Shown piece by piece: positions 1 through 64,000 of a DNA stretch of 64,000 bases. Source of the stretch: a bacterium (GTDB lineage: Bacteria; Myxococcota_A; UBA9160; UBA4427); contig JANSYR010000004.1 of assembly GCA_024742285.1 (NCBI GenBank), forward strand, positions 248,001-312,000, read 5' to 3'. A program made the position numbers and the translations under genes. Below the pieces are notes generated by a model, which saw only the letters and a list, made by a program, of their open reading frames with translations, did no database searches and was not told the origin of the DNA. Each line of letters opens with the position of its first letter. Within the stretch, counting starts at the first letter, position 1.

Positions 1-584
1 CCCGAGGCCGACGCATTCATCGTCGAAGTCGACGAATCGAAGCCGGCGCAGCGTCCAGCAAAAGCCCAACGGATCCCGAGCGCCGCGCTCTCCCCGACCC
101 GGGGATGTGCGCCGAACGCTGACGCGGAACCGAATGCAAACGACCCCCCGTCGGAGCATGTGGCGAGCTTGAGTTTCGAGCCTCCTCGACAATCGAACGA
201 ATCGCGGCCGCTTTCGGCCGAAGCGCGCTCGCACGGGCGCGTGCGGATCGGTGTGCTGCGCCGCGATCTGCGCACCTGCCTCGCAGACGCGCACGCCATG
301 GCGTTCGATCGGGCAGACCGCTTCTCAGTGGAACCCCCGGACGCCGCGTCGCCCACGTTGAGGGCCTTCTCGCGCGATTCCGGTGTCGGTTCGAGCCGGC
401 ACGGCACTTGCTCTTCCGAAGCGGGACGAAATCGTCCCGAACAAGATTCCTCCGCGCCCGTGGGCACGGAGTCAGGGGGCGGCTCGCCCCACACGATTCC
501 CTCGGCGCCGCACGGGGATCCCGATTTTCGGGACCTCGCGAGGTTCGAGTGGAGAGTCCGACAACCTAGTAGGAGAGATTCCCA
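1..584. other. Leader region before the porin-like gene; no supported gene
   Basis: One plus-strand frame is open from the window edge to base 600, but its translation is compositionally odd, has no recognisable domain, and would overlap the start of the porin-like gene. I treat it as non-coding or the tail of an unsupported reading frame. The last 15 bases hold a good ribosome binding site (AGGAGAG at 571-577) for the gene at 585. I see no confident promoter. The upstream gene lies outside the window. Confidence 0.5.
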
Positions 585-1934
585 ATGCGTTCCAAATTGA
601 TCACCGTCGTCACGGCGGTCGCGAGCACGTTGCTCGTGGCGCACGTGGCAGCCGCCGACCAGGTCCAGGAGCAGCTGATGCTCATGGAACAGCGAATGGC
701 GGAGATGGAGGATCGTCTCCAAGCGACCTCCGACGAGCTTGCGGCCGCACAGGCCACCGTCGTCGAGCAGCAGGATCTGCTCATCGATTCCGGTCTCTAC
801 GAGGAAGAGGGGCTTCGCTCCGGCGCCGGCGGCTTCTTCGAGTCCGTCGATGTCTCGGGTGTTGCGGCGGCCAGCTACAACCACCGTCTCATCAAGGCCA
901 AGGACGCCTTCAACGGGGCGACCCCCGGTGGCGGTGGCGGTAACGGTTCCTTCTTCAAGAACCCGAACGCGAACACGTTCCAGGTCGACCAGATCTGGAT
1001 CACCCTCGACAAGGCCCCGACGGACGAGAGCCGCGGCGGTTTCCACGTCGAGTTCGCGACCGGTACTTCGTCCGCCGCCCAGGGTGCGCGGAACGGCAAC
1101 CCGGACGTGCCGTACCTGTACTCCGGCTTCGTGAGCTATCTCGCTCCGATCGGGAACGGCGTCCAGGTCGACCTCGGTAAGCTCGGCACCGTGCTCGGCG
1201 CCGAAGTCGTCCAGACCAACGGCAACTACTTCATCACCCAGGGCGCGGTCTTCAGTCTCCAGCCGGTGACCTACAACGGCGTCTCCTTCTCGACCCAGCT
1301 GACCGACGAGCTCGGCTTCTCGGCCGGCGTCGTGAACGACGTCTACAGCGACACCGACGTCTCGGCGGACAACGACAAGGCCTACTTCGGTCAGTTCCAG
1401 TTCGCGGGAGACGGCTTTGGTCTGAACGTCGGCGGCATCATCGGCGACAGCGACGCGTCGAGCTGCGGTACCGTCGATGCGCGCAGCACGGACTGTCAGG
1501 TGTCGGTCGTCGACGTGGTCCTGACCGCGAACCCGACTGACAACCTGAGCCTCTGGGTCAACTACGACTGGGTGCACGTCAGTGGTCGGAACACGGGCGC
1601 GTCGACCTCGCCGGGCAACGTCAACGTCCACGGTGACACGCACGGCATCTCCGCTGCCGGTCGATTCGCGATCACCGACGATATGGGTGTGGCGACGCGC
1701 GTCGAGTACATCAACGCCGAAGACAACGTGAACGGCACGGCGGACGACGGTGAGCTCCTCACCCTCACGGGTACCGTCGACAAGACCCTCGCCGAGGGTC
1801 TCGTCGGACGGATGGAGCTGCGCTGGGACACGATCCTGGACGACACCGGCGCCGGATTCACTCAGAACGGCAACGGGGTGGGTACGAACAACGACCAGCT
1901 CGTCGCACTCTGGCAGCTCTACTACGAGTTCTGA
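585..1934 (+). CDS. Porin-like outer-membrane beta-barrel protein (BBP2/porin-2-like)
   Basis: 449 aa. Residues 1-24 form a Sec signal peptide ending near AHVAAA. Residues 25-66 are a polar, heptad-like coiled coil (QVQEQLMLMEQRMAEMEDRL) expected to sit in the periplasm, as in porins with an N-terminal trimerisation segment. The rest alternates short amphipathic strands rich in Y/F/W with Gly/Asn/Asp loops (a GGGGGNGS loop near residue 115) and ends in YYEF; a terminal aromatic residue is the usual outer-membrane assembly signal. The strand pattern and motifs such as GFVSYLAPIGNGVQVDLGKL resemble putative beta-barrel porin-2 proteins. AGGAGAG lies 7 nt before the ATG. Two hairpins follow the stop, so the gene looks monocistronic. 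Barrel fold is confident; substrate is unknown. Confidence 0.85.
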   Translation: MRSKLITVVTAVASTLLVAHVAAADQVQEQLMLMEQRMAEMEDRLQATSDELAAAQATVVEQQDLLIDSGLYEEEGLRSGAGGFFESVDVSGVAAASYNHRLIKAKDAFNGATPGGGGGNGSFFKNPNANTFQVDQIWITLDKAPTDESRGGFHVEFATGTSSAAQGARNGNPDVPYLYSGFVSYLAPIGNGVQVDLGKLGTVLGAEVVQTNGNYFITQGAVFSLQPVTYNGVSFSTQLTDELGFSAGVVNDVYSDTDVSADNDKAYFGQFQFAGDGFGLNVGGIIGDSDASSCGTVDARSTDCQVSVVDVVLTANPTDNLSLWVNYDWVHVSGRNTGASTSPGNVNVHGDTHGISAAGRFAITDDMGVATRVEYINAEDNVNGTADDGELLTLTGTVDKTLAEGLVGRMELRWDTILDDTGAGFTQNGNGVGTNNDQLVALWQLYYEF

Positions 1935-1956
1935 TGCCTGAGTAGTTGGACTCTCC

Positions 1957-1988
1957 CCCGGCCTACGCGGCTCGCCGCGTAGGCCGGG
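1957..1988 (+). terminator. Perfect 14-bp hairpin just after the porin-like gene
   Basis: Left arm 1957-1970 and right arm 1975-1988 are perfectly complementary around a CTCG tetraloop (core GGCCTACGCGG / CCGCGTAGGCC). It starts 22 nt after the stop codon. No T-tract follows, so it may protect the mRNA 3' end or act with the terminator at 2012-2044. Confidence 0.6.
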
Positions 1989-2011
1989 TGTCCAACGAGT
2001 TCCAACGAGAA

Positions 2012-2044
2012 GGGCGCGACGTCTTCAAGACGTCGCGCCCTTTT
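2012..2044 (+). terminator. Rho-independent terminator
   Basis: GGGCGCGACGTC at 2012-2023 pairs with its complement at 2029-2040 around a TTCAA loop, followed directly by TTTT (2041-2044). A GC-rich stem plus T-run is a classical intrinsic terminator for the porin-like gene. It is the second hairpin in 90 bp. Confidence 0.8.
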
Positions 2045-2184
2045 CGGTTCGGCTCCGCGCTTCGTTCGAAACCCGCGCGCTTCGCGGTTCTTCGGCCTGG
2101 ACCGCGCGCGAGATGGGACGCGCTGCGACGATCGCGCAGGCGTCCGTCGAGTGGAGGGGATCCGCGGGGTCGGAGGCGACCCGC

Positions 2185-2472
2185 TCAGCCGCCGACGCGC
2201 CAGGTGGCGCTGATGCCGAGCTTGTCCATCTTGGCGTAGAGGGTCCGGCGGCCGATCCCGAGGGTTCGCGCCGCCGCCGATCGGTTGCCCCGACACTCCT
2301 TGAGCGCCTGGGTGATCCGGTAGGCCTCGGCCAGATCGAGCCATTCGCGAAGCGTCTTCTTGCTCGCGGCGGGGGCAGCGGGCTCCGAGCCGCTCGCTGA
2401 GCGGACGAAGCGGGTGAACTCCTCGAGGTGATCCAGGTCGTTCGGGGCCATTGGAGTCGAGTTCAGATCCAT
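2185..2472 (-). CDS. Small Fis-family helix-turn-helix protein
   Basis: 95 aa. Residues 40-90 (LREWLDLAEAYRITQALKEC, then GNRSAAARTLGIGRRTLYAK) match the HTH_8/Fis DNA-binding domain found at the C-terminus of NtrC-type activators. No receiver or AAA+ domain is present; residues 1-38 are polar and low in complexity. The frame stays open far upstream, but that extension crosses into glnB on the other strand and has no domain, so the ATG at 2472 is preferred; its ribosome site (AAAGG) is weak. The gene is divergent from glnB, with a 20-bp inverted repeat at 2551-2570 between them. It could be a stand-alone regulator of its own promoter or of nitrogen genes; the target is unknown. Confidence 0.75.
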   Translation of the reverse strand: MDLNSTPMAPNDLDHLEEFTRFVRSASGSEPAAPAASKKTLREWLDLAEAYRITQALKECRGNRSAAARTLGIGRRTLYAKMDKLGISATWRVGG

Positions 2473-3271
<799 letters not shown>

Positions 3272-3272
3272 C

Positions 3273-5189
3273 GTGGCTCGACAGACGCGTGGGGCGATGG
3301 CGCTCGGGCAGGCGGCGATGCTCTTCCTCCTCGTCTGCGCCGGCGCGTCTTCTGCGTGGGCGCATCCGGCCCGGCAGCTCTACTGGGGCGACACGCATCT
3401 CCACACCTCCTATTCATTCGACGCGTTCCTGAACGGCAACCGGAGCGCCGACCCGGATACGGCCTATCGCTGGGCGAAGGGCCTGCCAGTCATCCACCCG
3501 TACCACCGGGCGCGCATCCAGGTCGAGACGCCCCTCGACTTCCTCGTCGTCGCGGATCACGCCGAGTATCTCGGCGTCATCCGGAAGCTCTATCTCGGGG
3601 ACTACGAGCACGAGGGTGAAGAGCCCGAATTCGTACGGACGCTCCGAACGGCGATCGATTCCGGTCGTGGCGGCGCCATCTTCTCGGGCGTCCTGCCCGC
3701 AGCGACCGTCGAGCCGGGGGAGACCCGGAACCCGGTGAACGACGATGGTCAGCCGAACCAGCTGGCGGTCCCCGGTGGCGGCGAGCCGATCCGCGAGACG
3801 GCGTGGAGGGAGACCACGACCGCCGCCGACCGGCACAACGAGCCAGGTCGCTTCACCGCGATGATCGGCTGGGAATGGAGCTCGCTGCCGAACGGCGCGA
3901 ATCTCCACCGCGTCGTGATGACGAGTGCCGACGGCGAGACGGCACGGCGCTTCATGCCCTACGCCTCGAGCGATTCGATGTACCCGGACGATCTCTGGGC
4001 CTGGCTCGACGAGACGACGAAGGCGACCGGCGCCGAATTCGTCGCGATCCCCCACAACCCGAACATCTCGAAGGGCTACATGTTCGGCGCGACGGCCCTG
4101 GACGGCACGCCGTACACGGCCGAGAGCGCGCGCACGCGCGCTCGCTGGGAGCCCGTCGCAGAGGTCACGCAGTACAAAGGGGATTCCGAGGCGCATCCGG
4201 ATCTCTCGCCCGACGACCCCTTCGCGGATTTCGAGACCTACGAAGGCTACATCCAGACCAACGTCCAGGCGTACGAGGCGAGCGTCGGCGACTATGCGCG
4301 CTCGGCCCTTCGACGCGGTCTCGAGATCGAAGAGAAGGTCGGCGCGAATCCCTACAAGTTCGGGATGATCGGCGCGACGGACTCCCACTCGGGCCTGGCC
4401 GCCGCGGAAGAGGACAACTTCTGGGGCAAGATGGCCCTCGATTCGACGCCGGAGAGCAAGGGCCTGTTCGGGGTCGGTCGCGTCGTCGACGGCTGGAACA
4501 TCGGTGCCCAGGGGCTCGCGGGCGTCTGGGCCGAGGAGAACACCCGCGAGTCGATCCTGGCGGCCTTCCGACGACGTGAGGTCTATGCGACGACCGGGCC
4601 GCGCATGCAGGTCCGCTTCTTCGGCGGCTGGAACTTCGGCGAGCGCGACGCGACCGCGGCGGATCTCGTCGAACGCGGCTACGCGAAGGGCGTCTCGATG
4701 GGCGGCGATCTCTCGGGCCCGCCGCCGGAAGGCGGCGCGCTCGCGCGGCTCTTCGGAGGTGACGCGGACGCGCCGTCGTTCCTGATCCACGCTGCGAAGG
4801 ATCCCCGCAGCGCGAACCTCGACCGCATCCAGATCGTGAAGGGTTGGCTCGCCGAGGACGGGACCAGCCGCGAGCGCGTCTACGACGTCGCCTGGTCCGG
4901 TGATCGCACGCCGGACGAGAACGGCCGGGTCGGCGACGTCGGCAACACCGTCGACCTCGAACGCGGCACCTGGACCGACGACATCGGTGCCACCGAGCTG
5001 GCGCAGGTCTGGACCGACCCCGACTTCGATCCCGAAGCGCGCGCCTTCTACTACGTGCGGGTGCTCGAGATTCCGACGCCGCGGCACTCCCTGCTCGATG
5101 CGATCGCGCTCCAGGCCGAGCCCTCGGACAAGCAGCCGCCGACGCTCCAGGAACGCGCCTACTCGTCGCCGATCTGGTACACGCCGTAG
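3273..5189 (+). CDS. Secreted DUF3604 (PHP-like metal-binding) protein
   Basis: 638 aa. A signal peptide spans about residues 1-30. WGDTHLHTSYSFD (38-50) and ADHAEY (94-99) are hallmarks of DUF3604 proteins, whose histidines and aspartates resemble PHP-type metallophosphoesterase sites; a later ATDSHSGLAA motif supplies further metal ligands. The family is large, periplasmic or extracellular, and biochemically uncharacterised. GTG at 3273 follows the glnB stop closely; an in-frame ATG at 3297 is an alternative that still leaves a signal peptide. The gene is followed 8 nt later by a membrane-anchored parvulin-like isomerase, so the pair is probably one transcript. Family call is firm; function is unknown. 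Confidence 0.9.
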   Translation: MARQTRGAMALGQAAMLFLLVCAGASSAWAHPARQLYWGDTHLHTSYSFDAFLNGNRSADPDTAYRWAKGLPVIHPYHRARIQVETPLDFLVVADHAEYLGVIRKLYLGDYEHEGEEPEFVRTLRTAIDSGRGGAIFSGVLPAATVEPGETRNPVNDDGQPNQLAVPGGGEPIRETAWRETTTAADRHNEPGRFTAMIGWEWSSLPNGANLHRVVMTSADGETARRFMPYASSDSMYPDDLWAWLDETTKATGAEFVAIPHNPNISKGYMFGATALDGTPYTAESARTRARWEPVAEVTQYKGDSEAHPDLSPDDPFADFETYEGYIQTNVQAYEASVGDYARSALRRGLEIEEKVGANPYKFGMIGATDSHSGLAAAEEDNFWGKMALDSTPESKGLFGVGRVVDGWNIGAQGLAGVWAEENTRESILAAFRRREVYATTGPRMQVRFFGGWNFGERDATAADLVERGYAKGVSMGGDLSGPPPEGGALARLFGGDADAPSFLIHAAKDPRSANLDRIQIVKGWLAEDGTSRERVYDVAWSGDRTPDENGRVGDVGNTVDLERGTWTDDIGATELAQVWTDPDFDPEARAFYYVRVLEIPTPRHSLLDAIALQAEPSDKQPPTLQERAYSSPIWYTP

Positions 5190-5197
5190 CGACCGTC

Positions 5198-6118
5198 GTG
5201 GCGGGGCTGATCCGATCGCCGCTCGTGATCTTCGCAATCGCGGGGCTCGCGCTCTTCGTGCTGGCGCGTGCCTTCGGCGACCCGCCGGCAGAGGACGCGT
5301 CGACTCGTGAGGTGATCGTCGTCGAGCGGGAAGCGCTCCTCGACTTCGTGCAGCTCCGGAGCGGCGAGGCGGACGCGGTCGCGTTGGCCGAACGCTGGGA
5401 CGCGCTCGACGACGAGGCGCGGCAGGTCTGGGTCGATCGCTTCGTCCGCGAGGAAGCGCTCGTGCGCGAAGCGCGCCGGCTCGGACTCGACCGGGACGAC
5501 GACCTGATCCGCCGCCGCCTCGTCCAGCAGATGGAGTTCCTGGTCGCGGCCGACGCGGATGAGCCCATCGACGACGCGACCCTGGCCGCGGCGTGGGAAG
5601 CGAGCGCGGAGGATCATCGCGTCCCCGCGGTCGCGACCTTCGCCCATGTCTTCGTTCGCGATCCGGCCGCGCTCGCGGCGGGACCGGTGACGGAGGCGTT
5701 CGCGCGCGCGGAGGGTCTTCGCGTCCGGCTGAACCAGGAAGCGGTCTCGTTCGACGGCGTGGGTGGTCGCGGCGATCGCTTCCTCTACAACCGCGTCTAC
5801 GTCGACCGGACCCTCGGTGAGATCCGCGCGCACTTCGGCTCCGACATGACGACGACCCTCGAAGCGCTCGTACCCCGGGAGAGCGAGTGGCAGGGCCCCG
5901 TCGCGTCGGAGCACGGCTGGCACGTCATCCTGCTTCGCCGTCGATCGGAGAGCCGGCTCCCGTCCCTCGACGAGCTGCGACCGGTGCTCGCGCAGGAGAT
6001 CCGGCGCGAGCGGCAGGAGGCGAGCATGGAGCGTGGGGTCGTCGAGATCCTTTCGGGATATCCCGTCCGAATCGAAGCCGACGTGGGATCGCGCCGGGCT
6101 CCTAGCCCGCCCTCATGA
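5198..6118 (+). CDS. Membrane-anchored PpiC/parvulin-like peptidyl-prolyl isomerase
   Basis: 306 aa. Residues 6-25 form an N-terminal membrane anchor. Residues 40-130 resemble the SurA/PpiC N-terminal chaperone helices (FVREEALVREARRLGLDRDD). Residues 140-260 form a degenerate parvulin domain with a late SEHGWHVILL strand (the common GWHVI element). Start is GTG at 5198, 8 nt after the DUF3604 gene, which suggests that it folds that secreted protein or shares its pathway. Its 3' end overlaps the convergent SnoaL-like gene by 17 bp. Catalytic competence of the isomerase domain is uncertain. Confidence 0.8.
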   Translation: MAGLIRSPLVIFAIAGLALFVLARAFGDPPAEDASTREVIVVEREALLDFVQLRSGEADAVALAERWDALDDEARQVWVDRFVREEALVREARRLGLDRDDDLIRRRLVQQMEFLVAADADEPIDDATLAAAWEASAEDHRVPAVATFAHVFVRDPAALAAGPVTEAFARAEGLRVRLNQEAVSFDGVGGRGDRFLYNRVYVDRTLGEIRAHFGSDMTTTLEALVPRESEWQGPVASEHGWHVILLRRRSESRLPSLDELRPVLAQEIRRERQEASMERGVVEILSGYPVRIEADVGSRRAPSPPS

Positions 6119-6569
6119 ACTCCGGCTCGTTGAAGACGTAGCTCTTCTGCTCCACGCGTTTCGCGATCCGCCAACCCGCGTCGGTCCGCACGTACTCGTC
6201 GTGGTACCAGAGGCCGCAGAAGAAGATGTGGCCCGTCTCCTCGCCTTCCTTCGGCGCGAGCTCCTGCGGGTTCCAGCACATGACCTTGCCGGTCGCCCTC
6301 GTCGCGGGAGAGTCCCCGTCGAGCTTGATCTGGTGGTTCGCGTTCAGGTGCTGGTGGTTCGGGAAGATCTTCATCGCCTTGTGGAGGAAGGCGATGGTCG
6401 ATTCCAGGTCGCCCTTCGAGCCGCCGAAGGCGGAGTAGTCGATGAAGGCATCGGGGGTGAACACGTCGTCGCGAAGCGCGTCGAAATCCTTCGTGTCGAT
6501 GATCTCGGAATAGCGCCAGGCGAGGTCCTGGATCTCGAGACGGTCGGAGATTTCCTGGAGCGAGAGCAT
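6102..6569 (-). CDS. SnoaL-like (NTF2-fold) domain protein
   Basis: 155 aa, cytoplasmic, no signal peptide. The start MLSLQEISDRLEIQDLAWRY is typical of the SnoaL_4 type (NTF2-like alpha+beta barrel), with FTPDAFIDYSAFGG and a C-terminal GLWYHDEYVRTDAGWRI strand pair. Members include small dehydratases, isomerases and hydroxylase-related proteins; the fold alone does not give a substrate. A stand-alone cytoplasmic enzyme is likely. It is convergent with the isomerase gene (17-bp overlap) and about 120 bp downstream of dapB, probably as a separate transcript. Confidence 0.8.
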   Translation of the reverse strand: MLSLQEISDRLEIQDLAWRYSEIIDTKDFDALRDDVFTPDAFIDYSAFGGSKGDLESTIAFLHKAMKIFPNHQHLNANHQIKLDGDSPATRATGKVMCWNPQELAPKEGEETGHIFFCGLWYHDEYVRTDAGWRIAKRVEQKSYVFNEPEFMRAG

Positions 6570-6689
6570 GGGCGGGTCCTTTCGAGCGGTTTCGAGGGGA
6601 CGTTCGCCCAGCGACCTACCCCAGTCGACCCCGGCGCCTGTGCGCGCAGCCGGAGGCCGTCCCGGCGAGTGCCCGCACGGAGGATGAGC

Positions 6690-7490
6690 TCAGCCGATGC
6701 CGAGGACCTGCTCGATCCGGTAGAGCCCCGGTTCCTTGCCGGCGAGCCAGGCCGCGGCGCGGACCGCGCCGCGGGCGAAGTGGCCGCGGGTGGCGGCGCG
6801 GTGGGTCAGCTCGACGCGCTCGCCGCCGCCGATGAAGTAGACCGTGTGCTCGCCGGGGTTGTCGCCGCCGCGGAGGGTCTGGATCCCGATCGCGCCTTCC
6901 GGTCGCGCCCCGGTCTCGCCGGCGCGCTCGAGGACGACGTGATCGGCGAGGTTCTTGCCCTGTCCGTCGGCGACGGCTTCCGCCAAAAAAAGCGCCGTCC
7001 CGCTCGGCGCGTCGCGCTTCTGCCCGTGGTGGAGCTCGAAGAGCTCGGCGTCGTAGCCGTCGCCCAGCAGGCGAGCCGCCTCGCGGGCCAGGTAGCCGAG
7101 GACGTTCACGCTGACCGAGAAGTTCGGCGCATGGAGGACCGGGATCCGCTCGGCGGCGCGAGCGATCTCGGCCTTGCCGGCCTCGTCGAAGCCGGTCGTC
7201 CCGGTCACGTAGGCGACGCCCGCGTCGGCCGCCGCACGAAGGTTCGTGAGGGTCGAAGCCGGGATCGAGAAGTCGATCACGACCCCGCAGCCTTCGAGCG
7301 CTCGCTTCGGGTCGTCGAAAAGGACGACCCCTCCGGAGCCCCCCGCGAGCGTCTCGCCGACGCGTTCGTGTCCCGGCCGTTCGAGCGCGCCGGCGAAGAC
7401 GAGCGAGGGCTCCCCTTCGAGCGCCGCGCGGACTTCGAGACCCATGCGCCCCTCGGCGCCGACGACCATGACTCCGGTCGGACTGCTCAT
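6690..7490 (-). CDS. dapB: 4-hydroxy-tetrahydrodipicolinate reductase
   Basis: 266 aa, standard length. The nucleotide-binding loop GAEGRMG is at 11-17. The catalytic segment ELHHGQKRDAPSGTAL carries His154, Lys158 and the substrate-binding Gly-Thr (164-165). DapB reduces the DapA product with NAD(P)H in the diaminopimelate/lysine pathway, which also feeds peptidoglycan. The ATG at 7490 overlaps the dapA stop by 4 bp (ATGA), fixing the start; the longer frame upstream has no DapB-like sequence. Last gene of the argH-lptM-dapF-dapA-dapB operon. Confidence 0.96.
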   Translation of the reverse strand: MSSPTGVMVVGAEGRMGLEVRAALEGEPSLVFAGALERPGHERVGETLAGGSGGVVLFDDPKRALEGCGVVIDFSIPASTLTNLRAAADAGVAYVTGTTGFDEAGKAEIARAAERIPVLHAPNFSVSVNVLGYLAREAARLLGDGYDAELFELHHGQKRDAPSGTALFLAEAVADGQGKNLADHVVLERAGETGARPEGAIGIQTLRGGDNPGEHTVYFIGGGERVELTHRAATRGHFARGAVRAAAWLAGKEPGLYRIEQVLGIG

Positions 7491-8362
7491 CTGAGGATCC
7501 CCAGGTCTTTCAGTACGACCTTCAAGCGTTCGAGGTTCGGCTCGGTGATCGGCGTCATCGGCAGTCGGATCTCTCCGTCGCACCAACCGAGCGCCGCACA
7601 CGCGGCCTTCACCGGAATCGGATTCGTCTCGCAGAACAGCGCGTCGAAGAGCGGCAACAGCTCGTGGTGCAGCTTGCGCGCGCCCGCGGCATCCCCCGCC
7701 GCGAAGGTCCGGACGAGCTCGCTCATCCGTTTCGGCGCGACGTTCGACGACGTCGAGATCACGCCCTTGCCGCCGACGCTCATCAGCGGGAGCGTGAGCG
7801 CATCGTCGCCGGACAGGACGGCGAAGTCGTCGGGACAGGCCGCGACGACGTGGGCGATCTGATCGAGGTCGCCGCTCGCCTCCTTGATGCCGACGATGTG
7901 TTCGAGCTGCGCGAGACGGCCGATCGTCTCCGGCGCGATGTTCGATGCCGTGCGGCCCGGGATGTTGTAGATGACCAGCGGGAGCGCGGTTTCCCTTGCG
8001 ACCGCGGAATAGTGCTCGTAGATGCCTTCCTGGGTCGGCTTGTTGTAGTAGGGCGAGAGCAGCAGCGCGCCGTCGGCGCCCGCTTCCTTCGCGTGCGCCG
8101 TGAGCGAGATCGCTTCCGCCGTCGAGTTCGAGCCCGTACCGGCGACGACGGGGACGCGCCCGGCGGCGGCGTCGATCGTGATCTCGACGACGCGGTTGTG
8201 CTCGTCGTGGGAGAGCGTCGCGCTCTCTCCGGTCGAGCCGCAGGGCACGAGACCGTCGACGCCGGCTTCGATCTGCAGCTCGACGAGGCCCCGGAGCGCG
8301 GGCTCGTCGACCTCGCCATCGCGGAACGGCGTGATCAGGGCGGTCATGACACCTTCGAACAT
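7487..8362 (-). CDS. dapA: 4-hydroxy-tetrahydrodipicolinate synthase
   Basis: 291 aa, normal length for this class I aldolase-fold enzyme. GSTGE at 42-46 binds pyruvate, Tyr132 lies in YNIPGRT with Arg137, and Schiff-base Lys160 lies in GIKEASGD. It condenses pyruvate with aspartate semialdehyde as the first committed step of diaminopimelate synthesis. The ATG at 8362 lies 13 nt after the dapF stop and its own stop overlaps dapB, so the three dap genes are translationally coupled. Confidence 0.97.
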   Translation of the reverse strand: MFEGVMTALITPFRDGEVDEPALRGLVELQIEAGVDGLVPCGSTGESATLSHDEHNRVVEITIDAAAGRVPVVAGTGSNSTAEAISLTAHAKEAGADGALLLSPYYNKPTQEGIYEHYSAVARETALPLVIYNIPGRTASNIAPETIGRLAQLEHIVGIKEASGDLDQIAHVVAACPDDFAVLSGDDALTLPLMSVGGKGVISTSSNVAPKRMSELVRTFAAGDAAGARKLHHELLPLFDALFCETNPIPVKAACAALGWCDGEIRLPMTPITEPNLERLKVVLKDLGILR

Positions 8363-8375
8363 GCTCCGTCCTCCC

Positions 8376-9245
8376 TCAGTCCAGCGGCCATTCGCCGGTG
8401 AAGACGGTGGCCGCGGGGCCCGTCATCCAGACCGGCGAGTTCTTGTCGGCCCAGGCGATCTGGAGCGTGCCGCCGCGGAGCTCGATCTCGACCTCGCGGT
8501 CGACCACGTCGCGCAGCATCGCCGTGACGCCGACGGCGCACGCGCCGGAGCCGCAGGCGAGGGTCTCTCCGGTCCCCCGTTCGAAAGTGCGCTGGCGGAT
8601 GTGGGTCCGGTCGACGACCTCGATGAACTCGACGTTCACCCGGTTGGGGAACGCGACGTGGTTCTCGAGGGGCGGGCCGACGCGGTCGAGCGGGATCGAA
8701 TCGATGTCGTCGACCTGGATCACGCAGTGCGGGTTGCCCATCGAGACCGAGGACGCGCGCAGCTCCGCCGGCGCCCCCGGCCAGTCCGCGTCCGCCGGGA
8801 GCTCGATCGGGACGTCCAGGACGGGGCCGGAACCGGTCGCCAGGGTGGTCGGGATCTTCTCGGGGATCAGGATCGGCAGGCCCATGTCGACCCGCACGAG
8901 CCCTTCGCCCGCGTACTCGGGATAGACGACGCCGCCGAGGGTCTCGACGCCGACCTTGGAGGCCGTGGTATGGCCCTCGTCGCGCAGATACTTGTAGAAG
9001 GCGCGGATGCCGTTGCCGCACATCTCGACCTGCGAGCCGTCGGCGTTGTAGATGTCCATGCGGAAGTCGGCTTCGGTCGACGGCCGGACGACGAGCATCT
9101 GGTCGAAGCCGACGGCGAAGTTGCGGTGGGCGATGTCGCGGGCGAGCTGGGACAGGTCGTCCGGCAGGTCGACTTTCAGTCCGTCGAAGAGGACGTAGTC
9201 GTTGCCTGCGCCATGCATCTTGGTGAACGGAAGCGTTCGGCTCAT
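8376..9245 (-). CDS. dapF: Diaminopimelate epimerase
   Basis: 289 aa, slightly above the usual 275. It begins MSRTLPFTKMHGAGNDYVLF. The two catalytic cysteines are Cys76 (in EMCGNGIRAF) and Cys231 (in ETLACGSGACAV), both in pseudo-symmetric halves. It interconverts LL- and meso-diaminopimelate in the cytoplasm. The ATG at 9245 is preferred (GAGAGA upstream); an in-frame ATG six codons earlier is possible. About 116 bp separates it from the LptM-like gene upstream. Confidence 0.96.
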   Translation of the reverse strand: MSRTLPFTKMHGAGNDYVLFDGLKVDLPDDLSQLARDIAHRNFAVGFDQMLVVRPSTEADFRMDIYNADGSQVEMCGNGIRAFYKYLRDEGHTTASKVGVETLGGVVYPEYAGEGLVRVDMGLPILIPEKIPTTLATGSGPVLDVPIELPADADWPGAPAELRASSVSMGNPHCVIQVDDIDSIPLDRVGPPLENHVAFPNRVNVEFIEVVDRTHIRQRTFERGTGETLACGSGACAVGVTAMLRDVVDREVEIELRGGTLQIAWADKNSPVWMTGPAATVFTGEWPLD

Positions 9246-9361
9246 GGGAATTCTCTCGAGCATGGATCCGCGAAGCGGATCGGGAGGGGATCGCGGCCAC
9301 CCTGGGTTCGAGGGCGGCACGACGGGATCGGTTCGCGCAGAGCGACCGATCGTCCGAGCGA

Positions 9362-9574
9362 TCAGACCTCTGCGAGGAAAGAAGAAGACGGCAGGGCCGC
9401 CGGCGCCGTCCGGAACTGCTGAACCTCTCGTGCAGGTTCAGGAGTCGGACGCTTCGGCCGTCCGTATCGCCCACAGCCGCCCATTGTAGCCACGATCGCG
9501 ACGATCGTGAGCAAGGCGACCATGGGCCCGGGCTTCCAGTGGGCCGAGGCGGGCTTCGTGGGTCGCGGGGTCAT
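9362..9574 (-). CDS. lptM: LptM-like small lipoprotein
   Basis: 70 aa. A hydrophobic segment (residues 18-31) ends in a lipobox at Cys34 followed by GRYGRPKRP, the short CG-x-x-G-x-x-x-x-P core of LptM/YifL-type lipoproteins. Residues after 45 are low complexity. In enterobacteria LptM associates with the LptDE lipopolysaccharide translocon and helps its disulfide maturation. The start ATG overlaps the argH stop (ATGA at 9571-9574), so it is translationally coupled. In E. coli yifL sits immediately before dapF, and the same adjacency is seen here, which supports the call despite the short sequence. Confidence 0.72.
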   Translation of the reverse strand: MTPRPTKPASAHWKPGPMVALLTIVAIVATMGGCGRYGRPKRPTPEPAREVQQFRTAPAALPSSSFLAEV

Positions 9575-11028
9575 CGCGCGGCCTCCGCCTCGAGGCGCTC
9601 GATCTCGGCGCGCTCCGCCGCGAGCTCCCCGGCGACCTCGTCGAGGCTCGCCTCGACGCGGACCCGCGCCGTTCCGCCCGCGAGCGCGCGGCTCTCGAGG
9701 GAGCGTTCCAGGTCGAGGAGATCGTCGGCGCCGGCGTCGAAGGCCTCGTGGAAGGTCTGCATGTCGCCCTTGGAGAGCGAGCGCAGGTCGACGCCCTCAC
9801 GGGTCACGTGCCCCACGATCTTCCCCACCACCTCGTGTGCATCCCGAAACGGGACGCCCGCCCGGACCAGGAACTCTGCGAGATCGGTCGCGAGCAGCAT
9901 CGGATCCGAAGCCGCCTCCGCCATCCGCTCGCCGCGGACGTCGAGGGTCGCGATCGCGCCCGCCATGACCTCGAGGGAATCCCGCAGCGTCTCGACCGTG
10001 TCGAAGAGCGGCTCCTTGTCCTCCTGGAGGTCGCGGTTGTAGGTGAGCGGCAGGCCCTTCAGGACCGTGAGCAGCGTGACCAGGTTGCCGATCGCCCGAC
10101 CCGACTTGCCGCGCACGATCTCGGGCACGTCGGGGTTCTTCTTCTGGGGCATCAGGCTCGAGCCCGTGGAGTACGCGTCGGCCAGCTCGACGAAGCCGAA
10201 CTCGCTCGACGACCAGAGGACCAGCTCTTCGGCGAGCCGAGAGAGGTGAACCATCGTGATCGCGCCGTCGGCCATGTACTCGAGGGCGAGGTCCCGCGAC
10301 GCGACCGTGTCCATCGAGTTCCGTGTCGGCGCCTCGAAGCCGAGCTCCGCGGCCGTCTCCTCCCGCAGCAGCGGCAGCGTCGACCCCGCCATGGCGCCTG
10401 CGCCCAGCGGACATCGGACGATCCGCGCCCGGGCGTCGCGGAAGCGCGAGGCGTCGCGGCCGAGGGTCTCGATGTGGGCGAGCCAGTGGTGAGCGAGCCG
10501 GACGGGCTGGGCCCGCTGGAGGTGGGTGTAGCCGGGCAGGACCGTGTCGACGTGCTCGCGGGCGCGCTCGAGCAGGACGCCGCGGAGCTCGAGCAGGCCG
10601 CGCTGGGTCGCGAGGGAGACGTCCCGCAGGAAGAGCGCGAGGTCCGTCGCGACCTGATCGTTCCGGGAGCGTCCCGTGTGGAGCTTTCCGGCGACGGCGC
10701 CCTGGTGGGTCCGGAGCCGGGACTCGATGTTCATGTGGATGTCTTCGAGGGCCGGATCGAAGGGGAAGCTCCCGTCCTCGATCTCCCCCGCCACCCGGTC
10801 GAGGCCGGCGACGAGCGCCTGGGCCTCGGCGTCGCTGATCAGCCCCGCCCGACCGAGCATCCGCGCCTGGGCCTTCGAGCCCCGGATGTCGTGGCGCGCC
10901 AGGACCTTGTCGAAGTGGATCGACGCGGAGAAGCGCTCGACCGTCGGGTCGGTCGCGTCGCTGAAGCGGCCGCCCCAGGGCTTCTTCCCCGACGCGGTCC
11001 CACCATTCTGTCCGGACGAAGGGCTCAT
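9571..11028 (-). CDS. argH: Argininosuccinate lyase
   Basis: 485 aa, a little longer than the usual 460 through an N-terminal Ser/Gly-rich tail. Motifs: HTGRSRND (117-124), the catalytic His169 in YTHLQRAQP, and the flexible signature loop GSSLMPQKKNP (289-299) with the catalytic serine. It cleaves argininosuccinate to arginine and fumarate as a cytosolic tetramer. First gene of the argH-lptM-dapF-dapA-dapB operon; about 240 bp divergent from the PBP1B-type gene. No other arg genes are in the window. Confidence 0.97.
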   Translation of the reverse strand: MSPSSGQNGGTASGKKPWGGRFSDATDPTVERFSASIHFDKVLARHDIRGSKAQARMLGRAGLISDAEAQALVAGLDRVAGEIEDGSFPFDPALEDIHMNIESRLRTHQGAVAGKLHTGRSRNDQVATDLALFLRDVSLATQRGLLELRGVLLERAREHVDTVLPGYTHLQRAQPVRLAHHWLAHIETLGRDASRFRDARARIVRCPLGAGAMAGSTLPLLREETAAELGFEAPTRNSMDTVASRDLALEYMADGAITMVHLSRLAEELVLWSSSEFGFVELADAYSTGSSLMPQKKNPDVPEIVRGKSGRAIGNLVTLLTVLKGLPLTYNRDLQEDKEPLFDTVETLRDSLEVMAGAIATLDVRGERMAEAASDPMLLATDLAEFLVRAGVPFRDAHEVVGKIVGHVTREGVDLRSLSKGDMQTFHEAFDAGADDLLDLERSLESRALAGGTARVRVEASLDEVAGELAAERAEIERLEAEAAR

Positions 11029-11269
11029 GGCGGCCTACTCTCGCGGTTCTCGCGCCCCGGAGCAAGCCGGGGATCCGGAATTCCGAAGGAACGGCGCGCG
11101 GTTCGCGGGTTCCATGAAGGGGTCCGGTGTGACGCCGGTGCGGTCGGCCGCGTTCTCGGACGTGGAGTCCAACGGGGTTCGGGACGATCGGAGGTACCGT
11201 CCCGTGGGGCGGTCGGAACGGGCCGTGCGCCGAGCGGCCGGGCGATTCGGGGGGATCGGGACCACCACC

Positions 11270-13717
11270 ATGCCGAGGGGCACGAAGCAAAAGCCGGGGC
11301 GGAAATCCGCCGCGAAGAAGCCGGCGCGAAAGAACGCGGCGAAGAAGCGCGGCGCGAAAGGCTCGGGCGGAGCCGCCCGCAAGGCGCCGCGCGGCAAGAA
11401 GCGCCCGGCCTCGATCGCGGCCCGGCGCGTCGGCCTCGTCGCGATCGCCCTCGCCTTCGCGGCGGGTCTCTGGTCCGCCCACTGGCTGCTCGATCTCGAT
11501 CGGATCGTGGTGGATCGCTTCGAGGGGCGACGGTTCTCCGTTCCCTCCCGGGTCTTCGCGGCGCCGATCGTGATCTACCCGGGCGCCGACTGGCAGCGCC
11601 TCGACCTCGGCGGCTGGCTCACGCGGATGGGCTACCGGGAGCAGAACGAGGCGGGCCCGCTCGGCGTCGGCCACTACCGCTGGCTGCCCGGACGGTTGCG
11701 TGTCCACCTGCGAGCCTTCGAGCACCCCCAGCTCCCCGAGCCGAACCGCAAGGTCGAGTTCCGACTCGAGTCGGGGCGCGTGCGCGAAATCCGCGACGAC
11801 CGTGGCCGGCCCGTCGATGTCGTGGCCCTCGAGCCCGAGCCGATCTCCTCCTTCTACGGCGAGGGCCGGGAGCAGCGCGACCTCGTCGAGCTCGCCGACG
11901 TGCCCGCCCACCTGACCGCCGCGATCACCGCCGTCGAGGATCGACGCTTCGAGGAGCACCACGGCGTCGATCCGGTCCGGATCGCCGGGGCCATGCTCGC
12001 GAACCTGCGGGCGGGCGGGATCCGTCAGGGTGGAAGCACGCTGACCCAGCAGCTGGTGAAGAACTTCTTCCTGACCCCGGAGCGGACGCTTCGCCGAAAG
12101 CTGACCGAAGCGATGATGGCCCTGATGGTCGAGGCGCGTTACGAGAAGGACCAGATCCTCGAGGCGTACCTGAACGAGATCTACATGGGGCGACGCGGCT
12201 CCACGTCGATCCACGGCGTCGGCGAGGCCGCGCGTTTCTTCTTCGGGAAACGCGTCGCGGACCTGGAGATCGACGAGTCGGCGGTGCTCGCCGCGGTCAT
12301 CCAGAGTCCGAACAAGCTCTCGCCCCATCGTCATCCGGAGCGGGCGAAGGAGCGGCGCGATCTCGTCATCAGCCTGATGGAGAGCCAGGAGCGGATCACC
12401 ACGAAGCAGGCGAAGCGGGCCCGGGCACGCCCGATCTCGACCGCCGCGATCGCCCTCGAGTCCGGACAGGACCGCTACTTCCTGGACGCCCTCGCGAAGC
12501 AGCTGCCGGAAGTCTACGACGAGCAGCTGCTCTCGGTCGAAGGGCTCCGTATCTACTCGACCCTCGACCCGACCGTCCAACGCGCCGCCGTGCGCGCGCT
12601 CACCGAAGGACTCGAGAAGCTCGAGAAGCGACTCGGACAGAAGACCGATTCCGAGGGTGAGCCGCAGCCGCTGCAGGGGTGCCTGCTCGCGATGCGCCCG
12701 CAGACAGGCGAGATCCTCGCGATGGTCGGCGGGCGGGACTACTCGCGCTCCCAGTTCAATCGCTGCACGATGGCCCACCGCCAGGCGGGCAGTGCGTTCA
12801 AGCCGGTGGTCTACGCGGCGGCCCTCTCGCCCGAGTCGGGTCCCCTCGTGACCCTCGCCAGTCGGATCGAGGACGCGCCGATCCAGGTCGAGACGCCCGA
12901 CGGGCTCTGGGAGCCGCGCAACTACGACGACGAGTTCCGAGGCCCGGTCAGCGTCCGCGAGGCGCTCGAACGATCGCTCAACGTGCCGGCGGCGCGGATC
13001 GGTCAGGCCCTCGGGATCGGCGAGGTGGTCGAGATGGCGCGGCGGCTCGGCGTGGCGAGCGAGCTGCCCGACGTGCCGAGCCTCGCCCTCGGGACGGCGG
13101 AGGTCTCGCCCCTCGAACTCGCGGTCGTCTACGCGACCTTCGCCAACAATGGTCTGCGCCCCACGCCCCGCAGCTTCACGGGTCTGCTCGACGATCGCGG
13201 CGTGGGCCAGGAGCAGTGGCCCCTCGCCGGTGCCCGACGCGTCCTCGACCCGGGAACCGCCTATCTCACGACCTCGCTGCTGGAGGGGGTCGTCGATCGC
13301 GGGACCGGCGCGGGGATCCGCGCCCGCGGGCTGCGCGGGCCGATCGCCGGCAAGACCGGGACGACCGACGACGAGGTCGACCTCTGGTTCGTGGGCTTCA
13401 CGCCGGAGCTCGTCGCGGTGGTGTGGATCGGATACGACGAGCCGCGCGAGATCGGCGTGCCGAGCAGCCGCGGGGCGCTGCCGATCTGGGCGGACTTCCT
13501 GACGGAGGTGTCGGGCTCGCGGGTCCGCGGCGTCTTCGCGCGTCCCGGTGGGGTCGAGCGGATCGAAATCGATCCGGTGACCGGCGCGCGCGCCCTTCGC
13601 GGCTGCCGGGAACGCCGGACGGAGTTCTTCCTGGAGGGCACGGCGCCCGAGGAGACGTGTCCGCGGGGGGGTCGCGACGGCGGGGGCGGCTTCTTCCGCC
13701 GGATCTTCGGAGGCTGA
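11270..13717 (+). CDS. mrcB: Penicillin-binding protein 1B-type transglycosylase/transpeptidase
   Basis: 815 aa. A Lys/Arg/Ala-rich cytoplasmic tail (1-50), a membrane anchor at about 53-74, a UB2H-like segment (about 80-170), a GT51 glycosyltransferase domain with catalytic Glu223 in EDRRFEEHHG and QGGSTLTQQLVKNFF, then a transpeptidase with Ser508 in AGSAFKP, the SLN triad, and KTGT at 695-698. It polymerises and cross-links peptidoglycan in the periplasm. The ATG at 11270 gives the normal PBP1B architecture and follows a G-rich ribosome site. The UB2H region suggests activation by an outer-membrane lipoprotein as in the LpoB system; the lipoprotein gene just downstream is a candidate partner only by position. 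Confidence 0.93.
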   Translation: MPRGTKQKPGRKSAAKKPARKNAAKKRGAKGSGGAARKAPRGKKRPASIAARRVGLVAIALAFAAGLWSAHWLLDLDRIVVDRFEGRRFSVPSRVFAAPIVIYPGADWQRLDLGGWLTRMGYREQNEAGPLGVGHYRWLPGRLRVHLRAFEHPQLPEPNRKVEFRLESGRVREIRDDRGRPVDVVALEPEPISSFYGEGREQRDLVELADVPAHLTAAITAVEDRRFEEHHGVDPVRIAGAMLANLRAGGIRQGGSTLTQQLVKNFFLTPERTLRRKLTEAMMALMVEARYEKDQILEAYLNEIYMGRRGSTSIHGVGEAARFFFGKRVADLEIDESAVLAAVIQSPNKLSPHRHPERAKERRDLVISLMESQERITTKQAKRARARPISTAAIALESGQDRYFLDALAKQLPEVYDEQLLSVEGLRIYSTLDPTVQRAAVRALTEGLEKLEKRLGQKTDSEGEPQPLQGCLLAMRPQTGEILAMVGGRDYSRSQFNRCTMAHRQAGSAFKPVVYAAALSPESGPLVTLASRIEDAPIQVETPDGLWEPRNYDDEFRGPVSVREALERSLNVPAARIGQALGIGEVVEMARRLGVASELPDVPSLALGTAEVSPLELAVVYATFANNGLRPTPRSFTGLLDDRGVGQEQWPLAGARRVLDPGTAYLTTSLLEGVVDRGTGAGIRARGLRGPIAGKTGTTDDEVDLWFVGFTPELVAVVWIGYDEPREIGVPSSRGALPIWADFLTEVSGSRVRGVFARPGGVERIEIDPVTGARALRGCRERRTEFFLEGTAPEETCPRGGRDGGGGFFRRIFGG

Positions 13718-13810
13718 CACCCGTCCGGTTTCCACACCGCCGTCCGTCGGTACGTGCTCGCCCGCCGCGAGTGTGCGAGCTTGGCCGGCCCCGAGAGGAT
13801 CGAACGCGCG

Positions 13811-14335
13811 ATGCGACCCCTGAGCCTGACCCTCGTGACCCTTCTTCTGGCCGCCGCCGTGTCGGGCTGCGCGGGGGGATCTCGTCTCGCCCCCGCCTTC
13901 GGTCCGACGGCCCGGCCGCTGACGGCGAGCGCCGCCCTCGGCCAGTACGACGCCGCCCGCGACGGATCTCTGCGACTCGTCATCGAAGGTCTCGACGAGG
14001 ACCAGGCCGGGCGTCCCAGCCGCGCGCTCGCGAAATACCAGCGGGCGATCCGCGTCGACCCGACCAACCCCTTCGCGTTTCTTGCCCTCGCGCGTCATCA
14101 CCTCGAAGGAGATTCGGCGGACGAGGCGAGTGCCTTCCTCGATCAGGCACGTGCGCTGTTCGAAGCACAGGGGGATCTCGGACCCTCCGTCGACGTCTGG
14201 GGTCTCGGGCTACGCGCGGGCATCGACCGTGCGCGCGGCCGACGCGAGAAGGCCGACGCGCTCTTGTCAGAGGCCCGCCGACTGTCACCCGAGATCTGGG
14301 GCGACGGTCGGTTGTCGGCCCGGGAGCTGCGCTAG
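13811..14335 (+). CDS. Outer-membrane-type lipoprotein with a TPR-like segment
   Basis: 174 aa. MRPLSLTLVTLLLAAAVSGC is a lipoprotein signal peptide with lipid-attachment Cys20 (SGC-AGG, no Asp at +2, so outer-membrane retention is likely). Residues 55-160 are helical with TPR-like pattern (RALAKYQRAIRVDPTNPFAF, AFLALARHHLE). GAGAGGA precedes the ATG by about 11 nt. It lies about 90 bp after the PBP1B-type gene and 2 nt before an LspA homologue. A role as a cell-wall synthase activator or an assembly scaffold is possible but not shown. Confidence 0.75.
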   Translation: MRPLSLTLVTLLLAAAVSGCAGGSRLAPAFGPTARPLTASAALGQYDAARDGSLRLVIEGLDEDQAGRPSRALAKYQRAIRVDPTNPFAFLALARHHLEGDSADEASAFLDQARALFEAQGDLGPSVDVWGLGLRAGIDRARGRREKADALLSEARRLSPEIWGDGRLSARELR

Positions 14336-14337
14336 CG

Positions 14338-14856
14338 GTGGCGGTCCTGGGGACGAAGCGCGCGGCGTTCCTGCCGATGGCGCTCGTCGCGCTCGCGCTC
14401 GATCAGCTGGGCAAGCTGCACACGGCGACGGTGCTCGATCCTGGAGATCGCGCGCCGCTCCTCGGGGACGTGCTCGGCTGGACGAACGTTCCGGCGATGG
14501 GCGGAGCCTTCGGCATCTTTCGAGACTGGCTCCCCGGCGCTCAGCTGATCGGATTCTCCGCCCTCGCGCTCGCAGCGACGATCGTGATCGGCATGTTCTA
14601 TCGCGGCCTGGCCCCTGGGGAGCAGGGCAGCGCCGCGGCGCTGGGTGGAATCCTCGGCGGCATCGCCAGTCATACGCTCGACCGACTCCGCTACGGATCC
14701 GGCGTCGACTTCCTCCACCTGGGCCCGCCGACGGAGAACGTGCTGCCGGACTTCAGTCTCGCGGACGTGGCCATCGTGCTGGGGGTTGCGACCCTCATCA
14801 TCGAACTGCTCGCCGCCGAGTTCACCGCCCGTGCATCGGAGCGGCCACAGCGTTAG
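14338..14856 (+). CDS. LspA (signal peptidase II) homologue with altered conserved asparagines
   Basis: 172 aa with four predicted membrane segments. LspA landmarks are kept: Asp22 and Lys26 (LDQLGK), Arg116 in LDRLRYG, and the two catalytic aspartates at 124 (VDFL) and 143 (SLADVAIVLG). Three positions that are asparagine in typical LspA are changed: Asn of RNxGAAF is Ala53, Asn of GN(L)xDR is His112, and Asn of FNLAD is Ser140. The family enzyme cleaves lipoprotein signal peptides in the inner membrane. Start GTG at 14338 follows the lipoprotein stop by 2 nt; ATG at 14377 is possible. Aspartates argue for activity, while the substitutions suggest altered specificity or a specialised paralogue. 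Confidence 0.8.
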   Translation: MAVLGTKRAAFLPMALVALALDQLGKLHTATVLDPGDRAPLLGDVLGWTNVPAMGGAFGIFRDWLPGAQLIGFSALALAATIVIGMFYRGLAPGEQGSAAALGGILGGIASHTLDRLRYGSGVDFLHLGPPTENVLPDFSLADVAIVLGVATLIIELLAAEFTARASERPQR

Positions 14857-15500
14857 CTTGGCTCCGCACGCGAGAGGACCGACGGCGCTCGAGGCCGTCG
14901 CCTTCGAAGGCCGCTGCAACGGCGCTTCGTCGCGCCCGTGCACCCCGCGGCCCATCGCGTTCCGCGCGGAGATCGCCGACTCCGGCGACGATCGCGAACG
15001 TTTCGCGTAAGAGATTCGTCGAGCGACGCGCGCCTTCGCGACGACTGCGTGGTAGGCGAAACATCCGAGGACGGCGACGAAGATTTTTTCTCGGTTCGTT
15101 TCGCGCGCGGGACCGCGTACGAAAATTCTTTTTGCGTCGGTCGGCTCCACCGCATCGCACAGACACTACATTGTGTTATTCACGAAATGGCCGCGTGACG
15201 GCGTTTCGAATTCGTTGACACCTCTCAGACGGTTGCGTTAGAAACTGCCTACCCCCTGGGCCTCACGGATCGACTACCCCCCGACGTGCTTCTTCGAACC
15301 CTTGCGGTTCGCTTCGATTTCTCCCTACCCGACCGAATTCGTTTCTGAAGCCTCGCCTGCGGAGTCGTCCTTCCTGTTGCCCTGACCATCGTGAACGCGT
15401 CGGCGGAGGGCCGATCGGGAACGCGGTGGTGAGTGCACCCTTTGTTTCGGATCGGTCTCGACCACCGAAGCGGGGACCTGCAGGAAGCGGAGCCGACCCG
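14857..15500. other. AT-richer intergenic region before the IclR regulator
   Basis: 644 bp with no supported gene; short frames on both strands give arginine-rich nonsense. Bases about 15000-15260 are visibly richer in A/T than the rest of the window, with T-runs (GATTTTTTCTCG, AATTCTTTTTGCG). A consensus-like -35/-10 pair is at 15215-15244. It probably holds the iclR promoter and perhaps the 3' end of the upstream operon. Confidence 0.5.
15215..15244 (+). promoter_or_regulatory. Candidate sigma-70 promoter upstream of the IclR gene
   Basis: A perfect TTGACA (15215-15220) is followed after 18 bp by TAGAAA (15239-15244, 4 of 6 matches to TATAAT) in the AT-richest stretch of the region. It would give a leader of about 250 nt before the regulator ATG at 15501. 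Confidence 0.4.
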
Positions 15501-16346
15501 ATGGCCAAGACGTCCAGCAAGCCGAAGAGCGAGTACGCGATCCAGACCGTGTCGAACGCGCTCCGAATGCTGGAAGTCTTCCACGAGGAGAGCGAGATGG
15601 GCGTGAGCGATCTCGCACGACGGCTCGGTCTCCACAAGAACAACGCGTTCCGTCTCCTCGCGACGCTCGAGCTCGCCGGATACATCCAGCAGACGCCGGC
15701 GACCGAGCTCTACCACCTCGGCCCGCGCTGTCTCGAACTCGGCCAGGCCTTCGCACGCAGCCACACGCTGATGAGTCAGGCGCGTCCGATCCTCGAGAAG
15801 CTCGCGGCGGACGCGGGCGAGACCGCGCATCTCGGTGTCCTCTCCGGTCGCGAAGTCGTCCATCTCGACGGGGTGCTCCCGGATCAGCTCGTGCTGACCG
15901 GCCTGCGCGTCGGCCATCGACTCGACGCCCACTGCACCGCCCTCGGCAAGACGCTGCTCGCCGGCGAGATCGCCAATCGGAGCCTCGGGCTCGGAACGGC
16001 GGCCGGCGAGAACGGAGAAGCGCCGGCGCTGGGCAGCCTCGAGGCGGAGCTCGCCGACGCGACGCTGTCCCGGTACACGGAGACGACCCTCGCGGACCCG
16101 ACGAAGCTCGTGGAAGAGCTGCGCGGGATCCAGCTCCAGGGCTATGCCACCGATCTCGAGGAGTACGCCCCCGGGCTCCGCTGCGTGGCCGCGCCCGTCC
16201 GGGACGCCAGCGCGCGCGTGATCGGCGCGCTCTCGCTCTCGGGTCCCGCGATGCGCCTCGAAGAGAGCCGCCTCCACGGCGCGGTCGCGGACGCCGTGAC
16301 CGGCGCGGCTGCGACGCTGTCGGCCGAGCTCGGCTTCGCTTCGTAG
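15501..16346 (+). CDS. IclR-family transcriptional regulator
   Basis: 281 aa. A winged HTH spans about residues 12-70 (SDLARRLGLHKNNAFRLLAT), followed by the IclR effector domain at about 80-275 (GETAHLGVLSGREVVHLDGV; AHCTALGKTLLAG; YATDLEEYAPGLRCVAAPV). Such proteins are cytoplasmic repressors or activators of aromatic, acetate or fatty-acid metabolism. The adjacent acyl-CoA dehydrogenase starts about 80 bp downstream on the same strand and is a plausible target. Start ATG at 15501 is preferred over an upstream in-frame ATG lacking domain sequence. The effector is not predictable. Confidence 0.9.
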   Translation: MAKTSSKPKSEYAIQTVSNALRMLEVFHEESEMGVSDLARRLGLHKNNAFRLLATLELAGYIQQTPATELYHLGPRCLELGQAFARSHTLMSQARPILEKLAADAGETAHLGVLSGREVVHLDGVLPDQLVLTGLRVGHRLDAHCTALGKTLLAGEIANRSLGLGTAAGENGEAPALGSLEAELADATLSRYTETTLADPTKLVEELRGIQLQGYATDLEEYAPGLRCVAAPVRDASARVIGALSLSGPAMRLEESRLHGAVADAVTGAAATLSAELGFAS

Positions 16347-16426
16347 TCCTCGCTGAACTCGCGGTGCAGCCCGATCGGGTCTCCGCGTAGACGTCGGTCG
16401 CGATCCGCGCGGTATGCTCCGCGCCC

Positions 16427-17566
16427 ATGGACTTCGAACTCGACGACGCCCTGCTGACGCTGCAGGACACGGCTCGCCGCTTCGCGGACGAGGAGATGAT
16501 TCCCCACGCGGCCGAGTGGGACGAGAAGGGGGAGCTGCCGCTCCCGGTTCTCGAGAAGGCGTGGGAGCTCGGGCTCTCGCATACCGGGATCCCGGAGGAG
16601 CTCGGCGGCGTCGGCCTGCCGGTGAGCGCCGCGGTCGTCGGCGTCGAGGAGCTCGCGCGCGGTTGCGGCGGTGTGACGACGTCGATCATCTCGAACGATC
16701 TCGCGCTGAATCCGATCCTGCTCGGCGGCTCCGATGACCAGCGCAAGGAGTGGCTCGGTCAGTGCGTCGACGAGTTCAAGATCCTCGCGTTCTGTCTCTC
16801 GGAGCCCGGGGCCGGCTCGGACGTCGCCGGATTGCAGCTCCACTGTGAGCGCGACGGCGACGACTACGTCCTGAACGGCACGAAGGCCTGGATCACGAAC
16901 GGCGGCTACGCCGACATCTACAGCGTCTTCGCGACCCTCGATCGCGGCTCCCGACACAAGGGCATGTGCGCCTTCGTGATTCCGAAGGGCACGCCCGGCC
17001 TCGCGCCCGGTCGCAAGGAAGACAAGATGGGCCACCGCGCGAGCAACACGACGCTGGTCCACTTCGACAACGTCCGGGTTCCCGCGAGCCAGCGCCTCGG
17101 CGAAGAAGGCGAAGGGTTCAGGATCGCGATGGCGACCCTCGACCGCGCGCGTCCCCAGGTCGCGGCCCTCGCGGTCGGTGTCGCGCGCCGTGCCCTCGAA
17201 GAGAGCCTCGCCTACGTCGCCGAGCGAAAGGCCTTCGGCCAGGCGATCGGAGAGTTCCAGGGCCTGCAGTTCATGCTCGCGGACATGGCGAAGAACATCG
17301 AAGCGAGTCGACTGCTCACGGCGCAGTCCGCCTGGCTCGTCGACCAGGGCCGGAAGGCCGCGAAGCAGAGCGCGATGGCAAAGCTCTTCGCGACGGACAC
17401 CGCGATGGACGTCACGACCGACGCGGTCCAGATCTTCGGTGGAAACGGCTACACGAAGGAGTATCCCGTCGAGAAGCTGATGCGCGACGCCAAGCTGATG
17501 CAGATCTACGAGGGGACGAATCAGATCCAGCGCGTCGTGATCGCTCGCGAGCTGACGAAGGAATAG
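16427..17566 (+). CDS. Acyl-CoA dehydrogenase
   Basis: 379 aa, standard length. The FAD/substrate signature [16 protein letters not shown], the [15 protein letters not shown] strand, and the C-terminal signature [20 protein letters not shown] are intact. Glu362 in YEGTNQIQR is the catalytic base of the short/medium-chain type. It oxidises acyl-CoA to trans-2-enoyl-CoA with transfer to ETF; chain length or branched-chain specificity cannot be read. Behind the IclR gene; no other beta-oxidation enzyme is adjacent, though an enoyl-CoA hydratase occurs at 58231. Confidence 0.94.
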
Positions 17567-18030
17567 CCGGGGCGCTGAACGGGCCAGCCGACGTCCCCCC
17601 GGGCCGTCCCTGCGTGCCAGAGGCGGCTCAGTCCGAAAGCGGCCTCGCGGGCTCCGGTTGCGCTCCGACCTGCCGGTCCGAGCGGGACAGGAGTTCCCGT
17701 AAATTGTCGACAATGCTCGGAAAGTCGCGAATCGGGACACCGGATTCGTCGACGGGGCACCCACCTTTGGATAGGCTTCCCAGCCTTTCGCCGGAGCCGC
17801 GGCCGGTCCCGACCCCCGCGCTCCACCCTCTCCATCTGCGCCAGCTGTTCTCACGGTTGATGCAGTACGGAGGCGAGATCTGAGGGGATCTCCTCGGACT
17901 CGACCTGTGTACTGATGGAGCCATTTGCGCTCTCCAACCCTTCATCCACCACACCATCCCGGGACCGTGCCTCGACCGACGCTCGCAGCGCGTCAGCGGG
18001 CTGGCCTGGAGACAGACAAAGGATCCCGTT
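17567..18030. other. Intergenic region between acyl-CoA dehydrogenase and malic enzyme
   Basis: 464 bp without a supported gene. It contains the 12-bp palindrome at 17704-17715 and, at its end, an AAAGGA ribosome site (18018-18023) that fixes the GTG start of the malic enzyme. I see no T-tract terminator. Confidence 0.5.
17704..17715. promoter_or_regulatory. Perfect 12-bp palindrome, candidate operator
   Basis: ATTGTCGACAAT, in an AT-richer patch about 315 bp before the malic enzyme gene. It is a perfect palindrome without a spacer and may bind a dimeric regulator; no match to a named operator is claimed. Confidence 0.35.
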
Positions 18031-19317
18031 GTGAGCCTCAATGACGATGCCCTCGAATATCACGCCAAGGGCCGGGCCGGTAAGGTCAAGGTCGTCCCGA
18101 CCAAGGAGTGCGTGACGGCAGGCGATCTCTCGCTGGCCTACTCCCCGGGCGTCGCCGCCCCCTGCCTCGCGATCGAGAAGAACCCGGAAGACGCCTACAA
18201 GTACACGGCGCGCGGCAACCTCGTCGCCGTGATCTCGAACGGCTCCGCCGTCCTCGGTCTCGGCAACATCGGCGCCCTCGCCGGCAAGCCGGTCATGGAA
18301 GGCAAGGGTGTCCTCTTCAAGCGCTTCGCCGACATCGACGTCTTCGACATCGAGGTCGACTCGCAGGACGTGGAAGAGATCATCCGCTTCTGCGAGATGA
18401 TCTCGCCCACCTTCGGCGGCATCAATCTCGAGGACATCCGCGCCCCCGAGTGCTTCGAGATCGAGGAGCGCCTCAAGGAATCCCTCGACATCCCCGTCTT
18501 CCATGACGATCAGCACGGTACGGCGATCATCTCCGCCGCTGCGCTCCTGAACGGCGTCGAGCTCCAGAACAAGAAGATCGAGGACGTGAAGGTCGTCTTC
18601 TCGGGCGCCGGTGCTTCGGCGATCTCCTGCGCGAAGCTCTACAAGGACGTCGGCGTCAAGGCCGAGAACATCCTGATGTGCGACTCCCGCGGCGTCATGT
18701 ACAAGGGCCGCGGTGAGGGCTTCAACAAGTACAAGGAAGAGTTCGTCGCCGAGACCGACGCGCGCACCCTCGAGGACGCGATGGTGGGTGCCGACGTCTT
18801 CGTCGGTCTCTCGCAGGCGGGCGTCGTGACGAAGGACATGGTGAAGAGCATGGCCGACCGGCCGCTGGTCTTCGCCATGGCGAACCCGGATCCGGAGATC
18901 ATCCCGCCCGACGCGAAGGACGCGCGCCCGGACGCGATCTGCGCGACCGGCCGCTCGGACTACGCGAACCAGGTCAACAACGTCCTCGGCTTCCCCTTCA
19001 TCTTCCGCGGAGCGCTCGACGTGCGCGCGACGAAGATCAACGAGGAAATGAAGCAGGCGGCGACCTACGCCCTCGCGGACCTCGCCAAGCGCGGCGAGGC
19101 GGTCCCGGACGCGGTCAAGCAGGCCTACCCGGGCGAGAGCTTCGACTTCGGCCCCGAGTACATCATCCCCAAGCCCTTCGACCCGCGCGTGCTGCTCTTC
19201 GTGGCGCCGGCGGTGGCGAAGGCGGCGATGGACTCGGGCGTCGCGACGCAGCCGATCGACCTCAAGGACTACGAGGCCAAGCTCCAGCAGATGCTGGGCG
19301 AGATCGCGTCGTTGTAG
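18031..19317 (+). CDS. maeB: NAD(P)-dependent malic enzyme
   Basis: 428 aa, the short malic enzyme without the phosphotransacetylase-like C-terminal domain of E. coli Mae[10 protein letters not shown] (Tyr37) and MEGKGVLFK (Lys92) match the catalytic Tyr/Lys pair; metal ligands lie in FGGINLEDI and DDQHGTA, and the Rossmann motif is [12 protein letters not shown]. It decarboxylates malate to pyruvate, producing NAD(P)H. GTG at 18031 is preceded by AAAGGA. Hairpins overlap its stop and follow it, with an intrinsic terminator at 19460-19499. Cofactor preference is uncertain. Confidence 0.93.
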
Positions 19318-19340
19318 GAGGCGCAAGCGCCTCCCACAAC
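19311..19340 (+). repeat. Hairpin overlapping the malic enzyme stop codon
   Basis: GTTGT-A-GGAGGCGC, AA loop, GCGCCTCC-C-ACAAC: 13 base pairs with a single A/C mismatch. The stop codon (19315-19317) is inside the left arm. No T-tract follows. Confidence 0.6.
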
Positions 19341-19354
19341 GAAGGGACTCATCA

Positions 19355-19373
19355 GTGGACGCTTCGCGTCCAC
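19355..19373 (+). repeat. GTGGACGC-TTC-GCGTCCAC hairpin
   Basis: Perfect 8-bp arms around a TTC loop. A related GTGGGCGC-TTC-GCGCCC core recurs inside the terminator at 53872-53912, so this stem type may be a dispersed 3'-end element. A smaller GCGCGT-GAA-ACGCGC hairpin follows at about 19408-19422. Confidence 0.5.
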
Positions 19374-19459
19374 CAGGGTGGACCGGACGATCGCGTCTGC
19401 TGGGCCCGCGCGTGAAACGCGCGCGCCTCCGAGCGCCGAAACGTGCCCTTTCGATTGAG

Positions 19460-19499
19460 CGGCCGGCCGACCCATGGTTGTGGGAAGGCCGGCCGTTTT
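19460..19499 (+). terminator. Rho-independent terminator after malic enzyme
   Basis: CGGCCGGCC (19460-19468) pairs with GGCCGGCCG (19487-19495), with an inner CCCA/TGGG pairing, followed by TTTT (19496-19499). It separates the malic enzyme from the biotin carboxylase gene. Confidence 0.7.
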
Positions 19500-19533
19500 G
19501 CATTCTGGTTCCCTTCCCAAAGGCGGAGCCCCC

Positions 19534-21189
19534 ATGTTCCAGAAGATCCTGATCGCCAATCGCGGCGAGATTGCCGTCCGTGTCATCCGCGCTTGCCGCG
19601 ACATGGGGATCGCATCGGTCGCGGTCTATTCCGAGGCCGACGTGGACTCGATCCATGCGCGGATGGCGGACGAGGCGGTCTGCTGCGGGCCTGCGCGGGC
19701 GACGGAGAGCTATCTCGACATCGCGAAGATCGTGTCGATCGCCGAGGAGACCGGCGCGGACGCGGTGCATCCGGGCTACGGGTTCCTGTCGGAGAACGCG
19801 GACTTCGCGAAGGCCGTGACCGACGCCGGAATCACGTTCATCGGGCCGACGCCCGAAGTGATCGCCGCGATGGGACTCAAGATCGCCGCCCGTGAGCGCA
19901 TGATCGCGGCGGGCGTGCCCGTCGTGCCCGGGGGCGACCGGATCGAGGATCCGCAGGAAGCGCTCCGTGCCGCAGAGGAAATCGGGTATCCGGTGCTCGT
20001 GAAGGCGAGCGCGGGCGGTGGCGGTCGCGGGATGCGCCGCGTCGACGACGAAGGCGAGCTCGAAGCGGCGCTCGAGCGCGCGTCGAGCGAGGCGGCGGCG
20101 GCGTTCGGGGACGGGGCCGTCTACCTCGAGAAGTTCGTCGACGGACCGCGCCACATCGAGTTCCAGGTGATGGCCGATTCGACCGGTCACGTGATCCATC
20201 TCGGCGAGCGGGAGTGTTCGATCCAACGACGCCACCAGAAGCTCGTCGAGGAGTCGCCGGCGTACGGGATGACGCCCGAGGTGCGCGCGGCGATGGGAGA
20301 CGCGGCGGTTCGCGCGGCCCAGGCCGTGGGATACGTCGGCGCGGGCACGGTCGAGTTCCTGATGGATTCGAGCGGCGCCTGGTACTTCCTCGAGATGAAC
20401 ACGCGCATCCAGGTCGAGCATCCGGTGACGGAGGCGGTGACCGGGGTCGACCTGGTGCAGACGCAGATCCGCATGGCGGCGGGGGAGCCCCTCGAGCTCG
20501 CCCAGGACGACGTGTCGCTCGACGGTCACGCGATCGAGGTGCGGATCTACGCCGAGGATCCGGACAAGGGCTTCATTCCGTCGCCCGGGCCGATCGTCGC
20601 CTGGCGAGCGCCGGAGGGGCCGGGCGTGCGCCTCGACTCGGGCTTCGAGGGAGGGCAGACCGTGACGCCCCACTACGACCCGATGATCGCGAAGCTGATC
20701 GTCCACGCCGCTACCCGGGAGGCTGCGATCGAGAAGCTCGCGGGCGCCCTCGAGACCTTCACGATCGCTGGCATCCGGACGGGCCTGCCCTTCCTGCGAC
20801 GCGTCTGCGAGAACGGGGTCTACCGCAAGGGCCAGTACGATACGGCCTTCATCGAGGACCACATGAGTGGCGAGCTCCCCGCGCTCGACGACGCGACGCG
20901 TGACCGGGTCTTCGCTGCCGTCGGCAAGCGCGCCTCCGAGGAGCTGACCGGGACTTCGTCGTTCTCGGTCGCGCTGCCCAAGCACGACGCCCTGGAAGTT
21001 CGCGTCGGCGACGACGGCGTCACCGTCGAAGGCCGCGCGATCGACCTCGATGTCGTCCGGGAGGACGGGCCGATCATCGAGCTCGCCGCCGATGCCTTCG
21101 TCCTCACCCTGGTCCCCCGCAAGAAGGGCGGCTACGACGTGGGCCTGCGCGACCGGGTGCTGCGCGTGAAATGCGAAGCGAGCGCGTGA
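19534..21189 (+). CDS. accC: Biotin carboxylase with C-terminal extension
   Basis: 551 aa; typical AccC is about 450. The biotin carboxylase core is complete: MFQKILIANRGEIAVRVIRA, the ATP-grasp glycine loop KASAGGGGRGMRR, the GERECSIQRRHQKLVEE strand, and the catalytic FLEMNTRIQVEHPVTE segment. Residues about 455-551 form an extra beta-rich segment (VGDDGVTVEGRAIDL, then GLRDRVLRVKCEASA) resembling the linker region of longer acyl-CoA carboxylase alpha chains, but there is no biotinylation (A/M)MKM motif. It carboxylates biotin on a separate carrier protein. ATG at 19534 follows AGGCGGAG. It may serve acetyl- or propionyl-CoA carboxylase. Confidence 0.88.
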   Translation: MFQKILIANRGEIAVRVIRACRDMGIASVAVYSEADVDSIHARMADEAVCCGPARATESYLDIAKIVSIAEETGADAVHPGYGFLSENADFAKAVTDAGITFIGPTPEVIAAMGLKIAARERMIAAGVPVVPGGDRIEDPQEALRAAEEIGYPVLVKASAGGGGRGMRRVDDEGELEAALERASSEAAAAFGDGAVYLEKFVDGPRHIEFQVMADSTGHVIHLGERECSIQRRHQKLVEESPAYGMTPEVRAAMGDAAVRAAQAVGYVGAGTVEFLMDSSGAWYFLEMNTRIQVEHPVTEAVTGVDLVQTQIRMAAGEPLELAQDDVSLDGHAIEVRIYAEDPDKGFIPSPGPIVAWRAPEGPGVRLDSGFEGGQTVTPHYDPMIAKLIVHAATREAAIEKLAGALETFTIAGIRTGLPFLRRVCENGVYRKGQYDTAFIEDHMSGELPALDDATRDRVFAAVGKRASEELTGTSSFSVALPKHDALEVRVGDDGVTVEGRAIDLDVVREDGPIIELAADAFVLTLVPRKKGGYDVGLRDRVLRVKCEASA

Positions 21190-21190
21190 C

Positions 21191-21499
21191 ATGATCCTCG
21201 AGGTCGCGATCCTCGACGTCCGCCCGGGCCAGAGCGATGCCTTCGAGCGCGACTTCGCCGAGGCTCGGGTGCTGGTCGCCGAGATCCCGGGCTACCAGCG
21301 ACACGAGCTTCGGCGCTGTCTGGAAGACCGTGACCGATACCTGCTCCTGATCTGGTGGGACACCCTCGAGGCGCATACCGAGGGCTTCCGCGGCTCCCCG
21401 CAGTACGCGCGCTGGCGCGAGCTCCTCCATCACTACTACGACCCCTTTCCGACGGTGGAGCACTACGAAGTCGTGGATCTCGGGAGCGAGTCTGCCTGA
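21191..21499 (+). CDS. ABM-like (antibiotic biosynthesis monooxygenase fold) protein
   Basis: 102 aa. MILEVAILDVRPGQSDAFER followed by a GYQRHELRRC strand and YLLLIWWDTLEAHTEGF matches the dimeric ferredoxin-like ABM fold; the terminal part (QYARWRELLHHYY) is typical. Such small proteins act as monooxygenases, quinone-handling or haem-degrading proteins, or have no known activity. The ATG begins 1 nt after the accC stop, so it is co-translated; functional connection to the carboxylase is unknown. Confidence 0.75.
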   Translation: MILEVAILDVRPGQSDAFERDFAEARVLVAEIPGYQRHELRRCLEDRDRYLLLIWWDTLEAHTEGFRGSPQYARWRELLHHYYDPFPTVEHYEVVDLGSESA

Positions 21500-21597
21500 C
21501 GGCGCGTAAGTCCCCGCCGGCGGAACCGGTCGCGGACGCGGGGGGTTTCAGATCCTGGGGATCGGGGATGAGAGTCAGCCACCCCGAGGAGCGCCCC

Positions 21598-22290
21598 ATG
21601 ATCGACTGTCCCTTCGCCCGTCCGCCGAACGTCCTCCGTCCTCTGCTCTCCCTCGCCCTCGGATGGGCGATCGGATGTGCGAGTCCTCCTATCGCGCCCG
21701 AGGACGTCGCCCGCGAGAACCCGCCGCGGCCCGTGAATCTGCAGCTGGTCCCCAGCGAGACCCCCGTCCCGCTCTTCGACTGGACCGAGCGGGTCGACTT
21801 CGACGGCTTCCGCCACTGGTTCGGTCGTCGGGAGGACTTCGCCCTGCGCTGCGAGGGCGCGCCTTCACGAGAGGCCGCCGGCCATGCGTTGCTGCGCGGC
21901 GACCACGGCGAAGCCGAGCGATTGACCGCGCCACTCGTCGCGGCCTGTCCGGTCGATCCCTCCTTCCACCTCTGGCGCTTCGCCGCGCTCGCCGCCCTCG
22001 GTCGAACGTCGGAAGCCGATCTCCATCGCACCTGGTACCTCGGCCTGATCGAGTCGATCCTCACGACCGGCGACGGCCGCTCCGCCGAGACGCCGATCGT
22101 GACGATCTCGAACGCCGAGACCTGGGCGGTCCTCTCCCATCTCGGGCTGACGGCCGAACGCCATCGGACCGAGACCGGTCCGCCCGCCCTCGACATCGTC
22201 GAGGTCCGGAGCGAAGACGGCGCGCAGACGCGTCTCTACTTCCACCCCGCGTTTCGCGCGCTCCGGGCCTCCGCGAGCGCCGCCCGCTGA
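21598..22290 (+). CDS. Lipoprotein of unknown function
   Basis: 230 aa. A signal peptide (about residues 1-25, RPLLSLALGWAIGC) ends in a lipobox with no Asp at +2. The mature part is a helical domain with two separated Cys (LRCEGAPS near residue 85; AACPVDPSFHLW near 122) and no recognised family. The ATG at 21598 has GAGGAG 6 nt upstream; an in-frame ATG at 21568 is less supported. It is about 100 bp after the ABM-like gene, and convergent with the ABC permease gene at 22302. Confidence 0.65.
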   Translation: MIDCPFARPPNVLRPLLSLALGWAIGCASPPIAPEDVARENPPRPVNLQLVPSETPVPLFDWTERVDFDGFRHWFGRREDFALRCEGAPSREAAGHALLRGDHGEAERLTAPLVAACPVDPSFHLWRFAALAALGRTSEADLHRTWYLGLIESILTTGDGRSAETPIVTISNAETWAVLSHLGLTAERHRTETGPPALDIVEVRSEDGAQTRLYFHPAFRALRASASAAR

Positions 22291-22301
22291 ACGTGGGGGA
22301 T

Positions 22302-23537
22302 CTAGAGCGCTCGCAACGCTTCCGCCGGCGGAATGCGGGCGGCACGAATCGCCGGAATCAGGCCGGCGACGATGCCGACGCCCGCGAGCGCACCGGTCAG
22401 GACGATGGCCGTCGCGGGATCCAGGAGCGGCGGCGAGACGAAGGCCGAGCCTTCTGGCAGCAGGAACTCGATCCCGCGGACGAGGAGCATGCCGAAGCCT
22501 GCGCCGACCACGCCGCTGGTGATCGCGACGAAGGTCGCTTCCATCAGGAACTGCACGAAGACGTCGCGACCGCGCGCGCCGATCGCCTTCCGGACGCCGA
22601 TCTCCTGCGTCCGTTCCCCGACCACGACGAGCATGATGTTCATCACGCCGACGGCGCCGACGAAGAGCGTGAGCAGACCTGCGCTGATCATGAAGACGCG
22701 GATCCCGCCGAAGATCACGCGCAGCATGTTGAGGGGCTCCTGGATGTTGAAGGCCCACATCGCGGACTCGATCGACGGGTCGTAGCCTTCGCGGAGCGCG
22801 GTCAGCTCCCGGATGCGCCTGATCGCGTCCCAGCTCGCCTCCTTGGTCGTCGGGGCGAAGGCGAACTCGTCGACCTCGTCGTCGCGGGTGAACCAACGCT
22901 GAGCCGTCGTGTAGGGAACGAAGATCTTGAGGTCCTCGGGATCTCCGGAATTCATCAGCTGGTCACCCTTCTCCCGGGTGATTCCGATGATGCGGAACCG
23001 CTGTCCGTCCACGAGGACCGACTCACCCAGGGGTTCGACGTGTCCGAAGAGCCGTTCGGCGGCCCGCGGTCCGACGACGGCGACGCGCGCGGCGCGGTCG
23101 ACGTCGAGCGGCGAGAGGAAGCGCCCCTTCACGATCGTGATTCCTCGGATGAGATCGCCGTCGTAGTCGAGCCCCGTGAGGCGGAGGAGCTTGGATCGTC
23201 GTCCGGCCCGGACGGGCATCGACCAGACGTGCACCTCCGGCGAAGCCGCTTCGACGTCGCGCAGGCGCTCGGTCCGCTGGACGTCCTCGTTCTCGATCTC
23301 GACCACGCGGGCGCCCCGCTCGCCCGTCCGGGACTTCAGGATCGTGCCCTTGCCCATCTGGACGACCCGGGGCCCGATCTCCTCGAACTCTCGGATGAAG
23401 TGCGCCTCGAAGCCCATCATGTTCGCCGACAGGAAGGTGAGCATGAATCCGCCCCAGGCGATCCCGAGGGCCGTGAGTCCGAAGCGGACCCGATGGGCGA
23501 CGATGGAACGCCAGGTCTCGATCAGGACGTCGCGCAC
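22302..23537 (-). CDS. ABC transporter permease (MacB-like), second of pair
   Basis: 411 aa. It begins VRDVLIETWRSIVAHRVRF: a MacB_PCD/FtsX-type protein with one N-terminal membrane segment, a large periplasmic domain (about 45-270) and three C-terminal membrane segments with GERTQEIGVRKAIGARGRDV in the cytoplasmic loop. The GTG at 23537 lies 2 nt after the other permease's stop. It probably heterodimerises with that permease and works with the ATPase and adaptor upstream to move substrates from periplasm across the outer membrane; substrate unknown. Confidence 0.87.
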   Translation of the reverse strand: MRDVLIETWRSIVAHRVRFGLTALGIAWGGFMLTFLSANMMGFEAHFIREFEEIGPRVVQMGKGTILKSRTGERGARVVEIENEDVQRTERLRDVEAASPEVHVWSMPVRAGRRSKLLRLTGLDYDGDLIRGITIVKGRFLSPLDVDRAARVAVVGPRAAERLFGHVEPLGESVLVDGQRFRIIGITREKGDQLMNSGDPEDLKIFVPYTTAQRWFTRDDEVDEFAFAPTTKEASWDAIRRIRELTALREGYDPSIESAMWAFNIQEPLNMLRVIFGGIRVFMISAGLLTLFVGAVGVMNIMLVVVGERTQEIGVRKAIGARGRDVFVQFLMEATFVAITSGVVGAGFGMLLVRGIEFLLPEGSAFVSPPLLDPATAIVLTGALAGVGIVAGLIPAIRAARIPPAEALRAL

Positions 23538-23539
23538 GG

Positions 23540-24775
23540 CTAGCCCTCCGCTCGCAACGTCAGAGCCGGATCGATCCGCGAGGCCATCCACGCGGGCACG
23601 AGTCCCGCTACCAGTCCGACACCCCCCATCGTCCCGAGCGCCATCGCCAGGACACCGAAGGAGAGCTCCGGGACCGGGATCAGATCGGGAAGTGCCAGGG
23701 CTTCGAGCGCGAGGCAACCGCCGACGCCGAGGGCGACGCCGAGTCCGCCACCGAACGCGACGATCGTGAGCGTCTCGAGAAAGAACTGAAGCAGCACGTT
23801 GCGTCGTCGTGCGCCGATCGCGAGTCGGATTCCGATCTCGCGTCGACGTTGTCGAACCGAGTCGAGCATCATGTTCAGCACGCCGATGCCTCCGATCACG
23901 AGCGTCGCGGCGGAGAGCGCGAACATCAGTCCGTCCTGCTGATCGAGCGGAATCATGCGCAGCGTCTTCACCGGGCTCCAGCCCACGATCGCCTCGTCGT
24001 CGGTCGGACTCACGTGGATTCGATCCGCGAGGATCCGGCGGAGCTCCGCTTCCGTCTCTTCCGCGAGATCCCGATGGGGCATTCGATAGAGCAGAAAGCT
24101 CACGACGTCGTCGTCGGTCCACTCCATGGGCCAGAACGCCAGATGCGTCGAGAGGGGAATCCAGACCTGATCGTCGACCTCCTCGCCGTCGCGCCCGAAC
24201 TGCGTTCCGACGCGATCGAGAAAACCGACGACCTCGAAGTTCTTTCCGTCGATTCGCAGGCGGTCCCCCAGGCGGCTGCCGGGCCCCAGGAGGTCCGTGC
24301 GCGCGTCCGCTCCGAGGACGGCGACACGGCGGCGATGATCCAGGTCGGCGTGGCTGATTCCGCGTCCGGCGGCGAGGGGAAGCGAGCGAATCTGCTGGCT
24401 CACGATCTCGACGCCCCGAACCTCGACGTTCACCGCCTTCTGGCCCGCGGTGACGGGGAGATACCAGCGCTTCTCCGTCCCGACGAGCTCCGCGATCCGC
24501 GCGCGTCGGCGGACGTGCTGGATGTCCTGCCAGGTGAACCAGAGCTCGCGGCGGTCGACCGCCGGCGTGTACTCCTCCCCGATTCGACCGGCCCACATCT
24601 GGCCCATGTTCTTGCCGGTCTTGTTGAAGCCGTTCGTCACCATCGTCTTCACGCCGGCGCCCCAGCCCACCAGAAAGATCACCGCCGCCGTGCCCCACAC
24701 GAGACCGAAGAGAGTGAGCACCGACCGGGCCTTGTGGGCCCGGAGGAGACGGAACGCTTGTCTGACCGATTCCAC
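23540..24775 (-). CDS. ABC transporter permease (MacB-like), first of pair
   Basis: 411 aa, same length and topology as its neighbour but clearly different in sequence (MESVRQAFRLLRAHKARSVL; RRREIGIRLAIGARRRNVLL). N-terminal membrane segment, periplasmic domain at about 45-275, then three membrane segments. The GTG start at 24775 lies 2 nt after the ATPase stop, so the four genes form a compact operon. Both permeases lack a fused ATPase, unlike E. coli MacB. Confidence 0.87.
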   Translation of the reverse strand: MESVRQAFRLLRAHKARSVLTLFGLVWGTAAVIFLVGWGAGVKTMVTNGFNKTGKNMGQMWAGRIGEEYTPAVDRRELWFTWQDIQHVRRRARIAELVGTEKRWYLPVTAGQKAVNVEVRGVEIVSQQIRSLPLAAGRGISHADLDHRRRVAVLGADARTDLLGPGSRLGDRLRIDGKNFEVVGFLDRVGTQFGRDGEEVDDQVWIPLSTHLAFWPMEWTDDDVVSFLLYRMPHRDLAEETEAELRRILADRIHVSPTDDEAIVGWSPVKTLRMIPLDQQDGLMFALSAATLVIGGIGVLNMMLDSVRQRRREIGIRLAIGARRRNVLLQFFLETLTIVAFGGGLGVALGVGGCLALEALALPDLIPVPELSFGVLAMALGTMGGVGLVAGLVPAWMASRIDPALTLRAEG

Positions 24776-24777
24776 CT

Positions 24778-25530
24778 TCAGGCCCTCCCGTGTCCGTCGT
24801 CGCGGTTGCGGACGTCGCGGTCGATCAGGCCGTCGCGAATCGTGAGGCAGCGGGGCGCGCGGGCGCCGATCTTGGGATCGTGGGTCACGATCACCAGCGT
24901 GTTGCCGTCGGCGTGGACCTGGTCGAAGAGCGCGAGGACTTCTTCCCCGGTCTTCGTATCCAGATTGCCCGTCGGTTCGTCGGCCAGGAGGATGGCGGGG
25001 CGGTTGACGAGGGCCCGCGCGACGGCGATCCGCTGACGTTCACCGCCGGATATCTCGCTCGGGAGATGATCCGCCCGTCGCGCGAGCCCGACCCGATCGA
25101 GGGCCTCCATCGCCCGCTCCCGCCGTTCCCTGCGTGAGACCTTGCGGTAGGCGAGGGGCAGCTCGACGTTCTCGACGGCCGAGAGACGAGGGAGCAGGTT
25201 GAACGCCTGGAAGACGAAGCCGATCTCTTCGCCGCGGAGCTTCGCGAGCGCGTCGCTGTCGAGATCGGAGACCGCCTCGTTCCGGAGTCGGTAGGACCCT
25301 TCGCTCGGGCGGGAGAGACAGCCCAGGATCTCGAGCAGCGTCGTCTTTCCCGATCCGGACGGCCCCATCACCGTCACGTACTCCCCGGAGCGGATGCACA
25401 GATCGATTCCCCGAAGCGCGTGGACGTCGACGCGATCGGTCTGATAGCGCTTGTGGACGCCGGACAGATCGATGACCGGCGCTCCGTTGGAGTTCGACTC
25501 CGGAGAGTCGATCGACGTCGCTTCGCTCAT
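24778..25530 (-). CDS. ABC transporter ATP-binding protein (MacB/LolD type)
   Basis: 250 aa. Walker A GPSGSGKTT at about 56-64, Q-loop in GFVFQAFNLLPRLSAVENVE, signature SGGERQR, Walker B AILLADEPTGNLDTKTGE and the switch His in VIVTHDPKIG. The ADEPTGNLD form and FNLLPRLSA are typical of MacB/LolD/FtsE-type ATPases. It would energise the two permeases downstream. ATG at 25530 starts before the first conserved strand with a short Ser/Asn-rich tail. The adaptor gene lies 35 bp upstream. Confidence 0.94.
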   Translation of the reverse strand: MSEATSIDSPESNSNGAPVIDLSGVHKRYQTDRVDVHALRGIDLCIRSGEYVTVMGPSGSGKTTLLEILGCLSRPSEGSYRLRNEAVSDLDSDALAKLRGEEIGFVFQAFNLLPRLSAVENVELPLAYRKVSRRERRERAMEALDRVGLARRADHLPSEISGGERQRIAVARALVNRPAILLADEPTGNLDTKTGEEVLALFDQVHADGNTLVIVTHDPKIGARAPRCLTIRDGLIDRDVRNRDDGHGRA

Positions 25531-25565
25531 GCGAGCGCTCCTGAACGCGCGAGGGGATGCCTCGT

Positions 25566-26735
25566 CTACTGCAAGAGGATGCGGGTGCCGGCCGGAAGGC
25601 CTTTCGTGATCTGGACGCGATCGCCGTCGATGATGCCGACCTCGACGACCCGGAGATTCGCGTCCGGCTCGGCTTCTTCGGCGGCATCCGCCTCGCCGTC
25701 GATGGCGGACTCGAGGTCCACCAGGATCTCGGTGCCCCGGTAGCGAAGGGCGGTCTCGGGCACGATCACGGCGTCCTCGACGACCTCGGTCACGATCTCG
25801 GCGTCGCCGGACATCCGCGGTCGGAGGAGCGTCGCGTCTTCGTCGACGATCTCGACCTTGACCTCGAAGTAGGTCACGTTCTGGATTCGTCGGCCCATCG
25901 GCGCGATCTCGCGGACGCGTCCGGCGAACTCGCGAGGTCCGAAGGCTTCGGTTCTGATTCGTGCCGACTGATCGATGGCGACGCGGGCGATCTCGTTCTC
26001 GTCGACGAGCCCCTCGAGATGGAGCGTCGCGTCGCCGGCGAGCGACAGGAGCAGCGTCCCCCCGGTCACCGAAGTCACCGGCGAGATCGCATCGCCTTCC
26101 TCGACGTGGACTTCGAGCACGCGGCCCGTCAGCGTCGACTCGATCGTCGCGTAGCCGAGCTGGGTCGAGAGGGTCTCGAGTGCGGCGATCGCGCTGGCCC
26201 GAGCCGCGCGAGCCTGCTCGAACCGCGCGAGGGCGTCGTCGTGGGTCTGATCCGAGGTGGCGCCGGTCGTGTGGAGCTCGGCCGTCCGGTCGCGCGCGAT
26301 CCGAGCGAACTTGAGCTCGACGTCGGCGGCCTGGAGCTTCGCTTCGGCTTCGCGAACCCGCGAGGCGAGGAGCTCGCGCTCGATCTCGACGAGGGGTTGC
26401 CCCGGCTCGACCAGGTCCCCCTCCTCGACGTGGATCTTCTCGATGATGCCTGCGATCCGTGGACGGACCTCGACCTCCGTCGCGGGCTCGACGGTTCCGG
26501 TCGCGATCACGAGTCGCTCGATCCGTCCGCGCTCGACGACGTGGACCTGCCGCGCGGGAGGCGGATCGCTCCCGCAGGCGCCGAGAGACGCCACCGCGAG
26601 GAGGCTGACGATCGCCCGAGGCTGAGCGAAGCTCCAGCGGCCTCGGTGGGCGGTGCCCGATCCGGGCAGGCCACCTCCAGACCACGCGTCGCGCAGCATC
26701 GAGGGGGTGCGGGGGAGCAACGAGGCGGGATTCAC
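25566..26735 (-). CDS. Membrane-fusion/periplasmic adaptor lipoprotein (MacA-like)
   Basis: 389 aa from GTG at 26735, or 377 from ATG at 26699. A lipobox (VASLGAC) follows a hydrophobic stretch at about residues 45-59, so the mature protein is lipid-anchored. HlyD/MacA-type features: VRPRIAGIIEKIHVEEGDLV barrel-sandwich half, a coiled-coil hairpin (ELLASRVREAEAKLQAADVE), a second half (GRVLEVHVEEGDAISPV), then beta-barrel and membrane-proximal domains (PRMSGDAEI). It should bridge the permeases to an outer-membrane factor, not encoded here. The unusually long N-region before the lipobox makes the start uncertain. Confidence 0.85.
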   Translation of the reverse strand: MNPASLLPRTPSMLRDAWSGGGLPGSGTAHRGRWSFAQPRAIVSLLAVASLGACGSDPPPARQVHVVERGRIERLVIATGTVEPATEVEVRPRIAGIIEKIHVEEGDLVEPGQPLVEIERELLASRVREAEAKLQAADVELKFARIARDRTAELHTTGATSDQTHDDALARFEQARAARASAIAALETLSTQLGYATIESTLTGRVLEVHVEEGDAISPVTSVTGGTLLLSLAGDATLHLEGLVDENEIARVAIDQSARIRTEAFGPREFAGRVREIAPMGRRIQNVTYFEVKVEIVDEDATLLRPRMSGDAEIVTEVVEDAVIVPETALRYRGTEILVDLESAIDGEADAAEEAEPDANLRVVEVGIIDGDRVQITKGLPAGTRILLQ

Positions 26736-26738
26736 GTT

Positions 26739-26744
26739 CCCTCC
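26739..26744 (-). promoter_or_regulatory. Ribosome binding site favouring the GTG start of the adaptor gene
   Basis: On the minus strand GGAGGG lies 3 nt before GTG at 26735. The spacing is short, so it is only moderate evidence over the ATG at 26699. Confidence 0.4.
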
Positions 26745-26873
26745 GGAGTTCGGGAGCGCGGCGCGGAAGAGCACTCTATCAGAGAAGTGTCGATCGGCGA
26801 AGCAGGGTTTCGCCCACCCAGGCAGATTTCAGCGCGATCCACGCCCACGATGGATCGGAGGGACGGATTTCCA

Positions 26874-34836: not shown

Positions 34837-35424
34837 TCAGGGGGAGGGCCTCGGCGTCGACGGCCCCTCGCTCGAGGCGCGGGCCCACCCGATCAACCTC
34901 CCGGGGTGCCCCGCCAGCGCGCGGAGCGAGCGCTCCGCTTCCAGCCCGATCGCTCGGCGCCCGTGTCGCCGGACCAGCTCGATCGCCTCGGCGTGCGAAA
35001 GCCCGCCCAGGGACAGCACCTGCGGTCGCAGCGCCGCAAGATCTCGAGGGATCGCCGACGCGTCTTCGCCGGAGGCGATCAGGCATGCGCCCGAGGGGAG
35101 GCTTCGCGCCGGCAGGCCCAGGCGATCTCGTGCGTCCTCCAGCACGATCCAGCGCGGGTCGCGGTCGCCGCGCGACGGGGACCGGAAGAGCGCGGCGGCT
35201 TCGGCTGCGGAGAGCGGAGGGCGCTGGACCAGGCAGCGCAGGCCCCGCCAGGCCGCATAACGCGTCGCCTCGGTGATCAAGCGCGTCTTGCCGATGCCCG
35301 ACGGCCCGGCGATCCAGACGGCTCGCCCGGAACCGACCGCCGTCCCTTCGATCGTTCGGATGAGCGCCGCGAGCTCTCGTCGTCGGCCGATCAGGCGCCC
35401 CGGGCGCCCCCGCCCTGCGTTCAT
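34837..35424 (-). CDS. Orphan P-loop NTPase (AAA_16/STAND-like), single domain
   Basis: 195 aa. Residues 8-60 (IGRRRELAALIRTIEG, then AVWIAGPSGIGKTRLITEAT) resemble the N-terminal part of the STAND ATPase encoded divergently at 35591 (FVGRTALLGAARIAI; GEPGIGKTRLADEVL). A Walker B-like RWIVLEDARD is present, then an RRHG..AL-type helical end. It lacks the long TPR and C-terminal domains. Start ATG at 35424 keeps the intergenic promoter region; ATGs at 35487 or 35589 are in frame but poorly supported. It may be a truncated duplicate or a small regulator; unknown. Confidence 0.6.
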   Translation of the reverse strand: MNAGRGRPGRLIGRRRELAALIRTIEGTAVGSGRAVWIAGPSGIGKTRLITEATRYAAWRGLRCLVQRPPLSAAEAAALFRSPSRGDRDPRWIVLEDARDRLGLPARSLPSGACLIASGEDASAIPRDLAALRPQVLSLGGLSHAEAIELVRRHGRRAIGLEAERSLRALAGHPGRLIGWARASSEGPSTPRPSP

Positions 35425-35590
35425 CTCGCCCGTCAAGATCCCTGCCCCCGCATGCCCGCCGGGGAGGCGCCACTCGGGCCGTGGCATCGCCACGAAGATG
35501 GCCGCCCATGCCCCGAACCCGACGGCGGCTCGCCGCGGAAGCGATATCGAACGCCCCTCTCGCGCGTCGTTGGCGATAATCTGGAGTGCC

Positions 35591-38500
35591 ATGACTTCCG
35601 ACGATCCCGCCCCGACGCCGAGCTCCTCGCTCGAGCGATTGGCCACCAAGCCGTTCGTGGGCCGCACGGCCCTGCTCGGCGCCGCGCGGATCGCGATCGA
35701 CGGGGCGCGCCTGGGACGAGGACAGTGCCTCCTCTTCAGCGGCGAGCCGGGCATCGGGAAGACGCGACTCGCCGACGAGGTCCTCGGTCTCGCCCGTCAC
35801 CGCGGCCTCGGCACGATCGCCGCGCGCTGTCACGAGATCGAAGGCGCGCCGGCGCTCTGGCCCTGGCTGCAGGTCGTTCGCGGTGTGCTGGCCCGGCTTC
35901 CCGACTCGGAGCGCGAAGCGCGGCTGGCTGCCGACGGCGCGATCCTCACGCGACTGATCGACCGGCAGGCGGCCGGCCCGTCGGTCGAAACGTCCTCCCC
36001 CGATCGCTTCGCGGTCTTCGATGCGGTCACGCGGCTGCTCGATCGGGCCTCGTCTCTCGAGCCCCTCGCGATCCTGATCGACGACCTGCACTGGAGCGAT
36101 CCCGCAAGCGCGATGCTCCTGCACTACGCGGTTCGCGAGCTGCGCCATGCGCCCGTGCTCTTCGTCGCGCTCTTTCGGCACACGGGCCTGAGCGAACGGA
36201 CCTCCCTCGCGCACGTTCTCGAAGGGCTCGCGAGCGATGCAGAGTCGTTCGTCCTCGAGGGACTCGAGGAGGAAGAGATCCGAGACCTCGTCCGCGAGGT
36301 CATGGGCTACGAGATGGCGGACGTGTTCCACGCCGCGCTCCGAGCCCATACCGGCGGCAATCCGCTCTTCATGGTCGAGGTGATCCGAACCCTCGTGAGC
36401 GAGGGGCGAATGGGCTCGCCCGAGGAGGCGGTCCCCGACGCGATTCCGCTCCCCGGCAGCATCCGGACCGTGATCGAGCGAAGGGTCGACGCGGTGGGCG
36501 AGCTGGCCGCGCGTGTCCTGCGTCAAGCGAGCTTGTTGGGCCGTGAGCTCGACGTCGACCTGCTCGAGGCGACGGGCCTTTCTCCCGACGAGACGCGTTC
36601 GGGTCTCGACGCCGGGCTCGACGCGGGGCTGCTCGAGCAGGTGGACGGCAGTGCGCGCCGGGTCCGATTCACCCACGACGTGGTGCGAGAAGTGCTGGAG
36701 CGGACGCTCTCCGAGGCCGATCGTCTTCACTTCCACCGCCGCGCGGCGGACGCCCTGCTCGCTGCGCGTTCTCTTCGGCTCCACGAATGTTATGCCCAGC
36801 TCGCGGCTCATCTGCTGGTCTCGGCGCAGGCGGCGGGCGAGGGGGACGGGGCCCCGCGCGCGGAGGCCGATGCGCGCGCCGCCTTCGACTACGCGATGCT
36901 GGCGGCCCGGCAGGCCTATTCGAACTACTCCTTCGAGGTGGCCTGCGAGCTGCTCGAGACCGCGCTGCGTGCGCTCGACGCCGGCGGGTCCGGGCTCCCA
37001 TCGGCGGCCGAGCAGGAACGGCTCGCCCTGCGCGGCAAGGCGCTCGTGCTGCTCGCGGACGCGCGCTGGCAGTCCGGACTCGCGGTGGAGGCCGCCGAGG
37101 CGGACCGGGAGGTCGAGCAGATCGCGCGCCGCCTCGGGGATCCGGCGCTGCGGGCGCAGTCGGTCCTCGGACTCGCGGGTCGCAACGACCTTCCCCTCGA
37201 TCCACCGCCCGAGCATGCGCGCTGGCTGGCGGAGGCCTATGACGCCCTGCCGGAGGACGAAACCGTGCTGCGTCTGCGCCTGTTGGCCCAACGCGTTCGG
37301 TCGAGCTCGTTCGGAGACCTCGGCGAAGAGCTGATCCGCTGGGCGGAGGAATGCCAGCGACTCGCCGAGGAGCTCGACGATCCCTGGGCGCGATTCATCG
37401 CGCGGGATGCGATGCACTATGCGCTGCTGCCCGCGGAGCACCTCGAGGCGCGACTCGAGGTGGGCAGCTCGCTGCCGGATCTCGCGCGTCACCTCGGGTC
37501 CTCGCGACTCGAAGCGCTCGCGCTCCTCTGGCGGATCTTCGACCGGTTGCAGCTCCCGGATCGCGCTGGCGCCGATCGGGATGCCGGGCGACTCCGCGAG
37601 AGCGCCGAGCGCATGCGACGTCCTTTCTGGCGCTGGCTCTCCCTCGGCGTCGATGCTTGCCTGGCGCTGCTCGACGGCGATCTGCCCCGGACCGAGCGGC
37701 TCGTCTTCGAGGCGCTCGAGGTCGGACAACAGGCCCAGACGCCCAACGCGCTGATCTTCTTCGGAACGCAGCTCTTCCATCTGCGCGAAGCGCAGGGCCG
37801 TTCCGACGAGCTGCTCCCGCTGATGGAGCAGATCGAACGCGAGCGTCCGGGTCTGCCGGTCTTCCGGATCGGTATTCCGCTGATCCACGCCCTCGCCGGT
37901 CGTCGAGAGGAGGCGCAGCGCACCTTCGATTCCGTCGCCGCCGCCGATTTCGAAGACGTCCCCGACGATTTTCATCGTCTGCCGATGCTCACGTCGTGCG
38001 CCCGGGTGGCTGCCTACCTGGGCGACCTGCCGCGGGCGAAGCGACTGCGCGCGCTGCTCTCACCCTACGAAGGTCGAGTCGTGATGGCCGGTGTGGTCAC
38101 GTTCTGGGGAGGATCGGTCGATCGCTTCCTGGGCGCTCTCGAAGAAGCGCTCGGTGACCTGGAGGCGGCCGCCCGACGCTACGAACGGAGTCTGCACATT
38201 GCCGAGCGGGCCGGCGCGCGGCTCGCGGCGGCGGCCTCGCGCCTCGACCGGGCGCGCGTCCTGCGGGCCATCGGCGGCGAGGCACCGCTCACCGAGGCGG
38301 CCGACCTCGAGCGCACGGCGATCACGTCGCTGCAGGCGCTCGGCGTCGAGCCCTCCGACCGTGCCGTCCCGCTCGCCGGGCGCGCGATGCCGGGTCGGAC
38401 GACGCCGGCCGCCTCGGCGTCTATCGCGCGGTTCGCGCGTGGTGCCTACTCGTGGCAGCTGTCCTTCGCGGGCGACGACTTCGAGCTGCCAGACACCAAG

Positions 38501-39013
38501 GGACTCGCCTATCTGCATCAGCTGCTCGCGACGCCCGATCGCGAGATCCACGTGCTCGACCTCGTCGCCGCGGAGGAAGGCGCCGCGCCGGCCGCCCGCT
38601 TCGAAGGGAGCGGCGAAGCCGACGCCGGGAGCGTGCTCGTCGAGACCGAGTGGGAAAGCGTGGACGACCAGGCCCTCGCTGCCTATCGGGACCGACTCCG
38701 GCGCCTCGCCGAAGACCGCGCCGCGGCGGAGTCGGCGCGCGATCTCGGGCGACTCGAGGCGATCGACGAGGAGGCGGTCCGGATCGAGGACGAGCTTCGG
38801 CGGGTGACGGGACTCGGTGGACGCGCCCGTCCGGCGGGCTCTTCCGTCGAGAAGGCGCGCAAGTCGGTCTACAACCGGATCCGCGCGGCGATTTCGCGGA
38901 TCGAGGTGCACTCTCCGGCGCTCGCCCGTCACCTGGAGCGATCGGTGACGACGGGACGTTCCTGCGTCTACCGACCGGAGCAGGCGATCGAGTGGACGCT
39001 CGAGCCGGACTAG
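35591..39013 (+). CDS. Large STAND-type ATPase with TPR-like middle and C-terminal regulatory domain
   Basis: 1140 aa. Residues 20-330 are an AAA_16 ATPase: Walker A GEPGIGKTRL (51-60), Walker B LAILIDDLHWSDP (about 160), GGNPLFMVEVIRTLV sensor-like motif. Residues about 400-900 are helical TPR-like repeats. The last about 200 aa (ELPDTKGLAYLHQLLATPDR, then RIRAAISRIEVHSPALARHL) form a conserved terminal module seen on other AAA_16 proteins, here without an adenylate cyclase or LuxR HTH. STAND proteins act as signal-dependent switches. ATG at 35591 is close to the divergent NTPase. Effector or target unknown. Confidence 0.82.
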   Translation: MTSDDPAPTPSSSLERLATKPFVGRTALLGAARIAIDGARLGRGQCLLFSGEPGIGKTRLADEVLGLARHRGLGTIAARCHEIEGAPALWPWLQVVRGVLARLPDSEREARLAADGAILTRLIDRQAAGPSVETSSPDRFAVFDAVTRLLDRASSLEPLAILIDDLHWSDPASAMLLHYAVRELRHAPVLFVALFRHTGLSERTSLAHVLEGLASDAESFVLEGLEEEEIRDLVREVMGYEMADVFHAALRAHTGGNPLFMVEVIRTLVSEGRMGSPEEAVPDAIPLPGSIRTVIERRVDAVGELAARVLRQASLLGRELDVDLLEATGLSPDETRSGLDAGLDAGLLEQVDGSARRVRFTHDVVREVLERTLSEADRLHFHRRAADALLAARSLRLHECYAQLAAHLLVSAQAAGEGDGAPRAEADARAAFDYAMLAARQAYSNYSFEVACELLETALRALDAGGSGLPSAAEQERLALRGKALVLLADARWQSGLAVEAAEADREVEQIARRLGDPALRAQSVLGLAGRNDLPLDPPPEHARWLAEAYDALPEDETVLRLRLLAQRVRSSSFGDLGEELIRWAEECQRLAEELDDPWARFIARDAMHYALLPAEHLEARLEVGSSLPDLARHLGSSRLEALALLWRIFDRLQLPDRAGADRDAGRLRESAERMRRPFWRWLSLGVDACLALLDGDLPRTERLVFEALEVGQQAQTPNALIFFGTQLFHLREAQGRSDELLPLMEQIERERPGLPVFRIGIPLIHALAGRREEAQRTFDSVAAADFEDVPDDFHRLPMLTSCARVAAYLGDLPRAKRLRALLSPYEGRVVMAGVVTFWGGSVDRFLGALEEALGDLEAAARRYERSLHIAERAGARLAAAASRLDRARVLRAIGGEAPLTEAADLERTAITSLQALGVEPSDRAVPLAGRAMPGRTTPAASASIARFARGAYSWQLSFAGDDFELPDTKGLAYLHQLLATPDREIHVLDLVAAEEGAAPAARFEGSGEADAGSVLVETEWESVDDQALAAYRDRLRRLAEDRAAAESARDLGRLEAIDEEAVRIEDELRRVTGLGGRARPAGSSVEKARKSVYNRIRAAISRIEVHSPALARHLERSVTTGRSCVYRPEQAIEWTLEPD

Positions 39014-39049
39014 AAGCGGGTCCCGGCTTCGTTCCAGGAACGGGCGGGC

Positions 39050-40411
39050 TCACCTCTGGCCCGGCTCCTCGATCGCCAGCTTGTCCATCTTCAGCTTGAG
39101 CACGCGCCGGGTGATGCCGATCGCGCTGGCCGTCTTCGTCTGGTTCCAGCCGTTCGCGGCGAGCGCCTCGCGAAGGATGTCGGTCTCGAAGCGCGCGACC
39201 GTTTCTTCGAAGCCGCGTTCGCCCTGGCGCCACTGTTCGCGGAGCGCCTCCGCCTGACCCGAGTGGCCGATCGCCGGCGGAAGATCCTCGCGGTCGATCG
39301 TGTCGCCCTCCGCCATCGCGAGGGCGTACTCGATCGCGTTCTCGAGCTCGCGCACGTTGCCCGGCCAGCCGTAGCCCTCGAGCGAACCGATCGCCGCGGG
39401 CGCGAGGGTCCGGTCGGGGCCGAGTCGCTCGAGGAAGTGCTGCGCCAGCAACCGGACGTCTTCTCGTCGTTCACGGAGCGGCGGAAGCGCGACCGGCACG
39501 ACGGCCACGCGGTAGTAGAGGTCCTCGCGGAAGTTCCCGTTCTTCACTTCTTCGGCGAGATCGCGGTTCGTCGCCGTCACGATCCGCACGTCGACGCTGA
39601 TCGACTGCGACGAGCCCACGCGTTCGAAGGTGCGCTCCTGGAGCGCACGCAGGAGCTTGACCTGCACCGCCTGGTCGAGCTCGCCGATCTCGTCCAGGAA
39701 GAGCGTGCCGCCGTCGGCCGCCTCGAAGCGTCCTGCGCGCCGTTCCGAAGCGCCGGTGAAGGCGCCCTTCTCGTGTCCGAAGAGCTCGCTCTCGATCAGC
39801 TCCGAAGGAATCGCACCGCAGTTCACCGCGACGAAAGGTCGCTCGGCCCGAGGAGAGAGATCGTGGATCGCTCGCGCGGCGAGCTCTTTGCCCGTGCCGC
39901 TCTCACCGGTGACGAGGACGGTCGCCTCCGCCTTCGCGATCCGTTCGATGGTGCGGAAGACGCTTCGCATCGCTTCGCTGCGGCCGACCATCCGGCCCAG
40001 GTGTTGACGTTCGTCGATCTCGTCACGGAGTCGCTCGACCTCGTCCTCGAGCTCGCGCTTCTCGAGCTTGTCGCGGACCTTGAGCTTGAGCGCGTCGAGC
40101 TCGAAGGGCTTCGTCACGAAGTCCGCCGCCCCGCGCTTCATCGCTTCGACCGCCGCGTTCACCGTGTTGGTCGCGGTCAGCACGATCACCGGCGCGCGGA
40201 TCCCGCGCTCCGCGAACTCCTGGAGGAGATCGAGGCCGCTGCGTCCAGGCATGACCAGGTCGAGGAGGACGACGTTCGGTGTCGCGAGGGCGACTTCCCG
40301 GAGCGCATCGTCGACGTTCCCGGCGACGGTCACGTCGCCCTCGGATTTCAGCAGCATGCGCAGGGATTCCTGCACGCCCGGTTCGTCGTCGACTACCAGA
40401 ATGCGAGGCAT
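39050..40411 (-). CDS. Sigma-54-dependent NtrC-type response regulator
   Basis: 453 aa. Receiver (Asp51 in LLDLVMPG, Lys101), AAA+ domain with Walker A GESGTGKE (169-176), GAFTGA (216-221) that contacts sigma-54, Walker B GTLFLDEI, and a C-terminal Fis HTH (NQTKTASAIGITRRVLKLKM). All elements needed for activation of a sigma-54 promoter are present. Its partner is probably the unusual kinase-like gene 67 bp upstream on the same strand. Targets are unknown. ATG at 40411 gives the exact receiver start. Confidence 0.95.
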   Translation of the reverse strand: MPRILVVDDEPGVQESLRMLLKSEGDVTVAGNVDDALREVALATPNVVLLDLVMPGRSGLDLLQEFAERGIRAPVIVLTATNTVNAAVEAMKRGAADFVTKPFELDALKLKVRDKLEKRELEDEVERLRDEIDERQHLGRMVGRSEAMRSVFRTIERIAKAEATVLVTGESGTGKELAARAIHDLSPRAERPFVAVNCGAIPSELIESELFGHEKGAFTGASERRAGRFEAADGGTLFLDEIGELDQAVQVKLLRALQERTFERVGSSQSISVDVRIVTATNRDLAEEVKNGNFREDLYYRVAVVPVALPPLRERREDVRLLAQHFLERLGPDRTLAPAAIGSLEGYGWPGNVRELENAIEYALAMAEGDTIDREDLPPAIGHSGQAEALREQWRQGERGFEETVARFETDILREALAANGWNQTKTASAIGITRRVLKLKMDKLAIEEPGQR

Positions 40412-40478
40412 TCCGGGAGCTTACCACGCCTGTTGCGGATCCCCGCCGATTTCCCGCCGGCGGCGCCGCGGGGTCGGT

Positions 40479-42623
40479 CTAGGAAGGCGTCGGGAGGTCG
40501 ACCAGGACCAGGGTCTCGGCGCTGTCCGTCGCGTCCACGGTCAGCTGGCCGCCGCCGGCCTCGACGATCGTCTCGGCGAGCACGTACTCGAGGACGTTCG
40601 CCGCGGCCGTCACGTCGGACAGGCCGCTCGTGTCGCCCGCACCGAGCGGGGCCGCCCCGCGCCGCTCCGGATCGTGGTGTCGGAGCAGGATCCGCAGCCG
40701 CGGGTTTCCGTCCGCGGCGCGATCGATCCGCCGGGTCGCGACGAAGAGATCGCCTCGCTCGGGCAGCGACGCGAGAGCGCGGTCGAGCAGGCCCGCGAGG
40801 GCGACCTCGAGTCCCGTCGGGTCCGCCCAGGCGATCGGTGCGTCGCGCTCGAGCTCCCGCAGCACGAGCAGCCTCCGTTCGCCGATCGAATCCCGACGAT
40901 CGTCGAGGAGACGCTCGAGGAGGGCCGAGACGTCGATCGGAGACGCCTCGATCTTCTCGTGCGCCGAGGCGCTCGACAGCCGGCCGATCACCTCGTCGAT
41001 GTGCGCGACATCGCGACCGACGAGCTCGCGGAAGCGGTCGCGGAACTCGGCGTCCTCGAAGTTGTCGTCGAGGAGCTCGGTGAACGTCCGGATCGAGACG
41101 AGCGGATTGCGGATCTCGTGAGACAGACTGCGAGCCAATCGGCGCCATTGGTCATGAGCCTGCGCCGGGGCCGCCAGGGGCGCAGCAGGTGCCGCCGGGG
41201 GCGTAGCAGGAGTAGGGGGCTCGGTCGCGGCGTGCGCGAACGTCTCCGCGCCGAGCTCCGTCGAGACATCCCCGTCGGCCTCGCCCGCGATCCGGGGTTC
41301 CGGCGCGTCGATGGCGGGCGGGGTCGCCTCCGGGAGCCCCTCGGCGAAGGCCCGCTCGAGGTCGGCCGTGGCTTCGCTCGGCCCGGTCGGAGCGTCCGAC
41401 GCGGATGCGGGCGGGGACGTCGCCGGAACGCTCGGCGGGATCACCGGCGCGCCGGCGAATTGCGCGCGCAGATCATCGGGTTCGTCCGTCTGGACCGTGG
41501 CGAAGCCGTCGTCTTCGACCGATCGCGTCGCGAGCGCGAGGGCTGCACCCGATTCGCCGAGATCCGCCGCGCTCAGCGGATCCCGGGCCGTCGAGGCCAG
41601 CGCCGTCCAGAGAAGCGACTCCACGGCGCTGCGATCGCCTGCCCAGGCCTCACTCTCGAGCACGGCGAGGGCTTCGTCGTCGAGGCTTCGCCGCGGGCCA
41701 CCGACCTGCGCCGTCCAGCTCGAGAGAACGTGCTCGGCGAAGGGTCGCACCGCCGCCGGATCGTCGGCGAGGCTCGGCACCTCGACCACCAGCGCCGCGA
41801 AGGCGCCGGCGAGCACCGGCTCGAGGGTCTCGCGTCCGGCGCCAGGCGCGGCCGTCGCGACCACGTGAAGGCGATCGCCGCCCGGACCGATCCCGAGTCG
41901 CATCCACTCGGCGAGCGCGCGCTGGGCTTCGGCCGGGAGGGCATCCACGTCCTCGATCCGCAGGGACCCGGTCGTCGCGATGCGTTCGGCGAGTCGTTCG
42001 GCGCCGTGGATCTCGCGGCCGTCGAGGCGGACCGCGCCGGTCGACGCGGCGCGGCTCCGAAAGAGCTCCGCATAACGTGCGACGAGACTCCGGCCACTCC
42101 CGGCGCGACCGCAGACCAGCAGGGGCAGGCCGGCGAGCGCGGGATCGAGGGCGCGCAGCAGACCGGGAACGTCGACCGAGCCGAACCAACCCGAGAAGCG
42201 CTCGGCGATCCGTTCGCGTTCGTGGCGCGCCGTGAGCGGCGCCGCATTGCGGTGGGCCGCGGCGCTGCGGACGAGCGCGCGCAGCGTGCGCGGATCCGGA
42301 CGCTCGGCGCACGTCTCGTCCTCATCGGCGGAGAAGAGGCGCTGGATCTCGCTCGCGTCCTCGTCGCTCGCGAGGAAGAGTCGGCGGGCGGTGGCGAGGG
42401 CCACGCGGTGACGGTGGACGAAGTCGAGCTCCGCTTCGAAGTCGCCCCTCGGTGCGATCAGGAGCGCGAGGGGCGCACTCGCCGTCGCGAAGACGGCGTC
42501 ACCGGGCGCGCCGATGACCAGACGCTCCGCCGGCAGACCCGTCGCACGGGCCAATGCGTTTCGCGGGGCGACCTCGCGGTCGACGATCCAGAACGTCTGA
42601 GGGAGGGAGGACTCGGTGGACAT
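40479..42623 (-). CDS. Kinase-like protein: P-loop module fused to HisKA and a degenerate HATPase
   Basis: 714 aa. Residues 1-120 resemble a receiver-like domain (FWIVDREVAPRNALARATGL) without a clear phosphoacceptor. Residues 145-300 are P-loop-like: GRAGSGRS (172-179) has Arg where Walker A has Lys, and SLRIEDVDALP stands as Walker B. Ala/Pro-rich linker, then HisKA near 500 with the SHEIRNPLVSIRTF motif. The ATPase-type C-terminus lacks a clear N-box Asn (GLLDRALASL) and a good G-box. Upstream of the NtrC-type regulator on the same strand, so it is a likely partner. It may bind nucleotide poorly and act as phosphatase or a scaffold. ATG at 42623 has GGAGA upstream. Confidence 0.75.
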   Translation of the reverse strand: MSTESSLPQTFWIVDREVAPRNALARATGLPAERLVIGAPGDAVFATASAPLALLIAPRGDFEAELDFVHRHRVALATARRLFLASDEDASEIQRLFSADEDETCAERPDPRTLRALVRSAAAHRNAAPLTARHERERIAERFSGWFGSVDVPGLLRALDPALAGLPLLVCGRAGSGRSLVARYAELFRSRAASTGAVRLDGREIHGAERLAERIATTGSLRIEDVDALPAEAQRALAEWMRLGIGPGGDRLHVVATAAPGAGRETLEPVLAGAFAALVVEVPSLADDPAAVRPFAEHVLSSWTAQVGGPRRSLDDEALAVLESEAWAGDRSAVESLLWTALASTARDPLSAADLGESGAALALATRSVEDDGFATVQTDEPDDLRAQFAGAPVIPPSVPATSPPASASDAPTGPSEATADLERAFAEGLPEATPPAIDAPEPRIAGEADGDVSTELGAETFAHAATEPPTPATPPAAPAAPLAAPAQAHDQWRRLARSLSHEIRNPLVSIRTFTELLDDNFEDAEFRDRFRELVGRDVAHIDEVIGRLSSASAHEKIEASPIDVSALLERLLDDRRDSIGERRLLVLRELERDAPIAWADPTGLEVALAGLLDRALASLPERGDLFVATRRIDRAADGNPRLRILLRHHDPERRGAAPLGAGDTSGLSDVTAAANVLEYVLAETIVEAGGGQLTVDATDSAETLVLVDLPTPS

Positions 42624-42960
42624 CTCGGGGTCTCCGTCCCACTCGGAGAGCGGACGGCCAGCAGGAACGAGGCGCGGAGCTCGAGACCGGACCAACGAGA
42701 CCGGGGCGGACCGCAACGACACAGCAAACGGAACAGCGGGAACGACGGACGCACGCGCATCCGCCAGCGCGGACGCCTCGTCAGACTACCCCGTTCGGGA
42801 CCCTGGAGGCCACGCGCGACGGCGTGTTCTCGCTGCGAATCGCGCCTCCCGGAAGCGGGCTTCGCTCGATCGGCAACGGGAGTGCAGGTACCGTGCAACT
42901 CGTCCACGCGGGGGCGGGAGCGACACGGTCGATCCGGGCGCCCGGACGGGAGGCGAGTCT
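42624..42960. other. Divergent intergenic region, kinase-like gene and GNAT gene
   Basis: 337 bp with no supported gene. A weak sigma-54-like arrangement (GG-N10-GC) occurs near 42872-42885, but such matches are common in GC-rich DNA. The 3' end holds a good ribosome site (42948-42957) for the GNAT gene. Confidence 0.45.
42948..42957 (+). promoter_or_regulatory. Ribosome binding site deciding the GNAT start
   Basis: GGGAGGCGAG sits 3-8 nt before GTG at 42961. It selects this start over the many in-frame upstream codons of a long open frame that has no domain. Confidence 0.6.
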
Positions 42961-43488
42961 GTGTCGGGTGAGCGGAGTGGCCGCGTGCGGGTCGCGCGGA
43001 TGCAGGAGATCGATCGCGTCGCGGCGCTGTGGACGATGATCACGGAGCACCACGCCGGGCTCGATCCGCTCTTCCGCATGCGCCGGGGGACGGTTGCCGA
43101 GGGGGAGCTGCGGGAGCTCCTGCGGGCGATGGCGCGCGATCCCGATGCGGAGATCCTCGTCTACGACGCGAACCCGGACACCGACGCCGCGGGGGGCGCA
43201 GGGAGCGACCTCGTGGGCCTCTGCATCGTCCGGGTCGATCGCGCGCCGCCGATCCTCGAGGAGACCGAGCGCGCCGAGATCACCGACGTCGGCGTCCGCC
43301 CGACCCATCGTCGCCAGGGCGTGGCCCGGGCGCTCGTCGAGGAGGCCCTCGGCTGGATCCGCGACCGCGGGGTCGAGCGCGTCGAGCTCCAGGTCGCGAG
43401 CGGGAACGTCGAGGGTCAGGCCTTTTGGCGGGCGCTGGGCTTCGCGGATCTGATGACCGTGCTTCACAAGCGATTGGAATCCCGGTAA
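42961..43488 (+). CDS. GNAT-family acetyltransferase
   Basis: 175 aa. VRVARMQEIDRVAALWTMIT opens the fold; AEITDVGVRPTHRRQGVARA holds the acetyl-CoA pyrophosphate-binding loop (RRQGVA), and ELQVASGNVEGQAFWRALGF is the typical C-terminal strand-helix with the N..A..FW..LGF pattern. Cytoplasmic, single domain. The substrate (small molecule, protein N-terminus or lysine) is not predictable. Divergent from the kinase-like gene; 82 bp before an aminotransferase gene on the same strand. Confidence 0.88.
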   Translation: MSGERSGRVRVARMQEIDRVAALWTMITEHHAGLDPLFRMRRGTVAEGELRELLRAMARDPDAEILVYDANPDTDAAGGAGSDLVGLCIVRVDRAPPILEETERAEITDVGVRPTHRRQGVARALVEEALGWIRDRGVERVELQVASGNVEGQAFWRALGFADLMTVLHKRLESR

Positions 43489-43570
43489 CTTTCGCCGCCG
43501 GCGCGCCCGCGCCGGTTCCCCCTTCTCCCTCCCTTGTCGCGTGCCCCTGCGCGCACCCCCTGGTACCCCC

Positions 43571-44917
43571 ATGTCCAAACTGAACCCGATCGCGCAGTCC
43601 CTGAACGAGCAGCTCGAGAAGGCCGCTCCCGAAGTCCTCGGGATGCTCTCCGAGTACGGTCGCCGTCTCTACTTCCCGAAGGGCATCATCTCCCAGACGG
43701 CCGAGGCGAAGCAGAAGGCCACGCGCTTCAACGCCACGATCGGGATCGCGACGGAAGAGGGCTCGCCGATGATCCTGCCCTCGATCTCGTCGCAGATCGG
43801 GGACGTCTCGGCGCAGGACGCCGTGACCTACGCGCCGCCGCCCGGACGGCCGGGCCTCCGTGACGCCTGGCGCGAAAAGCTCCTCGCCGAGAACCCGTCG
43901 CTCGCCGGAAAGAGCTTCGGTCAGCCGATCGTGACCAGCGCGATCACCCACGGCCTCGCGCTCGCGGGTGAGCTCTTCCTCGACCCGGGCGACGTGATGC
44001 TCCTGCCCGACAAGCTCTGGGGCAACTACCGCCTGACCTTCGAGGTCCATCACGGCGCCGAGATCCAGACCTTCCCGTTTTACAAGAGGGCCGCGGGCGC
44101 TTCCAAGGAAGCGGGCGGGATGGACACGGATGCCTTCGCGACCCGGCTCGGCGAGCTCGCCGAAGGCCGCGACAAGGTCGTCGTGCTCCTCAACTTCCCG
44201 AACAACCCGACCGGCTACATGCCGACCGAGGCGGAAGGCGACGCCCTGGCGGCGGCGCTCGAGGCCCAGGCCGAGAAGGGGACGAAGCTCGTCGTGCTCT
44301 GCGACGACGCCTACTTCGGCCTCTTCTACCACCTCGGTGGCCGGTCGATGACCGAGTCGCTCTTCGGGAAGCTCACGGGGCGCCACCCGAACCTGCTCGC
44401 GGTCAAGCTCGACGGCGCGACCAAGGAGCTCTTCGTGTGGGGCCTGCGCTGCGGCTTCGTCACCTTCGGCCCCGGTCGCGCGGATAGCGCCGCCGAGGTC
44501 TGTGAAGCCCTCGACGCGAAGACGCGCGGGGCCATCCGAGGCGGGATCTCGAACGTTCCGCAGCTCTCGCAGACCCTCGTCGAGCGGACGCTCCAGAATC
44601 CGGACCTCCGGAAGGAACGGGACGAGAAGTGCGAGATCCTGCGCGTTCGCGCGGAGCGCGTCTTCGAGGTCGCGAACCGGGACGAGTACGAGGATTCGTG
44701 GAGCGTCTATCCCTTCAACAGCGGCTACTTCATGCTGGTGAAGGTGAAGGGCGTGGACGCGGAGAAGCTCCGCGTGCACCTCCTCGACGAGCACCAGGTA
44801 GGCCTCATCGCGACGTCCGCCACGGACATCCGGGTCGCCTTCAGCTGCCTCGACGTGGACGATGTCGAGCCGCTCTTCGCGGCGCTCCATCTCGCGATTC
44901 AGGAACTTCGTTCCTGA
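43571..44917 (+). CDS. Class I/II aminotransferase (PLP-dependent)
   Basis: 448 aa, fold-type I. VLLNFPNNPTGY carries the Asn-Pro pair, CDDAYFGL the Asp-x-x-Tyr contact for PLP, and LDGATKELFVWGLRCGF the Schiff-base Lys. The N-terminal PFAM-type start (MSKLNPIAQSLNEQLEKAAP) is unusual; the protein is somewhat longer than aspartate aminotransferases. ATG at 43571 is preferred over an upstream in-frame start. Its 3' end overlaps the convergent M20 peptidase by 19 bp. Substrate preference unknown. Confidence 0.9.
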   Translation: MSKLNPIAQSLNEQLEKAAPEVLGMLSEYGRRLYFPKGIISQTAEAKQKATRFNATIGIATEEGSPMILPSISSQIGDVSAQDAVTYAPPPGRPGLRDAWREKLLAENPSLAGKSFGQPIVTSAITHGLALAGELFLDPGDVMLLPDKLWGNYRLTFEVHHGAEIQTFPFYKRAAGASKEAGGMDTDAFATRLGELAEGRDKVVVLLNFPNNPTGYMPTEAEGDALAAALEAQAEKGTKLVVLCDDAYFGLFYHLGGRSMTESLFGKLTGRHPNLLAVKLDGATKELFVWGLRCGFVTFGPGRADSAAEVCEALDAKTRGAIRGGISNVPQLSQTLVERTLQNPDLRKERDEKCEILRVRAERVFEVANRDEYEDSWSVYPFNSGYFMLVKVKGVDAEKLRVHLLDEHQVGLIATSATDIRVAFSCLDVDDVEPLFAALHLAIQELRS

Positions 44918-46551
44918 GTCCGGGTCGGCGCTGTGCGTCTCTCGACGCGCCCTTCCCTCGAGCGCGCCTTGCGCTGAAGGCTCGGTAGCGAGTTGGCGGA
45001 GGCTTCTTCCGTCTCGATCCGATCGAAGGCCCGTACGATCTCGATCGTGAGGCGAATGCTCTCGACCAGCGCGTCCTTCGAGATGCGTTCGTCGATGCCG
45101 TGGACGCGGCGGCTCTCGTCGGCGGTGAGCGAGCGGGGCACGAAGCCGTAGCTCGTGATGCCGAGCTCGCGGAACCAGTGGGCGTCGGTGAAGCCGCCGA
45201 TCAGTCGGGGGACGACGAGACCAGGCTCGGCCTGCTCGCCGGCGACCGTTTCGATCGCGCGGTAGAGCGGGCTGTCCGGGGACGAGGCGATCGCCGGAAA
45301 GCTCAGGAGCTCTTCGACCGCGACCGAGTCGTCGTCGACGACGCGCCGGATGGCGTCCGCGAAGCTCGCGCAGGATTCGCCCGGGAGCAGCCGCGCGTCG
45401 AGATGGGCGCGTGCGAGGGCGGGCGCGACGTTCGTCTTGGGGGCGCCCTCGAGGACCGTGATCGAGACCGTGTTGCGGACGAGCGCGTTCTGCGCGGGAT
45501 TGCCGAGGAAGCGGCGCCGGAAACCTTCGTCGTTCTCGAGGGTCGTTCCGAGGAAGAGATATCCGGGGCGATCCCACTCCGCGGCGACCGGCGCGAGCGC
45601 CGTGAACATCTGCGCTACCTCGGGAATCACGCGGATCGGGGTCTCGACGCGCCGGATCCGGTCGAGGGCCGCTACGAGGCGCGGCACCGCCGCATCGGCC
45701 GTCGGCGAAGAGCTGTGCCCCGCGCGCCCGCTCGCAGCGAGCTCGAGCCAGCACGGTGCCTTCTCGACGATCGCCACGCCCCAGATCGGCGGGCGCTCGC
45801 TCTCGCGTCCGGCCGCGATCTGGACGCCCCCGCCTTCGGTCAGCAGATAGCCGACGCCCTCGAGCAGCTCCGGATGGTTCGCGACGAGCCAGCCCGCCCC
45901 GTCCCGCCCGCCGGTCTCCTCTTCGGGTGTGGCGAGGAAGACGAGGTCGCGGTCCAGGACGATGTCACTGTCGGCGATCGCGGCCATCGCCATCAGGTGG
46001 CTCACGCCGACGCCCTTCGCGTCGAGCGCGCCGCGTCCCCAGACGAAGCCGTCCCAGACCTCACCGGCAAAGGGATCGACACTCCATTCGGCGGGGTCCG
46101 CCGGGACGGTGTCGAGATGGGAGAGCAGGGCCAGGGCCGGTCGGTCGCCCCGACCGCGGAGCCGCCCCCAGACTGCGGCGCGGCGTGGGCCGCCGTCGGG
46201 GCCCGGCGTCTCGATCACGCGGGTCTCGATCCCGACCCGCCGGAGCTCCGACGCATAACGGCGCGCGAGGGCCCGCTCGTTGCCGGGTGGATTCGTCGTC
46301 CGGATCCGGATGGCGTCGGCGAGGACCTCGGGCGCGCGGTGGGACACCGGTCCGCGCTCGAAGATCCGGTCGAAGGGCCAGAGCGCCTGCGCTTCGTTCG
46401 CGAGTCCGCCGAGGGCCCCGAAGAGGAGCACGATCAGGACGAGACCGACGGCAAAGCAGGGGCCACCGGCGGATCCGAGCCGCGCGCGCCGGAGCGGGAG
46501 CAGCTCGAGGCGTGCCGGGCTCGCGGTGCTGTGTTCGAAATCGGCGGCCAT
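44899..46551 (-). CDS. M20-family metallopeptidase, membrane anchored
   Basis: 550 aa. A membrane segment at about 32-52 (CFAVGLVLIVLLFGALGG) precedes the peptidase domain. Metal-binding and catalytic motifs: LALLSHLDTVP, GRGALDAKGVG, FLATPEEETGG, EGGGVQIA and a late RVHGIDERI. Architecture matches carboxypeptidase S-like M20/M25/M40 enzymes (catalytic domain plus a dimerisation lid). The domain probably faces the periplasm. The Arg/Ser-rich C-terminus overlaps the aminotransferase gene by 19 bp. ATG at 46551 has GGAG upstream; the longer frame adds no domain. Confidence 0.88.
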   Translation of the reverse strand: MAADFEHSTASPARLELLPLRRARLGSAGGPCFAVGLVLIVLLFGALGGLANEAQALWPFDRIFERGPVSHRAPEVLADAIRIRTTNPPGNERALARRYASELRRVGIETRVIETPGPDGGPRRAAVWGRLRGRGDRPALALLSHLDTVPADPAEWSVDPFAGEVWDGFVWGRGALDAKGVGVSHLMAMAAIADSDIVLDRDLVFLATPEEETGGRDGAGWLVANHPELLEGVGYLLTEGGGVQIAAGRESERPPIWGVAIVEKAPCWLELAASGRAGHSSSPTADAAVPRLVAALDRIRRVETPIRVIPEVAQMFTALAPVAAEWDRPGYLFLGTTLENDEGFRRRFLGNPAQNALVRNTVSITVLEGAPKTNVAPALARAHLDARLLPGESCASFADAIRRVVDDDSVAVEELLSFPAIASSPDSPLYRAIETVAGEQAEPGLVVPRLIGGFTDAHWFRELGITSYGFVPRSLTADESRRVHGIDERISKDALVESIRLTIEIVRAFDRIETEEASANSLPSLQRKARSREGRVERRTAPTRTQERSS

Positions 46552-46767
46552 GCCACTCCAGGAGGGGGGACCAGTCGCCGGGAGGCAGCGGGAGGATAGA
46601 CCTCGCGGATCATCGGGCCAGACCCGGTGTGTCGCCGGTCGCCCCAACGGACACGAAGTGGGTCCATAAAGCAACACTTGATGGGTCGGAATGGGCGAAA
46701 GCGCTGCATCGGCGGACCCATCGGGCTAAACATTGCCGCGGAGTGAGATCCCCCAGGAGCATCTGAA

Positions 46768-48312
46768 ATGCAACGCGATCCTTCCGACGGGGAAGGGCTG
46801 CGGACCGACTCGGTCTCGAGCCCTCCCGCCGAGCGCAGGACGATGGACGACCACGATCGTCCCCTGTTTTCCCGAAGCGGGATCGGGGGCCTGCTCGTCG
46901 TGTTGGCCGTGGTGCTCGGCTTCGGCATCGGAAGCGAGATCGGCTCCGCGGAAGACGGACAGCGCGTGGGCGCGAACGCCAGGGCGGCCGCCGTGGTCGC
47001 GGCCGAATACTCGAGCGCCGCAACGACCCTGGCCGCGCACACGCCCCAGACGCCGGCCGCGGCGACCCGCGTCTCCCTTTCACCCGGCGCGCGCCCGACG
47101 ACCGAGAGCCTCGCGGCCGATCCGCCCGCCGGGATCGCGATCGACGATCTACCGATCCACCGCTCGCCGATCATCGAGGATCCGGTCGAGCACTTCACGA
47201 TCGTGACCCGCGGCGAGATCGCGAGTGGCGAGAGCCTCGGTGCCTCGCTTCGACGTCAGGGCATCGCCCCTTCGACGGTGCACCTGATCGCGAAGGAGAT
47301 GCGCAAGGTCTTCGACTTCCGCCGTTCGCGTCCCGGCGACACCTACCGCCTCGGTCAGGACGCCGATGGTCGCGTGCTCGACTTCCGCTACGCGCAGAGC
47401 CCGGAAGAGAGCTTCTATCTCGCGTGGGAAGGCTCGCGCTACGTCGTGCGCAAGGAGACCGCCGAGCTCCGCCCGCTCGTCGCCAAGATCGCGGGGATCG
47501 TCGACTCCTCCTTCTATGGCGCCGTCCTCGCCCTCGGTGAACAGAGCGCCCTCGCCAGCGAATTCTCGCGGATCATGGCCTGGGACATCGACTTCAGCCG
47601 GCAGGTCCATCCCGGCGACGAGTTCCAGATCCTCTACGAACGCCTCTACCGGACGAACGACGACGGCGAAGACGTCTACGTCCGCCCGGGTCGCATCCTC
47701 GCCGGTCGCTACGCCGGCAAGCACGGGGACCACACCGTCGTCTACTTCGAGGACGAGAAGGGCGAGGGCGCCTACTTCCGTCCCGACGGTACGAGCGTCC
47801 AGCGCGCGTTCCTCGCGGCGCCCCTCGAGTTCAGTCGGATCAGCTCGCGCTTCACCCGCGCGCGTCGCCACCCGATCCTGAACGTCACCCGTCCCCATCG
47901 CGGGATCGATTACGCCGCTCCGCACGGCACGCCGATCTGGTCCGTCGCCGACGGCGTCGTCGAGTACCGCGCGCGCGCCGGTGCCTCCGGCAATCTCGTC
48001 CGCATCCGCCATCGCGACGGCCTGACGTCCCACTACGCCCATCTCGCCTCCTTCGCGAAGGGGCTCCAGGTCGGGGATCGGGTCAAGCAGAAGCAGGTGA
48101 TCGGGTACGTCGGCACGACCGGACTCTCGACCGGTCCCCACGTCTGCTTCCGCGTGAAGCGCCATGGCGTCTACGTCGATCCGATGAAGATCGGCGGTCC
48201 GGCGGGCGAGCCCGTCGATGCGTCCCGTTTCGCGGTCTTCAGGTCGGTGCGGGACCAGCTGCTCGCGGATCTCGGCAACGGCCCCGTCGCTCTCGCCGAC
48301 GAAGCGCTCTAG
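46768..48312 (+). CDS. M23-family peptidoglycan endopeptidase (MepM-like)
   Basis: 514 aa. N-terminal cytoplasmic tail and one membrane segment (about 36-55), then an OapA/LysM-like region (about 140-200, GASLRRQGIAPSTVHLIAKE), and an M23 domain at about 350-490: HRGIDYAAPHGTPIWS (HxxxD), HYAHL (HxH-type), and STGPHVCFRV, where the usual second His of HLHFE is Cys. This type cleaves peptide cross-links of peptidoglycan. CAGGAG 9 nt before the ATG confirms the start. Position next to an M20 peptidase is not obviously meaningful. Confidence 0.88.
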   Translation: MQRDPSDGEGLRTDSVSSPPAERRTMDDHDRPLFSRSGIGGLLVVLAVVLGFGIGSEIGSAEDGQRVGANARAAAVVAAEYSSAATTLAAHTPQTPAAATRVSLSPGARPTTESLAADPPAGIAIDDLPIHRSPIIEDPVEHFTIVTRGEIASGESLGASLRRQGIAPSTVHLIAKEMRKVFDFRRSRPGDTYRLGQDADGRVLDFRYAQSPEESFYLAWEGSRYVVRKETAELRPLVAKIAGIVDSSFYGAVLALGEQSALASEFSRIMAWDIDFSRQVHPGDEFQILYERLYRTNDDGEDVYVRPGRILAGRYAGKHGDHTVVYFEDEKGEGAYFRPDGTSVQRAFLAAPLEFSRISSRFTRARRHPILNVTRPHRGIDYAAPHGTPIWSVADGVVEYRARAGASGNLVRIRHRDGLTSHYAHLASFAKGLQVGDRVKQKQVIGYVGTTGLSTGPHVCFRVKRHGVYVDPMKIGGPAGEPVDASRFAVFRSVRDQLLADLGNGPVALADEAL

Positions 48313-48354
48313 CGCGCACGCGCCCACCGCGCCCGCTGCGGAGGAAGCTCGCCC

Positions 48355-48774
48355 ATGAGTCTCGAGGAACGATTGAAGGCGATTGCCGAAGGCGTCGTCG
48401 AACGCGAGCGACGTCACGCCGACGACATGGCCCACGCGGCGGCGAAGCTCGGCGAGCTGCGCACGACGGTCGCGTCGGCGATCGATGCCTTCAACGCGGC
48501 GGTGGCGAAGGACGTGCCGCAACTCTCGATCGACGTTTCCCCGGTTCGACTCGACGAGAAGCATCTCCACGCCCACGAGTTCGAGCTCGCGCGCGGCCGC
48601 CACCGCGCGCTCGTGATCGCCAAGAGCAAGTCCGAGTTCACGCTGGTCGGCCCCTTCCGAACCGGCAAGAGCGAGGGCCCCTGCCGGACCTTCCCGTTCG
48701 CCGCCGAGTCCGATCTCGAGGACGCCCTGGAGGATTTCCTCGAGCGCTTCCTCGAAGAGGCGACCACGCCCTGA
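48355..48774 (+). CDS. Small protein of unknown function
   Basis: 139 aa, no signal peptide. The N-terminal half is helical (LEERLKAIAEGVVERERRHA; LGELRTTVASAIDAFNAAV), the middle is a beta-rich stretch (HAHEFELARGRHRALVIAKS), and the C-terminal half ends in an acidic amphipathic helix (DLEDALEDFLERFLEE). GGAGGAAG lies 7 nt before the ATG. It sits between M23 and the NTP phosphatase gene. No family recognised. Confidence 0.65.
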   Translation: MSLEERLKAIAEGVVERERRHADDMAHAAAKLGELRTTVASAIDAFNAAVAKDVPQLSIDVSPVRLDEKHLHAHEFELARGRHRALVIAKSKSEFTLVGPFRTGKSEGPCRTFPFAAESDLEDALEDFLERFLEEATTP

Positions 48775-48821
48775 CGTCCGGGTTCGAGACGACCTTCCGC
48801 CCGAGTGCCTCGCTGCGTGCG

Positions 48822-49433
48822 GTGCTCGAGGGGGCGGCGATCCGGGTGGGCACGGAGAACCGGGCCAAGCTCGGCGCGGTGCGCGACGCGTTCGAAGGCT
48901 TTGCCGCCGAGGAGGCTCGCCTCGAGCTGGTGCCGGTCGGCGTCGAGAGCGACGTCCCGGAGCAGCCCATCGGCTGGGACGAGATCGTCTCCGGCGCGCG
49001 CAATCGGGCGCGGGCGGCGTTCGCTTCCGGCCCCTGCGGCCTCGCCGTAGGGATCGAGGACGGCCTCGCGCGTCTCGACGAGGGACCGTCCCATTCCAGC
49101 GACCCGAGCGAGGGCTTCTTCAACGTGGGCTGCGCCTGGATCACCGACGGGACCCGCGACGGCCACGGCTTCTCCTCGGGCTTCGCCTACCCCGCAGGCG
49201 CGCTCCTGCCGGCGGTTCGGGACCAGGCACCGATCGGGGACCTCTTCGATGACCACTGGTCGCAGCACCGGCCTCCGGAGGCCGACGTGGGCATCTCGTC
49301 GGGGGGGCCCTCCGGCCGCAGCGGCGGCAACATCGGCCGCCTCACGGGCGGACGTCTCGATCGTTCGGCCTACGGAGCCCAGGCGGTCGCCTGCGCGCTG
49401 ATTCGCTTTCTGCACACAGATCTCTACGATTAG
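48822..49433 (+). CDS. yjjX: DUF84/YjjX-type inosine/xanthosine triphosphatase
   Basis: 203 aa. IRVGTENRAKLGAVRDAFEG, IVSGARNRARAAF, AVGIEDGLARL (the GIEDG metal/substrate segment) and GFSSGFAYP match the DUF84 family, which hydrolyses non-canonical purine nucleoside triphosphates (ITP/XTP). The C-terminal NIGRLTGGRLDRSAYGAQAV segment fits the family. Start GTG at 48822 is chosen from the first conserved strand; ribosome site is weak. It may be slightly longer at the N-terminus. Confidence 0.83.
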   Translation: MLEGAAIRVGTENRAKLGAVRDAFEGFAAEEARLELVPVGVESDVPEQPIGWDEIVSGARNRARAAFASGPCGLAVGIEDGLARLDEGPSHSSDPSEGFFNVGCAWITDGTRDGHGFSSGFAYPAGALLPAVRDQAPIGDLFDDHWSQHRPPEADVGISSGGPSGRSGGNIGRLTGGRLDRSAYGAQAVACALIRFLHTDLYD

Positions 49434-49531
49434 GCCCGCGCGCCTCTATGATTCGACGCGCCTCTCTCTGATGAGGTGCGCCGCCGCCCGTTCCGCCCCG
49501 CCTCCGAGCGGGCGACGAGGAGCCCCCCGAC

Positions 49532-50890
49532 ATGAACCCGCAGGACCAACCCGCCCTGGGTGTGGGTGACCTCCTGGCCTACTTCGACGCGGCCGAGACG
49601 CCGCGCGAAGATTGGGCCGTCGGCACGGAGCACGAGAAGGTCGGCGTCTACGCGGACACCGGCGACCGTGTGCCCTACGAGGGGCCCTACGGGATCGGTG
49701 CACTTCTCGACAAGATCCACGCCGCCGTGGGTTGGGAGCGCGTCGAAGAGCGCGGTCGTGTGATCGCCCTCCAGAAGGACGGCGCGAGCATCACCCTCGA
49801 GCCCGGCGGGCAGATCGAGCTCTCCGGGGCCCCGCTCGTCACGACGAAGCAGACCTGCGCCGAGTTCAATACCCACGTCGATCTCGTGAAGGAGCTCTCC
49901 GACGACTTCGGGATCGCCTGGCTCGGTCTCGGCATCGATCCCTTCCACGAGGTCGACGACATCCCCCACATGCCGAAGGCCCGCTACGACATCATGCGCA
50001 GCTACCTGCCGACCCGCGGCGGGCTGGCCCTCGACATGATGCACGCGACGGCGACGGTCCAGGCGAATTTCGACTACGCGAACGAAGCGGACATGATCGC
50101 GAAGATGCGCGCCGCGCTGCTCGCGACGCCGGTGATCTCGGCGCTCTTCGCGAACTCGTCGATCTCGGGGGGGCGCGAGAACGGCTACGCCTCGAAGCGG
50201 CTCGCGATCTGGCGCGACACCGACCCGGATCGCTGCGGCCTGATTCCCTGGGTCTTCGATCCGGACTTCGGCTACGAGCGTTACATGCAGTGGGCGCTCG
50301 ACGTGCCGATGTTCTTCCTGATCCGGGACCACGCGTACCACGCCGCGAACGGGCTCTCCTTCCGGCAGTTCATGGAGCGCGGCTTCGAGGTGGAGGGTGA
50401 GATCCATCGGCCGACCGTGCGCGATTGGGACACGCACCTGACGACGCTCTTTCCGGACGTGCGACTCAAGCGGATCATCGAGGTGCGCGGCGCGGACACC
50501 GTCCCGCGTGCCCACATCTGCGCGTTGCCCGCGATCTGGAAGGGACTGCTCTACGATGCGGACGCGCTCGACGGCGTGCTCTCGCTGCTCTCGGACGTGT
50601 CGATGGAAGCGCTCGACGCGGGCCAGCTCGACGTGGCGAAGCGTGGACTCCGGGCGGAGATGGCTGGGCGCAAGGTGATCGATTTCGCGCGCGAGCTCGT
50701 GAAGCTCGCCGACGGTGGCCTCGGGCGGATCCACGCGGAAGGTTTCAGCGATGCCGACGAACGGGGCTTCCTCGATCCTCTGCACGAGCAGATCGAGAAG
50801 GGGAAGAGCCCGGGCGAGGAGATCGCGGAGCGTTGGAAGGAAGAGTGGAACGGCGATCGGCAGAAGCTGATCGCGGCCACCCGATACTAG
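49532..50890 (+). CDS. gshA: Glutamate-cysteine ligase, plant/proteobacterial type
   Basis: 452 aa. VGTEHEKVGVY is the EH-containing ATP/metal motif; ITLEPGGQIELSGAP, DPFHEVDDIPHMPKARYDIM and IIEVRGADTVP are hallmarks of the alpha/proteobacterial and plant GCL family. It makes gamma-glutamylcysteine for glutathione. ATG at 49532 is the best start. No gshB is in the window, so the second step is encoded elsewhere or the product is used directly. Confidence 0.93.
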   Translation: MNPQDQPALGVGDLLAYFDAAETPREDWAVGTEHEKVGVYADTGDRVPYEGPYGIGALLDKIHAAVGWERVEERGRVIALQKDGASITLEPGGQIELSGAPLVTTKQTCAEFNTHVDLVKELSDDFGIAWLGLGIDPFHEVDDIPHMPKARYDIMRSYLPTRGGLALDMMHATATVQANFDYANEADMIAKMRAALLATPVISALFANSSISGGRENGYASKRLAIWRDTDPDRCGLIPWVFDPDFGYERYMQWALDVPMFFLIRDHAYHAANGLSFRQFMERGFEVEGEIHRPTVRDWDTHLTTLFPDVRLKRIIEVRGADTVPRAHICALPAIWKGLLYDADALDGVLSLLSDVSMEALDAGQLDVAKRGLRAEMAGRKVIDFARELVKLADGGLGRIHAEGFSDADERGFLDPLHEQIEKGKSPGEEIAERWKEEWNGDRQKLIAATRY

Positions 50891-50995
50891 GCTTTCGCCT
50901 GCGAGCGCTCGGCGAAGGGGCCCCCGATCGTGGCGGGTCGCCGGATTCGGGGCCCTGACTGACCCGTGAGCCGAAGCGCTACTTTTGATGGAACG

Positions 50996-52153
50996 ATGAG
51001 CAAGACGGAACGACCGCGCATTCTGATCGTCGATGACGAGGAGGCGATCCTCGAGACGATGACGTTTACCTTCATGGATCTCTACGAGGTCCTGACGACG
51101 TCCGATCCGACGCAGGCGCTCGGGATCATGGAAGACAATTCGCCGATCGCCGTGGTGATCACGGATCAGCGCATGCCCGGTATGACCGGCGTCGAGCTTC
51201 TCCGCGAGGTCTACGAGCGCTATCCCGAGACGATCCGGATCATCCTCACCGGCTTCGCCGACTCCGAGGCGACGATCAAGGCGATCAACGACGGCCACAT
51301 CTACGGCTACGTGAACAAGCCCTGGGAGCCGGACGAGCTGAAGGCGCTGGTGCGTCGGGCCGCGGAGCTCCACGCGCTCACCCTCGAGAATCGGCGGCTG
51401 GTCGAGGACCTCCGCGACGCGAATCTCTTCCTTGCGGCGGTCATGGATCGACTGCGAACCGGGGCGATCGCGATCGATGCCGAGGGCGTGGTTCGCGCCG
51501 TGAACCAGCCCGCCAAGGCCTTCATCGGGATCGAGAGCGACATCGTCGGCAAGACGATCGGCGACGTGATGGAGCGCGAGGATCTCGAGGAGCTCTCGGA
51601 GCGCGTGAAGACCCTCGCCGACGAGGCGGGCGGGACCTTCGAGGAGCTCGAGCTTCCGGTCGGACCGGGACATCGCATCCGCGTCTCGGTCAACTCCCTC
51701 ACGAACGACGACGGCAGCCCGCTCGGACGCGTGATCCTCTTCAAGGAGATCTCCCACGAGCCGCTGACGCGGGATCTCGAGGAGATCGTCGGGCGTGTCT
51801 CCGAGACGAAGGCCGCGGGCGCCGGTCCCCTTCGCGAGGCCCTCGAGAAGGCGCTCTCGGAGCTCGCGGATCTCTGCGAGCGAGTCATGGGCGCGGGCGT
51901 CGAGAGCGCGAACATGTCCGAGCTCCGAGAACGTGTTTCGCGAACCCAGACCGCGATCGGCAACTGGCTCGACGTCGACGACACCCTGGCGGGTGACGCC
52001 TATCCGGATGCCCAGATGCTGCGGGATCGGCTGAACGTGGCCGCCCAGCGCTGGCCGCGAAGCGAGGCGATGCCCGAGGGCGTGGTCGCGCTCTCGAAGG
52101 CAGTCGAGTCGTACTACGAGAGCGGGGAGAATCCTCGCCAGCGGATCCTCTAG
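50996..52153 (+). CDS. Response regulator with PAS-like output domain
   Basis: 385 aa. Receiver with Asp57 (VVITDQRMPGMTGVELL) and Lys at NKPW, of the FixJ/RpfG-like IRIILTGFAD type; residues about 140-250 are a PAS-like sensory domain (AIDAEGVVRAVNQPAKAFIG); the C-terminal 120 residues are helical. No HTH, GGDEF or HD-GYP domain is visible, so output may be by protein interaction. ATG at 50996 is preferred over GTG at 50966. The stop is 4 nt before an unrecognised membrane protein, making a likely two-gene operon. Confidence 0.85.
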   Translation: MSKTERPRILIVDDEEAILETMTFTFMDLYEVLTTSDPTQALGIMEDNSPIAVVITDQRMPGMTGVELLREVYERYPETIRIILTGFADSEATIKAINDGHIYGYVNKPWEPDELKALVRRAAELHALTLENRRLVEDLRDANLFLAAVMDRLRTGAIAIDAEGVVRAVNQPAKAFIGIESDIVGKTIGDVMEREDLEELSERVKTLADEAGGTFEELELPVGPGHRIRVSVNSLTNDDGSPLGRVILFKEISHEPLTRDLEEIVGRVSETKAAGAGPLREALEKALSELADLCERVMGAGVESANMSELRERVSRTQTAIGNWLDVDDTLAGDAYPDAQMLRDRLNVAAQRWPRSEAMPEGVVALSKAVESYYESGENPRQRIL

Positions 52154-52157
52154 TCCC

Positions 52158-53879
52158 GTGGCCTCCGCAGCGGAAACCGCGCGAGGGGTTCGGGACGAGG
52201 TGCCGTCCGTCCGCGGTGGCGGGACCGACGCGCTGCCGCGGCTCGAGCTCCGCGTCGAGCGTCTCCAGCTGACCTTCCGCTTCACCCTCGCGTTCCATGC
52301 CCGGGAGGTGCGCTTCGAGGTGGCACACGGGGACGGCCCCTTCGAGCGCATCTTCCCCGAGACCTTTTCGTTCCACGCGAGCCGTCACGATCCGACCGAG
52401 CTCTTCCTCCAGCTCGACGATCTCCTGACCAAGTCCCGGCTGCTCGGGGGGCGCGCGAGTCCGCGGGATCAGCGCAATCTGATGACCCGGATGCTCGCGG
52501 CGGCCCCGCGCTATCTCGACGGGCTGGTCGAGCATCTCGAGGGGGGCGATCGACTACGCGCGGACGCGCGCATGCGCTTCCACCAGGACGTCGCACTTCT
52601 GTCTCAGGTCCTTCTCCGCTTCATCGAGACCCATGAGATCGACGGCGGTCGTCAGATCCGAGTCGCCGGGTTCAGCCTGCGTCGGCGCATCTTCCAGTCG
52701 CTTCGCGTGCTGGTCGAGGATCGCGTCGAGCCCGACTACCTGTCCGCCTATCTGGCCGGCGAGGTCCAGCTCGTCGATCCCGGGGACGACCCGACCGAGA
52801 GCGGTTTCTTCCAGGTGCTCGAAGGCGGGGAGACCGAGGCCCAGAACCGGATGATCCTCCGGATGGCGGAGCGCGCCTTCTATCTCTGGCTCGAGGGCGT
52901 CTGCCTCGACGAGGAGAACCAGGCGTTCGAGAAGGAGGACTCGCCCTTCGGAACCCGCGAGGAGGAGGTCCTCGCCGCGATCCTCGGGACCGGCGCCGAA
53001 CGGATCGAGCGAAGCGGCGATCTCAGCCCCTTCCTCCGTCGACCCGGAAGCAACTGCCGCCGGCTGCTGGGCAAGCTCGAGCACTGGTTCCTGCGCGTGT
53101 ACGACATCCGCCATTCCTCGGCGATCATCAATCACGGGGCCGGGCTCGAGGGCGGGGCGGAGCCGAACGGCGCCGACCGCAGCCTGACCTGGCATACGCC
53201 GAAGATCCACCTGTCGGTGCTCCTCGGCCTGCTGCTCCCCTACGTCGGGGCGGCCTTCGCCTACGACCAGGCGCCCCGGGCCTTCGACCTGGTCTGTGCG
53301 GCGGAGGTCGTCTTCGTCTACGCCGCCGCGATCTGGTTCCTCCTCTACCGCTTCTGCTGGAAGCGGGACCTGTCCTTCTTCCACGCCTCGGTTCCCCGGA
53401 TCGGCGCGGGGATCATCGTCGGCTACCTGCCGGTGTTCTTGATCGACGAGGTCTGGGATCTCGCGAGCCGCGCCCAGGTGGCGCTCGATTCGGTGGTGCT
53501 CCTGCTGGCGCTGGTGACGCTGCTCTACATCTACGTCGAGGTGGCTCGGCGGATCCCGGATACGGCGGTCGCCTTCTCCCGCGCCCGATCGATCTTCCTG
53601 CTCGGCGTCGTGGAGGCGTTCGGGGTCGGCGTGGTCATGACCAGCCTGATCGGGCCCTTCATGGCGACCCGGAACTGGTCGCCGGACACGGGCGAGGTCG
53701 GGATCGCGGTGCTTCGGGAGTCGATGGATCCGATGATCGGCCAGCTGCCCCACATCGTGGGCTTCGAAGGGATGTACGTCTTCCCCTCGGCGCTCCTGCT
53801 GATGACCTTCCTTTCGTTCTTCATCGGGATCTTCCTCCAGCTGATGTGGGAAGAGCTCCCGATCACGGAACCGCTCTGA
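52158..53879 (+). CDS. Unrecognised membrane protein with N-terminal soluble region
   Basis: 573 aa, GTG start at 52158, 4 nt after the response regulator. Residues 1-350 are soluble with long helices (RRRIFQSLRVLVEDRVEPDY, then LRMAERAFYLWLEGVCLDEE). Residues about 350-570 contain six hydrophobic segments (LSVLLGLLLPYVGAAFAY; AAEVVFVYAAAIWFLLYRF; IGAGIIVGYLPVFLIDEVW; VVLLLALVTLLYIYVEVA; LLGVVEAFGVGVVMTSLIG; ALLLMTFLSFFIGIFLQLM). I recognise no family or catalytic motif. A strong hairpin overlaps its stop codon. Confidence 0.75.
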   Translation: MASAAETARGVRDEVPSVRGGGTDALPRLELRVERLQLTFRFTLAFHAREVRFEVAHGDGPFERIFPETFSFHASRHDPTELFLQLDDLLTKSRLLGGRASPRDQRNLMTRMLAAAPRYLDGLVEHLEGGDRLRADARMRFHQDVALLSQVLLRFIETHEIDGGRQIRVAGFSLRRRIFQSLRVLVEDRVEPDYLSAYLAGEVQLVDPGDDPTESGFFQVLEGGETEAQNRMILRMAERAFYLWLEGVCLDEENQAFEKEDSPFGTREEEVLAAILGTGAERIERSGDLSPFLRRPGSNCRRLLGKLEHWFLRVYDIRHSSAIINHGAGLEGGAEPNGADRSLTWHTPKIHLSVLLGLLLPYVGAAFAYDQAPRAFDLVCAAEVVFVYAAAIWFLLYRFCWKRDLSFFHASVPRIGAGIIVGYLPVFLIDEVWDLASRAQVALDSVVLLLALVTLLYIYVEVARRIPDTAVAFSRARSIFLLGVVEAFGVGVVMTSLIGPFMATRNWSPDTGEVGIAVLRESMDPMIGQLPHIVGFEGMYVFPSALLLMTFLSFFIGIFLQLMWEELPITEPL

Positions 53880-53912
53880 TCGGTGGGCGCTTCGCGCCCG
53901 CCGATCAGAGCG
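53872..53912 (+). terminator. 19-bp stem-loop overlapping the stop codon
   Basis: Left arm 53872-53890 and right arm 53894-53912 pair over 19 positions with a TTC loop (one G-T wobble); core GGGCGC-TTC-GCGCCC. The stop codon (53877-53879) is in the left arm. A smaller GGGCGC-AGC-GCGCCC follows at 53931-53945. No T-run, but the stem is very stable. Confidence 0.7.
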
Positions 53913-54078
53913 TTCAGGACTCTTTACCTCGGGCGCAGCGCGCCCTTGGGCTGAAGGCTCTGCTTGCCGACCAGGGGTCTCGGGCTGACGGACCCTCGGA
54001 TCCGTGGCTTGGGTAGCGACGCCGTCGGGCTGGTCGTAGACTTTCGCGACTGTGCACCCATCTACGAAGGAAGCGTCT

Positions 54079-55014
54079 ATGGAGAGCGAGCACCGACGCG
54101 TGCTCATCATCGGGAGCGGGCCGGCCGGCTACACCGCCGCCATCTACATGGCGCGGGCCGGCCTCGGGCCGCTGATGCTGGCTGGGCTCAACTTCGGCGG
54201 TCAGCTGATGATCACGACCGATGTCGAGAACTACCCGGGCTATCCCGACGGCGTGACCGGACCGATCATGATGGAGGAGTTCCAGAAGCAGGCGGAGCGG
54301 TTCGGGACGACGATCCTCTATACGGACGCGACGAGCGTCGATTTTTCCGAGCGCCCCTTCAAGGTCTCGACGGACAGCACGAACTACACCGCCGACGCGG
54401 TCGTGATCGCGACCGGCGCCTCGGCGCGTTGGCTCGGTCTCGATTCCGAGCAGGAATTCGTCAACAAGGGCGTCTCGGCCTGCGCGACCTGCGACGGGGC
54501 GCTCTTCCGGGACAAGCCGATGGCGGTCGTCGGCGGCGGCGACACGGCGATGGAGGAAGCGCTCTTCCTGACCCGCTTCGCCACCAAGGTCACGCTCGTG
54601 CATCGCCGTGGCGAGCTCCGCGCCTCGAAGATCATGCAGGAGCGCGCGCTCGAGAACGAGAAGATCGAGTTCGCCTGGCACTCCGAGGTCGACGAGGTTC
54701 TCGGTGGTGATTTCGTGACCGGCGTACGCCTCAAGGACGTACGCGACGCCTCGACCCGCGAGATCGATCTCGAAGCACTCTTCATCGCGATCGGCCACCA
54801 GCCGAACACTTCCCTGTTCAAGGGACAGCTCGAAATGGACGATGCGGAGTACCTGAAGGTGAAGCCGGGCTCGACGTACACGTCGGTCGAAGGGGTGTTC
54901 GCGTGCGGCGACGTGGCGGACCCGATCTATCGGCAGGCCGTGACGGCGGCTGGGACCGGTTGCATGGCGGCGATCGACGCGGAGCGCTGGCTCGCCGAAC
55001 AGGGGATCGGCTGA
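54079..55014 (+). CDS. trxB: Thioredoxin reductase
   Basis: 311 aa. FAD-binding GSGPAGYTAAIYMARAGL, NADPH-binding VVGGGDTAMEEALFL, redox CATC (Cys135, Cys138) in SACATCDG and C-terminal FACGDVADPIYRQAVTAAGT. Length and motifs are standard for low-molecular-weight TrxB. Transfers electrons from NADPH to thioredoxin in the cytosol. ATG at 54079 has GAAGGAAG upstream. It is separated from the previous gene by a strong hairpin. Confidence 0.96.
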   Translation: MESEHRRVLIIGSGPAGYTAAIYMARAGLGPLMLAGLNFGGQLMITTDVENYPGYPDGVTGPIMMEEFQKQAERFGTTILYTDATSVDFSERPFKVSTDSTNYTADAVVIATGASARWLGLDSEQEFVNKGVSACATCDGALFRDKPMAVVGGGDTAMEEALFLTRFATKVTLVHRRGELRASKIMQERALENEKIEFAWHSEVDEVLGGDFVTGVRLKDVRDASTREIDLEALFIAIGHQPNTSLFKGQLEMDDAEYLKVKPGSTYTSVEGVFACGDVADPIYRQAVTAAGTGCMAAIDAERWLAEQGIG

Positions 55015-55056
55015 TTCCGGATCGACCGATCACCCCGCACCAGGAGTAGACGTCGC

Positions 55057-56124
55057 ATGACGCTCTCGCGAGAACATTTCGAGGAGCTGACGAAGCGCTC
55101 CCCGGACATCATCGTGGGAACCGACCGCAAGGGCCGGGTCGTCTACTACAACGACGGGGCGCATGACTCCCTCGGCTACGAGAGCGACGAAGTGCTGGGC
55201 GAGTTCGTCGGGCTCTTCTACCCGAGCGTCGAGGAGGCCAAGCGCGTCGCCGAGGCGATGCGCGGTCCCGAGCACGGTGGTACCGGCGTCTGCAACACCC
55301 TCGAGACCCAGTTCGTCGCCCGAAGCGGCGATCTGATCCCGGTCGCGATCTCCGGCACGGTCCTCTACGACGAGAAGGGCGAAGAAGACGGTACGATCGG
55401 CTTCGCAAAGGATCTCCGCGAGATCCTTCACAAGGATCAGCTCGCGACCCTCGGCGAGGTCGCGATCGGCCTCTCTCACGAGATCAACAACCCGCTCTCG
55501 GTGATCGTGAACCAGGCGACGCTGCTCGAGAACGACATCGCGGGCCTCGCCGGCGAATCCGATTCCTCCGTCGAGAACGAAAGGCTCGATGCGATCCGCC
55601 GCGAAGTCGGGCGGATCACGGAGGTCGTCGAGCGTCTCGCCGACATGGTGAAGAGCGACAGCTACGAGACGACCAACTACGTGGGTCCGGCACGGATGGT
55701 CGATCTTCGGAGCGACGACCGGAAACGCCACGAGCCCGACGCTCGCCTCGCGGGACTCCGGATCCTGGTCGCGGACGACGACGCGGGTATCTGTCGCACG
55801 CTCAAGGATCTACTCGAGGTCGACGGCTGCGAGGTCGAGATCGCGGACAACGGCGCCCTGGCCCTCGAGATCCTCGAGCGCGAACGCTTCGACCTGCTGC
55901 TCTCGGACGTCGTGATGCCGAAGATGGATGGCCACGAGCTCTATCTGCGCGTACGGTCGGCCTACCCCGAGATGCCCGTGCTGATGATGACCGCGTTCCA
56001 CTACGACAAGGACCACATCATCAAGCGAAGCCGGATGGAAGGTCTCGAAGGCGTGATCTTCAAGAAACCGGTCGATCCGGAGCGTCTCCGCCAGGTGATC
56101 GCGGAGTCCGTCGGTCGCAGTTGA
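55057..56124 (+). CDS. PAS-HisKA-receiver protein lacking a histidine-kinase ATPase domain
   Basis: 355 aa. PAS domain at 5-118, HisKA-type segment with His141 (GLSHEINNPLSVI), and a receiver at about 235-350 with Asp284 (LLLSDVVMPKMDG) and a C-terminal Lys (KKPVDP). Between residue 200 and 232 there is no space for an N-box, G1 or G2 motif, so the HATPase domain is missing. It cannot autophosphorylate by itself; it could be a phosphorelay partner or need another kinase. 42 bp after trxB on the same strand. Ribosome site is modest. Confidence 0.85.
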   Translation: MTLSREHFEELTKRSPDIIVGTDRKGRVVYYNDGAHDSLGYESDEVLGEFVGLFYPSVEEAKRVAEAMRGPEHGGTGVCNTLETQFVARSGDLIPVAISGTVLYDEKGEEDGTIGFAKDLREILHKDQLATLGEVAIGLSHEINNPLSVIVNQATLLENDIAGLAGESDSSVENERLDAIRREVGRITEVVERLADMVKSDSYETTNYVGPARMVDLRSDDRKRHEPDARLAGLRILVADDDAGICRTLKDLLEVDGCEVEIADNGALALEILERERFDLLLSDVVMPKMDGHELYLRVRSAYPEMPVLMMTAFHYDKDHIIKRSRMEGLEGVIFKKPVDPERLRQVIAESVGRS

Positions 56125-56169
56125 TCGGAGCGACCTGACGCGGTTCGCCGCCGGTCGTCTCGGCGTGAT

Positions 56170-56796
56170 CTAGCGCGAACCATCGCCGGTCGTCTCGGCA
56201 CGCGCTTCCGCGGCGATCGCCTCGACGAAGCTCGCCAGCGCAAGTACGCAGGTGTCCCCGTCCGCGTCGCCCGTTCGATCGCCGTAGAGACGGCCCTCTC
56301 CCGAGCCGTTCGCGTCGGTGTAGACGAGATCGCCGCTCAACGCGTCCGCGAAGAGCTTGAGTTCGGTTACCTCGATCCGCTCCTGCCCGTTGTCGAAGAA
56401 GCCGAAGGGGACCTCGATCCCGTCGGTGCGGGATCGTGCCTCGAAGAGCATCACCGACACGGGGATCGGCGAGCGCGGGCTCTCGAGGATCAGGCAGGAG
56501 TTCGCGTCCAGCAGGAGGTCGTCCCCGTCCGAGAGGTCGCCGCCGCGCTGCGTGTTGCGGACGATCCAGATCGGGTCGCTCACCTCGAGCGACCGGGACC
56601 CGAGGACGAGGGTGCCATGGATGGGCACGCCGATCTCCTGGACGCGGAGCTCGACGTCGTAGGTTCCGCGAACGTCGCCGCCACTCGAGCAGGCCGTGAG
56701 CGTCGCGACGAAAGCGAGTGTGAAGGCGAGTGCGGAAGCGAGGAGGAACGAACCGAGGCCGGCGCGCGAGGCGCGGCCTCTCGGCATGCGCGTCAT
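56170..56796 (-). CDS. Lipoprotein of unknown function
   Basis: 208 aa. Signal peptide ending in a lipobox (FVATLTACSSGG, +2 Ser), then a beta-rich mature region (GTYDVELRVQEIGVPIHGTL; YTDANGSGEGRLYGDRTGDA). No recognised family. ATG at 56796 overlaps the stop of the DUF1761-like gene by 4 bp (ATGA), fixing the start and showing coupling. Confidence 0.7.
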   Translation of the reverse strand: MTRMPRGRASRAGLGSFLLASALAFTLAFVATLTACSSGGDVRGTYDVELRVQEIGVPIHGTLVLGSRSLEVSDPIWIVRNTQRGGDLSDGDDLLLDANSCLILESPRSPIPVSVMLFEARSRTDGIEVPFGFFDNGQERIEVTELKLFADALSGDLVYTDANGSGEGRLYGDRTGDADGDTCVLALASFVEAIAAEARAETTGDGSR

Positions 56797-57191
56797 GCGG
56801 CGAACCACCCCTGGATCCCGCCGATCAGGATCAGGTAGAGCGCGCGATAACCCACCTGGATCAGGTAGAGCCGCGCGCTCCAGCCCGAGAAGAGCGCATC
56901 GGACAGCATCGCCATCGCGACGATCCCGAAGCCGACGATCGCCCCGGCCAGGAGCCCCGGTCCGACCCCCGTGATCCCGAGGCCGCCGAGCAGCCACGCC
57001 ATCGCGAGGGAGGCGACGAAGCAGGAGAAGACGCTGCCAGCGATCTCGCGACCTGCGGGCCCGGCGTCCCCCTCGTCGAGGCCGATCTCGGCCATCCACG
57101 CCGGCCCGAAGAGCGCCGGGGAATACCAGGCCGCTCCGAGACCACCGGCCACGACGGTGGAGAGGGCGATCGCGATCCAGTCGAAGTCCAT
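56793..57191 (-). CDS. DUF1761-like small membrane protein
   Basis: 132 aa. Four hydrophobic segments and the DUF1761 landmark WYSPALFGPAWMAEIG near residue 22. Function unknown. The gene is coupled to the lipoprotein downstream by a 4-bp overlap, so the two may act together at the inner membrane and the periplasm. Confidence 0.78.
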   Translation of the reverse strand: MDFDWIAIALSTVVAGGLGAAWYSPALFGPAWMAEIGLDEGDAGPAGREIAGSVFSCFVASLAMAWLLGGLGITGVGPGLLAGAIVGFGIVAMAMLSDALFSGWSARLYLIQVGYRALYLILIGGIQGWFAA

Positions 57192-57285
57192 GGGCGGTCC
57201 CTCCGCTTCGGAGTCCGCGTCACTCTAGGCTACCTTCGTTCGTCCCCGCTCCCCCGCTCCCCCGCGCCTGCCCCGAGGCTCCAGC

Positions 57286-58206
57286 ATGACCGACGCCTGC
57301 TCCCCGGCTCCCGACGCCGGCCCGAAGTCGCCCCGGGCCTCGACGATCCGGCCGCCGATCGTGGTTCGCCAGCCGCGCCTCGAGCTCGGGAACCGGTCGA
57401 CGTCCGAACGCCCGCCGATCGATCGGTACTGGTGGGGCGGAGACCCCTTCCAGACCCACTTCCTGAACGCGCTCTCGTCGACCTTTCCCTTCGGCGAAGC
57501 GTTCTTCGTTCGTTCGGTCCGCCACTACGCCGACCGCCTCGACGATCCCGACCTCGCGAAGGAGATCCGGGCGTTCGCCGCCCAGGAAGGCCAGCACAGT
57601 CGGCTCCACGACGATCACGTGGAGCTGCTCCTCGCCCAGGGCTACACCGCCCTCGAGACCCGCAACCGCTTCTTCGACCGAATCGTCCGCTGGCACAACC
57701 GCCGCACGCCTGCCTTCGCGCTCGCGGTGACCGCGAGCCTCGAACACCTGACCGCGCTGCTGGCGCGTCAGGTGCTGGACGAGGAGGCCGACTGGACCCG
57801 GACGATGGATCCGCGGATGCGGTCCCTCTGGCGCTGGCACGCCCTCGAGGAGTCGGAACACAAGGCGGTGGCCTTCGATACGTACCGTGCGATGGACCTG
57901 CCCTACGGGCTGCTCGTCTTCGCGATGGTCCTCAGTACCTTCGATCTCGCGATCGAGACCTTCCAGCGCATGCTCTACATGTTCTGGAAGGACGGCCGAC
58001 TCTTCGATGGAGCGGCCTGGCGTCGTGGTGGGCGTTTCCTCTTCGGACGAGGCGGCTTCCTGCGCGGACTGGGAGCCGACTACCGGGCCTGGTTCCGCCG
58101 CGACTTCCACCCCGACCAGATCGACGATCGCGCGACGATCGAACGCCTCGGACCGATCGTCGACGCCGAGATCGCCGAGTGGGCGGCGGCGTCCGCCGCC
58201 CGCTGA
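57286..58206 (+). CDS. Predicted metal-dependent hydrolase (PF10118-like)
   Basis: 306 aa. Two Glu/His clusters typical of a carboxylate-bridged di-metal helical fold: FAAQEGQHSRLHDDH and WHALEESEHKAVAFDTYRAM. DRYWWGGDPFQTHFLNALS is at the N-terminus. Members of this family are annotated as metal-dependent hydrolases without a confirmed substrate. It lies just before an enoyl-CoA hydratase on the same strand (24 nt gap), which suggests lipid or acyl metabolism. Confidence 0.82.
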   Translation: MTDACSPAPDAGPKSPRASTIRPPIVVRQPRLELGNRSTSERPPIDRYWWGGDPFQTHFLNALSSTFPFGEAFFVRSVRHYADRLDDPDLAKEIRAFAAQEGQHSRLHDDHVELLLAQGYTALETRNRFFDRIVRWHNRRTPAFALAVTASLEHLTALLARQVLDEEADWTRTMDPRMRSLWRWHALEESEHKAVAFDTYRAMDLPYGLLVFAMVLSTFDLAIETFQRMLYMFWKDGRLFDGAAWRRGGRFLFGRGGFLRGLGADYRAWFRRDFHPDQIDDRATIERLGPIVDAEIAEWAAASAAR

Positions 58207-58230
58207 AACAACCCGATACGGGAGACCGCC

Positions 58231-59001
58231 TTGTTCCAGAATCTCACGACCGAAGTCGAGGGGCCGATCGGTCGGCTGACGCTGACCCGCGGCGAGAAGC
58301 TGAATCCCCTGGGTACGGACACCCTCGAAGAGATCGCCCTCGCTGCACGTCATTTCGACGAGGAGACCGAAGCGAAGGTGGTGATCGTGTCCGGGGCCGG
58401 TCGTGCCTTCTCGGCCGGCGCGGATCTCGACAGTTTCTCGAAGAAGAGCGACAAGTCGACCCGCGAGGTCGCGGAAATCGGTCGTCGGATGGCGGAGGCA
58501 GTCGAGGCGATGCACGCGATCACGATCGCGAAGATCCAGGGGTGGTGCGTCGGGGGCGGACTCGTGCTCGCCGCGGCCTGTGACCTCCGCTTCGCAACGG
58601 AAGAGACCCGCTTCTCGATTCCCGAGGTGGATCTCGGGATTCCCCTCGCCTGGGGCGGAATCCCGCGCCTCGTGCGTGAGATCGGGCCGGCGCTGACGAA
58701 GGAGCTGGTGTTGACCTGCCGACCCTTCGACGCCGCCGAGGGCAAGGCTTCGGGTTTCCTGAACCGCGTCGTCCCCGCCGCGTCCCTCGACGCCGAGGTC
58801 GAGACGGTGGCTGCTTCCCTCGCGAAGAAGGCGCGTCACGCCCTCTTCTCCACGAAGCGCCACGTGAACGCCGTGACCGACCAGATGGTCGGAACGGGCC
58901 GGAGCTGGGCGGATGCGGACGGGCTGGTGACCGGCTTCTCGGATCCCGAGTGTGCCGAAGCGCGGCGCGAGTACCTGAGCGAACGTGCGAAGGGACGTTA
59001 G
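58231..59001 (+). CDS. Enoyl-CoA hydratase/isomerase family protein
   Basis: 256 aa. GRAFSAGADLDSFSKK and GWCVGGGLVLAAACDLRFAT are the oxyanion-hole and active-site loops of the crotonase fold; FSIPEVDLGIPLAWGGIPRL carries the conserved acidic position. Start TTG at 58231, preceded by GGGAGA. It may be a hydratase, isomerase or other crotonase; the Glu pair of hydratases is not obvious, so exact activity is open. 24 nt after the PF10118-like gene. Confidence 0.9.
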   Translation: MFQNLTTEVEGPIGRLTLTRGEKLNPLGTDTLEEIALAARHFDEETEAKVVIVSGAGRAFSAGADLDSFSKKSDKSTREVAEIGRRMAEAVEAMHAITIAKIQGWCVGGGLVLAAACDLRFATEETRFSIPEVDLGIPLAWGGIPRLVREIGPALTKELVLTCRPFDAAEGKASGFLNRVVPAASLDAEVETVAASLAKKARHALFSTKRHVNAVTDQMVGTGRSWADADGLVTGFSDPECAEARREYLSERAKGR

Positions 59002-59009
59002 GCGACCGG

Positions 59010-59026
59010 GATCGTCGCCGACGATC
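59010..59026. terminator. Bidirectional hairpin between convergent genes
   Basis: GATCGTC-GCC-GACGATC, 7-bp perfect arms, fills the 26-bp gap between the crotonase stop and the DUF2059 gene stop. No T-tract is present. Confidence 0.45.
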
Positions 59027-59027
59027 G

Positions 59028-59609
59028 CTACTGTGCGGTCGGAACCGCCGGCGCGCCCGGTCCGGGCTGCACGCTCGTCTCGAAGCCGAGCTCGCGAAGG
59101 CGGGCGTCGATCGCGAGGTGGAAGGCCGGCGTGATTCCGAAGGTGACCTCCTGGAGCGCCGCCATGCTGTCCTGGTTCATCTGCCCCGAGGTCTCGAGAC
59201 TCTTGCGTCCGAGGGGCGAATCCCAGAATTCGACGAGGGCTTCCATCTCCTTCTCGTCGAAGTACTTCGCGTAGACCGGCGCCATCACCTTCGTCAGGTA
59301 GTCGAGGTCACCGAGCTTCTCGCCGAACTTCGCCTGGGCCTCTTCGAGGACGATCTGCTGCATCTGCTCGGTGACCTCCGCCCCGCTCGCCGCGATCTGC
59401 ATCAGCGTCTCGTTGGCGGCCTGATAGGCGATGCTGTCACCGTACGAGACGTAGGTGTTCTGGATCTCGAGGTAGGCGCGCAAGGACTTCCTGAACGCAG
59501 CCGAAGGGCCCTTCTCGTCCTCGGCGGCGGCGGTCGTCGCCCCGGCGAGGGAGACGACCGAGAGGATCGCGGTGGCGACGAGGAGGCGGGAGATTCGGGC
59601 GACGGACAT
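59028..59609 (-). CDS. DUF2059 periplasmic protein
   Basis: 193 aa. Signal peptide about 1-29 (LLVATAILSVVSLAGATTAAA). The helical mature part contains the DUF2059 pattern: YLTKVMAPVYAKYFDEKEME, ALVEFWDSPLGRKSLETSGQ. The family is exported and of unknown function. Ends with a Pro-rich tail. Convergent with the crotonase gene. Confidence 0.85.
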   Translation of the reverse strand: MSVARISRLLVATAILSVVSLAGATTAAAEDEKGPSAAFRKSLRAYLEIQNTYVSYGDSIAYQAANETLMQIAASGAEVTEQMQQIVLEEAQAKFGEKLGDLDYLTKVMAPVYAKYFDEKEMEALVEFWDSPLGRKSLETSGQMNQDSMAALQEVTFGITPAFHLAIDARLRELGFETSVQPGPGAPAVPTAQ

Positions 59610-59767
59610 GCTGGACTCCTGGCCTCGTTCTGCGAGGCGCGGCTGGACCGAAAGGCGTTCGGTTCGGATCGGCCGGATGGGGGCTTCCCTTTCGCGGACT
59701 CGCGGGCCGCGAGCGTAGAGGGCGCCCGAGGATAGGGGGCGCTCTCCGGAACCGCCTGCTTCCCGGG

Positions 59768-60586
59768 TCAGGAACCGCCTGCTTCCTCAGGCACCGCCCC
59801 GCGACTCCGAGTGCCCTCGCGAGGTCTCCTGCGGGTGACCGGGAGAGTGGCGGCCAGGGCGAGCCCGCGGACCTCGAGGGCGCCGGCTTCCAGGAGGGCG
59901 CTCGCGGCGGCTTCGAGGGTCGCCCCGGTCGTGAGGACGTCGTCGACGAGGGCGACACGGGGATCCCCCGGGAGGTTCCTCGGTGCCCGGAACGCCCGTC
60001 GGACATTCTCGCGCCGCGCCTCGCCCCGGAGTGAAGCCTGGGGGCGGGTCGGCCGGAAACGCTCGAGGAGATCCGGTCGGAAGGGCCGGCCGAGCCGGGC
60101 AGCGACCCGGCGAGCCAGGGCGTCGGCCTGATTGAATCCCCGCTCGCGCTGGCGTGCAGCGTGGAGCGGCAGACTCGTGACGAGATCGACGTGCCCGCCC
60201 GCTTCCCGGGCCACCCGTTCGCCGAGCGCGTCGGCGAGGGCGTCGATCGCGCGCTCGACGGCGACGGACGGTCGGCCCTGCGCTCGCTTGCTCGCCGGGA
60301 TCCACCGCGCGATCGGGCCCGAGTAGCGAAGGGCGGCATGGCTCGCCTGGAGCGCGCTCCCCATCGCCAGGCACCGGGGACAGCCCGAAGGCCCGGTGCG
60401 TCGCCCGCCGCAACGCGGACAACCGTCGGCCCGCCGCCACCAGGGGAGCGCCCGCGCGCATTCGCCACAGAAGGCGCTCGGACGTCCGGGCGAGGGGGAG
60501 CGGAGGGGCTGCGCACAGACGACGCAGCCGGTGGGGAGGAGCGCGTCGACGAAGCGCGCCGATGCGCGGCGCCAGGTCCCGGTCAT
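59768..60586 (-). CDS. comF: ComF-family phosphoribosyltransferase-like protein
   Basis: 272 aa. N-terminal zinc-binding-like cysteines (TGCVVCAQPL, CGECARALP, CPRCGG, CPRCLAMG) and the C-terminal PRPP-type loop VALVDDVLTTGATLEAAA, with RQRERGFNQADALARRVA in between. In naturally competent bacteria ComFC helps DNA uptake; elsewhere the family function is uncertain. ATG at 60586. Followed by a Gly/Arg-rich tail. Upstream neighbour rsfS lies 100 bp away on the same strand. Confidence 0.9.
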   Translation of the reverse strand: MTGTWRRASARFVDALLPTGCVVCAQPLRSPSPGRPSAFCGECARALPWWRRADGCPRCGGRRTGPSGCPRCLAMGSALQASHAALRYSGPIARWIPASKRAQGRPSVAVERAIDALADALGERVAREAGGHVDLVTSLPLHAARQRERGFNQADALARRVAARLGRPFRPDLLERFRPTRPQASLRGEARRENVRRAFRAPRNLPGDPRVALVDDVLTTGATLEAAASALLEAGALEVRGLALAATLPVTRRRPREGTRSRGAVPEEAGGS

Positions 60587-60688
60587 CGCAGGTTCTCGCC
60601 TCTTCCGCGTTCGCGGCGGGAGTCGGAGCGTCGTGACGGGATCGACGCGTGGCGGGACCGAGGTGGGGGAAAGCGAAAGGGACCGCGA

Positions 60689-61114
60689 TCAGGCCGCGGG
60701 GAAGGCGCCCTCGTCGTCGACGTCGATCTCGTCGACGACCGAGGGATTCGGATCGACGCCCTCGATCTCGAGGTCGATCCTCGGCGCATCGCGCCAGAGG
60801 CGTTCGAGGTCGTACTGCTCGCGGGTCTCGGGGTCGAACACGTGGACGATCGCGTCGTTGCAGTCGATCAGGACCCAGTTTCCGTCGGATTCGCCCTCGA
60901 CGCCGAGCGGCGGCTCGCCGTGCTGCTTGAGCACTTCGACGACCGCATCGGAGATCGAACGTACCTGTCGGTCGGAGCGGCCCGTCAGCAGGATGAACGA
61001 GTCGGCGTACGAAGTCAGGGTTCGCATGTCGAGGGCGACGGGACGCTCGGCCTTCCGGTCGAGGGCGGCCTCCACGATCCATCGCGCCTTGGTCTTGGGA
61101 TCGGGGATTTCCAA
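60689..61114 (-). CDS. rsfS: Ribosomal silencing factor RsfS
   Basis: 141 aa. PVALDMRTLTSYADSFILLT and GRSDRQVRSISDAVVEVLKQ, plus GNWVLIDCNDAIVHVFDPET, are the conserved core; the C-terminus is acidic. It binds ribosomal protein uL14 and blocks subunit joining on starvation. Start TTG at 61114, with AGGAGAG a few nt before. Follows nadD by 47 bp in the conserved proB-proA-nadD-rsfS order. Confidence 0.95.
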   Translation of the reverse strand: MEIPDPKTKARWIVEAALDRKAERPVALDMRTLTSYADSFILLTGRSDRQVRSISDAVVEVLKQHGEPPLGVEGESDGNWVLIDCNDAIVHVFDPETREQYDLERLWRDAPRIDLEIEGVDPNPSVVDEIDVDDEGAFPAA

Positions 61115-61161
61115 CGTGCTCTCCTGGAGGCCCGGCCGGCGGTGCCGGCGGGGCGCTCTCT

Positions 61162-61866
61162 CTAGGGTCGCGCTTGAAGCGGCCGCGGACCATAGCGTCC
61201 GCTGGATTCGATGCTCGCGCGGATCGATTCGGGGACGAGGAAGCGGATCGAGCGCCCGCTTCGGCAGGCCTCCCGGACCTTGCTCGACGAGATGTCGAGG
61301 GCGGAAATCGGGACCAGCTCGATCCGGGTGCCCGCTTCCCTGTGGGTGGCCGCGTGCCCGTCCGGCGACACGTCGAAGGCGTCGCGCACGATCTCGGGCA
61401 TCCGCTCGCGGAGGTCGCCCATCTGTCCGGGCGGTCGGGTCATCACCGCGAGGTCCGTGAGCGCGAAGATCTCCTCGGGGGCGCGCCAGTCGCCCATCTC
61501 GGCGAAGGCGTCCTGGCCGACGATGAAGACCGTGCGACGGCGCCCGGCTTCGCGCTCGCGAATCGCGGTCAGCGTGTCGACGAGAAAGGAGGGCCCCTCC
61601 CGGTCGACTTCGATCCGGTCGACCGAGAACTGCTTCGCCTCGGCGATCGCGGCCTCGACCCAGGCGAGTCGTTCCCCGGTCGGGGCGATGGGGTCGGTCT
61701 CGTCCGCGGTCTTGTGCGGCGGAATCCGGCTCGGGATGAAGAGCACGCGCTCGAGGTCGAGGGCCTCCCGGACCTCCTCCGCTGCGCGCAGGTGTCCGAG
61801 GTGGATCGGGTTGAAGGTGCCGCCGAAGAGCCCGATCCGTTCCGGAAGGGCGGTTGCGGACGTCAC
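61162..61866 (-). CDS. nadD: Nicotinate-nucleotide adenylyltransferase
   Basis: 234 aa. The nucleotidyltransferase loop GGTFNPIHLGHL and C-terminal ISSSKVREACRSG are intact, with VFIVGQDAFAEMGDW and VMTRPPGQ between them. Adenylates nicotinate mononucleotide in NAD synthesis. GTG at 61866 overlaps the proA stop by 4 bp (GTGA at 61863-61866), fixing the start; the longer frame upstream lies on proA. Confidence 0.95.
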   Translation of the reverse strand: MTSATALPERIGLFGGTFNPIHLGHLRAAEEVREALDLERVLFIPSRIPPHKTADETDPIAPTGERLAWVEAAIAEAKQFSVDRIEVDREGPSFLVDTLTAIREREAGRRRTVFIVGQDAFAEMGDWRAPEEIFALTDLAVMTRPPGQMGDLRERMPEIVRDAFDVSPDGHAATHREAGTRIELVPISALDISSSKVREACRSGRSIRFLVPESIRASIESSGRYGPRPLQARP

Positions 61867-63137
61867 CCGCGCAGCTGCCCTTCGCCCATCAGCACGAACT
61901 TCCGCGTCGTCAGCCCCTCGAGACCCATCGGGCCGTAGGCGTGGAGCTTCGAGGTCGAGATGCCGATCTCGGCGCCGAGGCCGAGCTGGAATCCGTCGGA
62001 GAAGCCGGTCGAACAGTTCACGCCGACGGTCGAGGAGTTCACGCGGCGCAGCCACTCCTGACTGTTCGCGTAGCTGTTCGTGATGATGATCTCCGTGTGG
62101 TCCGAGCCGTAGCGGCGGATGTGGTCGATCGCGCCGTCCATGTCGTCGACGATCTTGACCGCGAGGATCGGGGCGAGGAACTCCGCGGACCAGTCCGCCT
62201 CGGCCGCGGCGACCGCGTCTCCGAAGACTTCGACGGTTCGAGCGCAGCCTCGGATCTCGACGCCCGCCTCGTGGAGGTCCTTCAGGACGGCGGGGAGGAC
62301 GGTCTCTGCAGCGCCCACGTGGCAGAGCAGCGTCTCGAGTCCATTGCAGACCGGCATCTGACGCATCTTCGATTCGTGCACGATCCCGACGGCCATGTCC
62401 ACGTCGGCGCTCTCGTCGATGAAGACGTGACACACGCCGGCGTCGTGGGCGATCACGGGGATCGTCGACTCGGCCATGACCTTGCGGATCAGCCCTGCGC
62501 CGCCGCGGGGGATCACGAGGTCGATCGAATCGTTCAGCTTGAGCATCACGTCGATCGCGGCGCGATCCGTGGTCGGCAGGAGGGTGATCGCGTCCTCGGG
62601 AACGTCCGTGTCCCGTGCGGCCGCGCGGAGCTCTTCGCCGAGGGCCTGGTTCGAGTGGAAGGCCTCGCTCCCGCCGCGCAGGATCACCGCGTTCCCCGCC
62701 TTCAGGCAGAGCGCCGCCGCGTCGACCGTCACGTTGGGCCGCGCCTCGTAGATCATCGCGATCACGCCGAGCGGAATCGCCATCTGCCCCACGCGGAGGC
62801 CGTTGGGCCGCACGCTGTGGTTCGAGATCCGACCGACGGGATCCGGGAGCGCGATCACGTCGTGGAGTCCCTGGATCATGTCGGCCCACTTGCCGTCGGA
62901 GATGCCGAGTCGGTTGCGCATCGTCTCGGCGACGCCCTTCTCGGCCGCTTCCGCGACGTCCTTCGCGTTCGCCTCCATGATCCGGTCGCGCGCCGCCTCG
63001 AGTCTCTGCGCGGTCCGGGCGAGCCAGGCATTCTTGCGGGCGGTCGATAGCTCGCCCATGCGCGCACTCGCCGCCGCGGCCTTCGTCGCGAGGTCTCGGA
63101 TCTCCCGGGCCAGTTCGTCGTTCGTCTGATCGGTCAT
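61863..63137 (-). CDS. proA: Gamma-glutamyl phosphate reductase
   Basis: 424 aa, standard length. IYEARPNVTVDAAALCLKAG, the catalytic Cys in KMRQMPVCNGLETLL, and the LHAYGPMGLEGLTTRKF C-terminus are conserved. Reduces glutamyl-5-phosphate to the semialdehyde in proline synthesis. ATG at 63137; a short in-frame extension upstream has no domain. A 10-bp hairpin lies 61-86 nt upstream. Partner of the proB gene at the window edge. Confidence 0.97.
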   Translation of the reverse strand: MTDQTNDELAREIRDLATKAAAASARMGELSTARKNAWLARTAQRLEAARDRIMEANAKDVAEAAEKGVAETMRNRLGISDGKWADMIQGLHDVIALPDPVGRISNHSVRPNGLRVGQMAIPLGVIAMIYEARPNVTVDAAALCLKAGNAVILRGGSEAFHSNQALGEELRAAARDTDVPEDAITLLPTTDRAAIDVMLKLNDSIDLVIPRGGAGLIRKVMAESTIPVIAHDAGVCHVFIDESADVDMAVGIVHESKMRQMPVCNGLETLLCHVGAAETVLPAVLKDLHEAGVEIRGCARTVEVFGDAVAAAEADWSAEFLAPILAVKIVDDMDGAIDHIRRYGSDHTEIIITNSYANSQEWLRRVNSSTVGVNCSTGFSDGFQLGLGAEIGISTSKLHAYGPMGLEGLTTRKFVLMGEGQLRG

Positions 63138-63197
63138 GAGGGGAAGTCTCGGAGTTGAGGGGGCTGCGGGTCGGACCTCGTCGCTCGGCCGTTGGCT

Positions 63198-63223
63198 CTT
63201 CGACGACGATGAAGTCGTCGAAG
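63198..63223 (-). repeat. Perfect 10-bp hairpin in the proB-proA gap
   Basis: CTTCGACGAC at 63198-63207 pairs with GTCGTCGAAG at 63214-63223 around a 6-nt loop. It sits between proB's stop and proA's start, and may be a transcript stabilising or attenuating structure; no T-run. Confidence 0.45.
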
Positions 63224-63269
63224 GTTCCCCGGTGGATGAAGGGCTTGGACCTTCAGCCACGGATGAGTC

Positions 63270-64000
63270 TCAGTCGCGAACGACGACCATGTCGTCACGG
63301 TGCACGATCTCGTCGCCGTTCGAATATCCTAGCACCCGGTCGATTTCCTTCGTCGCGAGACCGGCGAGCTTCGCCACGTCTTCGGACGAGTACACCGTGA
63401 GGCCCCGGGCAATCTCGTCGCCGGTTTCGTTGACGCAACTCACCGAGTCGCCGATCTCGAACGCGCCTTCGACGCGCAGGACACCGGCAGGAAGCAGACT
63501 TCGACCGCGGTCCGCGAGGGCGCGGACCGCGCCGTCGTCGATCACGATGCGCCCCCGGGTCTTCGCCGTGTAGGCGAGCCAGTGCTTCCGACCGCGCAGG
63601 CGATTGCCGGGTGCGAAGAGCGTTCCGTGTTCCTCGCCGGCGACGAGCCGCTGGAGCACGTCCTTCGTTCGGCCATGACACAGGACGGTGGCGGCGCCCG
63701 AGCGCGCCGCGTTCTTCGCGGCCTCGAGCTTGGTGATCATTCCACCGCTGCCGAACCGCGTGCCGGCCCCGCTCGCAGCGCGCTCGATCTCGGGGGTGAT
63801 CTCTTCGACCGTCCGGATCAGCGGCGGCGCGGGTTGGCCCGGCTGCGGTGCGCGTTCGTAGAGACCTTCGACGTCGGTGAGGATCACGAGCAGGTCGGCG
63901 GCGACGGCGTTCACGATCGTCGCGGCCAGGTTGTCGTTGTCGCCGAAGCGGATTTCCTCGGTCGCGACGGTGTCGTTCTCGTTGACGATGGGCACGACGC
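63270..64000 (-). CDS. proB: Glutamate 5-kinase, 5' end outside window
   Basis: About 243 residues are visible; the N-terminal third is beyond the window. IVNENDTVATEEIRFGDNDN carries the amino-acid-kinase metal/ATP segment, then LVILTDVEGLYERAP, SGGMITKLEAAKNAARSG, and a C-terminal PUA domain (from about GRIVIDDGAVRALADRGRSL). It phosphorylates glutamate in proline synthesis. The PUA-bearing form is typical of bacterial ProB. Followed by proA after 132 bp. Confidence 0.95.
   Translation of the reverse strand, partial: VVPIVNENDTVATEEIRFGDNDNLAATIVNAVAADLLVILTDVEGLYERAPQPGQPAPPLIRTVEEITPEIERAASGAGTRFGSGGMITKLEAAKNAARSGAATVLCHGRTKDVLQRLVAGEEHGTLFAPGNRLRGRKHWLAYTAKTRGRIVIDDGAVRALADRGRSLLPAGVLRVEGAFEIGDSVSCVNETGDEIARGLTVYSSEDVAKLAGLATKEIDRVLGYSNGDEIVHRDDMVVVRD

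Follow-up and report, generated by a model that had tools for sequence, protein, structure and literature searches.

A dead NtrC-dead NtrB fusion protein paired with an intact sigma-54 activator in one bacterial class

The 64,000-nucleotide stretch of DNA analysed here (the window) encodes a protein of 714 aa in which a dead NtrC is joined to a dead NtrB-type kinase (40482..42623, minus strand). This fusion, recognized from its open reading frame and translation and from the alignment of 76 class proteins, is characteristic of one bacterial class and is a variation on known pseudo two-component proteins. Two residues of its kinase half, His502 and Asn506, are kept almost only beside a working activator, so the fusion is probably a regulator of that activator with no kinase activity of its own. 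We tentatively favour, with a confidence not quite reaching even, a kinase-dead protein that regulates the phosphorylation of the activator and most likely serves as a phosphatase and brake.

With its stop, the open reading frame spans 40479-42623 on the minus strand (ATG at 42623; stop codon at 40479-40481). It lies, as the preliminary description of this locus had reported, directly before an intact NtrC-type sigma-54 activator of 453 aa (39050..40411, minus), the conserved downstream gene. Pfam detected receiver, sigma-54, lid and Fis domains in the activator, and its intactness was borne out by the receiver and ATPase residues D8, D9, D51, K101 and K175, found in 30/30 aligned activators. 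The GAFTGA motif is mostly intact (fifth residue Asp in 9/30 aligned), and the best NCBIfam match of the activator is AtoC, below cut-off. Of 77 loci, 54 had the activator within the stretch retrieved around the gene; at 50 of these the two open frames overlap or lie ≤300 nt apart, and the adjacency holds across families of the order.

Architecture of the fusion protein

Residues 9-360 are a degenerate NtrC with receiver, AAA+ domain and lid, lacking the GAFTGA loop and carrying Arg in place of the Walker-A Lys. The family profile matched NtrC-family structures over both the receiver and the AAA+ domain (E 1.1e-32), and in the AlphaFold model (mean pLDDT 79.7) residues 9-360 aligned with the inactive NtrC1 chain 1ny5 over receiver and AAA+ (Z 20.3). 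The receiver-like N-terminus noticed earlier is therefore real. This pseudo-receiver (residues 9-123; 42255..42599, minus) was recognized by strand/helix alternation in the model, by the NtrC1 receiver alignment and by the loss of its pocket. Alignment and inspection showed mostly H/R and G/A at the acidic pocket and acceptor positions; the pocket and the Lys are mostly lost, and D15 is the sole acidic pocket residue kept in the window protein. No match to Pfam Response_reg was obtained among 34 members up to E 0.1.

The pseudo-AAA+ sigma-54 activator domain with its lid (residues 130-360; 41544..42236, minus) matched PF14532 above cut-off and NtrC1 1ny6 in structure (Z 19.3, rmsd 2.7). In the Pfam scan of 34 members, PF14532 was found in 31 and AAA_lid_14 in 30. 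The Walker-A motif GRAGSGRS (residues 172-179; 42087..42110, minus) has the Arg for Lys seen in the preliminary description. Of the 76 class proteins, 72 have Arg at this position (R178), 3 have Lys and 1 has Cys, and G175 is kept in 76/76. A relaxed search for a GAFTGA-like motif gave 0/76 fusion proteins. HTH_8, marking a C-terminal Fis-type domain, was absent from the Pfam matches of the fusion proteins, in which the lid is followed by a linker and the kinase core instead. A separate P-loop sensor domain was ruled out by the Pfam, family-profile and structure matches to an NtrC-type front half. The P-loop module proposed earlier thus kept its Arg but not its independence, being part of the NtrC-like half with the AAA lid included, and residues 145-300 belong to an NtrC-type AAA+ domain rather than to a standard sensory domain. 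Since the P-loop module and the receiver-like start together make up an NtrC front half, the whole protein couples a dead NtrC to an NtrB-type kinase that is dead as well. A literature search for this architecture found nothing resembling it in the parts of the sources covered, in line with the earlier remark that the fusion is unusual.

The HisKA (DHp) domain (residues 487-553; 40965..41165, minus; Pfam E 4.6e-9) has long helices at 487-521 and 525-553 in the model, and Pfam found HisKA in 34/34 members scanned, confirming the motif first read from the window. The phospho-acceptor position, His502 (41118..41120, minus), is His in 62 of 76 proteins, the window among them. Asn506 (H+4; 41106..41108, minus) takes the phosphatase position of CrdS, according to the part of PMC3510030 drawn on here.

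The pseudo-HATPase (CA) domain (residues 560-714; 40482..40946, minus) keeps the fold, as shown by matches to the VanSA CA (Z 18.1) and the NtrB CA 1r62 (Z 17.1). The absence of clear N- and G-boxes also held in the family. At the N-box Asn position (615), none of 75 proteins has Asn; 32 have Arg and 19 have Lys. A loose DxGxG string occurs somewhere in the last 200 residues of 6 proteins. HMM search did not reveal a normal HATPase (HATPase_c in 1/34 members, E 0.058). A normal HATPase overlooked by Pfam was also rejected: the CA fold is present, yet the N-box Asn is missing in 75/75. In the rest of the phylum sample, the two top matches obtained for the kinase half were normal kinases that have both N- and G-boxes. 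Judged from its sequence, the fusion protein probably cannot be a normal autokinase.

Distribution and the link of His502 and Asn506 to the partner

Within its class, 81 of 90 genomes carry the family, versus 0 of 287 other genomes of the phylum (E 1e-42), which indicates that the gene is not decayed; class-wide presence and residues conserved across the 76 aligned proteins rule a decayed gene out. These 76 near-full proteins come from the 81 family genomes, leaving out G008 (fragment), G021, G040, G047 and G075. A flagellar link was rejected, since an FlhA-type export gene occurs in only 24/90 class genomes and no relation to the partner is visible by eye. PilT (type IV pili) occurs in 86/90 class genomes, and the 4 without it (G039, G050, G064, G089) also lack the family; this association is weak because 3 of the 4 genomes are small (2.2-2.8 Mb).

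Genomes were scored as having the partner by a search with a cut-off of E 1e-158; G037 and G048 were added on the basis of local matches. The partner test covered 72 proteins, leaving out G048 (no readable kinase half in the main frame) and G053, G059 and G074, in which the partner was not found and the contig ends downstream. Both His502 and Asn506 are kept in 56/56 proteins with the activator in the genome versus 2/16 without it (His502 in 3/16, Asn506 in 4/16). The partnerless exceptions are G073 and G079, which keep both residues, and G070, which keeps His alone. The raw Fisher p of this association is 4e-13, uncorrected for kinship. Independent partner losses are few: of 5 independent pairs on the starred branches, 3-5 go the same way and 0 the opposite way (sign-test p 0.06-0.25, not significant alone).

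The contig-end genomes soften this coupling. G053, G059 and G074 all keep His and Asn. G072, which was counted in the test, lacks both residues and likewise lies at a contig end, with 414 bases remaining. When all four are set aside, 2/15 partnerless proteins keep both residues (pairs 3-4/5, p 0.125-0.25). When G053, G059 and G074 are counted in, so that all four are included, the value is 5/19 (pairs 2-4/7, none opposite, p 0.125-0.5). In the 7 partnerless lineages outside order 2, H502 changed in 5 and N506 in 3, and R648, W327, Q234 and G175 remained unchanged; other changes were T513 in 5, I580 in 4, and D61, L517 and D538 in 3 each. Because the family is kept without a partner in 16/72 classified proteins, it must have some other role too.

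Candidate mechanisms and known systems

As a pseudo two-component regulator made of a dead NtrC front (receiver, AAA+, lid) and a dead NtrB/AtoS-type kinase core, the fusion would use His502 and Asn506 to act on the receiver of the neighbouring activator when this is phosphorylated at Asp51. The front half, which has the same fold as the NtrC partner, probably docks onto that partner or controls it. The activator, phosphorylated by another kinase, would probably bind GTTCCN4GGAAC and drive the promoter P2, often before a receiver-HD gene. In the part of PMC3510030 drawn on, Ala or Asp at H+1 of CrdS abolishes the kinase but not the phosphatase, the H+4 Asn is needed for phosphatase alone (N375A keeps kinase activity), the CA-domain variant N482K has no kinase activity, and H371A is still active. 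The phosphatase idea of the preliminary description, partly supported as a whole, fits the kept H+4 Asn, the replaceable H+1 acid and the lost N-box; relay and sequestration are its less likely rivals. Of the 56 partner-bearing proteins, 50 have Glu at H+1, 4 have Ala and 2 have Asp, and Glu at 50/56 counts against a phosphatase. That His502 is as strict as Asn506 is more than a pure phosphatase needs and speaks against our best explanation. PhyT, a similar degenerate kinase, was once called a phosphatase and proved a phosphotransferase, by the excerpts of PMC3433190 and PMC5898713.

The main rival to a phosphatase and brake, possible though rather unlikely, is a phosphorelay like those of Spo0B, ChpT or PhyT, in which His502 would take phosphate from another receiver (of a hybrid kinase or of the receiver-HD protein) and pass it to the activator. 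It is consistent with the invariance of His502 beside the partner, with the HATPase fold lacking ATP motifs, as in ChpT and PhyT (PMC3433190, PMC5898713, in part), and with a second receiver protein in many loci, but phosphotransfer is not known to need a strict H+4 Asn (CrdS N375A keeps kinase activity; PMC3510030, in part). It is improbable that the activator is held by, or assembles together with, the pseudo-NtrC half, so that ring assembly or ATP hydrolysis is blocked and the kinase half serves only as a dimer and docking platform (compare DivL, RetS). The alignment of the front half with the inactive NtrC1 chain, its lack of the sigma-54-contacting GAFTGA loop and the high structural rank of RetS among matches to the kinase half point that way, but this alone leaves the tracking of the partner by His502 and Asn506 unexplained.

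A sensor of a ligand or nucleotide that works on its own, with no relation to the activator and beside it by chance, would suit the partnerless family members, the mostly kept Walker-A glycines and Arg, and the sigma-54 promoter P1 found in 10 of those 16 partnerless genomes; it is made very improbable by the neighbouring position of the two genes across families of the order and by the way in which H502/N506 follow the partner. A functionless decaying kinase is scarcely credible: catalytic motifs are lost, but non-catalytic residues are conserved in the 76 proteins of one class, and so is a sigma-54 promoter. The fusion might have two separable jobs, a reading at least as doubtful as the relay: phosphate handling, mainly in the presence of a live NtrC, and an older role as a non-catalytic scaffold or sensor that survives loss of NtrC and even of its own histidine, the NtrC-like half entering or capping the partner's ring. 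To our knowledge, such ring entry or capping has not been described as a way to silence a sigma-54 activator.

The NtrB/NtrC and AtoS/AtoC pairs resemble the locus in gene order (here pseudo-kinase, then activator), and AtoS and ZraS profiles match the kinase half, all with scores far under the NCBIfam cut-offs, as NtrC-family proteins match the front half; in contrast to these pairs, the fusion's kinase has no ATP motifs and a dead NtrC front replaces the sensor domain. CrdA of Myxococcus xanthus is an NtrC-type regulator. CrdS shares with the fusion a HisKA with H-E-x-x-N, which in CrdS acts on the cognate regulator, but CrdS is a working bifunctional kinase (PMC3510030, in part). ChpT and PhyT, and Spo0B as cited there, likewise combine a DHp with a degenerate HATPase fold, used for phosphotransfer in them; in the parts of these papers drawn on, no NtrC-like front half is described, and PhyT is a membrane-bound protein with an HRxxN motif (PMC3433190, PMC5898713). 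DivL and RetS are both among the PDB matches of the kinase half. RetS is a kinase-like protein acting by interaction, and we know of no NtrC module fused to either. DivL, a pseudo-histidine kinase, also acts by interaction (PMC9430884, in part). FleQ and VpsR rank high in structure against the fusion, which has a kinase core where theirs keep DNA binding. Both are NtrC-like proteins with altered receivers and retained DNA binding. FleQ has c-di-GMP-binding motifs (PMC10714721, in part).

Little is known of how the common pseudo-receivers are switched, and the treatment of pseudo-histidine kinases as a group has only just begun (PMC12632262, in part). Here one protein unites a pseudo-receiver, a pseudo-AAA+ activator and a pseudo-kinase, and its presumed partner has been naturally lost in some lineages, a built-in test of the purpose of each dead domain. 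The analysis points to residues H502, N506 and E503 and to the DNA sites P2 and palindrome, and the fusion-activator pair offers a way into the study of sigma-54 control in an uncultured class.

Promoters, palindrome and neighbouring genes

The sigma-54 promoter P1 lies upstream of the fusion gene in 64 of 75 loci and is absent from the window's own subclade. Autoregulation of P1 by the partner was unsupported: P1 is retained in 10/16 partnerless genomes, and its dyad is different and weaker (8/51). P2, a further sigma-54 promoter, present in 39 of 76 loci and often upstream of the receiver-HD gene, was found in the window as an exact match, TGGCACGCCCCTTGC (31101..31115, minus). Upstream of it, pattern matching located a degenerate copy of the palindrome GTTCCN4GGAAC with 2 mismatches (31291..31304). 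The palindrome accompanies P2 with ≤1 mismatch in 32/39 loci versus 12/375 random stretches. In the window alone, palindrome-like matches are at chance level (36 found, 34.5 expected), and the strict palindrome gave 0 matches in the window's own genome.

The receiver-HD protein (29864..31087, minus; start codon inferred) is the third gene of the inferred ancestral order and has 87% identity to the third gene of the sister genome; Pfam found REC and HD_5 in 6/6 relatives scanned. A TatC-like gene, an open reading frame named from its sequence (27758..28525, minus), is a further conserved neighbour, lying downstream in the same direction in many relatives.

Architecture of the pseudo-kinase and its dead motifs

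The 714-aa pseudo-kinase is encoded by an ORF at 40482-42623 (minus strand, stop to 40479). About 70 bases downstream, on the same strand, lies the gene of a 453-aa NtrC-type activator (39050-40411), in which Pfam recognized receiver, sigma-54, lid and Fis domains. D8, D9, D51, K101 and the Walker-A K175 of this activator were invariant in 30 aligned copies.

The only notable Pfam matches of the pseudo-kinase itself were HisKA, at E 4.6e-9, and Sigma54_activ_2, which scored above the cut-off at E 3.8e-6. Its first alignment (A1) held 34 relatives including the window protein. When these were scanned individually, HisKA was found in 34/34, Sigma54_activ_2 in 31, AAA_lid_14 in 30 and HATPase_c in one (E 0.058); Response_reg was found in 0/34 up to E 0.1. 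Against the PDB, the A1 profile matched NtrC-family chains across receiver, AAA+ and lid (for 4l4u, E 1.1e-32 over profile positions 42-386). It also matched the kinase core of ZraS (E 1.5e-12). In an AlphaFold2 model built on A1 (mean pLDDT 79.7, pTM 0.49), confidence was low for the linker (about residues 368-484) and for residues 658-673, the place of the ATP lid in kinases. Foldseek ranked NtrC1, VpsR, NtrX and RetS at the top. VIA-align gave Z 20.3 with NtrC1 (1ny5) over residues 9-360 at an rmsd of 11.9, so the match is domain by domain and not as a single body. The AAA+ part alone matched 1ny6 with Z 19.3 at 2.7 Å, and the CA part matched VanSA (Z 18.1, 1.6 Å) and NtrB (Z 17.1, 2.2 Å). 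The pseudo-kinase is thus an NtrC that lacks the DNA-binding domain and is connected through a linker to a kinase core resembling that of NtrB.

The signature motifs of both halves are dead, as counted over an alignment of 76 class proteins. In the Walker-A motif, G175 was kept in 76/76, G177 in 70/76 and R178 in 72/76 (Lys in 3, Cys in 1). By inspection, the receiver acidic pair was mostly His-Arg (position 15 is His in 61 and Asp in 5, including the window), and the phospho-acceptor position was mainly Gly or Ala. A relaxed GAFTGA pattern was found in 0/76. In the register taken from HMMER alignments with ZraS and KinB, the N-box Asn was present in 0/75, the position being Arg in 32, Lys in 19 (Arg or Lys in 51/75) and other residues in the rest; a loose DxGxG string occurred somewhere within the last 200 residues of six proteins. 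Because defining features of autokinases, and likewise of sigma-54 activators, were looked for and found missing, the pseudo-kinase belongs to neither group. R133, R136 and R142, directly before the AAA+ domain (residues 130-143), were nearly invariant, and R133 was present in 9/9 proteins of order 2, a partnerless clade of the class; these arginines are a candidate ligand or contact site.

The activator and the choice between phosphatase and relay

The activator was present in the fetched stretch at 54/77 loci. In 46 loci no more than 300 nt separated its frame from that of the pseudo-kinase, and in four more the two frames overlapped further; the activator was 1.6-3.6 kb off in three loci and 0.6 kb off in one frame-shifted locus. 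Class-wide, near-full copies with at least 57% identity and E 1e-158 or better were called as the activator, and paralogues were clearly separate (at most 52%, E 2e-126 or worse). A deeper look in 11 genomes found no copy of the near-full, activator kind.

Seventy-two proteins were sorted by activator presence in the genome. Both His502, the phospho-acceptor position, and Asn506 (H+4) were kept in 56/56 proteins with the activator and in 2/16 without it (G073, G079); of the other partnerless proteins, two kept Asn alone, one His alone and 11 neither. The raw Fisher p of 4e-13 is not valid for related genomes, and a single clade, order 2, accounts for nine of the sixteen partnerless genomes. 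Partner state changed 6 times on a maximum-likelihood tree made without the HisKA motif columns, giving 5 independent pairs on starred branches, of which 3-5 went in the expected direction and 0 in the opposite one (sign test 0.06-0.25). The outcome shifts with the contig-end genomes counted. G053, G059 and G074, whose contigs end downstream, were set aside and all keep both residues; G072, also at a contig end, was counted and lacks both. Leaving out all four gave 2/15 and 3-4 of 5 pairs (p 0.125-0.25); counting all four gave 5/19 and 2-4 of 7 pairs, 0 opposite (p 0.125-0.5). His502 and Asn506 are therefore associated with the activator, with a uniform direction and a small independent sample. 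Seven of the partnerless proteins fall outside order 2. Among them, H502 was changed in 5 and N506 in 3; R648, W327, Q234 and G175 were unchanged in 7/7 and R178 in 6/7. T513 was changed in 5, I580 in 4, and L517, D538 and D61 in 3 each, which shows that the change extends beyond the two catalytic positions. His502 was missing in 13/16 partnerless proteins, against a background of about 0.9% of HisKA domains without His in the large sample described in excerpts of PMC12632262.

In excerpts of a study of CrdS and other HisKA kinases (PMC3510030), kinase activity depended on the H+1 acid and phosphatase activity did not (shown in CrdS by changing E to A, D, G or Q), whereas Asn or Thr at H+4 was required for phosphatase activity and dispensable for kinase activity. 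CrdS H371A retained much of its phosphatase activity, and the CA-domain change N482K was kinase-dead. In the 56 partner-bearing proteins, H+1 was Glu in 50 and otherwise Ala (4) or Asp (2), and H+4 was Asn in 56/56. The N-box, H+1 and H+4 pattern favours a phosphatase, but a strict His502 is what a phosphate relay would need, and His502 is as strictly kept as Asn506 in the partner-bearing proteins. PhyT is a degenerate kinase that carries HRxxN; excerpts of PMC5898713 describe it as first taken for a phosphatase and later proved to be a phosphotransferase also holding its target. ChpT has the same layout as PhyT, and according to excerpts of PMC3433190 neither ATP nor ADP was bound in ChpT crystals grown in their presence. 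The pseudo-kinase works in the manner of a pseudo-histidine kinase, and we infer that it handles the phosphate of the activator, most likely by removing it.

Sigma-54 promoters and gene order

Two sigma-54 promoters are conserved around the pseudo-kinase gene. P1 (TGGCACRN4TTGC with up to one mismatch), within 324 nt before the gene, was found in 64/75 loci with enough upstream sequence and in 0/304 coding stretches of the same size from the same loci. It was absent from the window and its near relatives G003, G004 and G005, from G037 and G045, and from five of the nine loci of order 2. P1 was retained in 10/16 partnerless genomes, which makes it probable that a protein other than the partner activates it. 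A different dyad, GGAAAN4TTTCC, occurred in 8/51 partner-bearing P1 regions (top count in shuffles 2) and may bind P1's own activator.

P2 was looked for as far as +14 kb, or up to where the stretch ended, and was found at least 3.4 kb downstream of the pseudo-kinase in 39/76 loci including the window, all 39 with the partner. The window copy is an exact match (31101-31115) just before the receiver-HD gene (29864-31087, minus strand); in some loci (e.g. G009, G017, G018) a receiver-HD match was not found. Within 300 nt upstream of P2, the palindrome GTTCCN4GGAAC (up to one mismatch) was present in 32/39 loci versus 12/375 random stretches, at -172 to -185 from the P2 site start in 17 of those 32; the window copy has two mismatches. 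This palindrome is the predicted binding site of the activator.

The strict sigma-54 pattern gave 17 sites in the window's genome versus 5 for the reversed control. The genes after them, read from translations, include glutamine synthetase, an ammonium transporter, flagellar rod or hook proteins and type IV pilins, suggesting that the pattern selects plausible sigma-54 promoters. Another exact site in the window (2586-2600, minus strand), with letters identical to P2, precedes an ORF whose product ends in a Fis-like helix-turn-helix. Close by, a PII-like protein begins on the plus strand (about 2930-3271); both names are readings of the sequence.

Comparison with relatives suggests the ancestral order aminotransferase and acetyltransferase (divergent), pseudo-kinase, activator, receiver-HD, PilZ-like, TatB-like and TatC-like, where receiver-HD was named by Pfam in 6 proteins and the remainder were read from sequence. 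In order 2, a TatC-like gene lay within about 1 kb after the pseudo-kinase in 8/9 loci; G014 and G073 show the same arrangement. Compared with sister genome G004, the window carries about 8 kb of additional genes (31261-39050) that split the activator from the receiver-HD gene. They encode two similar secreted-looking repeat proteins (31346-32482 and 32565-33785), a protein with a C-terminal tail that we take to be PEP-CTERM-like (33826-34818), an ORF at 34837-35754 (minus strand) and an AAA_16 regulator (ORF 35273-39013, plus strand).

Distribution and likely ancestor

The fusion is conserved class-wide. With the A1 profile (E 1e-42, three candidates scored per genome), the family was present in 81/377 genomes of the phylum sample, all 81 within the window's class (90 genomes), and in 0/287 outside it. 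A first-search count of 60/60 was set aside because it took in weak matches to ordinary kinases. The kinase-half profile alone found 79 class genomes and two ordinary kinases outside the class (G223, G373). These kinases carry HEIRNPL, LNLVQNA or INLVQNA, DTGPG and GTGLGL, and one has GGDIYVATR at the site of the family's (R)GDxYxAS. The family probably descends from an ordinary kinase of this kind.

The four class genomes without PilT (G039, G050, G064, G089), three of them small, also lack the fusion protein. Frames matching the dead kinase half only (E about 1e-38), without the NtrC-like front, were observed at two loci, L121:4367-5320 (minus strand) and L122:5194-6054 (plus strand); in L122 the same open frame begins with a different protein-like stretch.
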